Shown here: piece by piece, positions 1-51,467 of the stretch | Layout of the letters: each line of letters begins with the position of its first letter | How positions within the stretch are numbered: the stretch's first letter is position 1 | From: Ignavibacteriota bacterium | GTDB lineage: Bacteria > Bacteroidota > Ignavibacteria > Ignavibacteriales > Melioribacteraceae | Assembly: GCA_013112585.1 (NCBI GenBank) | Contig: JABFGH010000032.1 | Span: forward strand, 1 to 51,467 | Direction: 5' to 3' | DNA length: 51,467 nucleotides | The notes under the pieces: generated by a model | Databases searched by the model: none | Seen by the model: the letters and a program-made list of their open reading frames with translations, nothing else | Told to the model about the DNA's origin: nothing | Program-made: the position numbers and the translations under genes

Positions 1-69
1 AGTTTTTAACAGTTTTAGATTTAAGTCTATCACTAAAGTTATTAACTGTTTTCATTTTGATACCTCTTA

Positions 70-98
70 GAAGTTTTTATTAAATTTAATAAAACTTC
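70..98. terminator. Imperfect 29-bp AT-rich palindrome, possible bidirectional terminator
   Basis: The two arms (from gaagttttta and tttaataaaacttc) are complementary apart from one extra T in the left arm. This gives a long stem with almost no loop. It lies upstream of the first gene and could end transcription arriving from either side. There is no GC-rich stem base, so termination is only a possibility. Confidence 0.3.
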
Positions 99-104
99 CT
101 TTGG

Positions 105-118
105 GTATCATATGATAC
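105..118. promoter_or_regulatory. Perfect 14-bp palindrome gtatcatatgatac
   Basis: A perfect dyad sits about 170 bases upstream of the chosen start of the first gene and 7 bases right of the longer palindrome at 70-98. Its size and symmetry resemble an operator for a dimeric regulator. No second copy was noticed nearby and no regulator is encoded next to it. Confidence 0.25.
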
Positions 119-146
119 TAACTATAAGTAAGAACTTGAATTTAAA

Positions 147-213
147 GACCAATAATTTATATGAAAACCCTAACTAAATATATTAACTAAAAAATGAATT
201 TACCTAAATATAG
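147..213 (+). repeat. Left copy of a diverged direct repeat (partner at 2103-2172)
   Basis: The stretch from agaccaataattta through aaatatagatg matches 2103-2172 with scattered substitutions and small indels; both contain a cctaac.aaatatatta core. The two copies flank a segment of about 1.9 kb carrying a barrel protein gene, a 47-codon ORF and a Sel1-repeat gene. The repeat includes an ATG and a few codons at 194, which accounts for a spurious upstream extension of the first gene. Confidence 0.5.
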
Positions 214-289
214 ATGTATAATAAATTTTAGGTTTAGTTTGTACGCTGCATTTGTTAATTTCACATATCCACTAACAACCAAAACAAAT

Positions 290-1054
290 ATGCCTAAGAA
301 ATTAATTACTCTGTTATTGTTATTTCTACTTGGGAGTGCTGTATATGCTCAGAAAAATGAAAAAGTTTTATTTCTTAAGAATGGCTCCATAATACATGGA
401 CAAATTTTGGAGTTATCCACTGACTCTACATCAACTATCACATTTGAATCAACTGATGGAAACATATTCGTAATTGAATTGGATGAAGTTGCCAAAATAA
501 TTTACTCAGACCTAAATGATAGCATGTATGTTTATTCAAACGTATCGAAATTATATAACATTATGAGAACAGGACTTGGATTTATTGCATCTTTATCAAA
601 ATATGAATTACGACATCCCCTAAATGAACCTATTTTAGAAATTGGGATTATATTTGGGTACAGAATGAATGACTTATTAAACGTTGGTTTAGGCTTTGAA
701 TATAATAAATATCCTGATAGGAATGTAGTCCCTATTTACTTAGATGTAAGAACTAATATTTTTCTCAACAGAGTAATGCCTATTTTATTTGTAGATATAG
801 GATATTCGCTTACTTTGGGAGGTCAAGAAAATAGTTCTACTGGTGAGGGAATAATTTTAAATATTGGAACTGGAATTGAATTCATGTTTTCTTATTCAAA
901 ATCTCTTCTAATTGAACTGAGTTTCAGACAACAATGGACAAAGTTAAATGAATTTAGAACCTTTGAAGATTTTTTTGGTCAAGTATTTTTAAAGGGTGAA
1001 CAAGTTAGTGTTGCTAATAATTTTGTATCTATAATGGTAGGATTTAAATTTTAA
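290..1054 (+). CDS. Secreted outer-membrane beta-barrel-like protein
   Basis: The 254-residue protein starts with a clear signal peptide (MPKKLITLLLLFLLGSAVYA), with cleavage expected before Gln-Lys-Asn. The frame is open from an ATG at 194, but that adds 32 residues lying in repeated DNA and places the hydrophobic segment internally, so the ATG at 290 is preferred. Residues about 25-80 look like a small beta domain. The rest has alternating hydrophobic and polar strands with Gly-Tyr-rich turns and ends in phenylalanine (VGFKF), as many outer-membrane barrels do. I do not recognise a named family. Location in the outer membrane is inferred from composition and the C-terminal Phe. Confidence 0.6.
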   Translation: MPKKLITLLLLFLLGSAVYAQKNEKVLFLKNGSIIHGQILELSTDSTSTITFESTDGNIFVIELDEVAKIIYSDLNDSMYVYSNVSKLYNIMRTGLGFIASLSKYELRHPLNEPILEIGIIFGYRMNDLLNVGLGFEYNKYPDRNVVPIYLDVRTNIFLNRVMPILFVDIGYSLTLGGQENSSTGEGIILNIGTGIEFMFSYSKSLLIELSFRQQWTKLNEFRTFEDFFGQVFLKGEQVSVANNFVSIMVGFKF

Positions 1055-1093
1055 TATTAGAAAAATTAGGTAAAAAATTAGAGCTTCGGAAAT

Positions 1094-1237
1094 ATGAAAT
1101 TAGAAAGATCTAAAGTTGATTATCCATTATGGAGAAAAAAAGTAGATTCATCCTTATTTACGTATAAGGGAACTACAATACCAGCTTGGGCTTGTAAGAT
1201 GTGGGAAATTGATAACCAGTTAAATAGAATACTTTAA
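1094..1237 (+). CDS. Short 47-residue ORF, function unknown
   Basis: The 47-codon frame begins MKLERSKVDYPLWRKKVDSS and has the mixed composition of a real protein, with several Trp and Pro and no low complexity. It ends 12 bases before the next gene, whose Shine-Dalgarno sequence follows the stop. It may be an intact small protein or the 5' fragment of a longer gene, since the C-terminus stops abruptly after a helix-like stretch. Just before its ATG the DNA resembles the 3' end of the Sel1 gene at about 2045-2070, which suggests rearrangement. Confidence 0.35.
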   Translation: MKLERSKVDYPLWRKKVDSSLFTYKGTTIPAWACKMWEIDNQLNRIL

Positions 1238-1249
1238 ATAAGGAGAGTT

Positions 1250-1933
1250 ATGGCTTCTAAATTTTCTATTGGTCTGTTCTTAACACTTAGTATTTGCTTT
1301 TACTCTTGTAATCAGAGAAATGATTATGAAGCTACTTTTCAAAAACTTAAAGAGCTTGCAGAGCAAGGAAATGCAGATGCACAGAATAGTCTAGCTATTA
1401 TGTTTAGTAAAGGAGAAGGCATTCCTCAAGATTTTGAAAAAGCATTTTTTTGGTATATGAAAAGTGCAGTACAAGGACTAGATAAAGCCCAGCATAATTT
1501 AGCTAACATGTATAGTAAAGGAGAAGGTACTCCACAAGATTTTGAAAATGCTTTTTATTGGTTTCGAAAAAGTGCGGAACAAGGTTTAGCAGAAGCAGAG
1601 TATAATGTGGCTGTTTGTTATTTTTCTGGAGAAGGAACATCAATAAATAAGGAAGGAGCTCTTCATTGGTATAAGAATAGAGCAGGGCAAGGTTATTATA
1701 AGGCTCAACACAATTTAGCTTATATGTACTATTTTGGTGATGGAACATCAATAGATAAAGAAAAGGCATTTTATTGGTATAAGAAAAGTACAGAACAAGG
1801 ACTAGCTGAAGCTCAAAATGGTCTTGCTGTCAGTATAGTAAGGGTGAAGGTATTTCTCAAGATTTTGAAAAGGCTTTTTTTTGGTATAAGAAAAGTGCAG
1901 AACAAGGTTATCCTGCTGCTCAATATAATTTAG
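1250..1933 (+). CDS. Sel1-repeat lipoprotein, frameshifted near 1829-1833
   Basis: A strong Shine-Dalgarno sequence (aggagag) precedes the ATG. The signal sequence leads to a lipobox-like FYSC with Cys20. Then come 36-residue Sel1-type TPR repeats (108-bp DNA period) with the usual A.A...LA..Y..GEG...D...A..W..K.A.QG pattern. Four full repeats are in frame. Near 1829-1833 one base appears to be missing: the reading frame leaves the repeat and runs 34 unrelated residues to a stop, while the frame one base back continues the Sel1 pattern. Sel1 proteins are usually extracytoplasmic interaction scaffolds. The partner is unknown. The gene is probably inactivated, or the base was lost in sequencing or assembly. 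Confidence 0.7.
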   Translation: MASKFSIGLFLTLSICFYSCNQRNDYEATFQKLKELAEQGNADAQNSLAIMFSKGEGIPQDFEKAFFWYMKSAVQGLDKAQHNLANMYSKGEGTPQDFENAFYWFRKSAEQGLAEAEYNVAVCYFSGEGTSINKEGALHWYKNRAGQGYYKAQHNLAYMYYFGDGTSIDKEKAFYWYKKSTEQGLAEAQNGLAVSIVRVKVFLKILKRLFFGIRKVQNKVILLLNII

Positions 1934-2070
1934 CTGAAACGTATATTTTGGGAGAGGGGACATCAATTGATATGAAACAAACTGCTTTCTGGATGAGAAA
2001 AGCATCAGAAAATGGTTTTGAACAAGCTAAAGAAAATTGGGAAGAACTAGAACTTTGGAAATATGAATAA
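1832..2070 (+). pseudogene. Out-of-frame C-terminal part of the Sel1-repeat gene
   Basis: From 1834 the shifted frame reads YSKGEGISQDFEKAFFWYKK, then a further partial Sel1 repeat and a tail ending WEELELWKYE before a TAA at 2068-2070. Joined to the frame starting at 1250 it restores a protein of about 273 residues with roughly six repeats. The 8-T run at 1875-1882 is in phase with the repeat and is not the cause. Confidence 0.7.
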
Positions 2071-2102
2071 GAGTAAATTGAAGATTTGAATAATAATCCG
2101 AT

Positions 2103-2172
2103 GCAGACCATAAATTTAGAAGAAAATCCTAACCAAATATATTACCTAAAAATATGAAATTACGTAAATATA
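2103..2172 (+). repeat. Right copy of the diverged direct repeat (partner at 147-213)
   Basis: This copy follows the Sel1 gene and repeats the layout seen at 147-213: an agacca..aattta block, a cctaacc/aaatatatta core, then an ATG followed by codons for K-L-R-K-Y-R and a stop. The remainder of the gap to 2345 shows no coding potential. Confidence 0.5.
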
Positions 2173-2345
2173 GATGAATAGATGAAAGGAATGGGGGATG
2201 GAAAGGTAAATTGATTATAAAGATGATGATGAAGTGAAGGGGAAAACAGATGATTAGTATCTTTAGATCAAGTAATTAAGTGTTTACATAATTCAATGGA
2301 TATTTAATAAAAAATATTTTGAAATTTAGATAATTTGTTAGTGCA

Positions 2346-3113
2346 ATGACTAGAAGTAGAAGTTCAAGTAGTTATGGTTGGAATGGTGGTGAGTATGTTA
2401 ATCTTGGTGATGGCTGCGGTGGATGTGGAACTTCATCTTTTGTAATAGCATTTATAATATTTGCGTTATTTTATTATTTATTTGTATGGTTATATGAACA
2501 GATTGGATTAATTGGATATACAATAATTTTTATTCTTTTGATAATAATAGTTATTGACAAAATTGGCAAATCTCGATCAGAAGCGAAAGCAAGTTATAAA
2601 TATTTTAGAAAAATGATAGCTTCTCAAATAGTAAATAATTTGACTTCTTTTAAATATTACAAGTTTGATTACTTTAAATTACAAAATGAAGAACCCGAGT
2701 ATGCAAGATTTATTAATCAACTGAGAAAATTGAGAAGATCATTAGATTTTGTTAAGAAAAATATGAAAAAGAATGAAAAAAATACATTTGAAAGAATGGA
2801 GTTAGCAGAAAAAGAATATAGAATAATTTTAAAACAATATGGTAAAATAATTGAAGAAGATGTCTTAAGAGAAATTATTCAAAAGTTTAATCAGGAAAAA
2901 ACAACTTTTCATACAAATTATCATGTAAAAATTATGGAAAAGTATGAAAAAAATATAAAAAAGTTTAAAACTAAGAAAACAAAATTAAAGTATTTAAAAT
3001 TGCTAATAGAAGAAATAAAAAGAGCTAAAGACAATAAGCACTTCGATAATAATAAAGTATATAACTTTGATGCTAACAGAAAAGAATTTGAAAAAGAATT
3101 AATAAGGAAATAA
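2346..3113 (+). CDS. Lysine-rich membrane protein, unknown function
   Basis: The 255-residue protein has a Ser/Arg-rich N-terminus, a Gly/Cys patch (GDGCGGCGTSS, residues about 21-31), then two adjacent membrane segments (about 32-54 and 57-75). A long, highly charged Lys/Glu helical tail of about 180 residues is predicted to be cytoplasmic coiled coil. There is no signal peptidase site. The Shine-Dalgarno sequence is weak. I do not recognise the family. Its codons are even more A/T-rich than the housekeeping genes beyond 4.3 kb, consistent with an acquired region. It is monocistronic, with more than 200 bases on either side. Confidence 0.6.
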   Translation: MTRSRSSSSYGWNGGEYVNLGDGCGGCGTSSFVIAFIIFALFYYLFVWLYEQIGLIGYTIIFILLIIIVIDKIGKSRSEAKASYKYFRKMIASQIVNNLTSFKYYKFDYFKLQNEEPEYARFINQLRKLRRSLDFVKKNMKKNEKNTFERMELAEKEYRIILKQYGKIIEEDVLREIIQKFNQEKTTFHTNYHVKIMEKYEKNIKKFKTKKTKLKYLKLLIEEIKRAKDNKHFDNNKVYNFDANRKEFEKELIRK

Positions 3114-3169
3114 TGATTTTCGATTGATAGAACAATAAGTAATATTATATTTTTAACCACGAGATAAAA

Positions 3170-3262
3170 TTAAACTTTCTTGCATTTGCTTACTTCAAAT
3201 TCGTTGGTATCCACCTTTCTTCCAACTTTAATGTAACCATTTGTTGATGCATATCTTATCTT
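3170..3262 (-). pseudogene. Possible C-terminal coding remnant
   Basis: Thirty minus-strand codons between two stops read as protein-like sequence containing TNGYIKVGRKVDTNEFEV and end in TAA. There is no start codon. It may be the tail of a gene eroded by insertions, since hairpin elements begin about 120 bases to its right. The frame is short and unrecognised, so chance is not excluded. Confidence 0.2.
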
Positions 3263-3383
3263 TTAACCAAGATGAGAAACTTAAATAATGAAAAAAATAT
3301 CAAAGGTATTAAAGTAGGCGTCATTTTAGGAGTCATTCTTACTGGAAAACACTTAACTTTAAACGTTAAAACTCACTTCACAA

Positions 3384-3461
3384 TTCGTTATTCATCATTG
3401 GATATTCGATATTTTTTTTAAAGCAATAATGAATACCGAACGCCGAATTTTGAATATCGAA
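3384..3461. repeat. MITE-like hairpin element, copy A
   Basis: A 78-bp element almost identical to 3663-3741, in the same orientation. Its ends are inverted repeats (ttcgttattc and gaatatcgaa, one mismatch). A second internal inverted repeat pairs attcatcattg with caataatgaat. No coding capacity. Both copies are preceded by actcacttca, so the duplicated block starts about 14 bases before the terminal repeat. Confidence 0.6.
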
Positions 3462-3488
3462 TTTTTAAAATTTTAGTCCCCAAAAATT

Positions 3489-3578
3489 CTTTCCAAAGAT
3501 CCTATCTTCAAAAACGAAGATATGATCTTGGCGGGCAAGATGGCAACTCTTCATTTTAGAGTTGATATCTTTGGAAAG
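3489..3578. repeat. Predicted 90-nt cloverleaf: 12-bp stem enclosing three hairpins
   Basis: The outer arms ctttccaaagat (3489-3500) and atctttggaaag (3567-3578) are perfectly complementary. They enclose three perfect 6-bp hairpins: atcttc/gaagat (3504-3521), atcttg/caagat (3525-3541) and aactct/agagtt (3545-3563). The block lies between the two hairpin elements. It could be a structured RNA, a hairpin end of a mobile element, or an element that moves as single-stranded DNA. No known family was recognised. Confidence 0.5.
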
Positions 3579-3596
3579 CAATGAAAATAATAATAG

Positions 3597-3616
3597 CACG
3601 GTGCTTCATTGCCGTG
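3597..3616. repeat. Hairpin cacgg...ccgtg, related to 33255-33274
   Basis: The 20-mer cacggtgcttcattgccgtg folds on 5-6 pairs. A reverse-complement relative (cacggcgctgaagcaccgtg) occurs at 33255-33274 inside another non-autonomous element, pointing to a dispersed small repeat. Confidence 0.4.
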
Positions 3617-3662
3617 TGAACAAACCTGTACTAGGTACTGGCATCAAAAACTCACTTCATAA

Positions 3663-3741
3663 TTCGATATTCATCATTGGATATTCGATATTATTTTTTA
3701 AAGCAATAATGAATACCGAACGCCGAATTTTGAATATCGAA
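3663..3741. repeat. MITE-like hairpin element, copy B
   Basis: A 79-bp element with perfect 10-bp terminal inverted repeats (ttcgatattc, 3663-3672, and gaatatcgaa, 3732-3741). It is nearly identical to copy A at 3384-3461. It ends 9 bases before the terminator of the neighbouring tRNA gene. Confidence 0.6.
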
Positions 3742-3749
3742 CCTTTAAA

Positions 3750-3781
3750 AACAAAAAACCCCAAACTTTCGTTTGAGGTTT
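3750..3781 (-). terminator. Rho-independent terminator of tRNA-fMet
   Basis: Read on the minus strand, aaacctcaaac and gtttggggttt pair over 10 of 11 positions around a GAAA tetraloop, followed by a T-rich tract. It begins 6 bases past the tRNA 3' end. Confidence 0.65.
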
Positions 3782-3787
3782 TCTTAG

Positions 3788-3860
<73 letters not shown>

Positions 3861-4176
3861 GTATAATTTTATAATTTAAAGAACCTTCGCGTAATAAGTC
3901 CGACGAGCTACTCCGTCAGCCGACGGACTCCACCCCGCGGTATAATTTTATAATTTAAAGAACCTTCGCGTAATAAGTCCGACGAGCTACTCCGTCAGTC
4001 GACGGACACCACCCCACGGTATAATTTTATAATTTAAAGAACCTTCGCGTAATAAGTCCGACGAGCTACTCCGTCAGTCGACGGACACCACCCCGCGGTA
4101 TAATTTTATAATTTAAAGAACCTTCGCGTAATAAGTCCGACGAGCTACTCCGTCAGCCGACGGACACCACCCCGCG
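3861..4176 (-). repeat. Four 79-bp tandem units derived from the tRNA-fMet promoter and 5' half
   Basis: Units are 3861-3939, 3940-4018, 4019-4097 and 4098-4176, each exactly 79 bp. On the minus strand each begins CGCGGGGTGG like the tRNA and continues through the D and anticodon arms to GAAGGTT. It then passes directly into the AT-rich sequence that also precedes the real tRNA. The T arm and 3' acceptor strand are absent. In every unit the D-loop is replaced by a 6-bp hairpin (TCCGTC-GRCT-GACGGA), and the anticodon arm carries the same four substitutions (ACTTATTACGCG against GCTCATAACCCG). Units differ from each other at only a few bases. None can form a functional tRNA. Confidence 0.9.
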
Positions 4177-4356
4177 ATGTAATTTTTATATCAAAATTTC
4201 TTTTCAAGTCTCTCAAAAAACAGTCTACTAATATAGCTTTTCAAAACTCATTAATCAAATATTTATGATAAAAAAGAGCTATTTAATTTATTCTTTTTAC
4301 TATATCCGCTTAAAAAATTATATTGCAGTTAAATTCGTTCAATAAATGCAGTTAAT

Positions 4357-6063
4357 ATGCTCTCAAGTTTAACAATAAAAGATTTTGCCTTAATCGAAAC
4401 TATTGAAGTTGAGTTCAAAAAAGGACTGAATATTATTACCGGTGAAACAGGTGCGGGTAAATCGATACTGCTTGGTGCATTGGGTTTAATTCTGGGAGAA
4501 CGGGCATCGAATGAGGCGGTAAGGGCAGGTGCAAAAAAATCTATTGTTGAAGGTATTTTTAATGTAACCGGTAATAAGCATATCGAAAAATTTTTAATTG
4601 AAAATGAAATTGAACTCGATAATGAATTAATTGTGCGGAGGGAAGTATCACTAAAAGGTAATAATAGATGCTTCATTAATGATACTCCCGTTTCGCTTAG
4701 CTTAATAAAAGATGTGGGCAATCAGCTTGTGGATTTGCACGGGCAGCATGAACATCAATCTTTGCTTCGTCCTTCTACTCATATTAATTTTTTAGATGAA
4801 TGCGGTGAGTATCAAAACTTGCTTAATGATTTTTCGAAGATCATCAAGGAGTTAGACTTAAAAATCAGCGAACTAAAAGAAATTACAGGCAAGCAGCAGT
4901 CAATAAAGGAAAAAGTAGATTTTTATAAATTCCAGTTAAAAGAAATTGATGAAGTTGACCCGCAGGAAGATGAGTTTGTGCAGATTGAAAATGAACTGCA
5001 AATTAAGGAGAACAGCGAAAAGTTATTGGATGTAACTACAAAAATTTATTCAGAACTTTATGAAGATGAAGATGCTCTTTATGATAAGCTTACCCACATT
5101 GAGCATGACTTAAACACTCTTTGCGAAATTGATAATAATTTTACTGAAAAAAATAAAGAGTTTAATGATGCTCTGGCAATCTTAAACGATGTTGCAGAAT
5201 TTATAAGAAGTTATAAGGATAATATTGAAATTGATCCGGACGCTTTGGAAGAAATGAGAAGCAGATTAAGCTCTTTAAATTTATTGCGTAAAAAATATGG
5301 CGGCAGTATTCAAAATGTTTTGGAATATCGTAATAAAATTTCTGCGGAGATTGATCTGGCTGAAAATTTTAACGAGCGCATTGAAGAGTATTCAAAAGTA
5401 ATAAATCAAATTAGAGAGAATGCCGGAGCCGCTGCAAAAAAAATATCAACTGCCCGCAGTAAATTATCCAATCAAATAGAAAAAGATGTTGAAAAAACTT
5501 TGAGCTACTTAGGTATTAACGAAGGAGAGTTTAAGGTAAATATTACTCAAAACAAATCTAAAGATGAAAAGCACAAATTTATTACCTTTGAAGGAAAAAG
5601 ACTCACGTACAATAAATTCGGATTTGATGAAGTGGAGTTTTTCATTTCAACAAATTCGGGTCAGCAGCCAAAACCATTAAGCAAGGTTGCATCGGGCGGT
5701 GAAATATCCCGAATAATGCTCGCATTAAAAACCGTTCTCGCACAAAAGGATAAACTTCCGCTATTAATTTTTGACGAAATTGATACGGGAGTAAGCGGCA
5801 GGATTGCTCAAAAGGTTGGTCAGGCTATCAAATCTCTATCATCGCACCATCAAATTATTGCTATAACTCACTTACCGCAAATTGCGGGATTAGCAGAACA
5901 TCATTACTCTGTAGTTAAAAATCAGATCAACGGAAAAACTATTAGCTCCATACGCAAACTAAATAATGAGGAGAGGATAACCGAAGTTGCCAAACTGTTA
6001 AGCGGAGATAAGGTTACCGACTCGAGTTTAGAAAGTGCAAAAGAATTAATATCAAAAGCTTAA
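4357..6063 (+). CDS. recN: DNA repair protein RecN
   Basis: An SMC-like ATPase of recombinational double-strand-break repair, 568 residues, the usual length. Walker A is GETGAGKS (about 29-36) and the N-terminal head is followed by the typical HGQHEHQSLL segment. A central coiled coil spans about 150-370. The ABC signature is ASGGEISRIMLALK, with Walker B LLIFDEIDTGVSG and a late ITHLPQIA switch histidine. All catalytic motifs are intact. The gene stands alone, 180 bases after the tRNA-derived array, and a short hairpin follows the stop. Confidence 0.96.
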   Translation: MLSSLTIKDFALIETIEVEFKKGLNIITGETGAGKSILLGALGLILGERASNEAVRAGAKKSIVEGIFNVTGNKHIEKFLIENEIELDNELIVRREVSLKGNNRCFINDTPVSLSLIKDVGNQLVDLHGQHEHQSLLRPSTHINFLDECGEYQNLLNDFSKIIKELDLKISELKEITGKQQSIKEKVDFYKFQLKEIDEVDPQEDEFVQIENELQIKENSEKLLDVTTKIYSELYEDEDALYDKLTHIEHDLNTLCEIDNNFTEKNKEFNDALAILNDVAEFIRSYKDNIEIDPDALEEMRSRLSSLNLLRKKYGGSIQNVLEYRNKISAEIDLAENFNERIEEYSKVINQIRENAGAAAKKISTARSKLSNQIEKDVEKTLSYLGINEGEFKVNITQNKSKDEKHKFITFEGKRLTYNKFGFDEVEFFISTNSGQQPKPLSKVASGGEISRIMLALKTVLAQKDKLPLLIFDEIDTGVSGRIAQKVGQAIKSLSSHHQIIAITHLPQIAGLAEHHYSVVKNQINGKTISSIRKLNNEERITEVAKLLSGDKVTDSSLESAKELISKA

Positions 6064-6077
6064 TGCCTAAATAGGCA
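6064..6077. terminator. Weak hairpin tgcctaaataggca after recN
   Basis: A 6-bp stem (tgccta/taggca) with an AA loop begins at the base following the recN stop. The T-run is poor, so termination here is uncertain. The remaining 190 bases to the next gene are AT-rich without other recognisable sites. Confidence 0.3.
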
Positions 6078-6268
6078 TAATAATTGTTAATTCGATACAA
6101 TAGGATAGTATTCTAATAATAATTATTTTAATACATAAGGATAATTAATTAAAGTAGTGCTGTGTTGTTTATCACAAAACTATTTTAAGTTTTAATAATT
6201 TATTGAATTTATAAGTAATAATTAACACATTCAAAAGTATATTAAAAAAAAAGTCAGAGGAACAGCAT

Positions 6269-7150
6269 ATGAAAAAACTTGTATTACTTTTTTTAATGGT
6301 TTTCGTTCTGTCTTCAGTTACAAAAGCACAATTTGAAGACCGAATTACTAAGCTATTGGGCACAGAGCTTACAAATTATTCAACTCCGCTTGCAACTATG
6401 ACGGGCACATACTTTAATTCGGGCGGTTATTATTCTGCAAGTGTATCAAAGCTATTCGGTTTTAAAGTTAGTCTCATCGGTATGATGATTTTTATACCAG
6501 ATGATCAAAAAACATTTAAAGTTAATCCTTATGATGGATATAACGGAGATGAAACCTCAGCTACTTTTTTTGGTGAAAAAGGTGCTGCCATTGCAGGTCC
6601 AACCGGATTTTTAGTATATCCTCCCGGAGTAAATACATCAAGTATTCCGGCAGGAATTCCGCAGATTGCTGCAAGCACAATGGGCTCCGAAGTAATGATT
6701 AGATTTTTACCAACCATCGCTGTGGAAGATGTTGAAGCTAACTTATTCGGTTTTGGACTAAAGCACAGCATCAGTCAATATTTACCTTTAGTTCCAGTAG
6801 ATATTGCCGTTCAATTTATGTACAACAAATTTTCAATAACATCAACTGATCTCGATATATCTACCACTAACATTGCATTTAACGCTCATGCAAGTAAATC
6901 TTTGGGTCCGCTGATTGTTTACGGCGGATTACAGTATGAGTCTTCATCAATGGACTTAGATTTTATTTACCAGGGAGATGCAGCCTTTGGAACTTCACCG
7001 GGTGACAAAATTAATTTGAGCCTGGATGGCGATAATAGTTTTAGAGTAACAATTGGTGCCGCAGTAAAATTAGCAGTACTGGTTATTAATGCTGATTACA
7101 ACATTGGTTCGCAAAGTGCTTTTGTTGCCGGAATAAATTTTGAAATATAG
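6269..7150 (+). CDS. Exported DUF6588-like protein, probable outer-membrane barrel
   Basis: The 293-residue protein has a signal peptide ending VTKA before Gln-Phe-Glu-Asp. The mature N-terminus (LGTELTNYSTPL..., then a GGYYSASVSKLFGF block and a FIPDDQKTF block) follows the layout I associate with DUF6588 proteins of Bacteroidota and Ignavibacteria. The C-terminal half has amphipathic strands and ends VAGINFEI, typical of a barrel. Biochemical role unknown. A gene for a small lipoprotein follows after 12 bases and the two share a terminator, so they are probably cotranscribed. The DUF assignment comes from pattern memory and is moderately sure. Confidence 0.7.
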   Translation: MKKLVLLFLMVFVLSSVTKAQFEDRITKLLGTELTNYSTPLATMTGTYFNSGGYYSASVSKLFGFKVSLIGMMIFIPDDQKTFKVNPYDGYNGDETSATFFGEKGAAIAGPTGFLVYPPGVNTSSIPAGIPQIAASTMGSEVMIRFLPTIAVEDVEANLFGFGLKHSISQYLPLVPVDIAVQFMYNKFSITSTDLDISTTNIAFNAHASKSLGPLIVYGGLQYESSSMDLDFIYQGDAAFGTSPGDKINLSLDGDNSFRVTIGAAVKLAVLVINADYNIGSQSAFVAGINFEI

Positions 7151-7162
7151 GAGAAATATAAA

Positions 7163-7699
7163 ATGAAAAAACTAATTCACTCACTTACTGCATTAACACT
7201 ACTGATATTTATGGTATCGTTTAATGGCTGCGATGAACTTCAATCACTGCCGTTAAATGTTCCAATACCGTTTGAATTTGAAACATCCGGAAATTCTTCA
7301 TCAACAGATGAATCCAGAACTATTTGTGTTTCCAGTGTTGAAGACTTGGCAGAATACAGGGATGATATTAAGCAGATCAGATTCCTAAACGCAGCTTATT
7401 GGACGGAATCAGCAACACCCGGTTTGAGCGGAAATTTAACACTTTCTCTCCGCACTCAAAACGGCACTCCAATATTATCCATAAACCTGCCTAATGTTCG
7501 ACCTGCAGATTATTTAAATACCCCATTCGTGATAAATTTATCACCAAATGAAATTCAATTACTTGAAACTTATTTAAGCAATTTTGTTAACAGTAATGAA
7601 TGTTTTGTTGCTTTACTTAGCATTACTAATACAAACCCTACAAATCATACAATTAAGGGAAGAGTAGAAATTGTTGTTGAAGCAGAAGTAGAATTTTAG
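7163..7699 (+). CDS. Small lipoprotein, unknown function
   Basis: The 178-residue protein has a signal sequence and lipobox-like FNGC (Cys23), so lipid anchoring is expected. The mature part is a beta-rich domain with an SSVEDLAEYRDDIKQIRF segment and a C-terminal strand EIVVEAEVEF. No family recognised. It lies 12 bases after the DUF6588-like gene and is followed by a strong terminator, so it probably acts with that exported protein. Confidence 0.6.
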   Translation: MKKLIHSLTALTLLIFMVSFNGCDELQSLPLNVPIPFEFETSGNSSSTDESRTICVSSVEDLAEYRDDIKQIRFLNAAYWTESATPGLSGNLTLSLRTQNGTPILSINLPNVRPADYLNTPFVINLSPNEIQLLETYLSNFVNSNECFVALLSITNTNPTNHTIKGRVEIVVEAEVEF

Positions 7700-7725
7700 A
7701 GTAATCAAATATTACTAGTAATTAA

Positions 7726-7755
7726 GGGGGATAAGTTTTTTATCCCCTTTTTTAT
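7726..7755 (+). terminator. Rho-independent terminator
   Basis: ggggataa (7727-7734) pairs with ttatcccc (7740-7747) and is followed by a T-run (tttttta). It closes the two-gene unit ending at 7699. Confidence 0.8.
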
Positions 7756-7820
7756 TTATTTTTATACGATAAATGATTTAGTTTACTTCTAAAATAATTC
7801 ATAATAAAGCCATTAACTTT

Positions 7821-8951
7821 TTGAAAAAAACCTCAATTTATATACACATTCCTTTCTGCGATCATAAATGCATTTACTGTGATTTTTATTCAATCATTAA
7901 ATATGATGATGTTGAAAAATATTTTTATTGCCTTAAAAAGGAAATTGCGTTTTATGCTCAAAAATTCTCTGAAGGAAGAATTATAACATCAGTTTTTTTA
8001 GGCGGCGGTACACCCAGTTTTGTTAATTCACTTCTTATCGAAAACTTAATCACTGAGTTGAAGAAAAATTTTAATGTATCTGAAAAAGCAGAGATAACTA
8101 TTGAATCGAACCCGGGTACCATGGATGAAAAAAAAATAAATGATTATTTGGAAGCCGGAATAAACAGATTGAGCATTGGTGTGCAGTCTTTCAATGATGA
8201 AGAATTAAAATTTATGACCAGGATACATGACAGCCGAAAAGCATTGGAGACAATAAATTTAGCTAGGCGTGAAGGTTTCAAAAATATTAGTATTGATTTA
8301 ATTTTTAACCTGCCGAAACAGACAAAAAACAAGTGGCTTTCAAATTTAGAAATTGCTGCGGATTTACCAATTGAACATATATCCGCATACAGTTTAATGA
8401 TCGAGCGCGGGACAATTTTAAATAAAATGATATTGGATGGTAAAGTTAAAATAATGGATAGCGATTTTGACGCTGAACTTTATGAGATCACAATAGATTA
8501 TTTATCCGGCAATAATTTTCTACAGTACGAAGTCTCCAATTTCTGCAGGGAAGGTTACGAATGCAGCCATAATTTAGGCTATTGGAATTATAATGACTAT
8601 ATCAGTATTGGTACATCGGCACATTCATTTGTAAACGGAAAAAGATGGTGGAATTTCTCTCCGCTTAATTTATATATAAGTGCAGTAGAAAAAAATGGAC
8701 ATGCCGAAATTGGAAATGAAATTTTATCTGATAAAGAAAAGCTGAATGAGTTTGTTATGCTTGCTCTTCGGAGTAAAGGATTAAACATTAATGATCTTAC
8801 AAAATTTAATGATAAAAATTGGTTTAAGGAAAATGAGCAATACTTAACAACTTTGAAAAATGAGAACTTGATTTCCATCAAAAATAATTTTATTAAATTT
8901 ACAAAGCATGGTTACGCAATTTGTGATGAAATAATTTCTAAGTTCCAGTAA
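7821..8951 (+). CDS. hemW: HemW, radical SAM heme chaperone family (HemN-like)
   Basis: The 376-residue protein starts at a TTG. The first residues (KKTSIYIHIPFCDHKCIYCD) are the conserved HemW N-terminus, so the start is secure. The CxxxCxxC cluster motif is at Cys13, Cys17 and Cys20. FLGGGTPS and IGVQSFND are the usual SAM-binding and family motifs. HemW-type proteins bind heme and a [4Fe-4S] cluster and are thought to deliver heme to respiratory proteins. True HemN carries extra N-terminal sequence absent here, and older databases call this protein coproporphyrinogen III oxidase-like. The symporter gene follows after 16 bases. Confidence 0.88.
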   Translation: MKKTSIYIHIPFCDHKCIYCDFYSIIKYDDVEKYFYCLKKEIAFYAQKFSEGRIITSVFLGGGTPSFVNSLLIENLITELKKNFNVSEKAEITIESNPGTMDEKKINDYLEAGINRLSIGVQSFNDEELKFMTRIHDSRKALETINLARREGFKNISIDLIFNLPKQTKNKWLSNLEIAADLPIEHISAYSLMIERGTILNKMILDGKVKIMDSDFDAELYEITIDYLSGNNFLQYEVSNFCREGYECSHNLGYWNYNDYISIGTSAHSFVNGKRWWNFSPLNLYISAVEKNGHAEIGNEILSDKEKLNEFVMLALRSKGLNINDLTKFNDKNWFKENEQYLTTLKNENLISIKNNFIKFTKHGYAICDEIISKFQ

Positions 8952-8967
8952 AAACAAGCTAAGGAAA

Positions 8968-10185
8968 ATGATGAAGAAAATTCAACTGCACTGGCAAATT
9001 TTAATTGCAATAATATTAGGAGCACTATACGCTCTTCTTTTTACAAATTATGTAGAATACGTAAGCTGGATGGGGGATCTGTTTCTTCGCAGTTTAAGAA
9101 TGGTAATAATACCTCTGATACTCAGTTCAATTATTTCGGGAGTTACGAATATTGGTGAAGCAAAAAATTTAGGTCGATTAGGCTTAAAGACAATGCTATA
9201 TTACCTAACAACAAGTCTGTTTGCAATTGTTACCGGTTTATTTTTTGTTAATTTAATTAAGCCCGGCGTCGGTGCCGATTTAGGTTTTAATAAAAACATT
9301 GAAGGATTATCAGCGGCAAAGGATTCCTTTGGCGAAACTTTATTAAATATTATTCCTACAAATTTATTCGAATCATTATCCAACGGACAAATGCTGCCCA
9401 TAATTTTCTTCTCAATTATTTTCGGCTTTTTTATTACCCGCGCAGATGAGAAATCCAAAGTATTTTTAACTGATTTTTTCAACTCGGTTTTTGAAGTAAT
9501 GATGAAACTGACAATGTTCATTATAAAAATTACACCGTTCGGAATTTTTGGAATTGTAGCCGTAACGGTTGCCGATAATATTAATTCACTTGGAGAGGTT
9601 ATTGGTCGGCTTGGTACGTATATGTTAGTTGTATTAATTGCGCTTGCAGTTCATGCTATATTCACACTGCCGATGATGCTTAAATTTATCGGGAAGGTTA
9701 ATCCATTAAAACATTTTAAGGCGCTTCGAACTCCTTTACTGACAGCATTTTCTACATCATCATCCAGTGCAACTTTACCCCTTACTATGGAAGCTGTTGA
9801 GAATGGATCAGGTGTATCAAATAAAGTAACAAGTTTTACATTACCCCTTGGTGCTACAATAAATATGGATGGCACCGCTTTGTATGAGTGCGTTGCAGCA
9901 ATGTTTATTGCACAAGCTTATGGAGTTGCTCTTGGTCCTATTGAACAAGTTATTGTTGTACTAACAGCACTGCTTGCCTCAATTGGTGCTGCCGGCATTC
10001 CTATGGCTGGCTTAGTTATGATCTCAATTATTCTTACCGCTGTTGGTTTACCGCTGGAAGGTGTTGGATTAATTTTAGCTGTTGATAGAATTTTGGATAT
10101 GTGCAGAACTATGGTAAATGTGTGGAGTGATAGCTGCGGTGCTGTTATAATTGCTAAGTCCGAAGGCGAAACACTTAATGTATAA
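8968..10185 (+). CDS. Dicarboxylate/amino acid:cation symporter (DAACS, GltP/GltT type)
   Basis: A 405-residue inner-membrane transporter with about eight membrane segments and two re-entrant loops. Family motifs: STSSSSATLP (262-271, hairpin 1), NMDGT (299-303, cation site) and LDMCRTMVN with Asp377, Arg380, Thr381 and Asn384. In GltPh the equivalent Arg and Asp bind the side-chain carboxylate and the amino group of aspartate. Uptake of glutamate or aspartate with Na+ or H+ is therefore more likely than neutral amino acids or plain C4-dicarboxylates. It follows hemW closely and may be cotranscribed. Confidence 0.9.
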   Translation: MMKKIQLHWQILIAIILGALYALLFTNYVEYVSWMGDLFLRSLRMVIIPLILSSIISGVTNIGEAKNLGRLGLKTMLYYLTTSLFAIVTGLFFVNLIKPGVGADLGFNKNIEGLSAAKDSFGETLLNIIPTNLFESLSNGQMLPIIFFSIIFGFFITRADEKSKVFLTDFFNSVFEVMMKLTMFIIKITPFGIFGIVAVTVADNINSLGEVIGRLGTYMLVVLIALAVHAIFTLPMMLKFIGKVNPLKHFKALRTPLLTAFSTSSSSATLPLTMEAVENGSGVSNKVTSFTLPLGATINMDGTALYECVAAMFIAQAYGVALGPIEQVIVVLTALLASIGAAGIPMAGLVMISIILTAVGLPLEGVGLILAVDRILDMCRTMVNVWSDSCGAVIIAKSEGETLNV

Positions 10186-10218
10186 TTTAAAAACACTAAT
10201 AAATATGAATAATGATTT

Positions 10219-11796
10219 ATGAATAATGATTTAATTATTGAGAAACTTTCATTAACTGAAAATGATTTAGAACAGCTTAAAGCTCACAATGTAAGTATTG
10301 ATAGTGTTGCAGAGCAGTTAAAATTTTTTGAGAACGGAATCGAAACGATCGAACTTGAAAGAGCCTGTACGATAAATGACGGAATTATTAAACTTTCGGA
10401 TGCAGCGATAAATAATTTCTCCCAACTTTTTGAAAACGAAATTGCCGGTAAAACACTTTGCAAGTTTGTACCTGCATCCGGTGCCGCTACAAGAATGTTT
10501 AAAGACTTACTATTTATTTATAACAACAATGTAAATGTAAGTGAACTGCTTAATGATAAAACTAAAGCTGACACTGAAATAGCGGAAGCTGTAAAAACCT
10601 TTGCCGGGCTTAAAAAATTTAGCTTTTACAATGATTTGAAAACCGCAATGGAAAATGACGGATTTGATATTGAGAATTTAATCAGCTTAGGTGATTACAA
10701 TCCTATTTTGGAATACCTGCTTTTTGATAAGGGATTGAACCTCTCAAATCTTCCTAAAGGTTTAATAAAGTTTCATAGCTATGATGATAAAACAAGAACC
10801 GCATTTGAAGAGCATTTAACAGAAGCTGCCGTTTATGCATGCAATAAAAATAAACAAGCGAACGTTCACTTTACAATTTCGCCGGAGCATTTCAAATCGA
10901 TAAGTGAGCACATTAATGATGTGCTGAACTTCTATACAACAGACGGAATAGAAATAAACGTTGAGTACTCAACCCAGAAAAACTCTACCGATACAATTGC
11001 ACTTGATAAGAATAATAAACTGGCAAGAGATATTGATGGAAAAATTTTGTTCCGTCCTTCGGGGCATGGTGCACTTTTAGAAAATCTTAACTCAACGGAT
11101 GCCGATATTATTTTTATCAAAAATATTGATAATGTTTTGCCCGATAGTTTGAAGGAGGATACTTACACTTTCAAGAGAGTGCTTGGCGGAGCCTTGATTG
11201 ATATTCAAACAAAAACATTTAATTATTTGAACAAAATTGAAGAAGATAAAATTGATGATAAAAACATTAATGAATTAATAAATTTTGCTGAAGATGAACT
11301 GCAGTTATATTTGCCGGAGAAATTTTTTGCGCAAGATTTAGAATATCAAAAAAAATATTTATTCGATAAACTGAACAGACCAATTAGAATTTGCGGAATG
11401 GTTAAAAATGAAGGTGAACCCGGCGGAGGACCCTTTTGGGTTAAAGAACAAGCAGGCAGGGTGAGTAAACAAATTATTGAAGCCGCACAAATAAATTTTG
11501 AATCAGAGAGTCAAAAAGAAATTTTTGAATCCTCAACACATTTTAATCCGGTTGATATTGTTTGTGCTGTAAAAAATTATAAAGGCATTAAATTTAATTT
11601 GCCTGATTACAGAAATCCGAATTTAGGCATTATGGGTGCCAAAACTTATAACGGCGAAAGTATTAGAGTTTTAGAGCTTCCCGGTTTATGGAACGGCGGA
11701 ATGCATAATTGGATTACGCTATTTTTAGAAGTTCCATTAACAACTTTTAATCCCGTTAAAAAAATAAATGACTTATTGAAACAAGCACATCAATAA
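10219..11796 (+). CDS. DUF4301 family protein
   Basis: The 525-residue protein matches the DUF4301 pattern common in Bacteroidota: an N-terminal LTENDLEQLKAHNVS helix, PASGAATRMFK (about residues 88-98), RPSGHGALLENLN and GGALIDIQ blocks, and a GEPGGGPFWV block. The glycine-rich PASGAATRMFK and the GHGALLENL loop resemble nucleotide-sugar pyrophosphorylase folds, so nucleotidyl transfer is possible but unproven. No signal peptide. It lies 33 bases after the symporter. The 342 bases after it (11797-12138) hold only short open stretches (at most about 40 codons) that I cannot support as genes. Confidence 0.8.
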   Translation: MNNDLIIEKLSLTENDLEQLKAHNVSIDSVAEQLKFFENGIETIELERACTINDGIIKLSDAAINNFSQLFENEIAGKTLCKFVPASGAATRMFKDLLFIYNNNVNVSELLNDKTKADTEIAEAVKTFAGLKKFSFYNDLKTAMENDGFDIENLISLGDYNPILEYLLFDKGLNLSNLPKGLIKFHSYDDKTRTAFEEHLTEAAVYACNKNKQANVHFTISPEHFKSISEHINDVLNFYTTDGIEINVEYSTQKNSTDTIALDKNNKLARDIDGKILFRPSGHGALLENLNSTDADIIFIKNIDNVLPDSLKEDTYTFKRVLGGALIDIQTKTFNYLNKIEEDKIDDKNINELINFAEDELQLYLPEKFFAQDLEYQKKYLFDKLNRPIRICGMVKNEGEPGGGPFWVKEQAGRVSKQIIEAAQINFESESQKEIFESSTHFNPVDIVCAVKNYKGIKFNLPDYRNPNLGIMGAKTYNGESIRVLELPGLWNGGMHNWITLFLEVPLTTFNPVKKINDLLKQAHQ

Positions 11797-12138
11797 AGAG
11801 TAGTTCACTCACTTTTTTAGGGTATTACAAATTTAATTTTGCTGCAAATGTGATAATTATCGCTGAAAAGAATAGAAATATTTCCGATAGTATTTATTGG
11901 ATAGAGTATTTTAATTTTCAGTTATCAATAAAAATTATTTTCTAAAAAATCTCCATGCTAGGATGGTTTTGCTCAAATATTGAAAAAGTGCGTCAAATCA
12001 ATAGAAATTCAAACTGTGATGTTCTGCATCGTTTATTATTATAACAAAGGTTATGTTGCTATCAGAAATTATGAAGAAGATGAAAATTAAATACCGCCTA
12101 ACAATTACTTTAATAAACTTTTTAAGTAAAATAAATTA

Positions 12139-14442
12139 ATGTTAAGAATTACAATCATATCGCTCCTTATTTATTCGGCGTCATTATTATTCGGCGGGAA
12201 TTTAGATTCTCTTCAAATAAAATTGGATAATTTAAACGGACGTGAAAAGGTTGATTATATTAATTCGGTGGTAACCACAGAAGCAGAAATTAATAATGAA
12301 CTGGCGGAAGAGTTAAGCAGAGAGGCATTAGTACTTTCGGGTGAACTTTCCTACAACTACGGCGCAGCGGCTGCATTATTAAATTTAGGGAATCTACAGT
12401 TTAACATCAGCAGCTATCGGAATGCTATTGAGCACTACTCCGATGCACTAACATTTGCCGAAGAATTAAATGATAAATCTCTAAAAGCTGATTTGAATTA
12501 TCAAATTGGTTTGAGCTATCAGAGTTTGGAAAACTTTGCGGCATCCAATGAATACTTTTTAGATGCCTTAAATACATTCAAAAATTTAGATAACAATGAA
12601 CAAATATTTTATTCATTTAAAAATATAGCTGATAACTATGCCGCACAGAGAGAATTTGAAACTGCCGGAAAATACTATAGTTCAGCAGTTGAAAGAATAT
12701 CTGACGAAATATCCAAAACCGATAAATCAGATTTAGAGTTTAATATCGGAGAGATGTATTTCAATTGGGGTAATTTGGATAGAGCGCTTCAGCATCATCA
12801 AAAAGCATTAGAGTTAAGACACGAAATAAAAGATGATGAAAAATTAGTAGCATCGCTTAACAGCATTGGAACAATTTATTTAGAATGGAAAAAAACAGAT
12901 ATTGCCGAAGACTTCTTTTTGAAAGCAATAGGTATTTGTGAAAAATTAAAATCAAAAATCTGTAAAGCAAATTCCTACATCAACATTGCAAAAATAAACA
13001 AGGAAAAAGGCAACTTTAACACTGCCGAAAAAGGATTAACATCAGCATTAAATTTATTTGAATCAATTAATGATTCAAGCGGTATTCAAAAAGCATTAAG
13101 CAGCTTAGGAAAATTGAATTTTAATATGGGTAAAAATTACAAATCCTTAGAGTACTTTAAAATGCTGCTTTCAATAAGTTCAAAATTAAAAGATGAATCA
13201 AATAGTGCTGTAGCACTTTACAGTATTGGACTTATATATAAAAAAACTAATAGTGAACCATTAGCAGTTGATTACTTTTTAAGAAGTATTGAAGCTGCAA
13301 ATTCCGAAAAAAGGAATAAACTGCTGCTCAAAAGCTATAGCGAAATTTCAAATTCATACGAAGTTATTGGTGATTTAGAAAATGCGCTTAAGTATTCACG
13401 TCTTTATTCTTCAACAAAAGATAGTTTGATAAGCGATTTAAGTATTAGCAGAATGGCTGAAGTTAAATCTAATATAGAAATGATGAAGAGCAGGAAAGAA
13501 ATTGAAACTTTGCAGCAGCACAACTTAGTACAGGCATTGGAATTGGAATCACAAAGCAACCAGAGAAATTTTTTGTTTTTTGTAACGGTTGTAGTGATCT
13601 TAATTTCATCATTTGTTTATTACCGTTATTACATTAAGAGCAAAACAAATGAAGTAATAATGGCTCAGCGCAATAAGCTAGACTTACTGAATAAAGAGCT
13701 TAATAGAAAAAACACATATTTAACAGAATCAGAATCAAAGCTGAAATACTTGAATGGTACTAAAGATAAATTCTTTTCAATTATTTCTCATGATCTTAAA
13801 AATCCATTTAGTACTTTGATGGGCTACACAGATTTGCTGTCGGAATATTTTGATGACTTTTCGGATGAGGAAAAAAAATCAATTATCAACGAAGTTCAGA
13901 ATTCTACGCATCGTGCTTATGCGCTTCTAGAAAATTTACTGCAATGGTCAAAGTCTCAGCGAGGCGAGCTTAAAATGCTTCCCGAAAGAATTGATCTATC
14001 TATTGTCGTTTCAGATAACATTACGAACCTTTATGAAGAAGCCCGTAAAAAGAATATTACTTTAAAGTCCGAAATTAGTGAATCGACATACGTCTTAGCA
14101 GATTACAACACAATTTCTTCAGTTGTAAAAAACTTGTTATCAAATTCCATTAAGTTTACAAACGAAGGCGGAAGCGTTAATGTTTCGGCAAAAGATAACG
14201 GCGGTCATTTTGAGGTTGTAGTTTCTGATAACGGTGTATCTATTAGTGAAGAAGACATTAATAAATTATTTAGAATTGACGTTCATCATACCACAATTGG
14301 TGTTGCTTCCGAAAAAGGAACCGGATTAGGTTTAGTACTCTGCAAAGAGTTTGTTGAAAAAAACGGCGGCAAAATTTGGGTTGAAAGTGAATCGGGCAAA
14401 GGCAGCGATTTTAAATTTACTGTTCCAAAATATACAGCTTAA
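12139..14442 (+). CDS. TPR-containing sensor histidine kinase
   Basis: A 767-residue kinase. The signal sequence is followed by an extracytoplasmic array of TPR repeats (about 50-430), a coiled segment, one membrane helix (about 476-495) and a coiled linker. HisKA follows with phospho-acceptor His551 in SIISHDLKNPF, then a HATPase domain with N-box NLLSNSIKF (665-673) and G2 GTGLGL (727-732). The G1 box reads DNGVS (697-701) where DxGxG is usual, so its second glycine is lost. No receiver domain and no response regulator gene adjoin it. TPR periplasmic sensors of this type are frequent in Bacteroidota. The ligand is unknown. Confidence 0.9.
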   Translation: MLRITIISLLIYSASLLFGGNLDSLQIKLDNLNGREKVDYINSVVTTEAEINNELAEELSREALVLSGELSYNYGAAAALLNLGNLQFNISSYRNAIEHYSDALTFAEELNDKSLKADLNYQIGLSYQSLENFAASNEYFLDALNTFKNLDNNEQIFYSFKNIADNYAAQREFETAGKYYSSAVERISDEISKTDKSDLEFNIGEMYFNWGNLDRALQHHQKALELRHEIKDDEKLVASLNSIGTIYLEWKKTDIAEDFFLKAIGICEKLKSKICKANSYINIAKINKEKGNFNTAEKGLTSALNLFESINDSSGIQKALSSLGKLNFNMGKNYKSLEYFKMLLSISSKLKDESNSAVALYSIGLIYKKTNSEPLAVDYFLRSIEAANSEKRNKLLLKSYSEISNSYEVIGDLENALKYSRLYSSTKDSLISDLSISRMAEVKSNIEMMKSRKEIETLQQHNLVQALELESQSNQRNFLFFVTVVVILISSFVYYRYYIKSKTNEVIMAQRNKLDLLNKELNRKNTYLTESESKLKYLNGTKDKFFSIISHDLKNPFSTLMGYTDLLSEYFDDFSDEEKKSIINEVQNSTHRAYALLENLLQWSKSQRGELKMLPERIDLSIVVSDNITNLYEEARKKNITLKSEISESTYVLADYNTISSVVKNLLSNSIKFTNEGGSVNVSAKDNGGHFEVVVSDNGVSISEEDINKLFRIDVHHTTIGVASEKGTGLGLVLCKEFVEKNGGKIWVESESGKGSDFKFTVPKYTA

Positions 14443-14597
14443 CAAAACCACTTTCCTGCATATAAAATTATTTTTTTATTTCACATCTATTCATATATTC
14501 TGCAAATTATATTTATGAATTGAAAGAATATGTTCAATACATTTTAAATGATTGAATTTAGATATAGGATGTAGTCCAAAATATTGTTAGAAGATAG

Positions 14598-16967
14598 ATG
14601 AAAGAAAATGCACACAAAAATATTAATGAGCTTCAGTTAAAAGTAGATGGTTTGAAAAAAAGCCTTGAAGAAGCAAAATTAAGTACAAAGAAAATTAAAG
14701 CTGAGCTTAATCAAGAAATAAAACTGCGTAAAAAGTTAGAAAAACAGATCCAAAAAAGTGAGGAGAAATACTCTTCTCTATTCGAGCTTTCTCCTTCAGG
14801 TATAATACTGGAAGATACCAACGGCAATATACTGGATGCTAATAACGCCATCTGTAAATCACTTGGTTATAAACGCTCAGAACTTATTGGTATGAATGTT
14901 AAAGACTTAAATCCAGTTGCAAAAAAAGCGGAAGTACAGAAAAACTTAAAAAGAATTTTAAGCGGTGAACTACTGAATCTTCAAGTTGAAAACCTCCGCA
15001 AAGACGGCACGGTGCGTTACAGCGAGTTGTACGAATGTAAGATTACAATGCCGACAGGCAAAGATAGAATTTTAACAATTTCAAATGATATAACTGAAAG
15101 AAAAAAAGTAGAAGATTCATTTAGAGAGAGCGAAAAAAGATACAGAACATTATTTGAAACTGCGAACGATGCAATATTTTTAATGGACGGCAATAAATTT
15201 ATTGATTGTAATCCCAAAACTTTAGAAATGTTTAATTGTAAATGGGAAGATATAATAAACCATTCACCGTTTAAGTTTTCGCCCCCAAAACAAAATGACG
15301 GTCAAAGTTCAAAATCGAAAGCAACGGAAAAAATAAAGGCGGCACTTAAAGGTAAACCGCAATTTTTTGAATGGGTTCACAGCAGATTAGACGGAAGTAC
15401 TTTTGAAGTGGAAGTGAGTTTAAATTCTGTAAAACTATTAACAAAAAATTATTTGATTGCCACAGTTCGTGATATTACTGCAAGAAAGCTTAATGAAAAG
15501 AATTTAAGAGAAAGCAGAGAAAACTATAAAAGCTTATTTAATGGAGTAAGTGCCGGAATTTTTAGAACCACACCGGAGGGTGTTTTCATTAATGCTAATG
15601 ATTCATTAGTAAAGATGCTAAAATTTCCGGATAAAGAAACTTTGATGAATCAACGAGTTTCAGATTTATATTTTGATATAAGAATAAGAGATGAGTGGGT
15701 TAATAAACTAATCAAAAGTAAACAAAATCAAGATATGGAAACCCAGCTCCGCTGTTACGATGGAACATCAATTTGGGTTTATACAAGTGCTAAAACTGTT
15801 CGGGGACCCGGCGGTGATCTACTTTACATTGAAGGATATTTAAGAGACATATCAGCAAATAAATTGGCTGAAATAAGACTGCTCGAGAGCCAGCAGAGAT
15901 ATTTAGCTCTGTTCAATAATTCTAGAGATGCAATTATTTTAGAAAATGAACGAGGAGAAATACTTGATGTAAATAACGCATCTAGCGAAATGTTCGGCTA
16001 TAAGCGTGATGAAATGATCGGCATGTTAACAAAAAATCTATCTGCAGATTCTGAATATTTTTCAAAGCTCACCTCGGCAAACAAGGGATTATATTGCCCG
16101 CCAACGGAAATAATGGCTCAATTAAAAAATGGTGATCTGCTGCCGATTGAAATTTCTGCTGCAACTTTCACACTCGGTAAACAGAAATTATTTATATCCA
16201 CTGCACGCGATATATCAGGAAGAAAAAAGGCTGAAGAAAAAATTAAACTTTATACCGGCGAATTAAAAGAACTCAACAAGCAAAAGGATAGATTGTTTTC
16301 TATTTTGGCGCATGACCTTAAAAGTCCATTATCTGCGCTTATCGGGTACACGGATTTGCTCGAAAGCGAGTTCAGCTTAATTAATGATTCCGATAAGATC
16401 GAATACATCAACAGCATTGGTCAAGTAAGCCGAAACCTAAACAACTTGCTTGAAACTATTCTGGAATGGTCAATAATTCAAAAGGATAAAATTTCACTTG
16501 AACCAAAAAGAACTTATCTGAAAAAGGAAGTTGAAAAAATTATTCAGCTATTTAAAATTAGTCTGCACGAAAAAAATATTACAGTGCATAATAAAATTAA
16601 GGAAGATGAAATAGTCAATATCGATCAGAATATTCTTCACACACTGGTTAGAAATTTTATTTCAAATGCGATTAAATTCAGCAAAAACAACGGACGCGTA
16701 GTTGTAAATTCAAAAGTTAAAAATAATAATTTAGAATTTTCTGTCGAAGACAATGGTGTTGGTATGAGTCAGCAGACTTTAAAAAAGATATTTACAAACG
16801 GTGCCAATACACCTGCACGCGGAACAAAAAACGAAGTGGGCTCAGGATTAGGTTTGCTTATCTGCAGAGAGTTAGTAGAAAAAATTGAAGGGAAAATTTG
16901 GGCTAAGAGTATTAAAAATAAAGGGAGCAAATTTGTGGTTTCTATTCCTCTCGCAAATAGAGTTTGA
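14598..16967 (+). CDS. Cytoplasmic multi-PAS sensor histidine kinase
   Basis: A 789-residue kinase without signal peptide or membrane segments. An N-terminal coiled coil (1-50) is followed by four PAS domains starting near residues 54, 178, 306 and 432, each opening with the S..(R/K)Y..LF pattern. HisKA has His572 in SILAHDLKSPL. HATPase follows with NFISNAIKF, DNGVG and GSGLGL, all intact. PAS linkers end in DIT(E/A)RK or DISGRK, typical of PAS-PAC units. The membrane kinase ends 155 bases upstream. With no response regulator nearby, the output partner must lie elsewhere. Confidence 0.92.
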   Translation: MKENAHKNINELQLKVDGLKKSLEEAKLSTKKIKAELNQEIKLRKKLEKQIQKSEEKYSSLFELSPSGIILEDTNGNILDANNAICKSLGYKRSELIGMNVKDLNPVAKKAEVQKNLKRILSGELLNLQVENLRKDGTVRYSELYECKITMPTGKDRILTISNDITERKKVEDSFRESEKRYRTLFETANDAIFLMDGNKFIDCNPKTLEMFNCKWEDIINHSPFKFSPPKQNDGQSSKSKATEKIKAALKGKPQFFEWVHSRLDGSTFEVEVSLNSVKLLTKNYLIATVRDITARKLNEKNLRESRENYKSLFNGVSAGIFRTTPEGVFINANDSLVKMLKFPDKETLMNQRVSDLYFDIRIRDEWVNKLIKSKQNQDMETQLRCYDGTSIWVYTSAKTVRGPGGDLLYIEGYLRDISANKLAEIRLLESQQRYLALFNNSRDAIILENERGEILDVNNASSEMFGYKRDEMIGMLTKNLSADSEYFSKLTSANKGLYCPPTEIMAQLKNGDLLPIEISAATFTLGKQKLFISTARDISGRKKAEEKIKLYTGELKELNKQKDRLFSILAHDLKSPLSALIGYTDLLESEFSLINDSDKIEYINSIGQVSRNLNNLLETILEWSIIQKDKISLEPKRTYLKKEVEKIIQLFKISLHEKNITVHNKIKEDEIVNIDQNILHTLVRNFISNAIKFSKNNGRVVVNSKVKNNNLEFSVEDNGVGMSQQTLKKIFTNGANTPARGTKNEVGSGLGLLICRELVEKIEGKIWAKSIKNKGSKFVVSIPLANRV

Positions 16968-17294
16968 ATGTTGATTTAATTTTATTTCGATCAATTGCTT
17001 CTGATTCAACTATACTTTAATTAGTACATACATATAATAATTCGTAATCACTATTTATTTACTATTCCGATACCGCATCTATTATTTCTCACAGTCTGCA
17101 ATCTATTATCAAAATTGAAAAACTAACCTATTAGCATAGAGTAACTGCTGCACAAAACTCTCAATTAATTTGAAAAACAAACCTTATTAAAAGAAAATGA
17201 TTTCCGGCTAAGTTATCTTGTATGGCATAGTTTATGAATTTAGGATATACTTATCATAAACTAAAAGTACATATAGATAAATCGGCTTAATTTT
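16968..17294. other. Intergenic gap before the Rnf operon, no gene seen
   Basis: This AT-rich stretch contains stops in all frames and no recognised RNA, repeat or terminator. It presumably carries the promoter of the Rnf operon, but I could not identify a convincing TTG/TAnnTTTG pair. Confidence 0.5.
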
Positions 17295-18632
17295 ATGAAA
17301 TTATTCAAAAAAGCAAAAACATTTCATGGCGGCGTTCATCCAAATGAATACAAAGAGTTAACAGAAAATTCAGCATTTGAAATAATGCCGAATCCGGCTC
17401 AGATAATTGTACCAATCTCCCAGCATATTGGCAAACCGGCAAAACCATTAGTAAAAAAAGGTGAAGAAGTTAAAGCCGGTGCAGTAATTGCCGAGCCGGA
17501 TGGTTTTGTGTCTGTCCCAATTCACACTTCCATTTCGGGTAAAGTGGTCAAGATTTCAAAAGAATCAAATGTAAGCGGTGCACCAAAACATGCAATAATA
17601 ATTAAAGCCAATGAAGAGAACGAAGTTGAACTTATGCCTTCTCTAAATCCTGATACTTTAACACCCGAAGAAATAAGAGCAAGGGTGAAAGAGGCAGGCA
17701 TTGTTGGTCAAGGGGGTGCGGCATTTCCGACTTATATAAAATTAACTCCGCCGGAAGATAAAAAGATTGATTATGTGATTTTGAACGGATGCGAATGTGA
17801 ACCGTACTTAACCCGTGATGATAGATTTATGCTTGAACGATCAAACGATATAATTGCCGGTTTAAAGTTAGCAATGAAAGCATTGGGCGTTGAAAAAGGT
17901 GCCGTGGGTATTGAAGATAATAAACCTGAAGCAATTGATGTAATGAGTGTTGCAGTTCAAGATGAGCCTGATATTGAAGTTGTGAAAGTAAAAACCAAAT
18001 ATCCGCAGGGTGCTGAAAAAATGTTGATCAAGGCAGTTCTTAACCGCGAAGTTCCTCCCGGAAAACTTCCTCTTGATGTTGGCGTCGTTATCCAAAATAT
18101 AGGAACCGCAGTTGCCATTGCCGATGCAGTTATAAAAGGGGAACCGGAGTTAACCGCTGCTTTAACCGTTTCGGGATTAGGAATAAATAATCCGAAAAAT
18201 TTAATTGTAAGAGTTGGAACTCCCTTGGCTGACATTTTAGAATATTGCGGCGGTGTAAAAGATAATGCGCACAAAGTTGTAGTAGGCGGACCCATGATGG
18301 GAGTTGCACAATTTGATTTTGCCGCTCCTGTAATGAAGGCAACTTCAGGAATTTTGGTTCTTACCGAGGAAGAAATAAAAGCTCATGAAGAAACACCTTG
18401 TTTGAATTGCGGAATGTGTGTTGGAGTTTGCCCGCTTAAATTAACGCCTACCAAATTAGCAAGATATGCTCAATTAGATAAAATAGATGAAGCTGAAAAA
18501 CTTGGAATATCCGTCTGTATTGAATGCGGAACATGTGCTTATACATGTCCGGCAAACATCCCGTTAGTTCAATGGATAAGGCTCGGAAAGGAGAGAGTTA
18601 ATCAATTAAAGAATGATAAAAAATCAGCATAA
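17295..18632 (+). CDS. rnfC: Rnf complex subunit RnfC (NADH/FMN-binding, 2x[4Fe-4S])
   Basis: The 445-residue peripheral subunit of the Rnf ferredoxin:NAD+ oxidoreductase. The N-terminal barrel-sandwich domain (10-110) begins FHGGVHPNEYK. The flavin/NADH-binding region carries GQGGAAFP (138-145) and NGCECEPYLT. Two [4Fe-4S] motifs are complete: Cys369, 372, 375, 379 and Cys408, 411, 414, 418. It lacks the long alanine/lysine-rich C-terminal extension of gammaproteobacterial RnfC. First gene of the operon rnfC-D-G-E-A-apbE-rnfB-rseC, all on the plus strand with short gaps or overlaps. Confidence 0.96.
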   Translation: MKLFKKAKTFHGGVHPNEYKELTENSAFEIMPNPAQIIVPISQHIGKPAKPLVKKGEEVKAGAVIAEPDGFVSVPIHTSISGKVVKISKESNVSGAPKHAIIIKANEENEVELMPSLNPDTLTPEEIRARVKEAGIVGQGGAAFPTYIKLTPPEDKKIDYVILNGCECEPYLTRDDRFMLERSNDIIAGLKLAMKALGVEKGAVGIEDNKPEAIDVMSVAVQDEPDIEVVKVKTKYPQGAEKMLIKAVLNREVPPGKLPLDVGVVIQNIGTAVAIADAVIKGEPELTAALTVSGLGINNPKNLIVRVGTPLADILEYCGGVKDNAHKVVVGGPMMGVAQFDFAAPVMKATSGILVLTEEEIKAHEETPCLNCGMCVGVCPLKLTPTKLARYAQLDKIDEAEKLGISVCIECGTCAYTCPANIPLVQWIRLGKERVNQLKNDKKSA

Positions 18633-18669
18633 ATTAATTAAAGATTACTGAATTATTTAAAGAGAAGTA

Positions 18670-19635
18670 ATGGCAACAGTAACAGCAAATCCAACCTACA
18701 AATTAGAGCTTACCAGTTCACCTCACGTCCATTCCCGCTGGTCAACAAAGCAGGCAATGTGGATGGTTGTTTTTGCTTTGGTCCCGTGTATTGTCTCTGC
18801 AATTCTGTTTTTTGGAATTTACCAATTAACAATTATTGCGGTCAGCGTTGGCTTTGCAGTTGGTACCGAAGCAGCAATTAAGTATGTAAGAAAACGAAAA
18901 ATAACTCTTAACGACGGAAGCGCCTTAATTACCGGTTTGCTTCTTGCATTAATTTTACCGCCTAATTTCAATTTAGCTTTTGTTGCATTAGGTTCAATTG
19001 TGGCAATCGCACTTGGTAAAGAAATCTTCGGCGGATTGGGTTATAATATTTTTAATCCCGCTTTGGTTGGAAGAGCATTTTTACAGGCATCTTTTCCTGT
19101 ACAGATGACCACATGGGAACAACCAAATTATGCAGTAGATAGTGTTACCTCGGCTACTCCGCTTGCATCATTTAAGTTTGACGCAGTGGGAACCGAACTA
19201 AACACAATGCTTATCGGAAACATCGGCGGTTCACTTGGTGAAACATCTACAATTGCAATTTTGCTTGGCGGATTATTTTTAATAGCAATCGGAATTGTAA
19301 ATTATCGAATTCCTCTTGCAATGGTAATCGGAGTTATTCTTTTCGGCGGAGTATTTTGGCTTGTGGATCCTGCTGCTTATCAAAACCCTCTCTTCCATTT
19401 ACTTGGGGGCGGATTTATGTTCGGCGCTTTATTTATGGCAACAGATTGGGTGTCATCTCCGCTGCAAAGTAAGGGTATGTGGATTTACGGATTCGGAATC
19501 GCTCTCGTGCTTATTTTAATTCGTTTATTCGGAGGATTACCGGAAGGAGTTATGTATGCAATTTTGTTTATGAATGCTTTTGTTCCGCTGATTAATAGAT
19601 ACACACAGCCTACAGTTTTTGGAGGTGCAAAATGA
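18670..19635 (+). CDS. rnfD: Rnf complex subunit RnfD (covalent FMN, membrane)
   Basis: A 321-residue integral membrane subunit with about nine to ten helices. The covalent flavinylation motif SATPL places FMN on Thr163 by homology with RnfD/NqrB. NDGSALITGLLLAL and FNPALVGRAFL are family blocks. Its final bases overlap the start of rnfG (19632-19635), indicating translational coupling. It carries electrons and probably ion movement across the inner membrane. Confidence 0.95.
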   Translation: MATVTANPTYKLELTSSPHVHSRWSTKQAMWMVVFALVPCIVSAILFFGIYQLTIIAVSVGFAVGTEAAIKYVRKRKITLNDGSALITGLLLALILPPNFNLAFVALGSIVAIALGKEIFGGLGYNIFNPALVGRAFLQASFPVQMTTWEQPNYAVDSVTSATPLASFKFDAVGTELNTMLIGNIGGSLGETSTIAILLGGLFLIAIGIVNYRIPLAMVIGVILFGGVFWLVDPAAYQNPLFHLLGGGFMFGALFMATDWVSSPLQSKGMWIYGFGIALVLILIRLFGGLPEGVMYAILFMNAFVPLINRYTQPTVFGGAK

Positions 19636-20198
19636 AATTACTTGTACACATGCTTGCCACTCTCACAATTATCGGCATTTTATCAGGCGGACTATTATCA
19701 GAAGTGAGTAAATGGGCTAAACCGAAAATTGCCCTTCATAGAAAAGCTGAAACAGAAAAAGCAATATTTCTTGTCCAGCCGGATGCAAAATCACAGAAGA
19801 AAATTGAAACTGTTGATTTTGAAATATACCGTGTGTTTGATGAAAACAATGATCCGATAGGATATGCACTGCCCTACGAAGGAAATGGATTTCAAGGTAA
19901 TATCCGTTTAATGGTTGGTGTTAAAAATGATTTGAAAGAAATAGTGGGACTTCAAGTTTTAGAACAGACTGAAACACCGGGATTGGGAACAAAGGTTACT
20001 GAAGAGCCTTTTACAAATCAGTTTGTAAAACTTGTTGCTGAACCGAATGTAGGATGGGTAAAAGGTGCACCTCCTAAAAAAACAAATGAAGTTCAAACAA
20101 TAACCGGAGCTACAATCTCATCAAAAGCTATTGTAGATATTGTAAATGGAGGTTTACAGAAATTGAGAGATGTAAAAAATTCGGGGGTTGAATTATGA
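19632..20198 (+). CDS. rnfG: Rnf complex subunit RnfG (covalent FMN)
   Basis: A 188-residue protein with one N-terminal membrane anchor (about 5-25) and an extracytoplasmic FMN-binding domain. GLGTKV and ITGATISS carry the flavinylation site; the threonine of TGAT is the predicted acceptor of FMN from ApbE, which is encoded in the same operon. ATGA overlaps join it to rnfD upstream and rnfE downstream (20195-20198). Confidence 0.95.
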   Translation: MKLLVHMLATLTIIGILSGGLLSEVSKWAKPKIALHRKAETEKAIFLVQPDAKSQKKIETVDFEIYRVFDENNDPIGYALPYEGNGFQGNIRLMVGVKNDLKEIVGLQVLEQTETPGLGTKVTEEPFTNQFVKLVAEPNVGWVKGAPPKKTNEVQTITGATISSKAIVDIVNGGLQKLRDVKNSGVEL

Positions 20199-20875
20199 AA
20201 ACCAAACTGACTTTATCAAAAGAATATATAAAAGGATTATGGGAAAATAACCCTGTATTCAAACAAGTACTTGGTATGTGCCCTGCATTAGCTGTAACAG
20301 TATCAGCCCTAAACGGAATTGCAATGGCATTGGCAACAACATTTGTGCTGGTGTTTTCAAGTTTAATAATTTCAACATTCCGTAAACTAATTCCAAGTCA
20401 GGTTAGAATTGCAGCATACATTTTAATAATTGCAACTTTTGTAACGTTGGTCGATTTAATAATGAAGGCACAATTTCCATCCTTAAGTAAGGAGTTAGGT
20501 CCATACATTCCACTTATTGTTGTTAACTGTTTGATTCTCGGAAGGCAAGAAGCTTTCTCATCAAAGAATACTGTTTTTCGTTCTGTTGTTGATGCACTTG
20601 GAATGGGAACCGGATTTTTAATTGCGCTATTTGTTCTCGGAGGAATAAGAGAAATTTTAGGTTCGAGAACAATTTTAGGTTTACAAGTTTTACCTGATTT
20701 TTATGAGCCATGGCTGATAATGATACTGCCTGCAGGCGCCTTCTTAACTCTTGGATTTTTAATGGGTTTTCTTAACACCTACACCGAAAGAAAAAAACGG
20801 CTGGAAAGAGAAGCGATACTTAAAAAGCATATAAAGCCAATTTCAGATACACCAATAAATACAGTGGAGGCGTAA
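20195..20875 (+). CDS. rnfE: Rnf complex subunit RnfE
   Basis: A 226-residue membrane protein with about six helices. The N-terminal ENNPVFKQVLGMCPALAVT block contains the conserved cysteine thought to help coordinate the membrane iron centre shared with RnfA. IVVNCLILGRQEAF supplies the second cysteine. It overlaps rnfG by four bases and precedes rnfA by three. Confidence 0.95.
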   Translation: MKTKLTLSKEYIKGLWENNPVFKQVLGMCPALAVTVSALNGIAMALATTFVLVFSSLIISTFRKLIPSQVRIAAYILIIATFVTLVDLIMKAQFPSLSKELGPYIPLIVVNCLILGRQEAFSSKNTVFRSVVDALGMGTGFLIALFVLGGIREILGSRTILGLQVLPDFYEPWLIMILPAGAFLTLGFLMGFLNTYTERKKRLEREAILKKHIKPISDTPINTVEA

Positions 20876-20878
20876 GCA

Positions 20879-21457
20879 ATGGAACTTATTTTAATTTTCT
20901 TTTCAGCCGCAATTGTAAACAACTTTGTACTTGCTTACTTCCTAGGTATTTGTCCTTTTATCGGAGTATCGGGAAAAATATCTTCAGCATTTTCAATGGG
21001 GTTAGCCACTACCTTTGTTATGGTAATTACAAGTATTGTTACCTGGTTAATATATCATTTAATTCTAGTTCCAAACGGATTGGAATTTTTACAATACGTT
21101 TCATTTATTTTAGTAATTGCTTCACTCGTTCAATTTGTTGAAATGTTCATTAAAAAAGTCAGCCAGCCGCTTTACCGTGCGCTTGGAATATTTTTACCGC
21201 TGATCACAACAAACTGTGCAATTTTGGGTTTAGCACTTTTTATTGTTTTGAAGGAATACACATTTATTCAAGGAATTGTTTACGGTGTAGGTGCCGGCGC
21301 CGGTTTTACTTTGGCAATAACAATAATGGCAGGCATTAGAGAAGAACTTGATTTAGCCGATGTACCTAAGCCGTTTAAAGGTGCACCAATAACCTTACTG
21401 GTCGCCGGTATTTTAGCCTTGGCATTTATGGGCTTCGCCGGTTTAATTTCTGTTTAA
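20879..21457 (+). CDS. rnfA: Rnf complex subunit RnfA
   Basis: A 192-residue membrane protein with six helices, paralogous to RnfE in inverted topology. ILAYFLGICPFIGVS-type and ITTNCAILG motifs carry the paired cysteines of the inter-subunit Fe-S centre. Length and motifs are standard. It is followed after 16 bases by apbE rather than directly by rnfB. Confidence 0.95.
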   Translation: MELILIFFSAAIVNNFVLAYFLGICPFIGVSGKISSAFSMGLATTFVMVITSIVTWLIYHLILVPNGLEFLQYVSFILVIASLVQFVEMFIKKVSQPLYRALGIFLPLITTNCAILGLALFIVLKEYTFIQGIVYGVGAGAGFTLAITIMAGIREELDLADVPKPFKGAPITLLVAGILALAFMGFAGLISV

Positions 21458-21473
21458 CTTCTTATTAATTTTT

Positions 21474-22454
21474 ATGAAACAAACTGTTAAAATATTAATC
21501 TCATTATCATTGCTTACATTTTTATTTGCAGACTGCCAAAAAAAAGAAAAGCAGGTATTTAAGCGAACCAATATCGCTATGGGTACAATAGTGCAAATTC
21601 AAATTGAGGCTTTTAATGAAAATGAAATAGAGAATACCTTAAGTAAAGCATTTAATGAAATTGAAAGAATCAGCAGGAAATATTCAACATACATCGATAG
21701 TAATTATTTAGATATCATCAATAAGAGTGAAACGGAAGAAATTATTATTGACGAAGAGACATATTTTATTCTTCAAAGATGTAGTGAATTAACAGAGCTT
21801 ACAAATGGAGCATTCGATGCATCCATTGGCAACTTAGTTGATGCATTTGGTTTTGAAACTAAGAACCCTTTGCTGCCTTCTAAAAAGGAAATCGAAAATG
21901 CTAAAAATAAATCCGGCTGGAATAAAATTAAGCTACTCGACAACTTTAAAATATATAAAGAGAAATCTGTTCAATTTAATTTTAGTGCGGCTGTAAAAGG
22001 ATATGCAGTTGATAGAGCATCAAAAATAATTGAAGAAGCCGGATTTAAAACTTATTTAATAAATGCAGGCGGAGAACTATACGGCAGCGGGCGGGAATGG
22101 ATTGCCGGTATTCAGCATCCGCGTATTAGAGGAAACTTAATAGGCAAGGCAGCAGTAAAAGGAATAGGATTAGCAACTTCGGGAGACTACGAACAATTTT
22201 TTGAAATCAGCGGAAAGCGTTACACTCATATTATTGATCCGGCAACCGGTTATCCTTCCGATAAAAGTCAATCGGTTACTGTTATTGCCGAAGATGTTTT
22301 AACTGCTGATGCGCTTGCTACGGGTATATTTGTTCTTGGTGCGGAAAAAGGTATAAAAATTTTAAATGAATTACCGAATATTGAAGGAATGATAATTGAC
22401 AATTCCGGCAAACAATTTTTTTCTGCCGGATTTGAAAAATACTTAAGGAGATAG
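21474..22454 (+). CDS. apbE: FAD:protein FMN transferase ApbE
   Basis: A 326-residue lipoprotein (lipobox LFADC, Cys22) that transfers FMN from FAD to threonines of RnfG and RnfD outside the inner membrane. Family blocks: MGTIVQIQ, AVKGYAVDRA, AGGELYGSG, THIIDPATGYP and DALATGIFVLG (Mg2+/FAD contacts). Its place inside the operon between rnfA and rnfB fits coordinated maturation of the complex. It is joined to rnfB by two bases. Confidence 0.95.
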   Translation: MKQTVKILISLSLLTFLFADCQKKEKQVFKRTNIAMGTIVQIQIEAFNENEIENTLSKAFNEIERISRKYSTYIDSNYLDIINKSETEEIIIDEETYFILQRCSELTELTNGAFDASIGNLVDAFGFETKNPLLPSKKEIENAKNKSGWNKIKLLDNFKIYKEKSVQFNFSAAVKGYAVDRASKIIEEAGFKTYLINAGGELYGSGREWIAGIQHPRIRGNLIGKAAVKGIGLATSGDYEQFFEISGKRYTHIIDPATGYPSDKSQSVTVIAEDVLTADALATGIFVLGAEKGIKILNELPNIEGMIIDNSGKQFFSAGFEKYLRR

Positions 22455-22456
22455 TA

Positions 22457-23275
22457 ATGGATTACACTTTAATAATTGCAATTGCAACAATGGGCGGATT
22501 AGGATTTTTATTTGCCGGCGGTTTAGCACTTGCTGATAGAAAATTACGTGTTGAAGAGAATCCTTTAATAGCAAAAGTAAATGATGCACTGCCCGGTGCA
22601 AACTGCGGTGCCTGCGGTAAAGCAGGCTGTTATGATTTTGCCGTAAATATAGTTGAAGGCAATGCTGCAGTTAATGGCTGCCCGGTAGGCGGCGATGAAA
22701 CCGCTCAATTAGTTGCAGATATTATGGGTGTCGAAGCCGGATCAGCAATTAAAATGTACCCAAGAGTTTTATGCCGCGGCGGTAATAGCGAAGCCGTTAG
22801 TAAGCTTACTGAATATTATGGACCTCTAAGCTGTGCAGCAATGGATATTGTTTCGGGCGGTAATAAAATGTGTTTTGACGGCTGCCTCGGCGGCGGTGAC
22901 TGTGTTGAAGCCTGCCCATTCGGAGCAATGATAATGAATGAAAACGGTATCCCTGAAGTGATTGAAGAACTTTGTACAAGCTGTACAATGTGCGTGCAGG
23001 CTTGCCCGCGTGATGTAATTGAAATGCACCCCGAAGATAGAAATGTATTTGTGTTCTGTAAAAATCACGATGACCCGAAAAAGGCTAAAGATGTGTGCAG
23101 CGTTGCATGCCTGGGATGCGGAATTTGTGCACGTAAATCTGATGGAGGTGTTGAGATGCACGATAACCTGGGTGTAATCAATTATGATAAACTTGATCAA
23201 AACCTTATTCCTTTTGATAAATGCCGCACCGGTGCAATTGGACATTTAAGAAAAGCTGAAGAGAGTGAAAATTAA
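22457..23275 (+). CDS. rnfB: Rnf complex subunit RnfB (ferredoxin-like electron entry)
   Basis: A 272-residue protein with an N-terminal membrane helix (3-24). A [4Fe-4S] domain with Cys50, 53, 58 and 75 follows (ANCGACGKAGC). Further cysteine motifs are at about 139-153, 173-183 and 214-224, giving several [4Fe-4S] clusters. It accepts electrons from reduced ferredoxin on the cytoplasmic side. It is longer than the minimal proteobacterial RnfB because of the extra C-terminal cluster region, as in Bacteroidota and Clostridia. A good Shine-Dalgarno sequence (aaggaga) lies in the end of apbE. Confidence 0.95.
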   Translation: MDYTLIIAIATMGGLGFLFAGGLALADRKLRVEENPLIAKVNDALPGANCGACGKAGCYDFAVNIVEGNAAVNGCPVGGDETAQLVADIMGVEAGSAIKMYPRVLCRGGNSEAVSKLTEYYGPLSCAAMDIVSGGNKMCFDGCLGGGDCVEACPFGAMIMNENGIPEVIEELCTSCTMCVQACPRDVIEMHPEDRNVFVFCKNHDDPKKAKDVCSVACLGCGICARKSDGGVEMHDNLGVINYDKLDQNLIPFDKCRTGAIGHLRKAEESEN

Positions 23276-23276
23276 T

Positions 23277-23720
23277 ATGGCTGCCGAAGAAATTATTGAA
23301 AAAGGAATTGTTGTAACTGCCGATAACGGCTATGCTGATATTGCACTTTTAGGCGGGGATAATTGCGGGGAATGTTCTGCTAAATTATTCTGTAAACCAT
23401 CTGAAGGTGAACAAAAAATTTTACAAGTGGTCGATTCTTACAAAACCGAGCCGGGAGATGAGGTAAGTATCTCAGTTTCCGGCAGTTCAATATTTAAAGT
23501 TTCTTTTTTTCTTTATGGGCTGCCCCTTATAATTATTATTGCTTCTGTTATTGCCGGAGTTGAGTACTTTAAAGAAACGACGCAGCCTGAACTCTATTCA
23601 TTTTTAGTAAGTATTTGTTTTATTACTGTTTACTACATTCTGTTTTTATTCATCGGTAAAAAGAGAAATAATAATAACCTAATGCCCAAAATAACTTCAG
23701 TTATCAGACATATAGATTGA
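23277..23720 (+). CDS. RseC/SoxR-reducing-system family protein
   Basis: A 147-residue protein with an N-terminal beta domain containing the cysteine set CGECSAKLFC and two membrane helices (about 68-87 and 97-117), the RseC-family layout. An in-frame GTG at 23265 would overlap rnfB. The ATG at 23277 is preferred because it lies one base past the rnfB stop with a gagag Shine-Dalgarno sequence just upstream. RseC-family proteins commonly accompany Rnf genes; in E. coli, RseC and Rsx take part in reducing SoxR. Here a role in Rnf assembly or redox tuning is inference. Confidence 0.85.
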   Translation: MAAEEIIEKGIVVTADNGYADIALLGGDNCGECSAKLFCKPSEGEQKILQVVDSYKTEPGDEVSISVSGSSIFKVSFFLYGLPLIIIIASVIAGVEYFKETTQPELYSFLVSICFITVYYILFLFIGKKRNNNNLMPKITSVIRHID

Positions 23721-23746
23721 TCGAATTTTTAAGTTTTAATATTTAC

Positions 23747-23802
23747 TAACTGCCATTCACCGTTATTTATAAGGGTTAAAATCTTTACATCATAGGCAGT
23801 TA
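23747..23802. other. 8-bp inverted repeat after the Rnf operon
   Basis: taactgcc (23747-23754) and ggcagtta (23795-23802) are perfect inverted repeats 40 bases apart, followed by a pyrimidine-rich tract. This may be a weak terminator for the Rnf operon or an upstream element of the next kinase. Confidence 0.25.
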
Positions 23803-23849
23803 TTCTTTCTTTTCTTATATTCACATCAATTTATAATTAATGTTTAATT

Positions 23850-26800
23850 ATGGTAAATTTTATTCAAAAATTATTACTAATAATTTTTCTTTCGATCACT
23901 TTTATAAACTTATCAGGGCAATCCTATCCGGTTGTAAACTATACTGAGGAAGACGGACTTCCAAGTTCTACAGTTTATGATATTCAGCAAGATTCAATTG
24001 GACGAATGTGGTTTGCAACCAGAAATGGAGTATGCAGATATGACGGATACGATTGGAAAATTTTTAATACACAAAGCGGTTTTCCCGTAAATGATTTTAT
24101 TAAAATAAAATTTGATTACAGCGGTAATCTATGGGCGCTGAATGTAAACCCCGATAATTGTCTTTATATGTTCAACGGCAATGAATGGAAAAACTATTCA
24201 CCCAATTCAAATTTTTTTAAAGGAATCACTCCAACAAATTTTGATATTAAAATAGATGGCGATACCACCATTGTATTATCAACAAATAATTCCGGTATTG
24301 TTCTTTATAAAAATGGAGCATGGAAACAATTAACATCCGCTGACGGATTAGCAAGCAATAGAGTAAATGATGTGTTGTTCAGTAATAATTCACTTTATGT
24401 CTCAACGGAAAAAGGACTTACAATTTTTGAAGATGAAACATCCAAAACCTTTTTGAAGAATAAACAGGTTTTAACTGTTAAAAAAAATAATATTGATTTA
24501 CACGACAATAGAATTTGGGTTTTAAGCAAGTACGAGTTGGGATACCTTGAAAATAATACTTACGTAAAGCTGACTTCAAAATTTAAGTTTAGAGAAAATT
24601 ATAGTTTTAGATCAGGTGTACTTGTTCATTCAGCATGCGGTAAAATAATTTTTGGTACAAATTATACTTTATACATTTATGATAAAGAAAATAAAACTGT
24701 AAATTATTTCGGCACCGCTCAAGGTTTAATTTCAGAAGGGGCATACTCCGTATTTTCTGACAGAGAAGGAATATTATGGTTCAGCGGCTACAGAGGAATT
24801 AGTAAACTAATTAGTATGCGGTTAAGAAATTATAACAGTTTTACCGGGCTTTACAAAACTGAGGTTACTTCGATTGTTGAGAGAAATAAAGGTGAATATA
24901 TCTTCGGTCACTTTAACGGATTAACTATTTTCGACGGAAAAAAATTTAAGTATGTAAAATTTAGCCCCGAGCCGCAAAATGCCCCTACACGAAACCGTGT
25001 ACATGATATGGCTGTTGACGGAAATAATAATATTTGGATTGCCGCAGAAAAAAGCGGCTTCGGTTTTTTGAATAAGCAGAATAAATTAACATGGTTTAAG
25101 GATAAAGATAAATCCAATTTTAATGGATACTCTATTGCCGTTAATAATAAGAATGAGGTATATGCATTAAATCAGGAGCATATTCTAAAAATTAACGGAA
25201 AAAGATTTGAACAAACTGATTTTCCGAATGAGTATTTATCAGTGTTTAAAAGAAAATTATTTTTTGATAGCGAGGATAATTTATACATTGCTACCTCAGA
25301 GGCGGGACTGATAGTTAAAAATAAAAATGATGAGTATAAAAATTATTTTAATCGTGCAAATCATAAAGCCAATAACGTTTATGCCGTGTATGCCATTGAC
25401 AGTAATAATTTATTTGTTGGTACATTAGCCGGCTTATTTATTGCAGAGGGAGATTCTCTTAAAAAATTTGTCAGCGGCAATTTTCAAATTAACAGACCGG
25501 TTTATTTTATAGTAAAGGATTCAACAAATTCATTTTGGTTCGGTACCGATAATGGCGTTACCAAATGGAGCAGCGATGAAACTTTTTCATTAGGTTATTT
25601 AGAAGGATTAGCAGGACTGGAAACAAATAGAGATGCCGGTTTAGTTGATCAAGAAGGAAATGTTTTAATAGGCACAAATAGTGGTGTTTCAATTTACACT
25701 GCTGCGTATGATAATGTCCGCATTACTAAACCCAATTTACTATTCAGTAACCTAACTGCAGAAGATAAGGAATATGATTTTAAGAGCAGGATTGAATTTG
25801 AATATGAAAATAACGATGTAACATTTCATTTTAAGGGGATTTCATTTTTAAACGAAAAAGAAAATAGTTATAAAGTAAAACTGGAAGGATTTGACGAACA
25901 ATGGTTAAGTGAGTTTAAATCCAATGATCCTCAAATCAGGTATACAAATTTACTTCCGGGTGAGTATCATTTTCATGTTAAGGTAAAAAACGCCGCAGGT
26001 TTATGGAGTAGGGAATTTGTTTCACCGGCTTTAATTATTGCAAATCCATTTTATAATGAATTGTGGTTTATAATATTACTAGTGCTCTCCGGGCTGATTT
26101 TACTCTACATCTTTATTTCCTATTTTCAAAAAATATTTTATTCTAAAAGATTAAAACAGGAAGTAGTTAAAAGAACTGCCGAGCTTTATGAAACACAGAA
26201 CCGATATAAAAGTATGTTTGAAGAAAACAGCGCAATTATGCTTCTGATAGATTGTGAAAGTCTGCAGATTATAGATGCTAACCCTTCCGCATTAAAATTT
26301 TATGGCTACAATAATGAGGAAATAGTTAAACTAAATTATTCAGACCTCGAAAGCGGCAGCGGAAAAGAAAATATAAATGAACTGCTTACAAAAACTGAGC
26401 AATATTATAATTCTAAACATAAAACAATGATAAATGGAATTAGACACGTTGAGGTTTATCCGAGTAAATTTTATGTTAATGAAAAACTTGCCGTATATAT
26501 TATTATAAATGATATAACCGAACGCGTATTAGCAGAAAATATTGTTCATGAATCTGAAGAAAAATTTAGAGGACTCGTTGAAAATATTCAGGATGGTATA
26601 GTTTTAATTCAACATGAAAAAATACAATATTGTAATGCTGCGTTTGCCTCAATGCTGGGCTATAATGTTGAAGAAATCAAGAATAAAGACTTCATTGAAT
26701 TAGTTGCGCATGAATCTAAAAGTTTTATAAAAGAACAATATGCGAAAAGACAGAGGAAAGAAACAGCTGTTAATGAATACGAAGCTGTTCTTATTCATAA

Positions 26801-28367
26801 AGATAAAATTGAAAAAGTTTATGTTAACATACATGCAGGATTAACAATATTAAACGATGAAATTGCAACTATCGGAACAATAAAAAATATAACTGAACGA
26901 AAAAGAAATTTAGAACAACTCACCAAACTGTCAACCGCAGTTGAACAAAGTCCTGTTTGCGTTTTTATTACCGATACAGAAGGAAGAATTGAATATGTTA
27001 ACCCGAAATTCAGTGAACTTTATGGTTACGAACCTGAGGAAGTTCAGGGTGAATATGTAAGAATTTTGAAATCGGGTAAAAATGTTGGGCAAGATTATAA
27101 TCAGCTTTGGGAAACAATAAAATCGGGCAATACCTGGCGGGGCGAACTTCTGAATAAATCTAAATCCGGAAAAGAAATTTGGGTATCAACATCAATAGCC
27201 CCTGTTGTTCATACCGGTGGAATAATCTCTCATTATATTGCAATTCAAGATGATATTACATTTGATAAATATGCTCGTCAGGCAATTATTGAAAATAAAA
27301 ATCTGCTTGATACAGTATTGAGTAAAATTCCCTTGTTTATTTTTATGCTCAATTCTGAAGGAATAATTAAAGTTGCTAAAGGCACTGTTCTTGGTGAACT
27401 TGGTATTGATGAAGAGATGCTCTTAGGGAACAATGTAACAAAACTTAAAGAGAGTTATAAACATATTGAAGAAGATGTAAAACGTGCAAGCACAGGCGAA
27501 GCTTTTACTGTTGAACGTATATTGCGGAATGTTGTTGCAGAGGTTACATACACCCCAATATTGTCCGATACATCTGAATCAATAGGAACTATTGGAATCG
27601 CATACGATATTACCGAACGATTTAAGTTTGAAGAAGAACTGAAAATAGCTAAGCACGAAGCTGAAAAATCCAACAATCTTAAATCAGAATTTTTGGCGCA
27701 GATGTCGCACGAAATCAGAACTCCCATAAACTCTATATTGAGTTTTAGTACCTTGATACGGGATCACCTTGAGGATGAATTAAATGATGACCTTGCACAG
27801 AGTTTTGATTTTATAGAAGCAGGCGGCAGAAGATTAATTAGAACAATTGATATGATACTAAACATGTCGCAATTTCAAACAGGTACATACCAGCCTAATT
27901 TAGATAAACTTGATATTAATTTGCAGGTGATAGAACCTGTGATACAGGAATTATCTTCTCTCGCCGATCAAAAGGGATTAAAAATTGTGTATTTAAATAA
28001 TGCTGAAAATTCAATTGTTAAAGGAGACCGCTACACAATTAGCCAGATTTTTGTAAACCTAATTGAAAATGCAATCAAGTATTCTTTTGAGGGTGCAATT
28101 AATATTAACATGTTTGATGAGGATAGTGAGTATTTGATAGTTGACATTGCCGACCAGGGTATCGGCATGTCGGATGACTTTCAAAAATTAATATTTACAC
28201 CTTTTATGCAGGAGGAGAGAGGATATTCCAGAAAGTATGAGGGTAACGGCTTAGGGCTGGCACTGGTTAAAAAATATGTTGATGTAAATGATGCTTCGAT
28301 TTCAGTTAAAAGTGAAAAGGGAGCAGGTTCAACATTTTCGTTAAAATTTAAAAAGTACCCTGCATGA
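23850..28367 (+). CDS. Large hybrid-type sensor: beta-propeller, Y_Y_Y, four PAS, histidine kinase
   Basis: A 1505-residue membrane sensor. The signal peptide is cleaved before Gln-Ser-Tyr. An extracytoplasmic double propeller of Reg_prop repeats (about 30-620, with repeated W(F/I)A/G-type blades) precedes a Y_Y_Y domain (about 631-728), a membrane helix (about 738-760), PAS domains starting near 786, 904, 1029 and 1149, HisKA with His1287 in AQMSHEIRTP, and HATPase with DQGIG and GNGLGL. Unlike SusR/hybrid two-component systems of Bacteroides it has no receiver and no AraC output domain. Propeller sensors of this class often detect oligosaccharides, but no polysaccharide genes are nearby, so the ligand is open. 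Confidence 0.92.
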   Translation: MVNFIQKLLLIIFLSITFINLSGQSYPVVNYTEEDGLPSSTVYDIQQDSIGRMWFATRNGVCRYDGYDWKIFNTQSGFPVNDFIKIKFDYSGNLWALNVNPDNCLYMFNGNEWKNYSPNSNFFKGITPTNFDIKIDGDTTIVLSTNNSGIVLYKNGAWKQLTSADGLASNRVNDVLFSNNSLYVSTEKGLTIFEDETSKTFLKNKQVLTVKKNNIDLHDNRIWVLSKYELGYLENNTYVKLTSKFKFRENYSFRSGVLVHSACGKIIFGTNYTLYIYDKENKTVNYFGTAQGLISEGAYSVFSDREGILWFSGYRGISKLISMRLRNYNSFTGLYKTEVTSIVERNKGEYIFGHFNGLTIFDGKKFKYVKFSPEPQNAPTRNRVHDMAVDGNNNIWIAAEKSGFGFLNKQNKLTWFKDKDKSNFNGYSIAVNNKNEVYALNQEHILKINGKRFEQTDFPNEYLSVFKRKLFFDSEDNLYIATSEAGLIVKNKNDEYKNYFNRANHKANNVYAVYAIDSNNLFVGTLAGLFIAEGDSLKKFVSGNFQINRPVYFIVKDSTNSFWFGTDNGVTKWSSDETFSLGYLEGLAGLETNRDAGLVDQEGNVLIGTNSGVSIYTAAYDNVRITKPNLLFSNLTAEDKEYDFKSRIEFEYENNDVTFHFKGISFLNEKENSYKVKLEGFDEQWLSEFKSNDPQIRYTNLLPGEYHFHVKVKNAAGLWSREFVSPALIIANPFYNELWFIILLVLSGLILLYIFISYFQKIFYSKRLKQEVVKRTAELYETQNRYKSMFEENSAIMLLIDCESLQIIDANPSALKFYGYNNEEIVKLNYSDLESGSGKENINELLTKTEQYYNSKHKTMINGIRHVEVYPSKFYVNEKLAVYIIINDITERVLAENIVHESEEKFRGLVENIQDGIVLIQHEKIQYCNAAFASMLGYNVEEIKNKDFIELVAHESKSFIKEQYAKRQRKETAVNEYEAVLIHKDKIEKVYVNIHAGLTILNDEIATIGTIKNITERKRNLEQLTKLSTAVEQSPVCVFITDTEGRIEYVNPKFSELYGYEPEEVQGEYVRILKSGKNVGQDYNQLWETIKSGNTWRGELLNKSKSGKEIWVSTSIAPVVHTGGIISHYIAIQDDITFDKYARQAIIENKNLLDTVLSKIPLFIFMLNSEGIIKVAKGTVLGELGIDEEMLLGNNVTKLKESYKHIEEDVKRASTGEAFTVERILRNVVAEVTYTPILSDTSESIGTIGIAYDITERFKFEEELKIAKHEAEKSNNLKSEFLAQMSHEIRTPINSILSFSTLIRDHLEDELNDDLAQSFDFIEAGGRRLIRTIDMILNMSQFQTGTYQPNLDKLDINLQVIEPVIQELSSLADQKGLKIVYLNNAENSIVKGDRYTISQIFVNLIENAIKYSFEGAININMFDEDSEYLIVDIADQGIGMSDDFQKLIFTPFMQEERGYSRKYEGNGLGLALVKKYVDVNDASISVKSEKGAGSTFSLKFKKYPA

Positions 28368-28452
28368 TATTCTATTTATTTTGCACATTCATTTCACTAA
28401 ATAATTATATATTTTTCACATCAATTAATTCTCACTTACAATATTGTTACTT

Positions 28453-30804
28453 ATGAAAAAATTACAATTATCTATTATTACAATTTTACTTTTGGTTTCG
28501 CAAAATGCTTTACTTGCTCAAGCCGATACCATTAAATACCAATGGCCCGTGTCGCCCCTAACTTCATCTCAAAGTTTGTCGGCTACATTCTGCGAGTTCC
28601 GTAACACCGGCTCAGCAGATCATTTTCATGATGCTGTTGATATGCCCGAACCTGATGGTAATCCCGTTTACCCTAGTATTGACGGGGTTGTTGATTACAT
28701 CGGAAGTTCAGGTTCAAACTCCTATGTTACAGTTAGAACGGCAGTAAACGGTAAATACAAAAAAATTGTTTACCTGCATATTCTCCCAAATCCGGGTTTA
28801 TCGGTTGGGAATTCTGTAGTAACCGGACAAACTATACTCGGCACAATTTATAACGGAATGGGTCATGTTCACTTTACTGAAAAAGAATTAGTTTCAAATC
28901 CAAATTCTTCCGGTACGGATATTAATCCGATTAGACCCGAGGGGGGATTAGTTCCATATATTGATCCTTACCCGCCTAATGTAGTTTCTTCAAGTCTTCA
29001 ATTCCGGGAAAACGGCAGCTCAAAAGTATTAGCCTCCAATCAGTTAAGCGGTAAGGTAGATATTATTATTAAAATTGAAGAGCGAAACGGTACATCCGGT
29101 ATTTACACCAACAACGGTACTTACATTGCAGGTTATAGAGTTTGGAATGCGGATACATCGGAAGTTGTGTTTGAGCCAAATGACAGCGGGATGAAATTTA
29201 AGTTCGATAGACAGCCGGGTAATTCTTATGTGCATCAAGTATTTCTGCAGGGTGTGGCAACCTTAAGCAACCCGGTTTACATATTAACTAATGGTGACGG
29301 AGCATCATACGTTAACAATAACGGAATTGTGCAGGATAATTATTGGAACACGGATTTATTAGCCGAAGGAAATTATATACTGGAAATATTTGCGGAAGAT
29401 ACAAGAGAAAATACTGATAGCAAATTATTCCCTGTTACTATAAGTAAAGATCCGCCGGAACTACTAACGGTGCTTAATTCAGAAGGCGGTTCATCTTTAA
29501 CTGTATCGTGGAAGAGTTTCCCATCCCCAACTTTAGCCGGGTACAGGGTGTACTATACAGCTAATCAAAATTTAACCGGCTGGTCACTTGCGGCAGATGA
29601 ATCAATGGCACCTGCCGATTCAAATTCAATTTCATTTGCAAACTCGCAGGAGTTTCTAAATCCTACTGATTCGGAAGTATATTACTTTTATATTACAGCA
29701 GTTGATTCAAACGGAAATGAAAGTCTGCCGAGTGATATTTATTCCAGATCGGCAAACGGTAACCCCGGGTTGAATAAAAGTGTATTAATTGTTGACGGCT
29801 TTACCAGATTCGGCGGTCAGGGAAGCTGGGCGGAGAGAACCCATGCCTTTAATACATCTTATTTTAACGCACTAAATGAATCAGCTGATGTTGTCGTTTC
29901 TTCTTGTGCCAATGATGCAGTAATTGATAACCTAATTGATATTAAAGATTATGATATTGTACTATGGTTTGTCGGAGATGAATCGAGAGCAGAGAATACC
30001 TTGATTACTCTTGAGCAGGCACAGATAGCCGACTTTTTAGAAGAGGGCGGTAATCTTTTTATTACCGGAAACGATATTGGGTTTGACTTAGATTTACCGC
30101 ACGGCAACAGTCAATTTACCGATACATTGCTTTATCGGCATTACCTAAATGCACGCTTTGTACATAACGGGGCACTGCTTGAGGACAGAACAGTATTTGG
30201 AGAACCGGGTACAATCTTCGAAGGTTTGACACTTAACTTTGGCGAAGTTTATGTGGAAGATTCACCAGATGATATTGAACCGATAAATGGGGCAATACCC
30301 ATTTTAAATTATCAATATCTGCGTCCCGATAATGTTACTTACAGAAAAGGCGGAATTGCATACACCGGTACTTTTGCAGATGGTGACATTGAGGGAAAAG
30401 TTGTTTATTTATCCTTCGCCGCCGAAACAATTAGTCCGGCTTCGCAATTAAATTCTTTGATGGTTAGAGTGCTGCAATATTTTGATGTGGTAACTTCAGT
30501 TGAGGATGATCAAAATGAACTGATTCCGGTTTATTCTTCGCTTGAACAAAATTATCCTAATCCTTTTAATCCATCAACAACAATTCAATTTAATGTTGCT
30601 GAGTTGGGAAAAGTTTCCCTAAAAATTTATGATATACTTGGACGTGAAGTTGCTGAGTTAATAAATGATATAAAGCAGCCGGGTAAATACACAATCGTAT
30701 GGAATGCATTGTCAGGTAATCAAAATATTGCAAGCGGTGTTTATTTTTCCGTATTAAAAACTAAAAATGTTACAATAACTAAAAGTATGTTATTATTGAA
30801 ATAG
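28453..30804 (+). CDS. T9SS-sorted M23 (LytM-type) metallopeptidase
   Basis: A 783-residue exported protein; the signal peptide ends LLA before Gln-Ala-Asp. A TTG three codons upstream is also possible, but the ATG at 28453 starts a normal signal peptide. The M23 domain (about 45-170) has the complete set: HxxxD (His59, Asp63), YLH (His109) and HVH (138-140), so zinc-dependent peptidase activity is likely. A fibronectin-III-like region (about 330-430) follows, then an alpha/beta domain (about 440-670) with an EEGGNLFITGND block. A type A T9SS sorting domain (697-783) starts LEQNYPNPFNPSTTI. It would be exported by the type IX system. The substrate could be peptidoglycan or an external peptide. 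Confidence 0.85.
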   Translation: MKKLQLSIITILLLVSQNALLAQADTIKYQWPVSPLTSSQSLSATFCEFRNTGSADHFHDAVDMPEPDGNPVYPSIDGVVDYIGSSGSNSYVTVRTAVNGKYKKIVYLHILPNPGLSVGNSVVTGQTILGTIYNGMGHVHFTEKELVSNPNSSGTDINPIRPEGGLVPYIDPYPPNVVSSSLQFRENGSSKVLASNQLSGKVDIIIKIEERNGTSGIYTNNGTYIAGYRVWNADTSEVVFEPNDSGMKFKFDRQPGNSYVHQVFLQGVATLSNPVYILTNGDGASYVNNNGIVQDNYWNTDLLAEGNYILEIFAEDTRENTDSKLFPVTISKDPPELLTVLNSEGGSSLTVSWKSFPSPTLAGYRVYYTANQNLTGWSLAADESMAPADSNSISFANSQEFLNPTDSEVYYFYITAVDSNGNESLPSDIYSRSANGNPGLNKSVLIVDGFTRFGGQGSWAERTHAFNTSYFNALNESADVVVSSCANDAVIDNLIDIKDYDIVLWFVGDESRAENTLITLEQAQIADFLEEGGNLFITGNDIGFDLDLPHGNSQFTDTLLYRHYLNARFVHNGALLEDRTVFGEPGTIFEGLTLNFGEVYVEDSPDDIEPINGAIPILNYQYLRPDNVTYRKGGIAYTGTFADGDIEGKVVYLSFAAETISPASQLNSLMVRVLQYFDVVTSVEDDQNELIPVYSSLEQNYPNPFNPSTTIQFNVAELGKVSLKIYDILGREVAELINDIKQPGKYTIVWNALSGNQNIASGVYFSVLKTKNVTITKSMLLLK

Positions 30805-30811
30805 GCAGATC

Positions 30812-31777
30812 ATGAAAAAATTAATCTTAGTTTTGGTTTTACTTACAAGTTACGTGTCAGCACAAAATTATTTTGTTAATGACATGAAAATTGTTAAAGA
30901 GATAAAAAATATAGAAACAAAAAATCTTTATGATGACACAGAATTGGAATTCAATGTTTATGATACTGAGGATAAATTAGTTTACACGGTATCTAAAAAT
31001 GTTGTATACGACATGCCCCATCCCGGTGCAACGGTATTTGATGACGGCAGTTTAGTTCTAATAAATTCATTCGATGCATCAATTGAGTTTTATGATAATG
31101 CGGGAAGTTTTGTCAAATCCATTTCTTTTTTTAATGATAGGGAAGTGACATACGAACGTTCCATCTACTTTGATGCGGTAAAAAATTTACTAACGGTTAT
31201 GGTTTCTCAGCCCGAATATGAACAATCCGATATATTCATTATTAATAGCAATGCGGAAATTGTAAACACCTGGAAGTTTGAGACAAATTTCAGCACCGGA
31301 ATTAAACTCTCGGATGACTTAAACTATGCGGCAGTTTCCGGCTATACTTGGGGTGATGATGCAATTGATGTAACAAAAATTTATTCGATTGAAGGAAAAA
31401 CTTTATACTCATTTCCGTTCAAGTTTAGGCAGGCTAAATTTTTCGGCACTTCATTTATCGGAATTACAAATAAAACTGCAGCACTTGTTAATATTGAAAA
31501 CGGTGATTTGAATTATAAAATTGATTCCGGAGAAGATAAACTTTTTAAGGGATTTATAATTTCTGAAGGGACAGTTGATTTATTGGAAACAGATAAACCT
31601 TATTTGGACTCCGGCAAATGGATTTACAAAAGTCTAATGCTGAAATCAATTAATGCTGATGGAAATATTATTTCGGAAAAGTTAGTTATTAATAACCCCT
31701 TTGATAATCTGAACATTATTGAGAGAAACGGAAAGCAGCAAATTTTAATCAATGAAGAAATTATTTCTGTTAATTAA
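30812..31777 (+). CDS. Secreted protein of unknown function, propeller-like
   Basis: A 321-residue protein with a signal peptide (MKKLILVLVLLTSYVSA) cleaved before Gln-Asn. Repeating short beta segments with aromatic and glycine turns suggest a beta-propeller, but no family motif is recognised. It begins 7 bases after the M23 peptidase gene, so it is probably cotranscribed with it. No T9SS sorting domain. Confidence 0.6.
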   Translation: MKKLILVLVLLTSYVSAQNYFVNDMKIVKEIKNIETKNLYDDTELEFNVYDTEDKLVYTVSKNVVYDMPHPGATVFDDGSLVLINSFDASIEFYDNAGSFVKSISFFNDREVTYERSIYFDAVKNLLTVMVSQPEYEQSDIFIINSNAEIVNTWKFETNFSTGIKLSDDLNYAAVSGYTWGDDAIDVTKIYSIEGKTLYSFPFKFRQAKFFGTSFIGITNKTAALVNIENGDLNYKIDSGEDKLFKGFIISEGTVDLLETDKPYLDSGKWIYKSLMLKSINADGNIISEKLVINNPFDNLNIIERNGKQQILINEEIISVN

Positions 31778-31806
31778 TTTTTTAACGAGGCGACATTAAT
31801 CCTTTA

Positions 31807-32838
31807 ATGATATATGGAGCAAACGGGTACTCCGCTCAATTAATAATTGATGAATTATTAAAACGCGGAGTTAAGCCTATATTAGCCGGCAGAAACCGGG
31901 AAGCTGTTGAAGAAATTGCAGACAAGAACAATTGTGAGTTCAGAGTATTTGATTTAGAAGATCAAAATTTAATTTCGGATAACCTTTCCGGCATGCACAC
32001 AGTAATAAATTGTGCCGGTCCTTTCCGCTACACAGCACCGCAGTTAATCTCGGCATGTATAATTTCGAAAACAAATTACATTGATATTACCGGAGAAATT
32101 GAAGCGATTGAATATGCATGGAGAAATAATGATGCTGCCATTGAAGCGGGCATTACACTATTACCAAGTGCGGGCTTTGATGTAATACCAACCGACTGCA
32201 TGGCAAAACGATTATCGGAGAATATTGAAAACCCGGACTCACTTGAACTTGCAATAATTAATAACGGTAAGATATCCCGCGGAACTTTTTTAACTACTCT
32301 GGAAATGATGAAGGAAAGAGGGAAGGTAAGAGTTGATAAAGAAATTATTGATTCAAAGATTGCTGAATATATTATTGACTTTAAGAGCGATAGGCTGAAT
32401 TTTAAAGGTGTTTCAATTCCCTGGGGCGATGTTAGTTCTGCATATTATTCAACCGGCATTCCGAACATTAAAGTTTATTTGGCTGTTCCAAAAATAATAT
32501 TTGTTTTAAGAAAAGTATTATTGCTGCTTATTAAACTATTGTCTGTCAAATTCATTTTTAATTTAATAAACAAAATTATCAGCAAAGTATTAAGCGGACC
32601 CGATAAAAAAACTCGTGACGAATCATCTGCAATTATTTGGGGTAGGGTAAAAAATATAAAAGGTGAAAGCAGTACTGCGGCATTTCGTTTTATTGATGGA
32701 TATTCTTTAACAGCAGTAGGTGCGGCTGATTGTTCACAATTAATATTATCAGGTGATATAAAGCCAGGTGCGGTAACTCCTTCAATTATGATCGGGCATA
32801 GGTATATGGATCAATTTGTAAAAGAAAAAATTATTTAA
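31807..32838 (+). CDS. Saccharopine-dehydrogenase-like NAD(P)-binding protein
   Basis: A 343-residue protein with a Rossmann fold at the very N-terminus (MIYGANGYSAQLI, the G.nG...-type dinucleotide loop). NCAGPFRYTAPQLI and YIDITGEIEAIEYA are followed by LPSAGFDVIPTDC, the block order of the saccharopine dehydrogenase/trans-acting enoyl reductase family. A hydrophobic stretch at about 235-262 (LLLLIKLLSVKF) suggests membrane contact. Substrate unknown. A Shine-Dalgarno-like gagg lies 16 bases before the ATG, a long spacing; an ATT four codons earlier would fit more tightly, so the true start is uncertain. It ends just before two inserted repeat elements. Confidence 0.78.
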   Translation: MIYGANGYSAQLIIDELLKRGVKPILAGRNREAVEEIADKNNCEFRVFDLEDQNLISDNLSGMHTVINCAGPFRYTAPQLISACIISKTNYIDITGEIEAIEYAWRNNDAAIEAGITLLPSAGFDVIPTDCMAKRLSENIENPDSLELAIINNGKISRGTFLTTLEMMKERGKVRVDKEIIDSKIAEYIIDFKSDRLNFKGVSIPWGDVSSAYYSTGIPNIKVYLAVPKIIFVLRKVLLLLIKLLSVKFIFNLINKIISKVLSGPDKKTRDESSAIIWGRVKNIKGESSTAAFRFIDGYSLTAVGAADCSQLILSGDIKPGAVTPSIMIGHRYMDQFVKEKII

Positions 32839-32840
32839 GA

Positions 32841-33047
32841 AACCCTGAATAACATATGTTTTGTCATCGCTTCCAAAGGGATCCCTTCGGGAGAATCCCG
32901 GTGCATTTTATCGGGATTAAGCAATCTCTCACTTTTGGGCAGATTGCTCCGCCGCAATATGAAGCTTCGGGACAGGCGGGAAAAACATGCCTAACAAGAT
33001 GGCAGGCAAACTCCTCGCAATGACCCGAACCATTTTATTCAGGGGTT
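32841..33047. repeat. Non-autonomous element 1, about 207 bp, with inverted ends
   Basis: The ends aaccctgaataa (32841-32852) and ttattcaggggtt (33035-33047) are inverted repeats with one indel. A subterminal pair (gtcatcgc / gcaatgac) continues the symmetry. Inside are further hairpins: aatcccg/cgggatt (32894-32918) and gcaatct/agattgc (32921-32947). No ORF. It abuts element 2. Confidence 0.5.
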
Positions 33048-33048
33048 A

Positions 33049-33305
33049 TTCAACCCGAATTATGCATTAGAAATAATTTATAAAGTCTAAATTAAAATTG
33101 TCTTTGCAATTGCACCGTCATTCCTGCCCGTCCGGCAGGCGGGTATGGCGGTGATTGATTTCAAAATCATGCAAAGGGCTTTAGCCCGCCTTTGCCGGTG
33201 GGCAGGCCCAAAACCGTTTGGGTTAAAACCCATTATTTTTGTTTGCTCAATATTCACGGCGCTGAAGCACCGTGCAATTTTCTCTTTTGCATAATTCGGG
33301 TTCAA
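33049..33305. mobile_element. MITE-like element 2 with 13-bp TIRs and 5-bp target duplication
   Basis: The perfect inverted repeats cccgaattatgca (33054-33066) and tgcataattcggg (33288-33300) are flanked by direct TTCAA on both sides (33049-33053 and 33301-33305), as expected of a transposition target duplication. The interior holds several short hairpins (cctgcc/ggcagg, tgattt/aaatca, gggc/gccc, cccaaa/tttggg, and cacggcgctgaagcaccgtg at 33255-33274) but no transposase. Movement would need an enzyme supplied in trans. Confidence 0.6.
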
Positions 33306-33313
33306 AGGCTTCT

Positions 33314-34642
33314 TTAAGTGCTATTTTCCTCTAACCTGCTTCCGTCTATCTCATATTCTATCTTTTCAATCAGCCTTCCATTTTCAAATTTTTCCTCTGT
33401 CCGCAGCATACCGTTCCTGTAATAGGAATAAAACCTGCCGTCAAGTTCGCCCTTTTTGTAATATCCATATTCGCTTATCTCACCATTATCATAATACCAG
33501 GTCGATAGCCCATCTCTTTTACCATCAATAAAATATTCTTCCGATTTTAATTTACCGTTTTGATGAAATGTTTTATACAAGCCGGTAACTTTGCCATTTT
33601 TATAAATTGCCTCACTATTTTTTTCACCGGTTTGATAATAGAAAACTACTTTACCCTCTAATTGATTGTTGATATAATATGCATCAGAAATTAAAACACC
33701 ATCACTGTTATATTCCTTTGCGCTTCCTTCTTTAATACCATCCCGATAATTAATAGCAGCGGCAATTTTACCGTAATCAAAATAGTAGTTTGCTGTACTA
33801 TCTAATTTTTCATCTTTATAATTTAATACTGCTTCCAGGTAGCCTGTCGGATAGTAATATTTATTTATACCGTCAATTTTTCCCTCCTTAAAATTAAGTT
33901 CACTTTTTATTGTGCCCTCATCATAGTAAAGAGAAAAATTTTCTTCTGATTTTATAAAATTTCCTTCAACATCATATCTAACCCGCTTTACAACTTGTCC
34001 GTCAATGTAAGTATCAACAACCTTAATTGAGCCGTCCGGGTAATAAAAATATGATGTTCCTTCAAGTCGGTTATCTTGGTAATTTGCTTCAAGTGCAACT
34101 TGATCAAAATCATAATATACCTTGCTTATCCCTTCCAGTTTATCATCAACATAATATCGCTCAACTTCTACATTTCCGCTTTCGTAAAAGATTTTACTCA
34201 TTCCATTCAGTTTACCATTTATGTAGTTCCAAATTCCTTGTATGGCTCCGCTCTTATAATAAATTTTTGTAAACCCTTCTCTAAGATTATTTTCATAATT
34301 CGGTTCAGCCCAAAGTTCACCTGTTTCATAAAACCATTTTGCAGCACCTTCAAGTTTTCCGTTATAGTATTGCCACTCCATCATTTTAGTGCCGTCTTCA
34401 AAATACCAATTTGATAAACCTTCCTCTTTACCGTTTACAAATTGCCATTCTTTCCACACTTCACCGCCGGGGTAAAATTCTCGGTAAACACCATTCAGCA
34501 CGCCGTTCTTATAAACGCCCTCCGATTGCATTGTGCTGTCGGGATAATAGGTTCGCTTAACTTCATATTTATCCTGCGCCATTAACGCACTTGTTGAAAT
34601 TAAAATCAAAAATATTGTATTTAGAAAAAAAATATATTTCAT
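33314..34642 (-). CDS. Secreted MORN/YwqK-repeat protein
   Basis: A 442-residue protein; the signal peptide ends ALMA before Gln-Asp. Almost all of the rest is about 15 tandem repeats of some 23 residues with the YY.(N/D)G.(L/I).....(Y/F)..G...G pattern of MORN-variant (toxin-antitoxin YwqK antitoxin-like) repeats, forming an elongated beta hairpin stack. Such repeats usually act as binding scaffolds; the antitoxin label in databases should not be taken as function here because no toxin adjoins. Monocistronic. The MITE-like element lies 9 bases beyond its stop and may serve as its terminator. Confidence 0.82.
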   Translation of the reverse strand: MKYIFFLNTIFLILISTSALMAQDKYEVKRTYYPDSTMQSEGVYKNGVLNGVYREFYPGGEVWKEWQFVNGKEEGLSNWYFEDGTKMMEWQYYNGKLEGAAKWFYETGELWAEPNYENNLREGFTKIYYKSGAIQGIWNYINGKLNGMSKIFYESGNVEVERYYVDDKLEGISKVYYDFDQVALEANYQDNRLEGTSYFYYPDGSIKVVDTYIDGQVVKRVRYDVEGNFIKSEENFSLYYDEGTIKSELNFKEGKIDGINKYYYPTGYLEAVLNYKDEKLDSTANYYFDYGKIAAAINYRDGIKEGSAKEYNSDGVLISDAYYINNQLEGKVVFYYQTGEKNSEAIYKNGKVTGLYKTFHQNGKLKSEEYFIDGKRDGLSTWYYDNGEISEYGYYKKGELDGRFYSYYRNGMLRTEEKFENGRLIEKIEYEIDGSRLEENST

Positions 34643-34747
34643 AATATTTGCTGTAATTTATTGATGTCAAAACTAATCAAAACAATTATAAAATTGAATG
34701 CGAAAATTCATATAATTGATGAATAAAAAAATATACTATGGTGAAAA

Positions 34748-35146
34748 ATGTTTAACACACAAATAAGAGTAAACTTTTACGATTGTGATCCGGCGGGTAT
34801 TTTGTTTTTTGCAAATCTGTTTAAGTTTGCACACACAGCTTATGAACAGATGCTGGAAAATTTTGATATGAAAATTAACTTTTTTGATGATGATAAATTT
34901 GTTCTGCCTATTTTATCTGCCGATTCAAAATTTAATAAGCCCATAAAGACTGGGGATAACATAGAGATTTCTATTTCAGTAACCGTCTTAAAAAAGTCTT
35001 CATTTGAGTTAAGATATTTATTTACAAAAAAAGAAGAACTATTAGCTGAAGTTAAAACGGTGCATGTATGTGCCGATAAAATGAAATTTTCAAAAACTGA
35101 AATGCCTGCTGAATTATATTATGCTTTAGAGGCTAATCAAAATTAG
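34748..35146 (+). CDS. Hotdog-fold acyl-CoA thioesterase, probable DHNA-CoA thioesterase
   Basis: A 132-residue single hotdog domain with the 4HBT catalytic pattern: FYDCDPAGILFFANLFKF has the aspartate of Y.D.D..GI. It lies next to the menaquinone operon, which lacks a gene for hydrolysis of 1,4-dihydroxy-2-naphthoyl-CoA. The MenI role is therefore inferred from family and context. Its 3' end overlaps the 3' end of menE by 14 bases in convergent orientation. A YbgC-like housekeeping thioesterase is the alternative. Confidence 0.75.
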   Translation: MFNTQIRVNFYDCDPAGILFFANLFKFAHTAYEQMLENFDMKINFFDDDKFVLPILSADSKFNKPIKTGDNIEISISVTVLKKSSFELRYLFTKKEELLAEVKTVHVCADKMKFSKTEMPAELYYALEANQN

Positions 35147-36602
35147 ATTTTAAATAATCGATAAGTTTATTTTTTTCTACTTTCCCTAAATCATTTTTCG
35201 GTATGTGATCAACAACGATAATTTTTTTTGGAATTTTAAAATCTGCTAATTTTATTTTCAAAAAATCCCGCATCTTTATTTCAGAATAATCTGATTTGTT
35301 ATGCAGAACGACAGCAGAACAAAGCAGTTGCCCCCACTCTGAATCATTCACCCCGAATGAATAACTATCTAAAATATTATGATGATCTTGGAGTGCTGTA
35401 TCAACTTGTCTGCAATTGATATTTTCGCCGCCGGAAATTATTATATCATCATACCTTCCTGTAATGTATAGATATCCGTTGTCGTCAACATAACCGGCAT
35501 CGTCGGAACCAAATTCCGAATTACTAATTCTATCAATTTCTCTATTTAGGTATCCTTTCATTACAGCCTTTGAAATAATATGAATACGTCCCTCCATATT
35601 CGGTTTCAGAATATTTCCCTTTTCATTTTTAATTAATATTCGGTTCCGGGAAATTGGTTTGCCTGCACAATTCATTCGCTCCATTATCTCACCCGGTTTC
35701 AGCAGTGTAACCATCGAAGCTGTTTCGGTTGCGCCATAAACAATAAAAAGTTTCCAGCCGAGTTTTAGTGCAGTTTGAATTATTTGTTTATTTATTGGTC
35801 CGCCGCCCAAAAACATACATCGTAAATCTGAATGCGGTTTTTCATTTAAATCAACTATTCTTTTTAACTGAGTCGGCACTAATGAAATTATTGTTGGCTT
35901 AAAAGATTTTATTCCTAAAAGTATATCATCAGTTTTTATTGAATTGCTTATAGCGATTGATCCGCCGCTCAGCAATGCTCTTACAATAATTGAAAATCCG
36001 CCGATGTGATAAAAAGGAAGAGTGGCAAGAAATAAATCTTTCCGGCTGAAATTTATTTCATCGTCAATGCCGCTTGCACTGTAAAATAAATTGCTGAATG
36101 ATAACTCTACTGCCTTTGGCTGACTTGTACTTCCCGAAGTAAATAAAATTAGTGATGTTTGATGAACATTTATCTTTTCGATTTTGGGATTACTATTTTC
36201 AGTCTTTTTTATTTTATCAGTAAATAAAAGTTTGTTGTGGAAATTAATTCCATCATAATTACCGGATAATCTTTCTTCAATCAGCAGCAATTTTATTTTT
36301 GAAAAAATAATCTGTTCATCAATTTCACCGGTGCTCAATCGTAAATTTAACGGAACCGGCACTGCCCCGATTTGCCAAAGTGAAAAAAGAGAAATAATAA
36401 AATCAACAGAATTTGAAAAAAGCAATCCGACTCTATCTTCTCTTTTAATATCCTTTTCAATTAATAATTCAGCAAAATTGTTAACCTTATCTGCTAAATT
36501 TTTGTAGGTAACATTTCCGCTCGAGGTTATTAGAGCATTGTCATCACCGTTAATATTTACCCTTTGCTGCAGCCAGTTTATATTTAGATCAACATCAATC
36601 AT
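35133..36602 (-). CDS. menE: o-Succinylbenzoate-CoA ligase MenE
   Basis: An ANL-superfamily adenylating enzyme of 489 residues. The P-loop-like LILFTSGSTSQPKAVEL, the YGATETASM motif, the ITGRYDDIIISGGENI hinge block and the C-terminal catalytic lysine in PKNDLGKVEKNKL are all present. It activates o-succinylbenzoate to its CoA ester. An in-frame TTG at 36626 would extend it into menC; the ATG at 36602, just past the menC stop, is preferred. Last gene of menF-D-H-B-A-C-E. Confidence 0.93.
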   Translation of the reverse strand: MIDVDLNINWLQQRVNINGDDNALITSSGNVTYKNLADKVNNFAELLIEKDIKREDRVGLLFSNSVDFIISLFSLWQIGAVPVPLNLRLSTGEIDEQIIFSKIKLLLIEERLSGNYDGINFHNKLLFTDKIKKTENSNPKIEKINVHQTSLILFTSGSTSQPKAVELSFSNLFYSASGIDDEINFSRKDLFLATLPFYHIGGFSIIVRALLSGGSIAISNSIKTDDILLGIKSFKPTIISLVPTQLKRIVDLNEKPHSDLRCMFLGGGPINKQIIQTALKLGWKLFIVYGATETASMVTLLKPGEIMERMNCAGKPISRNRILIKNEKGNILKPNMEGRIHIISKAVMKGYLNREIDRISNSEFGSDDAGYVDDNGYLYITGRYDDIIISGGENINCRQVDTALQDHHNILDSYSFGVNDSEWGQLLCSAVVLHNKSDYSEIKMRDFLKIKLADFKIPKKIIVVDHIPKNDLGKVEKNKLIDYLKSNFD

Positions 36603-36603
36603 T

Positions 36604-37674
36604 TTAAAATATATGTGAGAGGTCAATATTTTTTAAAAACAGAGAATTCCGAAAAGCCAGTGTACCATTGATGATATTCAATTGGTCATTGAATAAATCA
36701 TCTTCAAACACATTTGAAAGAGTTATGCCGTGTGCTCTTTTTTTACTTAATACCGATGCAAGATAAAGCATGTTATATCTTGATAAAGCACTTTCAAAAG
36801 ATGATGAGATAACAATCGATTTGCCTGCTGACTCAGCCATTTTTATAATCTTCAATGTATTTAATATTCCGCCAATGAGTGCAGGCTTAATAACTAAACA
36901 ACTGATATCAGAATTAATTATTTTTTCTGCATCTGTAATCATTCTTATCGATTCATCTGCCGCTATTGGAATTTTAGAATTTCGTGCAAGTTTAATTAAA
37001 TCATCAGTATCGGCAGTAGGCTGTTCGGCATATTCCAAATTGATGATCTCTAAATATTTTAATTTTTCTTCGGCTTCATTTAAACTCCACTTCCCGTTCA
37101 CATCAATCCGAAAGTTTGCTTCCTTTCCGATTACCTTTCTCGTTTTATTTAACGCCTCTAAATCATCGGAAAAATTATCTCTGCCTATCTTAAACTTTAT
37201 CGTTCCAAATCCCGCCTCTTTAAATATCAATGATGTTTCGGCAGTGTTAAATGGAGATCGTATATCAACTAAAGCATTAACTTTTATCGAACAAGATTCC
37301 GTTCGAGGTATTATTTTCCAAAGAGACTGTTCATCATAAAATTTTAACGAACTTAAAATTGATTGTTCTACAGCGGCTCTTAAAGTCGGGGTGGTGTTAA
37401 ACTGATTTAGATATTCATCAAACGACGAGGTAATTTCAGTTAACTTTTTATCTATAATTAATTTACGGCAATTATTGAGTGCAATTTCCAATTCATAAAA
37501 TGACTCAGACCCGAAGTGGGGAAGAGGTGCGCATTCGCCGTAAAATTTATTGTTGTTGATGTCAGTAATTTCAACCAAATAAATTTTTCTCTGTTTTAGT
37601 ATCGCACCGGAAGTTTTAATCGGGTTGACAAAGTTTAATTCTATCGGCTTCCAATTAAACTTTTTAAAAATCAT
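36604..37674 (-). CDS. menC: o-Succinylbenzoate synthase MenC
   Basis: A 356-residue enolase-superfamily dehydratase converting SHCHC to o-succinylbenzoate. Catalytic KFKIG lysine pair, metal ligands in RIDVNGKW (Asp), EYAEQP (Glu) and AADES (Asp), and the general-base lysine in CLVIKPAL are present. Some family members also racemise N-acyl amino acids, but the operon makes the menaquinone role clear. ATGA overlap with menA (37671-37674). Confidence 0.94.
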   Translation of the reverse strand: MIFKKFNWKPIELNFVNPIKTSGAILKQRKIYLVEITDINNNKFYGECAPLPHFGSESFYELEIALNNCRKLIIDKKLTEITSSFDEYLNQFNTTPTLRAAVEQSILSSLKFYDEQSLWKIIPRTESCSIKVNALVDIRSPFNTAETSLIFKEAGFGTIKFKIGRDNFSDDLEALNKTRKVIGKEANFRIDVNGKWSLNEAEEKLKYLEIINLEYAEQPTADTDDLIKLARNSKIPIAADESIRMITDAEKIINSDISCLVIKPALIGGILNTLKIIKMAESAGKSIVISSSFESALSRYNMLYLASVLSKKRAHGITLSNVFEDDLFNDQLNIINGTLAFRNSLFLKNIDLSHIF

Positions 37675-38567
37675 AATAAAATTCCAATAGCAAACAGTAA
37701 ACCGTAAATAGCGGAAAGCTTAGCGGTTAATTCTAAAGTTTTATTAAGTTTTTTACCCTTGTAAGTATATATCATAATAATAAGTCTAACTGCAATGGGT
37801 AATGAAAGAAGGGGAAGAAAAATAAACAAACTCTGTTTATAAGTAAAATAAACAACGAGTAAAATTGCATAGGAAATAATTGTAAACAACACATATTGAA
37901 TTCGAGTAAAACTTTGTCCGAATTTTACAGCGAGCGTATTTTTACCGTTCATTTTATCATCATCAATATCGCGGTAGTTATTCACTACAAGAACATTAGT
38001 AATTAAAGCTCCTACAGGAACAGAAACCCAAAATGCCAAAGGTGTTAAATGCAATGCCTGTACATAATATGTTCCAACGGTTCCAACAAAACCAAAAAAT
38101 ATGAATACAAAAATATCACCCAGACCATTGTATGCTAATGGCAATGGACCTGCTGTATATGCAATGCCCGCAAGTATTGATAAGATACCAATTAATAAAA
38201 TGATCCATCCGCCGACATAAACCAGGTATAATCCCAATAAAAATGCGAGTCCAAAAATTAAGGCAATACCGATTTTCATTTCTCCGGGATTAACTAATCC
38301 GGCTGCTAAAACTCTTGTTGGTCCAACTCTCTCTTTCTTATCGGTGCCGTGTAAAAAATCATAAAGATCATTTACAAAATTAGTACCGATTTGAATTAAA
38401 GCTGAACAGATTAATGCAAACAGAGCTGCAATAGGTTTAAATTCATTATCAAAAATTGCGATGGAAGTACCGATTACAACCGGCACAGCCGATGCTAATA
38501 ATGTTTTAGGGCGACTTGCTAAAAGCCATGCTTCCCACTTTGATATATTTTGAGCAGATTCAATCAT
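37671..38567 (-). CDS. menA: 1,4-Dihydroxy-2-naphthoate polyprenyltransferase MenA
   Basis: A 298-residue membrane prenyltransferase of the UbiA family with about nine helices. The two Asp-rich Mg2+/diphosphate motifs are NFVNDLYDFLHGTD and NNYRDIDDDKMNGKNTL. It joins DHNA to the polyprenyl tail in the inner membrane. It starts 9 bases after menB and overlaps menC by four. Confidence 0.95.
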   Translation of the reverse strand: MIESAQNISKWEAWLLASRPKTLLASAVPVVIGTSIAIFDNEFKPIAALFALICSALIQIGTNFVNDLYDFLHGTDKKERVGPTRVLAAGLVNPGEMKIGIALIFGLAFLLGLYLVYVGGWIILLIGILSILAGIAYTAGPLPLAYNGLGDIFVFIFFGFVGTVGTYYVQALHLTPLAFWVSVPVGALITNVLVVNNYRDIDDDKMNGKNTLAVKFGQSFTRIQYVLFTIISYAILLVVYFTYKQSLFIFLPLLSLPIAVRLIIMIYTYKGKKLNKTLELTAKLSAIYGLLFAIGILL

Positions 38568-38575
38568 AATATTAT

Positions 38576-39409
38576 CTAAGGTACCCGCGGGAATTTTTTA
38601 AAGTCCGGTTTTCTTTTTTCATTATACGCATTCTTTCCTTCCTGGGCTTCCTCGCTCATATAGTAAAGGAGGGTAGCGTTTCCGGCAAGTTCTTGTATGC
38701 CGGATTGTCCGTCAAGTTCAGCATTAAATGCCGACTTCAACAATCTAATTGCAAGCGGGCTTTTTTCTAAAATTTCTTTTGCCCATTGAACGCCTTCATT
38801 TTCCAGCTCATCAACCGGAACAACTTTGTTTACCATTCCCATCTGAAAAGCTTCTTGAGCATTATATTGACGGCACAGATACCAGATTTCACGAGCACGC
38901 TTTTGCCCTACCATTCTGGCTAAGAAGCTTGAACCGAAACCGCCGTCGAAGCTGCCGACTTTTGGTCCGGTTTGACCGAAGACAGCATTATCGGCAGCGA
39001 TAGTCATATCGCACATAACATGCAGAACATGTCCGCCGCCGATTGCGTAACCTGCAACAAGTGCAATTACAGGTTTAGGTATGCTTCGTATCTGTTTTTG
39101 AACATCTAAAATATTCAGCCGGGGAATGCCGTCGGCTCCAACATAACCTTTATCACCCCTAATAGCTTGATCGCCGCCTGAGCAGAATGCATACTTGCCG
39201 TCTTTCGCGGGTCCGTTTCCGGTTAATAAAATTACGCCTACATTGCTGTCCTCGCGTGCATCAGCAAAAGAATCATACATTTCCAAAACTGTGTCGGGTC
39301 TAAATGCGTTCCTTTTTTCCGGACGATTAATTGTAATTTTAGCAATGCCCTCAAACTTTTCATAAATAATATCTTTATATGGTTTAGCAATTTTCCAATC
39401 AACTGACAT
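38576..39409 (-). CDS. menB: 1,4-Dihydroxy-2-naphthoyl-CoA synthase MenB
   Basis: A 277-residue crotonase-fold enzyme that closes the second ring from o-succinylbenzoyl-CoA. MenB-specific [20 protein letters not shown] and [10 protein letters not shown] blocks and the C-terminal KKFPRVP tail are conserved. Translation is probably coupled to menH, which ends 9 bases upstream. Confidence 0.96.
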
Positions 39410-39418
39410 TGTTTGTCC

Positions 39419-40261
39419 TTAATATATTTTTAAGTGTTTTAAGAAATTGTTTATTAAAATAATAAATTCATTTGGTTTTTCTAAATGTGCATTATGTCCG
39501 CAGTTCTTTATTACTTCCAATTGTGAACTCCTTATCTCTGCATTCATTTGTTTATTAAAATGTAAAAATTTGCTGTCGAGTTCCCCGGTAATAAAAAGTG
39601 TTCTGCAATTTATTTCAGAAATTTTATTCCAATAAGATCTCATTGCCCCGGTACTGAAAGCCAATAGAGTATTAGCTAAGCCGGTTTTATTGCTGCGTAA
39701 TTTATTTTTTTTCATCAACTCATATTTTTTTGAATCAATATTTTTAAGAGATGAAAAAATTGGAAGTTTCAACCAGCTTTCAATAAATGAATTTATACCG
39801 AAAGCTATAAGATTTTCGGCTAATTTTTTATCGGCGTAAATTCTCTCTTCCCTCTCAGTTGGATTTTCAATTCCTGCTGTTGTGCTTTCTAATATTAACG
39901 CAGCCACTTTTGCGGGATTGCAAATTGTGTAACCCAATGCAAGCCTGCCTCCCATTGAATAACCTGCTAAAACAAATTTATCAAAACCGAAGTATTGAAC
40001 AGCAGCTTCAATAATTTTATGCTGATAGTCTTCAGAATAGAAATTGATGTTTTCCGGTGAATCAGTTTTACCATGTCCAATTAAATCAATTGCCGCCGCA
40101 AAGTAAGAATCATCAAGCTGAGGAAAAATAAACTGCCAATCAGCCGCGCTCCCGGTAAATCCGTGTAAAAATATTATCGGTGTCTCTGTTTTATTCCATT
40201 CATTTTTATTGCAGATAAGGTTTATCGAGATGTTATCTATTTCAAAATTTTTAATTGCCAT
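39419..40261 (-). CDS. menH: SHCHC synthase MenH (alpha/beta hydrolase)
   Basis: A 280-residue hydrolase-fold lyase. FLHGFTGSAADWQ, nucleophile Ser in AGYSMGGRLALG, Asp in ITGELDSKF and His in NCGHNAHLEKP form the triad; MenH eliminates pyruvate from SEPHCHC. A TTG one codon upstream (40264) is also open, but the ATG at 40261 is preferred. It overlaps the end of menD by 11 bases. Confidence 0.92.
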   Translation of the reverse strand: MAIKNFEIDNISINLICNKNEWNKTETPIIFLHGFTGSAADWQFIFPQLDDSYFAAAIDLIGHGKTDSPENINFYSEDYQHKIIEAAVQYFGFDKFVLAGYSMGGRLALGYTICNPAKVAALILESTTAGIENPTEREERIYADKKLAENLIAFGINSFIESWLKLPIFSSLKNIDSKKYELMKKNKLRSNKTGLANTLLAFSTGAMRSYWNKISEINCRTLFITGELDSKFLHFNKQMNAEIRSSQLEVIKNCGHNAHLEKPNEFIILINNFLKHLKIY

Positions 40262-42032
40262 CAAAAAAACTTGAGGTTGTTTGCGATACAGATTTCCAAA
40301 ATCTTTTTCTTTCGATAAGTGAATGAGTTGAATTAGTTTTAATTTCTAGCACCGTTAGGTTTTTGCTTTGTACTGCTTTTAATAATCCGGATTCAAAGTC
40401 ATTCCAACTTTTAATTTGATGGTGAACCCCTTCAAAGCCTTGAACGAATTTTTGAAAAGAGAGGTTATGAGGAGTTTTAAAAAATTTTGTGAAAACATTT
40501 TTATGTTCTGCAATCGGCAGCATCTCAAAAATACCGCCGCCGTTATTGTTTATTAGTACAATTGTTAAAGGGATTGATAAAAGCTTAGAAATTGATAAAC
40601 CGTTCAGGTCATGGAAAAAAGCTAAATCGCCGGTAACTAATACTGTAGGCACTTTTGCAGCTTTTGCAATCCCCATTGCGGTTGAAGTTATTCCGTCAAT
40701 TCCGCTTGCACCACGGCTGCAGTATAAATTTATTTTTGCACGTGATCCGGAGACAAAGAAATCTAAATCACGGATCGGCATGCTGTTAGAAACCATCAAG
40801 TTAAATTTTGAAGTCAAAGTCTGAGCAGCTGCGTTAATGATTTTTCCTTCAAACGGGAAAGCAGCCGAGTTAAGAAAGGCGGATTTAATTTCTTCTACTT
40901 TTTTATCAATTTTTAATAACTGTTCGCTGTAATTGTTATCAATATTTGTAACCGTACTTGATTTGAATTCACTTAAAAGTTTTTTACAAAAGCTTTCATA
41001 ATCGGATTTGAATAGACCGGCGGCTGAAAGTGAAGGATCGTGAATATCGCCGTATTTATTTACAAGAAAAATATCAGCCGAAGTTTCTTCAAAAAAATCT
41101 AATAAACTTTTTGAGGTTGGGGCGCCGCCGAATTGAATTATAAACCCGGCATCTAATTTTTTGCGTATCTCTTTTGTGCGTAAAAAATTAGCAGCATTTA
41201 CCACCATTCGTTTTTGTGAATGTTTCTTAAATCTTAAATTAGATGCGCCATCTGCAATTATTGGTAAATTATACTTCTGCGAAAGTTGGATACATAATTT
41301 TGAAAACTCATCCGAATAAAAATCGGAGCCGCAGAATATTATTCCTTTACTAGAATTTTTAATGGATGATTTAACAGCTTTCCAAAGTTTTACATTTTTT
41401 ATAGGATTAGTATTTCTCTGATTTACTTTAATATTTTCATTTAATAATAACTTGTAATCAGCAGCGTCAATCTTATCTGTATAAGCATCCGGTTCAAATG
41501 GCTTCTCAAACGGACAATTAAAATGTACCGGACCTCTATCTAAATTATCTGCAATTAAAAATCCTTCTCGGGTAATGTTTTTTAGCCGTCTGATTTTATT
41601 TATTGAAGTGCCGGGTAAACCCAAATCATAAAATTTACGAATATGGTTAGCAAAAATATTTATTTGATTTATTGTTTGATTCGCTCCCGAATATCTTAAC
41701 CGGGCTGGTCTATCGGCAGTAAAAATTAAAAGTGGAATTCTGCTTTTGTACGCTTCCACAATTGCGGGATAAAGTTCGGCTGCGGCTGTTCCGGATGTTG
41801 TTACGACTGCAGTAGGCTGATTTAATTTTTTTGCTAAACCTAATGCAAAAAAAGCTGATGATCGTTCATCTAAAATTAAATGAGTCTTAAAGTACTTCTC
41901 TCTTGAAAATGCAAATATTAAAGGTGTGCTTCGGGAACCGGGTGAAAAACAGATATGCTTTAAACCGCATTTTTTAAGTTGAGCAGCCAAAACGTCAGCC
42001 CAAAATATATTACGATTGATAGATTTTTTCAT
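40251..42032 (-). CDS. menD: SEPHCHC synthase MenD (ThDP-dependent)
   Basis: A 593-residue enzyme joining 2-oxoglutarate to isochorismate. FSPGSRSTPL, the AVVTTSGTAAAEL glutamate region, and the ThDP-binding GDLAFFHDLNGL...NNNGGGIFEMLP motif are conserved. The frame is open 33 codons further upstream, but that stretch lies inside menF and lacks family similarity; the ATG at 42032 gives the standard N-terminus and a 23-base overlap with menF. Confidence 0.95.
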   Translation of the reverse strand: MKKSINRNIFWADVLAAQLKKCGLKHICFSPGSRSTPLIFAFSREKYFKTHLILDERSSAFFALGLAKKLNQPTAVVTTSGTAAAELYPAIVEAYKSRIPLLIFTADRPARLRYSGANQTINQINIFANHIRKFYDLGLPGTSINKIRRLKNITREGFLIADNLDRGPVHFNCPFEKPFEPDAYTDKIDAADYKLLLNENIKVNQRNTNPIKNVKLWKAVKSSIKNSSKGIIFCGSDFYSDEFSKLCIQLSQKYNLPIIADGASNLRFKKHSQKRMVVNAANFLRTKEIRKKLDAGFIIQFGGAPTSKSLLDFFEETSADIFLVNKYGDIHDPSLSAAGLFKSDYESFCKKLLSEFKSSTVTNIDNNYSEQLLKIDKKVEEIKSAFLNSAAFPFEGKIINAAAQTLTSKFNLMVSNSMPIRDLDFFVSGSRAKINLYCSRGASGIDGITSTAMGIAKAAKVPTVLVTGDLAFFHDLNGLSISKLLSIPLTIVLINNNGGGIFEMLPIAEHKNVFTKFFKTPHNLSFQKFVQGFEGVHHQIKSWNDFESGLLKAVQSKNLTVLEIKTNSTHSLIERKRFWKSVSQTTSSFFDGN

Positions 42033-43407
42033 TTTCAAAAATTGATAGAATAGGTTTGAGCTTAAGTTTGGTTTCCTCAAACTCCTCTTGAGGAATGGAA
42101 CCGTCAACAATTCCGCAGCCGGCAAACGCATAAAGTTTTTTATTTTTAAGAAGTGCGGAACGAATTGCTACTGCAAACTCACCTTGTGTATCAAAATTGT
42201 ACCAACCGATAATCCCGCTGAAAAGTCCGCGCGGATAATCTTCAATTTCGCTGATCAGTTCCAAAGCAATTTCTCGCGGGGTGCCGCAAATTGCAGGAGT
42301 TGGATGAAGCCTTTTTACTATTTCTTCAATGTCTTCTGCATTATTAAGTTCGGCTTTTATTGGTGTCCATAAATGTTGAATGTTAGGCAGCTTTTTAATA
42401 AAAGGTTTTTCAAAGTAATTAATATTTTTACTGAAAGGCTGAATAGCGTTCATAACAAATTTTACAACCTCACCATATTCGCGCAAATTTTTGCTGTCGT
42501 TTAAAAGTTTTATCTCAAGTTCACTATCTTCAAAATCATTAGCGCCTCGTTTAATTGATCCGGCGAGCGCATCTGTTTCAATGTGGGTATTATTGAACGA
42601 TAAAAGCTTTTCGGGTGAGGCACCTATAAATGCAGAACCGTTTTTTTTGTATGCAAAAATATAGCAGCCTTTATAATCTTCTTTCAGTTTGTTTATAATA
42701 CGCTGAAGTGAAGGGGATTCATCTAAATCTTTTTCAACTCTGCGGGATAATACTACCTTGCTGATATGACCATTTGAAATTTCATCCAGCGCTGCATTTA
42801 TTTTTGCAGTCCATGATTCCAGGTCTTCCGGTTTTTCCTCCGGTGGTTCCGATAAATCAAAACCATTTTTTATATAAGTGCCGTTGTTAAAATCTAATAT
42901 TTTAATTCTTTCTTTGAACTTTTTCTCTAATAAATGTAATTCAGAACCATTAAATACAAAATTTACAATTGCATAATTTTTATTGGCTGTGCATAAATAA
43001 ATAATTTTAGGAATAAACCAATTGAAGGTTTCAAAATCTGTCCAAATTCCTTCTTTATTTTCTGATTCAAATTTAGATGCACCCACAGTTAAAGGGAAGG
43101 AAATATTATTGAATTCCTGATGATTATGGAAAAATTTAGATTCCCATTTTTTTAGTAGAGAAGATATTAGCGGTGAATTTGATGCGTCGGAATTTGCAAT
43201 CTCATATTCTGCATCTGAGGCAATAAATGCAAAATCTTTCCAGCTTGTATCAAAGTAGAAGAATTGTTCAAAATTTGAATTGAAAAGTTTTATTAATTTA
43301 TGTCGCTCAATTTTACCTGCTTCCAAAGCATAGCTGATAAAATATTGCTTGTCGGCTTCAACTCTTTCTTCTATATTTTCGATAAATTTACTAAAACGGC
43401 TATTCAC
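42010..43407 (-). CDS. menF: Isochorismate synthase MenF
   Basis: A 465-residue chorismate-binding enzyme. KVVLSRRVE, FIGASPEKLL, ETDALAGSIKRG, HPTPAICGTPREIA and the final GCGIVDGSIPQEEFEET block with metal-binding glutamates are those of MenF/EntC enzymes. First gene of the menaquinone operon. It starts at GTG with an aggaa Shine-Dalgarno sequence just upstream. Anthranilate synthase component I is excluded by the HPTPA.CG and isochorismate-type C-terminus, and by context. Confidence 0.94.
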   Translation of the reverse strand: MNSRFSKFIENIEERVEADKQYFISYALEAGKIERHKLIKLFNSNFEQFFYFDTSWKDFAFIASDAEYEIANSDASNSPLISSLLKKWESKFFHNHQEFNNISFPLTVGASKFESENKEGIWTDFETFNWFIPKIIYLCTANKNYAIVNFVFNGSELHLLEKKFKERIKILDFNNGTYIKNGFDLSEPPEEKPEDLESWTAKINAALDEISNGHISKVVLSRRVEKDLDESPSLQRIINKLKEDYKGCYIFAYKKNGSAFIGASPEKLLSFNNTHIETDALAGSIKRGANDFEDSELEIKLLNDSKNLREYGEVVKFVMNAIQPFSKNINYFEKPFIKKLPNIQHLWTPIKAELNNAEDIEEIVKRLHPTPAICGTPREIALELISEIEDYPRGLFSGIIGWYNFDTQGEFAVAIRSALLKNKKLYAFAGCGIVDGSIPQEEFEETKLKLKPILSIFENEKIYQS

Positions 43408-43432
43408 AAATTTCCTAAACTTTCAACAATAA

Positions 43433-43462
43433 CAAATTCAATTTAATCATTTATTTAATCAA
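43433..43462 (-). promoter_or_regulatory. Candidate Bacteroidota-type promoter of the men operon
   Basis: On the minus strand TTG (43460-43462) is followed after 19 bases by TGAATTTG (43433-43440), one mismatch from the TAnnTTTG -7 element used with a -33 TTG in Bacteroidota. Transcription would start near 43427, about 20 bases before the menF GTG. Family assignment of the host promoter type is assumed. Confidence 0.35.
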
Positions 43463-43554
43463 TATTTGGAACAAAATAGTTTCACTAATGGATCAAAAAT
43501 AAATCGATTTTAATAGAATTAATAAATGCTGCATAAAAAAGAAATGTATTTGAT

Positions 43555-44259
43555 TTACAACCCATGATGTCGTTCTCCTTGAACTGCGCTGCAGTTCTTC
43601 CTTCATTCCGCATTCGTCTTATCTATGGATTTCATCCATAGCTATTTATCTTGAAGTACTTCGTACTTCCGGAGGGGATTCAACTTAGAAATATTTATTT
43701 TGAAAAGTTTGTACTTCAGGTTATACAATTTATTTTTCCTGTTCCAAAATATTTATGACTGCAGCGCAGTCAAAAATAAATAGCCCCGAATGCAATTCGG
43801 GTTAAATGATGCGGCGATTAGATTTATCAACTACGAATGTAGTTGAAGTTACAACCCATGATGTCGTTCTCCTTGAACTGCGCTGCAGTTCTTCCTTCAT
43901 TCCATATTCGTCTTATCTATGGATTTCATCCACAGCTATTCATCTTGAAGTACTTCGTACTTCCGGAGGGGATTCGACTTAGAAATATTTATTTTTAAAA
44001 GTTCGTACTTCCGTTATACAATTTATTTTTGGTGTTACAAAATCTTTATGACTGCAACGCAGTCAAAAATAAATAGCCCCGAATGCAATTCGGGGTAAAT
44101 GATGTGGCGATTAGATTTATCAACTACGAATGTAGTTGAAGTTACACCACCATGATATCGTTCTTCTTGAACTGCGCTGCAGTTCTCCCTCATTCTACAT
44201 TCCTCTTATCTATGGATTTCATCCATAGCTATTTATCTTGAAGTACTTCGTACTTCCGG
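43555..44259. repeat. Tandem array (2.4 copies of about 294 bp) of short-loop hairpins
   Basis: Copies: 43555-43848, 43849-44141, and a partial 44142-44259. Each full copy carries six hairpins with 6-8 bp stems and 3-4 base loops. In copy 1 these are gaactgc-gct-gcagttc (43581-43597), tatggat-ttc-atccata (43624-43640), gaagtac-ttc-gtacttc (43653-43669), gactgc-agc-gcagtc (43757-43771), cccgaat-gca-attcggg (43785-43801) and caactac-gaat-gtagttg (43828-43845). There is no ORF. The remaining 245 bases before the marR gene show nothing further. Confidence 0.85.
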
Positions 44260-44504
44260 CTAAAACAATTTAACTATTTTAGATTCAGTGCGTCTAACGA
44301 TTGAACAATATAAAGTTAGATAATTTAAATTAAGTGGAAAAAACAGTGCACCTTTTAAAATCTCTTTACAAATGATTAATTGTTTTGTATGTTCTGAACA
44401 GATAAAAATTACATTAAATTTTATTAATAGTAATTTCAATATTCAAATACTTATCTAACTACGGCGAAGTAATTAAAATTAAATAATAGATTCTAAATCA
44501 GAAA

Positions 44505-44939
44505 GTGAGTTCCATTGTGAAAACAGCCAAGAAAAAATCGGTATTAGACCTCTGGTCAAAACTTACACATGCTTTTGATATGGTAAGAAAAGGTCATACA
44601 AAGCATATTTCTCAGTACAATTTAACTGTTCCCCAGTTTGGGGTTTTGGAAGTATTAAACGATAACGGTGCCATGCCGCTTAAAAAAATAAGTGAAGTGA
44701 TGCTGGTTACCGGTGCCAATATTACCTGCGTTGTGGATAACCTGGAAAAGGAAGACCTTGCAAAAAGAGTCCCTTCCAAAGAGGATAGAAGAATTATTAA
44801 TGCAGAACTTACCGAAAAAGGAAAACAAAAAGTAGCAAGTATTCTTCCCGGGTATACAAAAAATATTTCAGATCTGGTTGGTAAATTAAGTGATAATGAA
44901 CAAAAAGAATTAATGCGGTTATTAGATAAAATGCTTTAA
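44505..44939 (+). CDS. MarR-family transcriptional regulator
   Basis: A 144-residue winged-helix regulator: dimerisation helices at both ends, recognition region LKKISEVMLVTGANITCVVDNLEKEDLAKR, and the wing VPSKEDRRIINAELTEKGKQ typical of MarR. The frame opens at GTG 44505; a second GTG at 44517 has a better-spaced aagtgag upstream and may be the real start. It converges on prmA (9-base gap), so its target is not evident from position. The long hairpin array lies directly upstream. Confidence 0.88.
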   Translation: MSSIVKTAKKKSVLDLWSKLTHAFDMVRKGHTKHISQYNLTVPQFGVLEVLNDNGAMPLKKISEVMLVTGANITCVVDNLEKEDLAKRVPSKEDRRIINAELTEKGKQKVASILPGYTKNISDLVGKLSDNEQKELMRLLDKML

Positions 44940-44948
44940 TACCGCTTC

Positions 44949-45800
44949 TCATTTTGAATGCTTAAGGGCGAGTGATATCCATTCGTCCATTTTTTCTTTC
45001 CCGATAAGTTTTACTCCGCTGCTTTCATAACATTTCAAAATATCTTGTTCATCTTGTGCAAGTATTCCCGATAAAATTAAAATTCCATTATCGGCTAACT
45101 TAGATATTAAATCATCGGCAATATTAAGTAAAATATTTTTGTTGATGTTTGCAGTTATCAAGTCAAAATTATCTTCAGTAATATCGGCAATCTCTGCATG
45201 TTTGATTTCAATTTTATCTGAGCAGTTATTGGCATTGACGTTTTCAATTCCGTTTTCAAAACACCACTCATCGTTATCGATGGCAATTGCTTTTCCGCCA
45301 CCGAGTTTAACAGCCGCAATTGCAAGCACACCTGTTCCGCTTCCAACATCCAAAATCTTTTGTTCTGCCTGAACAAATTTTTCCAGCATTTTAATTACTA
45401 ATTTGGTTGTTTGATGTTCACCTGTACCGAAGGACATTTTGGGATCAATCTCCAAAACAATCTCATTATTTTTTGGAGTGTATCTGCGGAAAGAAGGTTT
45501 AATTACAATCCGCTCGCTGATTGGAATTACATTTATAGTTTTCTCCCATTCTTCATTCCAATTTTTATCTGTGAGAGTATTTTCCTTAACACTAAAACTT
45601 TCTAATAGATTATTTTTAACCAGGCTCTCAAGCTGTGCGTTTATTGAATTTGCATTGACCCGGCTGTTGGAATCCGCAAAAACTAAAAGCTTGTTGTAAT
45701 CTTCATTAATTCCGGTTATATCCAGTTCCCATAATATTCCGCTTATTAGATCGATGTTAAATGGTATAGCTGTAATTTCAAATTTTTTATATTCTTTCAT
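44949..45800 (-). CDS. prmA: Ribosomal protein L11 methyltransferase PrmA
   Basis: A 283-residue SAM-dependent methyltransferase that trimethylates ribosomal protein L11. SAM motif I LDVGSGTGVLAIAAVKLG, MSFGTGEHQTTKL just before it, and the ITANINKNILL active-site block are PrmA-specific. Last gene of the minus-strand operon starting at 51108; it begins 12 bases after the M28 gene. Confidence 0.94.
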   Translation of the reverse strand: MKEYKKFEITAIPFNIDLISGILWELDITGINEDYNKLLVFADSNSRVNANSINAQLESLVKNNLLESFSVKENTLTDKNWNEEWEKTINVIPISERIVIKPSFRRYTPKNNEIVLEIDPKMSFGTGEHQTTKLVIKMLEKFVQAEQKILDVGSGTGVLAIAAVKLGGGKAIAIDNDEWCFENGIENVNANNCSDKIEIKHAEIADITEDNFDLITANINKNILLNIADDLISKLADNGILILSGILAQDEQDILKCYESSGVKLIGKEKMDEWISLALKHSK

Positions 45801-45811
45801 TTACTATTTTC

Positions 45812-46792
45812 CTAAAAGGATATTGAATAAAGAAGTTTTACAATAACGTTACCGACTTGCTGAAGTGTTTCGATGCCTATTTTATCAATTGAATCAGCGT
45901 GTGTGTGCCAGTAATTTCTGTTCGTAGTGTTATGTCCAACATAATCTACATCCACAATATTAATTGATTTTATCCCACTCGAATTAAGCGGCACATGATC
46001 ATCATAAATTGGATTGCCGACAGTATTAATAAATTTAGCTGCATTAACAAACTTTGCGGTATTCCAAACTAACTCAACAATATCCGGGGCATATTGAACT
46101 GAGTATAGCTCTTTTTTGAATTGCGCATTTTTATCACCAACCAAATCCAACAGTATAGCAAAGATCGGTTTATCATTCTGCTTTACTGAAGCAGAAAAAT
46201 ATTTTGAACCAAGGCAGAAATTAAGCAAGTCATTAGCTTTGCCGTAATCTTCACCGTCAAAAAATATAATATCAAGGCCGTAGTTAAGTTTATTTTCTGA
46301 AATTATGCGGGCAGTTTCAAGAAGCACAGCTACTCCGCTTGCGCCGTCATTTGCGCCTATTATGGGAATACTTTGCATTTGCGGGTCTTTCTCTTCATCC
46401 GCCCACGGTCGTGTATCCCAATGTGCGCATAATAAAATTCTATTTTCTTTTTCGGGATTAAATTTACCGATAATATTTGTGAGTGATAATTTTTCCCCGT
46501 CATAACCGGGATATTCAAAATTCTGTAGGATTACTTCATCTGCATATTGATTAAGTTTTGAAGATAGAAAAGCCAAAGTATTTTTATGCCCTTCCGAATT
46601 GGGATTGCGCGGACCAAAGTCAGTTTGCTTTTTAATCATTGCAAATGCGTTGTCCGCATCAAATATTGGCGAGTTCTTTTGAAAATTAATTTTATAAGCG
46701 GGTATCACAATCTGCTCTTCTTTTTCATTACATGAAAAAATAAACGACGCAATTAAAATGCAATTTAAAAATTGGCTTAATCTGTTTCGCAT
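45812..46792 (-). CDS. M28-family lipoprotein, glutaminyl-peptide cyclotransferase-like
   Basis: A 326-residue lipoprotein (IFSC lipobox). ILLCAHWDTRPWADEE, GANDGASGVAVLLETARI and FFDGEDYGK, followed by a CLGSKYFS block and a DDHVPLNSSGI block, have the order and wording of bacterial type II glutaminyl cyclases such as the Porphyromonas enzyme, rather than of generic M28 aminopeptidases. Such enzymes convert N-terminal Gln to pyroglutamate on exported proteins. Single metal ligands Asp, Glu and His are present. The alternative is an aminopeptidase. It overlaps the preceding small gene by 16 bases. Confidence 0.82.
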   Translation of the reverse strand: MRNRLSQFLNCILIASFIFSCNEKEEQIVIPAYKINFQKNSPIFDADNAFAMIKKQTDFGPRNPNSEGHKNTLAFLSSKLNQYADEVILQNFEYPGYDGEKLSLTNIIGKFNPEKENRILLCAHWDTRPWADEEKDPQMQSIPIIGANDGASGVAVLLETARIISENKLNYGLDIIFFDGEDYGKANDLLNFCLGSKYFSASVKQNDKPIFAILLDLVGDKNAQFKKELYSVQYAPDIVELVWNTAKFVNAAKFINTVGNPIYDDHVPLNSSGIKSINIVDVDYVGHNTTNRNYWHTHADSIDKIGIETLQQVGNVIVKLLYSISF

Positions 46793-47016
46793 AAAATCTC
46801 ACAAAGTTTATCAATAAAACTTCTTGCAATTTTATCTTTCTCAACATCCTTATGAATTAAAATGGAAAATGCCAATACGGATGAATTAAAAAATTCGTTA
46901 CTCAGCAATTCATCAATTTTATTTGCTCTGCTTGTGTAATTTGTTTGTGCTGAGATTGATGCTGCAGAAATAAAAAGAATAAATGCAAGAGCAGATAACA
47001 ACTGTGTTATTTTCAT
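46777..47016 (-). CDS. Small exported protein, unknown function
   Basis: A 79-residue protein with a signal peptide ending SISA before Gln-Thr-Asn; the mature part of about 56 residues is helical and charged, with a Cys pair near the C-terminus (LCEILCETD). It sits between the TatD fusion (31-base gap) and the glutaminyl-cyclase-like gene (16-base overlap), so it is probably translated as part of the operon. No family recognised. Confidence 0.55.
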   Translation of the reverse strand: MKITQLLSALAFILFISAASISAQTNYTSRANKIDELLSNEFFNSSVLAFSILIHKDVEKDKIARSFIDKLCEILCETD

Positions 47017-47046
47017 TTTAATTTTTCGGTAAGATTTTAAGATTGA

Positions 47047-48405
47047 TTAAAAATATTCACGTACCCTAAAGTCAACACCAATTTTGTCTGTCACAAACTC
47101 TTTTGCTTTTTCAGTATCAACCTCATTAAGTCCAACTATGCTCATAACCACATGTGTATATTTCTTAGCGCTTTTTGCAAACTGAATCATCTCATCATGC
47201 ATTTTCGGATCAACGCGCATTAATTTTGCGTATTGTTCAGGGTCTACGGAATTTAGGCTGATAGAAACGGTATCAATTAAACCTTCAAGTTCGGGTGTTA
47301 TATCTTTTTTATTTATAATATTTCCATGACCATCAGTATTCATGCGGGTTTTGCCGCCGTTCTCTTTTACATAAGATGCAATTTGTTTTACAACTTCCCA
47401 TCTTATTGTGGGTTCGCCATAACCGCAAAACACAATTTCTTCGTATTGTTTCGGGTCTCCTATTTCTTTTATATAAACTTCGGCATCGGGTTCCTGCGAT
47501 TTATCCATCTTTAATTTGTAGCCCTTAATAATTGCCTCACCTTTACGGTCACAAAAAACGCAATCGGCATTGCATCTATTGGTAACATTAACATAAAGTG
47601 AATTATCAATTTTATAAGTAAAACTTAAATTGTTTTTACTTCCGATACCAAATAATTTAAATGCATTAAATGAAGTTGTACGTGCAACATCATCGATTGA
47701 AAGATTATGGATCTCCGCTATTTTTTCAGCAACTAATGCAACGTAAGCGGGCTCATTTCTTTTACCTCTGTATGGTACAGGTGTCATAAAAGGGGAATCT
47801 GTTTCAAGCAATAAATGTTCAATATTAATTTGACTTACAATTTTTCTAATGTTATCAGCTTTCTTAAAGGTAACATTGCCCGGGAAAGATATAAAATGTT
47901 TCATGGCTATTAATTCTTTTGCATCGTCAAGCGAGCCGGCAAAGCAATGGAATTGCGCACGCAGTTCAGTCCCGCTGTACTTTCTAATTATTTCCATCAT
48001 ATCATCATTTGCCTCGCGGTTATGAATTATAACCGGTAGCTTTAACTCAAGCGAAAGATCAAGCTGAGCTTCAAAAGCTTTAATTTGTAATTCCTTCGGT
48101 GAGAAATCATAATAATAATCCAAGCCGATTTCACCGATAGCGGCTACCTTTTTGTGATCGGCTAATAGTTTTATTTTTTCTATTAAATCGTCTGTCCATT
48201 CTGCCGTATCATGCGGATGGAATCCTACCGCTGCATAAATAAAATCATAAGTTTCGGCTAACTGAATTGCTTGAGATGATGATGCTAAATCAGTCCCCGG
48301 CACAAGTATATAATCAACGCCGGCGTTTTTAGCTCGTTCAATTACCTGTTCAAGCTCGTTATTGTAATTGGGGTAAAAAAGGTGTGCATGAGTATCAACG
48401 TACAT
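47047..48405 (-). CDS. TatD-family nuclease fused to a TatD-linked radical SAM domain
   Basis: A 452-residue fusion. Residues 1-258 are a complete TatD metal-dependent hydrolase: His6 and His8 (DTHAH), Glu92 (GEIGLDYYYD), His128, His153 and Asp203 (ETDSPF). Residues about 265-452 are a radical SAM domain with CxxxCxxC at Cys278, 282 and 285 (NRCNADCVFCDRKG) and a CGYGEPTIRW block, as in the radical SAM family known to be encoded beside tatD. No stop or frameshift separates the halves. TatD has 3'-5' DNase or D-aminoacyl-tRNA deacylase activity; the reaction of the partner is unknown. Confidence 0.9.
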   Translation of the reverse strand: MYVDTHAHLFYPNYNNELEQVIERAKNAGVDYILVPGTDLASSSQAIQLAETYDFIYAAVGFHPHDTAEWTDDLIEKIKLLADHKKVAAIGEIGLDYYYDFSPKELQIKAFEAQLDLSLELKLPVIIHNREANDDMMEIIRKYSGTELRAQFHCFAGSLDDAKELIAMKHFISFPGNVTFKKADNIRKIVSQINIEHLLLETDSPFMTPVPYRGKRNEPAYVALVAEKIAEIHNLSIDDVARTTSFNAFKLFGIGSKNNLSFTYKIDNSLYVNVTNRCNADCVFCDRKGEAIIKGYKLKMDKSQEPDAEVYIKEIGDPKQYEEIVFCGYGEPTIRWEVVKQIASYVKENGGKTRMNTDGHGNIINKKDITPELEGLIDTVSISLNSVDPEQYAKLMRVDPKMHDEMIQFAKSAKKYTHVVMSIVGLNEVDTEKAKEFVTDKIGVDFRVREYF

Positions 48406-48426
48406 TTGGGGGTAAATCCTTTTAGT

Positions 48427-50604
48427 TTAGAATAACAACTCTAAATTTAATGAAATATTTCTGATTGGTGAAATATTACCAATGACTTCGACATAATTAT
48501 AATTAAGTAGATTGTAAATATTAAGATTTAAATTAGCTGGGATATTAAAATTGAAAAAAGAAAAACCGGCGTGCAAATCGATTACAAAAACATCAACCCG
48601 TTTATCCCCGTCTATTACGAAATCATTTTCAATTAATTCTCTATCAACTTCCTCAACTTTGGATAGATAGCGAACATCGGTGCCAAGATTAAAACTGCCA
48701 AGCGTGTATTCAGCTTCGGCGTAAATTGTATTGCGCGGGCGGTACTTTAATGCAATTTTATTTTCAATATCGCGTGCCCATAGATATGAATATGAAAACT
48801 TAAATGAAGTGCCGATGCTTTCCAGTTCAAAACCGGTGCTTATATCAATGCCTTGTATTCTTGCTCTTGTAACATTTCTAAATTGAATAAATCGACTATC
48901 CCCATCGCTTGTTAACGTGGGTTCAACTAAATCAAAGTACTCACTATGAAAAATTGCAGCATCAAAATTTATTTTATCGAAAAACAAATGAATAATTCCG
49001 GCTTCCAGCGTGTAATTGTTTTCCGGGTCAAGCTCTAAATTTGGTCTAATAATTAAACCGCTTGCATTAGTGGATGTATAAGTTTCAGCTAATGTAGGTG
49101 CTCTGAAGCCGGTTCCGGCAAAAGCACGCAGAATTGTTTTTTCATTAATTTTATAATTTGCACCAAGCTTTGGCGAAAAAGAATTTACAGCATCCAGTTG
49201 ATTTATTTTACTGTAGTCAAATCTTAATCCGGCAGTAAGTGTAAGCTTCTTTGTAAATTTATTTTCGGCTTGGGCATATAAACCAAAGGTATTTGCATCG
49301 GGGCTGCCGAATATTGTTGAACTAACTTGACTTATTGAACTTTCCAAACCGCCGATAATTAGCAGGTTATCACTTACACTAAAATTAGTTTGAACCTCGG
49401 CACGGTAAAGTTCCGAGCGGGATGAATTTTCACTCCCCAAAATTTCCTTCCAGTAATTATTGTATAAACTAAGTTTAACGTTGTATGAGAATACTTTGCT
49501 GATAATTGATTCATAGATTAGTCCCGAAATAATTCTATCCGATTTGACCCTTGCGCCCAAATCTAAATCGGGCGGTTCCAATGCCTGCCGGGAATTTTTC
49601 CAGAAATTAAAATTGCCCCGATCGTGAGAATAGCCTGCTGCGATGAACGAAAGTTTTGAAAAATCATTTATCTTGTAAGTTGATTTAAGGAAACCGGAAT
49701 AACGTTTAAGGTCATTGTTCCTCTTATAACTTAAATCTTCAGTGCGGGTTAATGAAAGAGAAATTCCAAAATCACCAAATGTATTTGAATGTGATGCAGT
49801 AATTCCGTTGAATGTTCTATAGCTGTTATTCCATTTCCATTCATCATGAGCGGGGTTATCATAAACACCAAAATAACTTTTAACAAGAGTGATAGGTTTT
49901 GAAGTGATATTTTTCGAAATGATATTAACGACACCGCCGATTGCGGCAGAACCGTATAGTGCGCTTGATGAACCTTTTATCACTTCAATTCTTTCTACAT
50001 CCGTAACAGGAATCATTTCCCAAACCAGTTCGCCCGTATCGCCGGTAGAAAGCGGTAAGCCGTCCAAAGTCATTAAAACTCTTGTTCCGGCACCGCGGCT
50101 AAATCCGCTTGAGCCTCTTATACTTACCTGATCGAGTGCAACATTTACACCGGGTGTATATCTAAGTATCTCATCAATTTTAACAATATTCTTTTTTGAA
50201 ATCCTATTGGAGTTTATTACTGATGTACTTACAGGCAGCTCCGATAAATTTTGTTTATGCTTTCCCGCAGATATTACAACTTGATCATATTGAAGAATTT
50301 TTTCGGTTAGAGTAATATTGAGAATTATATTATTTCCACTAATAATTATCGGGTCGGAAATATTTTTTTTGTAGCCGACCATTGATGCTTCCAAAATATA
50401 TGTTCCCGATTTTAAGCCGGATAATTCAAACATTCCGTTTTTATCCGAAACGGTGCCGATAATTGTTCCTTCAATTAAAATATTTGCGCCGACAAGCGGG
50501 CTGCCGTTCGCATCAGTAATACTGCCGCTGATGGAACCTGTTTGACCGTTTAGAATAGTTGCTAATATTAGAAAAAAAAGAGATATAATTATTTTAACTT
50601 TCAT
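48427..50604 (-). CDS. TonB-dependent outer-membrane receptor
   Basis: A 725-residue receptor. The signal peptide is cleaved before Gln-Thr-Gly. A carboxypeptidase-regulatory-like beta domain (about 22-107, GSISGSITDANGSPLVGANI) precedes the plug (about 120-225, with VSIRGSSGFSRGAGTRVLM and GSAAIGGVVNIISK) and a 22-strand barrel ending in LNLELLF. The size fits siderophore, cobalamin or metal receptors better than large SusC proteins. The preceding lipoprotein gene ends immediately before it and may supply a surface partner. No Fur-like site was recognised. Confidence 0.9.
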   Translation of the reverse strand: MKVKIIISLFFLILATILNGQTGSISGSITDANGSPLVGANILIEGTIIGTVSDKNGMFELSGLKSGTYILEASMVGYKKNISDPIIISGNNIILNITLTEKILQYDQVVISAGKHKQNLSELPVSTSVINSNRISKKNIVKIDEILRYTPGVNVALDQVSIRGSSGFSRGAGTRVLMTLDGLPLSTGDTGELVWEMIPVTDVERIEVIKGSSSALYGSAAIGGVVNIISKNITSKPITLVKSYFGVYDNPAHDEWKWNNSYRTFNGITASHSNTFGDFGISLSLTRTEDLSYKRNNDLKRYSGFLKSTYKINDFSKLSFIAAGYSHDRGNFNFWKNSRQALEPPDLDLGARVKSDRIISGLIYESIISKVFSYNVKLSLYNNYWKEILGSENSSRSELYRAEVQTNFSVSDNLLIIGGLESSISQVSSTIFGSPDANTFGLYAQAENKFTKKLTLTAGLRFDYSKINQLDAVNSFSPKLGANYKINEKTILRAFAGTGFRAPTLAETYTSTNASGLIIRPNLELDPENNYTLEAGIIHLFFDKINFDAAIFHSEYFDLVEPTLTSDGDSRFIQFRNVTRARIQGIDISTGFELESIGTSFKFSYSYLWARDIENKIALKYRPRNTIYAEAEYTLGSFNLGTDVRYLSKVEEVDRELIENDFVIDGDKRVDVFVIDLHAGFSFFNFNIPANLNLNIYNLLNYNYVEVIGNISPIRNISLNLELLF

Positions 50605-51108
50605 CTATTTACCTCCCGGCGGCTGGGGCGGAGGATTATTAAAATCGCATACAATATTTATATCGCTTAAAAATTCTCCTTCGGGAATAGTAAGTTTGCC
50701 AAATTCAGATGAATCGCTTTCGGAATTGTAAACACCTGCAACCACCCAAGCACTGCGTACTAATTGAATTTCGGTCTCGGTGGTTTGTGCAACGGCTAAG
50801 TAGGCAAAATCACCGGCTTCAATACTGTTTAGTACCGGTTGGTTTTTAGATGTATTGTAGCTGTAGCTTTTAGCACCAAACGGTATTACTTCACTTGCAT
50901 ATTTTATATTAATAAAATCAAAATCTGCTGCACTTTTAATTTCATTTTTGAATAAAACAATATTTGTAGATGTAATATTTTCGTCCCACTCCCCAATAAA
51001 TGTAATCGTTCCGCTAAAGCCCACTTCGGTTTTTTCAGGCTCAGGTTCAATACCTTTTCCGCATGCCGAAAAAATTATAACTGAAATTACTAATAGTTTT
51101 AAGTACAT
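50605..51108 (-). CDS. Lipoprotein paired with the TonB receptor
   Basis: A 167-residue protein; lipobox FSAC (Cys16) then an acidic Pro/Glu linker (GIEPEPEKTE) and a beta-sandwich-like domain of about 130 residues ending NPPPQPPGGK. Its stop codon directly abuts the receptor start, so the two are cotranscribed and probably translationally coupled. First gene of a six-gene operon running to prmA. Not recognisable as SusD or HmuY. Confidence 0.6.
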   Translation of the reverse strand: MYLKLLVISVIIFSACGKGIEPEPEKTEVGFSGTITFIGEWDENITSTNIVLFKNEIKSAADFDFINIKYASEVIPFGAKSYSYNTSKNQPVLNSIEAGDFAYLAVAQTTETEIQLVRSAWVVAGVYNSESDSSEFGKLTIPEGEFLSDINIVCDFNNPPPQPPGGK

Positions 51109-51231
51109 GAATGAAATTACACTCTGGAGAATGAAAATTCAAGAGGGATATTTATAAGGTTTAGAAATTGTAAAAATAATTAGAGTTAAAAGGCTAAGTT
51201 CCATTAATAACAGCAAAATAAATTTATACTT

Positions 51232-51289
51232 GAACTACTCCGTAGTTCCTTCTCGCATTGTTATCATTTACCACGGATTTTATCCGTGG
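51232..51289. repeat. Hairpin pair related to the 43.6-kb array
   Basis: gaactac-tcc-gtagttc (51232-51248) and ccacggat-ttt-atccgtgg (51271-51289) occupy the same order and spacing class as the first two hairpins of the 43555-44259 units, embedded in similar cttgaact/ggttatt flanks. Both stems differ by paired changes. Confidence 0.7.
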
Positions 51290-51356
51290 TTATTAAGCTT
51301 TAACCCCTTGTATGTTGAAAGTTAATAATGGAAAAATAGTAAAAAAATAGTTAAGT

Positions 51357-51467
51357 ATGGAAAAGGAGGAATACCCCTTGGTCTACGAGACCGACCCGGA
51401 GTTTCTTCTTTTCGTCAGGCAAATAGCGTGGAATAACCTGGTTGTAAGAAACCGCATAGGACAAGGA
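51357..51467 (+). CDS. Partial ORF running off the window, unknown
   Basis: Thirty-seven codons without a stop start MEKEEYPLVYETDPEFLLF. The strong Shine-Dalgarno aaggagga lies inside this frame (about 51362-51369), 8 bases before an in-frame TTG at 51378, which may be the true start. G+C is 53 of 111 bases, and codons such as tac, gac, ccg and gcg are richer in G/C at third positions than those of neighbouring genes. This suggests a gene of different origin. Too short to identify. Confidence 0.4.
   Translation, partial: MEKEEYPLVYETDPEFLLFVRQIAWNNLVVRNRIGQG

Follow-up and report, generated by a model that had tools for sequence, protein, structure and literature searches.

What are the dense hairpins that lie between two divergent genes of an Ignavibacteriota bacterium, and what do they belong to? 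The window analysed here, a 51,467-nt stretch of DNA that is taken as a whole, contains a tandem array at 43543–44259 (period 293, 2.4 copies, 92% matches by TRF); identity to copy 1 is 95% for copy 2 and 92% for the partial copy 3. The array holds 14 perfect hairpins (scan: stem ≥6, loop 3–5), and the next biggest cluster in the window holds four. A sequence-only reading had described a unit of about 294 bp in 2.4 copies between the men operon and a MarR gene, with an agc/aac loop substitution between copies, and all of this holds, including the substitution (TGACTGCagcGCAGTCA / TGACTGCaacGCAGTCA). We propose that the array is probably a transposase-less, tandemly amplified REP/BIME-like cluster of inverted three-hairpin pairs, and the DNA partner of a subclass 1.2 TnpA_Y1 encoded elsewhere in the genome. 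The association is observed directly; catalysis is what we infer from it.

An array of inverted three-hairpin modules

The features of the locus are listed below, with bit scores from the covariance model R1, which has the five array modules among its training sequences.

43543..44259, no strand: tandem array, period ~294 bp, 2.4 copies (TRF, hairpin scan, cmsearch)
43577..43672, + strand: module A copy 1 (R1 74.1 bits, E 4e-12); h1 GAACTGC-gct-GCAGTTC, h2 CTATGGAT-ttc-ATCCATAG, linker CTATTTATCTT, h3 GAAGTAC-ttc-GTACTTC
43753..43849, − strand: module B copy 1, inverted (R1 68.4 bits); h1 CAACTAC-attc-GTAGTTG, h2 CCCGAAT-tgc-ATTCGGG, h3 GACTGC-gct-GCAGTC
43871..43966, + strand: module A copy 2, in which a single base breaks h2 (R1 72.3 bits)
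44046..44142, − strand: module B copy 2, inverted (R1 75.4 bits)
44165..44259, + strand: module A copy 3, the array ending 3 nt past its h3 (R1 76.0 bits)
51228..51320, + strand: sixth window module, of another subfamily and outside the training set, h2 CCACGGAT-ttt-ATCCGTGG (R1 56.7 bits)
42010..43407, − strand: menF-like gene (chorismate-binding), divergent neighbour (PF00425, E 4.7e-73)
44505..44939, + strand: MarR-family regulator, divergent neighbour (PF01047, E 2.3e-12)

The sequence-only reading saw six different hairpins in each unit. The hairpins are there, but every second triplet, when inverted, aligns end to end with the others, so that each supposed cassette of six proves to be the same module twice, in inverted orientation. 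Six unrelated hairpins can be rejected, as A and inverted B align over their full length. The module is ~90 nt long and runs h1 - linker - h2 - CTATTnATnTT - h3, with 7–8 bp in h1, ~25 nt in the first linker, 7–8 bp in h2, CTATTTATCTT or a close sequence as the second linker, and 6–7 bp in h3. Five modules make up the array, which reads A B' A B' A (cmsearch; B' is B on the − strand), where type A has h2 CTATGGAT and type B has h2 CCCCGAAT. A spacing of 29 nt separates the h1 ends of B' and the next A, and one of ~87 nt the h3 ends of A and the next B'. In 2.5 copies, 14 of the 15 expected hairpins are perfect, the exception being the broken h2 of copy 2. Single modules folded as DNA form their three hairpins on each strand, plus some weak additional pairs (z −5.8 to −6.9). 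A strict triple scan recovers four of the five modules in the array, none in the remaining window and none in Markov shuffles of 108 loci.

The menF-like and MarR genes face the array with their 5' ends, and beyond the menF-like gene come members of the TPP-enzyme, hydrolase, ECH and UbiA families (putatively MenD/H/B/A). Given the position of the array 5' of both divergent genes, plain terminators are rejected.

A repeat interrupts h3 of the sixth window module, and it also borders the same module where contigs C8 and C19 begin. Module hairpins at contig ends, including the right end of the window, are adjoined by two different repeats that are probably insertion sequences (window 51306–51467; L174 and L175, the starts of C8 and C19; L160, L166 and L176); the assembly seems to break where a repeat has inserted into these hairpins. 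Elsewhere in the window, a 79-bp tandem repeat (3851–4186, 4.3 copies, 97% matches) lies beside a tRNA gene (3788–3860, − strand) and contains four TCCGTC/GACGGA hairpins.

Covariation in the module stems

A search for hairpin triples that uses no sequence rule finds 53 triples, spread over 30 of 112 loci, and shuffles of 108 loci give none; both the linker CTATTnATnTT and the loops TTC/TGC/TCC emerged from it unprompted. A sequence rule on the h2–h3 linker, used for orientation, dropped 9 of the 53, at least one of which (L075) is a proper module, and one duplicate was also removed before alignment A2. In the 48 modules of A2, standard pairs fill 96.4% of pair cells against 69.2% after shuffling, and double changes occur at 21 of 22 pairs; the number of pair types is not above that of shuffles (253 of 500 reach it). 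Because 43 of the 48 rows had been picked for Watson-Crick stems, this covariation is partly circular, and we therefore rely on a motif-anchored hairpin test and on rows outside the training set.

First, the motif [CT]TA[TC][TC] follows 63 triloop hairpins of 8 bp, and among these a further hairpin stands at the h3 place in 52, at the h1 place in 52 and at both in 44. The corresponding h3 and h1 counts are 79 and 190 of 3950 at random positions, 9 and 23 for 139 hairpins without the motif, and 3 and 0 for 63 hairpins with the mirrored motif. Second, R1 has 231 matches in 79 transposase loci of relatives (described below), of which the best 150 were aligned and 38 dropped as training rows or duplicates. 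The remaining 112 distinct rows come from 44 loci and have Watson-Crick pairs in 90.8% of cells, in stems that vary; the outermost h3 pair is loose (50/111). The module stems covary, and covariation across copies was a test that the sequence-only reading had itself set.

Loops and strand

The non-standard pairs and the loops differ between the two strands. In the 112 non-training rows, the module strand has 111 A.C cells against 37 G.T, and 57 against 20 when each locus, pair and type is counted once (all 150 rows, one loose pair column left out); G.T amounts to 1.6% of standard pairs on this strand. Since A.C on the module strand is G.T on the other, the complementary strand is likelier to fold. 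Triloops in modules (n=338) are TNC in 275 cases and GNA in 4, and hairpins away from modules have TNC or GNA in 42 of 195. TNC triloops on the module strand mean that the complementary strand carries GNA loops, which together with G-C stems are described as extraordinarily stable DNA minihairpins (PMC4686876). The rule is not strict, as h1 of A and h3 of B in the window have AGC or AAC loops on the complementary strand. The GNA-loop strand may fold as single-stranded DNA; RNA of the same strand would also fit these counts.

Modules and Y1 transposase genes in the same genome

The genome (4.94 Mb, 77 contigs) contains many further copies. A BLAST search finds 48 places, three of which are the array itself, and R1 identifies at least 121 modules (E≤0.01), a lower bound given that 150 of 2419 candidates were scored. 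Module strands alternate at C4:56157-57350, and another subfamily forms (+)(−) pairs with h3 ends nearly abutting. Eight Y1_Tnp (HUH) genes are present, and two of these, on contigs C1 and C24, have R1 matches on both sides; the other six loci have no R1 match at E≤0.1. The C1 gene lies between a − strand module at a distance of 30 nt and a + strand module at 23 nt. Around the C24 gene the modules have the opposite order, which counts against our preferred explanation.

Around two of the six module-less genes, C13 and C25, the hairpins belong to other families and have four-base loops. Near the more distant Y1 genes of the genome (L003 1180–2220, L001 1220–2080), four-base-loop hairpin families such as TTTA/TAAA and TTCA/TGAA are observed. 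An IS1182-family transposase gene (NF033551, 472 bits) sits inside a module pair, at an h1 hairpin (L208 729–2174; G000 C9).

The C1 and C24 proteins are 148 and 153 aa long, are 76% identical to each other, and share HUH, WQ and YIxNQKEHH motifs. Four own-genome proteins were tested: in all four the H, H, W, Y, Q and HH residues are invariant, with the variants DHLH, EHVH and WS, and all four score over the cut-off for IS200/IS605 transposases (NF033573) and under that for REP transposases (NCBIfam). TnpA_Y1 subclass 1.2 is listed with DH[IV]H, WQ and Y---Q--HH motifs and a length of ~148 aa (Quentin 2018, PMC6006769, Table 1). By motifs, as distinct from placement in the published tree, the partner proteins match this subclass. 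A PDB sequence search with the C1 transposase gave no matches.

Modules around transposase genes in relatives

Named genomes were scanned with the four own-genome proteins, and the best 80 of 432 relatives gave 79 distinct loci. Counted over all sequence, genic and intergenic alike, perfect hairpins (stem 7+, loop 3–5) reach 3.52 per kb up to 600 nt from the transposase gene; the density falls to 0.44 at distances above 1200 nt and is 0.31 in Markov shuffles. At least three are present in 54 of the 79 loci. HUH and Y[IVL]xxQxxHH motifs occur in 74 of the 79 proteins. By their record titles, the loci with R1 matches include Verrucomicrobia, Phycisphaerae, Cloacimonadota, Chlorobiota, Ignavibacteriae, Acidobacteria, Lentisphaeria and Bacteroidetes; the one Calditrichaeota locus has none.

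At 60 loci the protein is at least 49% identical to that of C1, and 59 of these have modules. With distances taken from the ends of the protein match, so that the stop codon does not count as gene, the nearest upstream module lies within 300 nt in 55 of the 60 and is on the − strand in 52 of those 55 (4–118 nt from the match, 17 within 15 nt). The nearest downstream module lies within 300 nt in 52 of the 60 and is on the + strand in 48 of those 52 (2–59 nt away in 47 and 259 nt in one; 31 within 15 nt). The order '− gene +', with modules on both sides, is found at 43 of the 60 loci, and the opposite order, which again counts against our preferred explanation, at L070 and L072, two copies on one contig. 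These counts indicate that the gene is typically enclosed by an inverted pair of modules whose h1 faces it. The 37 loci that gave no training sequence have modules in 36 cases and the '− gene +' order in 24. Among the 19 more distant loci, nine have any R1 match and five have that order. A Flavo-1 RNA (RF01705) lies close downstream of a module and transposase gene at L073 3948–4032.

A mechanism can be proposed for this arrangement. In single-stranded DNA (lagging-strand template, nicked or displaced), each module would fold into three short hairpins, with GNA triloops on one strand. The transposase would recognise these hairpins and nick and rejoin the DNA beside them, and inverted pairs could in this way be spread and shuffled. 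Tandem units may expand or contract via slippage or unequal recombination, and the window array may have grown in place. Among the options that the sequence-only reading had offered, DNA mobilised as single strands is the best supported, by the inverted modules that flank Y1 (HUH) genes and by the GNA loops.

Co-occurrence with the transposase and absence from this site in relatives

Modules and transposase also go together at the genome level. Samples overlap and species are related, so the Fisher p-values are a guide only: in the family sample (79 genomes; R1 E≤1e-3), modules are present in 22 of the 60 genomes that have a transposase match and in 1 of the 19 that lack one (0.009), and in 8 of 8 with a close transposase (E≤1e-50) against 15 of 71 others (2e-5); in the phylum sample (198 genomes; R1 E≤1e-4), they are present in 26 of 95 with a match and 5 of 103 without (1e-5), and in 11 of 11 with a close transposase against 20 of 187 others (2e-10). 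Two results of the phylum sample go against our preferred explanation: R1 finds no module in 69 of the 84 genomes that have a distant match only, and five of the 103 genomes that lack a transposase match do have modules.

At the site itself, R1 modules occur at none of 19 relatives' marR loci, against five here. A menF-like match lies beside marR in 18 of the 19 (11 strong, E≤1e-32; seven weak, E 4e-20 to 3e-9). With gene starts back-projected from tblastn, the menF–marR gap measures 157–449 nt in ten relatives (all strong) and 661–1025 nt in eight, six of which hold an ORF of at least 169 aa in the gap; here it measures 1097 nt. The array is therefore lineage-specific and not a conserved element of menF or marR.

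These results bear on two rival explanations. A conserved structured RNA, or a regulatory leader of the men operon or marR, would suit covarying stems and an array upstream of both divergent genes, and the A.C cells, being G.U on the complementary strand, are compatible with RNA from that strand. However, modules are absent from the relatives' marR loci, nearly all of which retain the menF-like match, and are present at many other places. At the gathering threshold, Rfam finds one tRNA only in the window, and one tRNA and one Flavo-1 in six other loci, none at a module; G.T, the pair of an RNA from the module strand, fills fewer cells there than A.C. Structured RNA or riboswitch, also among the options of the sequence-only reading, was rejected on the lack of Rfam matches and the absence from this site, and we regard an RNA role as most improbable. 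The second rival is a repeat that the host maintains for chromosome structure (a nucleoid protein, gyrase or polymerase site), independent of any transposase. REPs are described as bound by such proteins (PMC6006769), and the modules are numerous, but the tight inverted placement at tnpA, the co-occurrence with tnpA and the absence from this site in relatives leave this explanation with very little probability.

Unit mobility and terminal repeats

On one Chitinophagaceae contig, the L079 and L080 units share 98.5% identity across ~780 bp, with unrelated sequence around them, and represent a unit and its recent second copy. Homologous loci of Cognataquiflexum species (L069, L090, L091) have different numbers of ~143-bp module units, which indicates that arrays grow and shrink.

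Some units have terminal inverted repeats (TIRs) with direct repeats outside them. In L079 and L080, TIRs of ~15 bp form the ends of the units, and 9-bp direct repeats lie outside them (by eye; a strict scan recovers L080 and not L079). L042 has a ~25-bp TIR and the 8-bp direct repeat CAATAAAC on both sides, and L104 has an 18-bp TIR and the 10-bp direct repeat GGGCAGGGGG. In the own genome, the dispersed (+)(−) pairs have in common a ~33-bp TIR starting GGCTAAGTTC; seven full copies have exact 7–8-bp direct repeats in three cases, near ones in two and none in two, with small offsets allowed and no chance control. The IS-interrupted copy in L208 has GTAAAAAT on both sides (by eye). The strict scan for TIRs with direct repeats, in which modules were masked in 79 named loci and unmasked in 29 relatives, is passed by 7 of 106 loci, against 0–1 in ten control runs with swapped flanks; of the seven, L042, L080 and L104 are convincing. 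A looser scan (36/78 against 6–11 in swapped controls) was rejected, as many of its matches resembled the modules' own inverted symmetry.

To our knowledge, no Y1 enzyme is known to make target duplications. The apparent duplications thus mean either that another transposase moves some units or that the Y1 enzyme does something new. By the first alternative, modules and tnpA are passengers that a target-duplicating DDE-type transposase moves in trans through the outer TIRs, as with MITEs, and the Y1 protein has another role in spread or none. The repeats at L079/L080, L042, L104, the own-genome (+)(−) pairs and L208 speak for this, as does the fact that, besides tnpA, no ORF longer than 78 aa overlaps the L042 unit and none longer than 96 aa the L080 unit. 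Against it, very few loci pass the strict scan and fewer still are trusted; the TIRs vary between lineages whereas the module is constant; no TIR is seen at the window array; and an IS1595-type transposase as mover of the own-genome (+)(−) pairs was rejected in a search that covered this type (PF12762, no matches in the genome). We consider the passenger explanation unlikely. By the second alternative, subclass 1.2 elements would be a new kind of HUH/Y1 transposon, with tnpA between two inverted three-hairpin ends that carry GNA triloops on one strand, gene-less pairs as REPINs, and the Y1 enzyme itself inserting units with TIRs and 8–10-bp target duplications; this we hold to be quite doubtful. 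The reading of the array as a REP/BIME-like cluster with its partner transposase elsewhere in the genome is the one that we carry forward.

Comparison with known systems

IS200/IS605 elements (TnpA_Y1 subclass 1.1) likewise have an HUH transposase with a single Tyr, and tnpA is enclosed by hairpin-forming ends. The ends of IS200 are hairpins on the same strand, whereas here they are inverted three-hairpin modules, and in this genome two genes stand against at least 121 modules. IS200/IS605 elements are not known to make target site duplications or to have terminal inverted repeats; a few module units have TIRs with 8–10-bp direct repeats, which are not seen in most.

Two other Y1-associated groups also offer likenesses. 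In TIRtrons (TIRYT; Di Nocera and colleagues 2013, PMC3733652), some units with Y1 genes are described as bounded by terminal inverted repeats, but the module here is a covarying three-hairpin repeat. The terms 'target site' and 'duplication' occur zero times in that paper. Of 26 TIRtron examples listed, 20 are in subclass 2.1 and the rest in 2.2 and 2.5 (PMC6006769). The atypical REPs listed for subclass 2.6 (PMC6006769) are mostly from Bacteroidetes, lack GT[AG]G, were found by manual inspection and have copies elsewhere in the genome; their transposases have a YIH[QN]NP motif in place of the YxxxQxxHH found here, and the two differ in protein subclass. For subclass 1.2, the REP partner is listed as 'no' (Quentin et al. 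2018, PMC6006769), and a literature search that covered listings, abstract openings and selected passages found no described repeat that partners this subclass.

The modules supply a DNA partner for a transposase subclass described as having none, and explain hairpin clusters in several phyla. The three-hairpin, strand-marked substrate makes single-strand recognition by the subclass 1.2 enzyme directly testable. In view of the few units with apparent target duplications, one may also ask what moves Y1-associated repeats.

The strongest likeness is to REP/BIME/REPIN sequences and their RAYT transposases (TnpA_REP, TnpA_Y1 class 2). Both are short palindromic multicopy repeats that occur in inverted pairs and tandem clusters, with several subfamilies per genome; here the modules form a many-copy palindromic repeat, with the window array between two genes, and inverted pairs, in tandem as A B' A B' A in the window and with alternating strands on contig C4. 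Both have a transposase gene flanked by repeats, as in a REPtron. They differ in that each unit here has three hairpins where a REP has one, in the conserved 11-nt linker like CTATTnATnTT between h2 and h3, and in a transposase with subclass 1.2 and not class 2 motifs. The GT[AG]G tetranucleotide is found 0–2 nt 5' of the hairpin in 8 of 423 cases on the module strand and 19 of 423 on the other, and in the window modules in 0 of 14 on each. The scarcity of GT[AG]G, which also counts against our preferred explanation, and the three hairpins per unit place the module outside the described REP types. In its organisation the array resembles a REP/BIME cluster and its REPtron, and it probably works like one.
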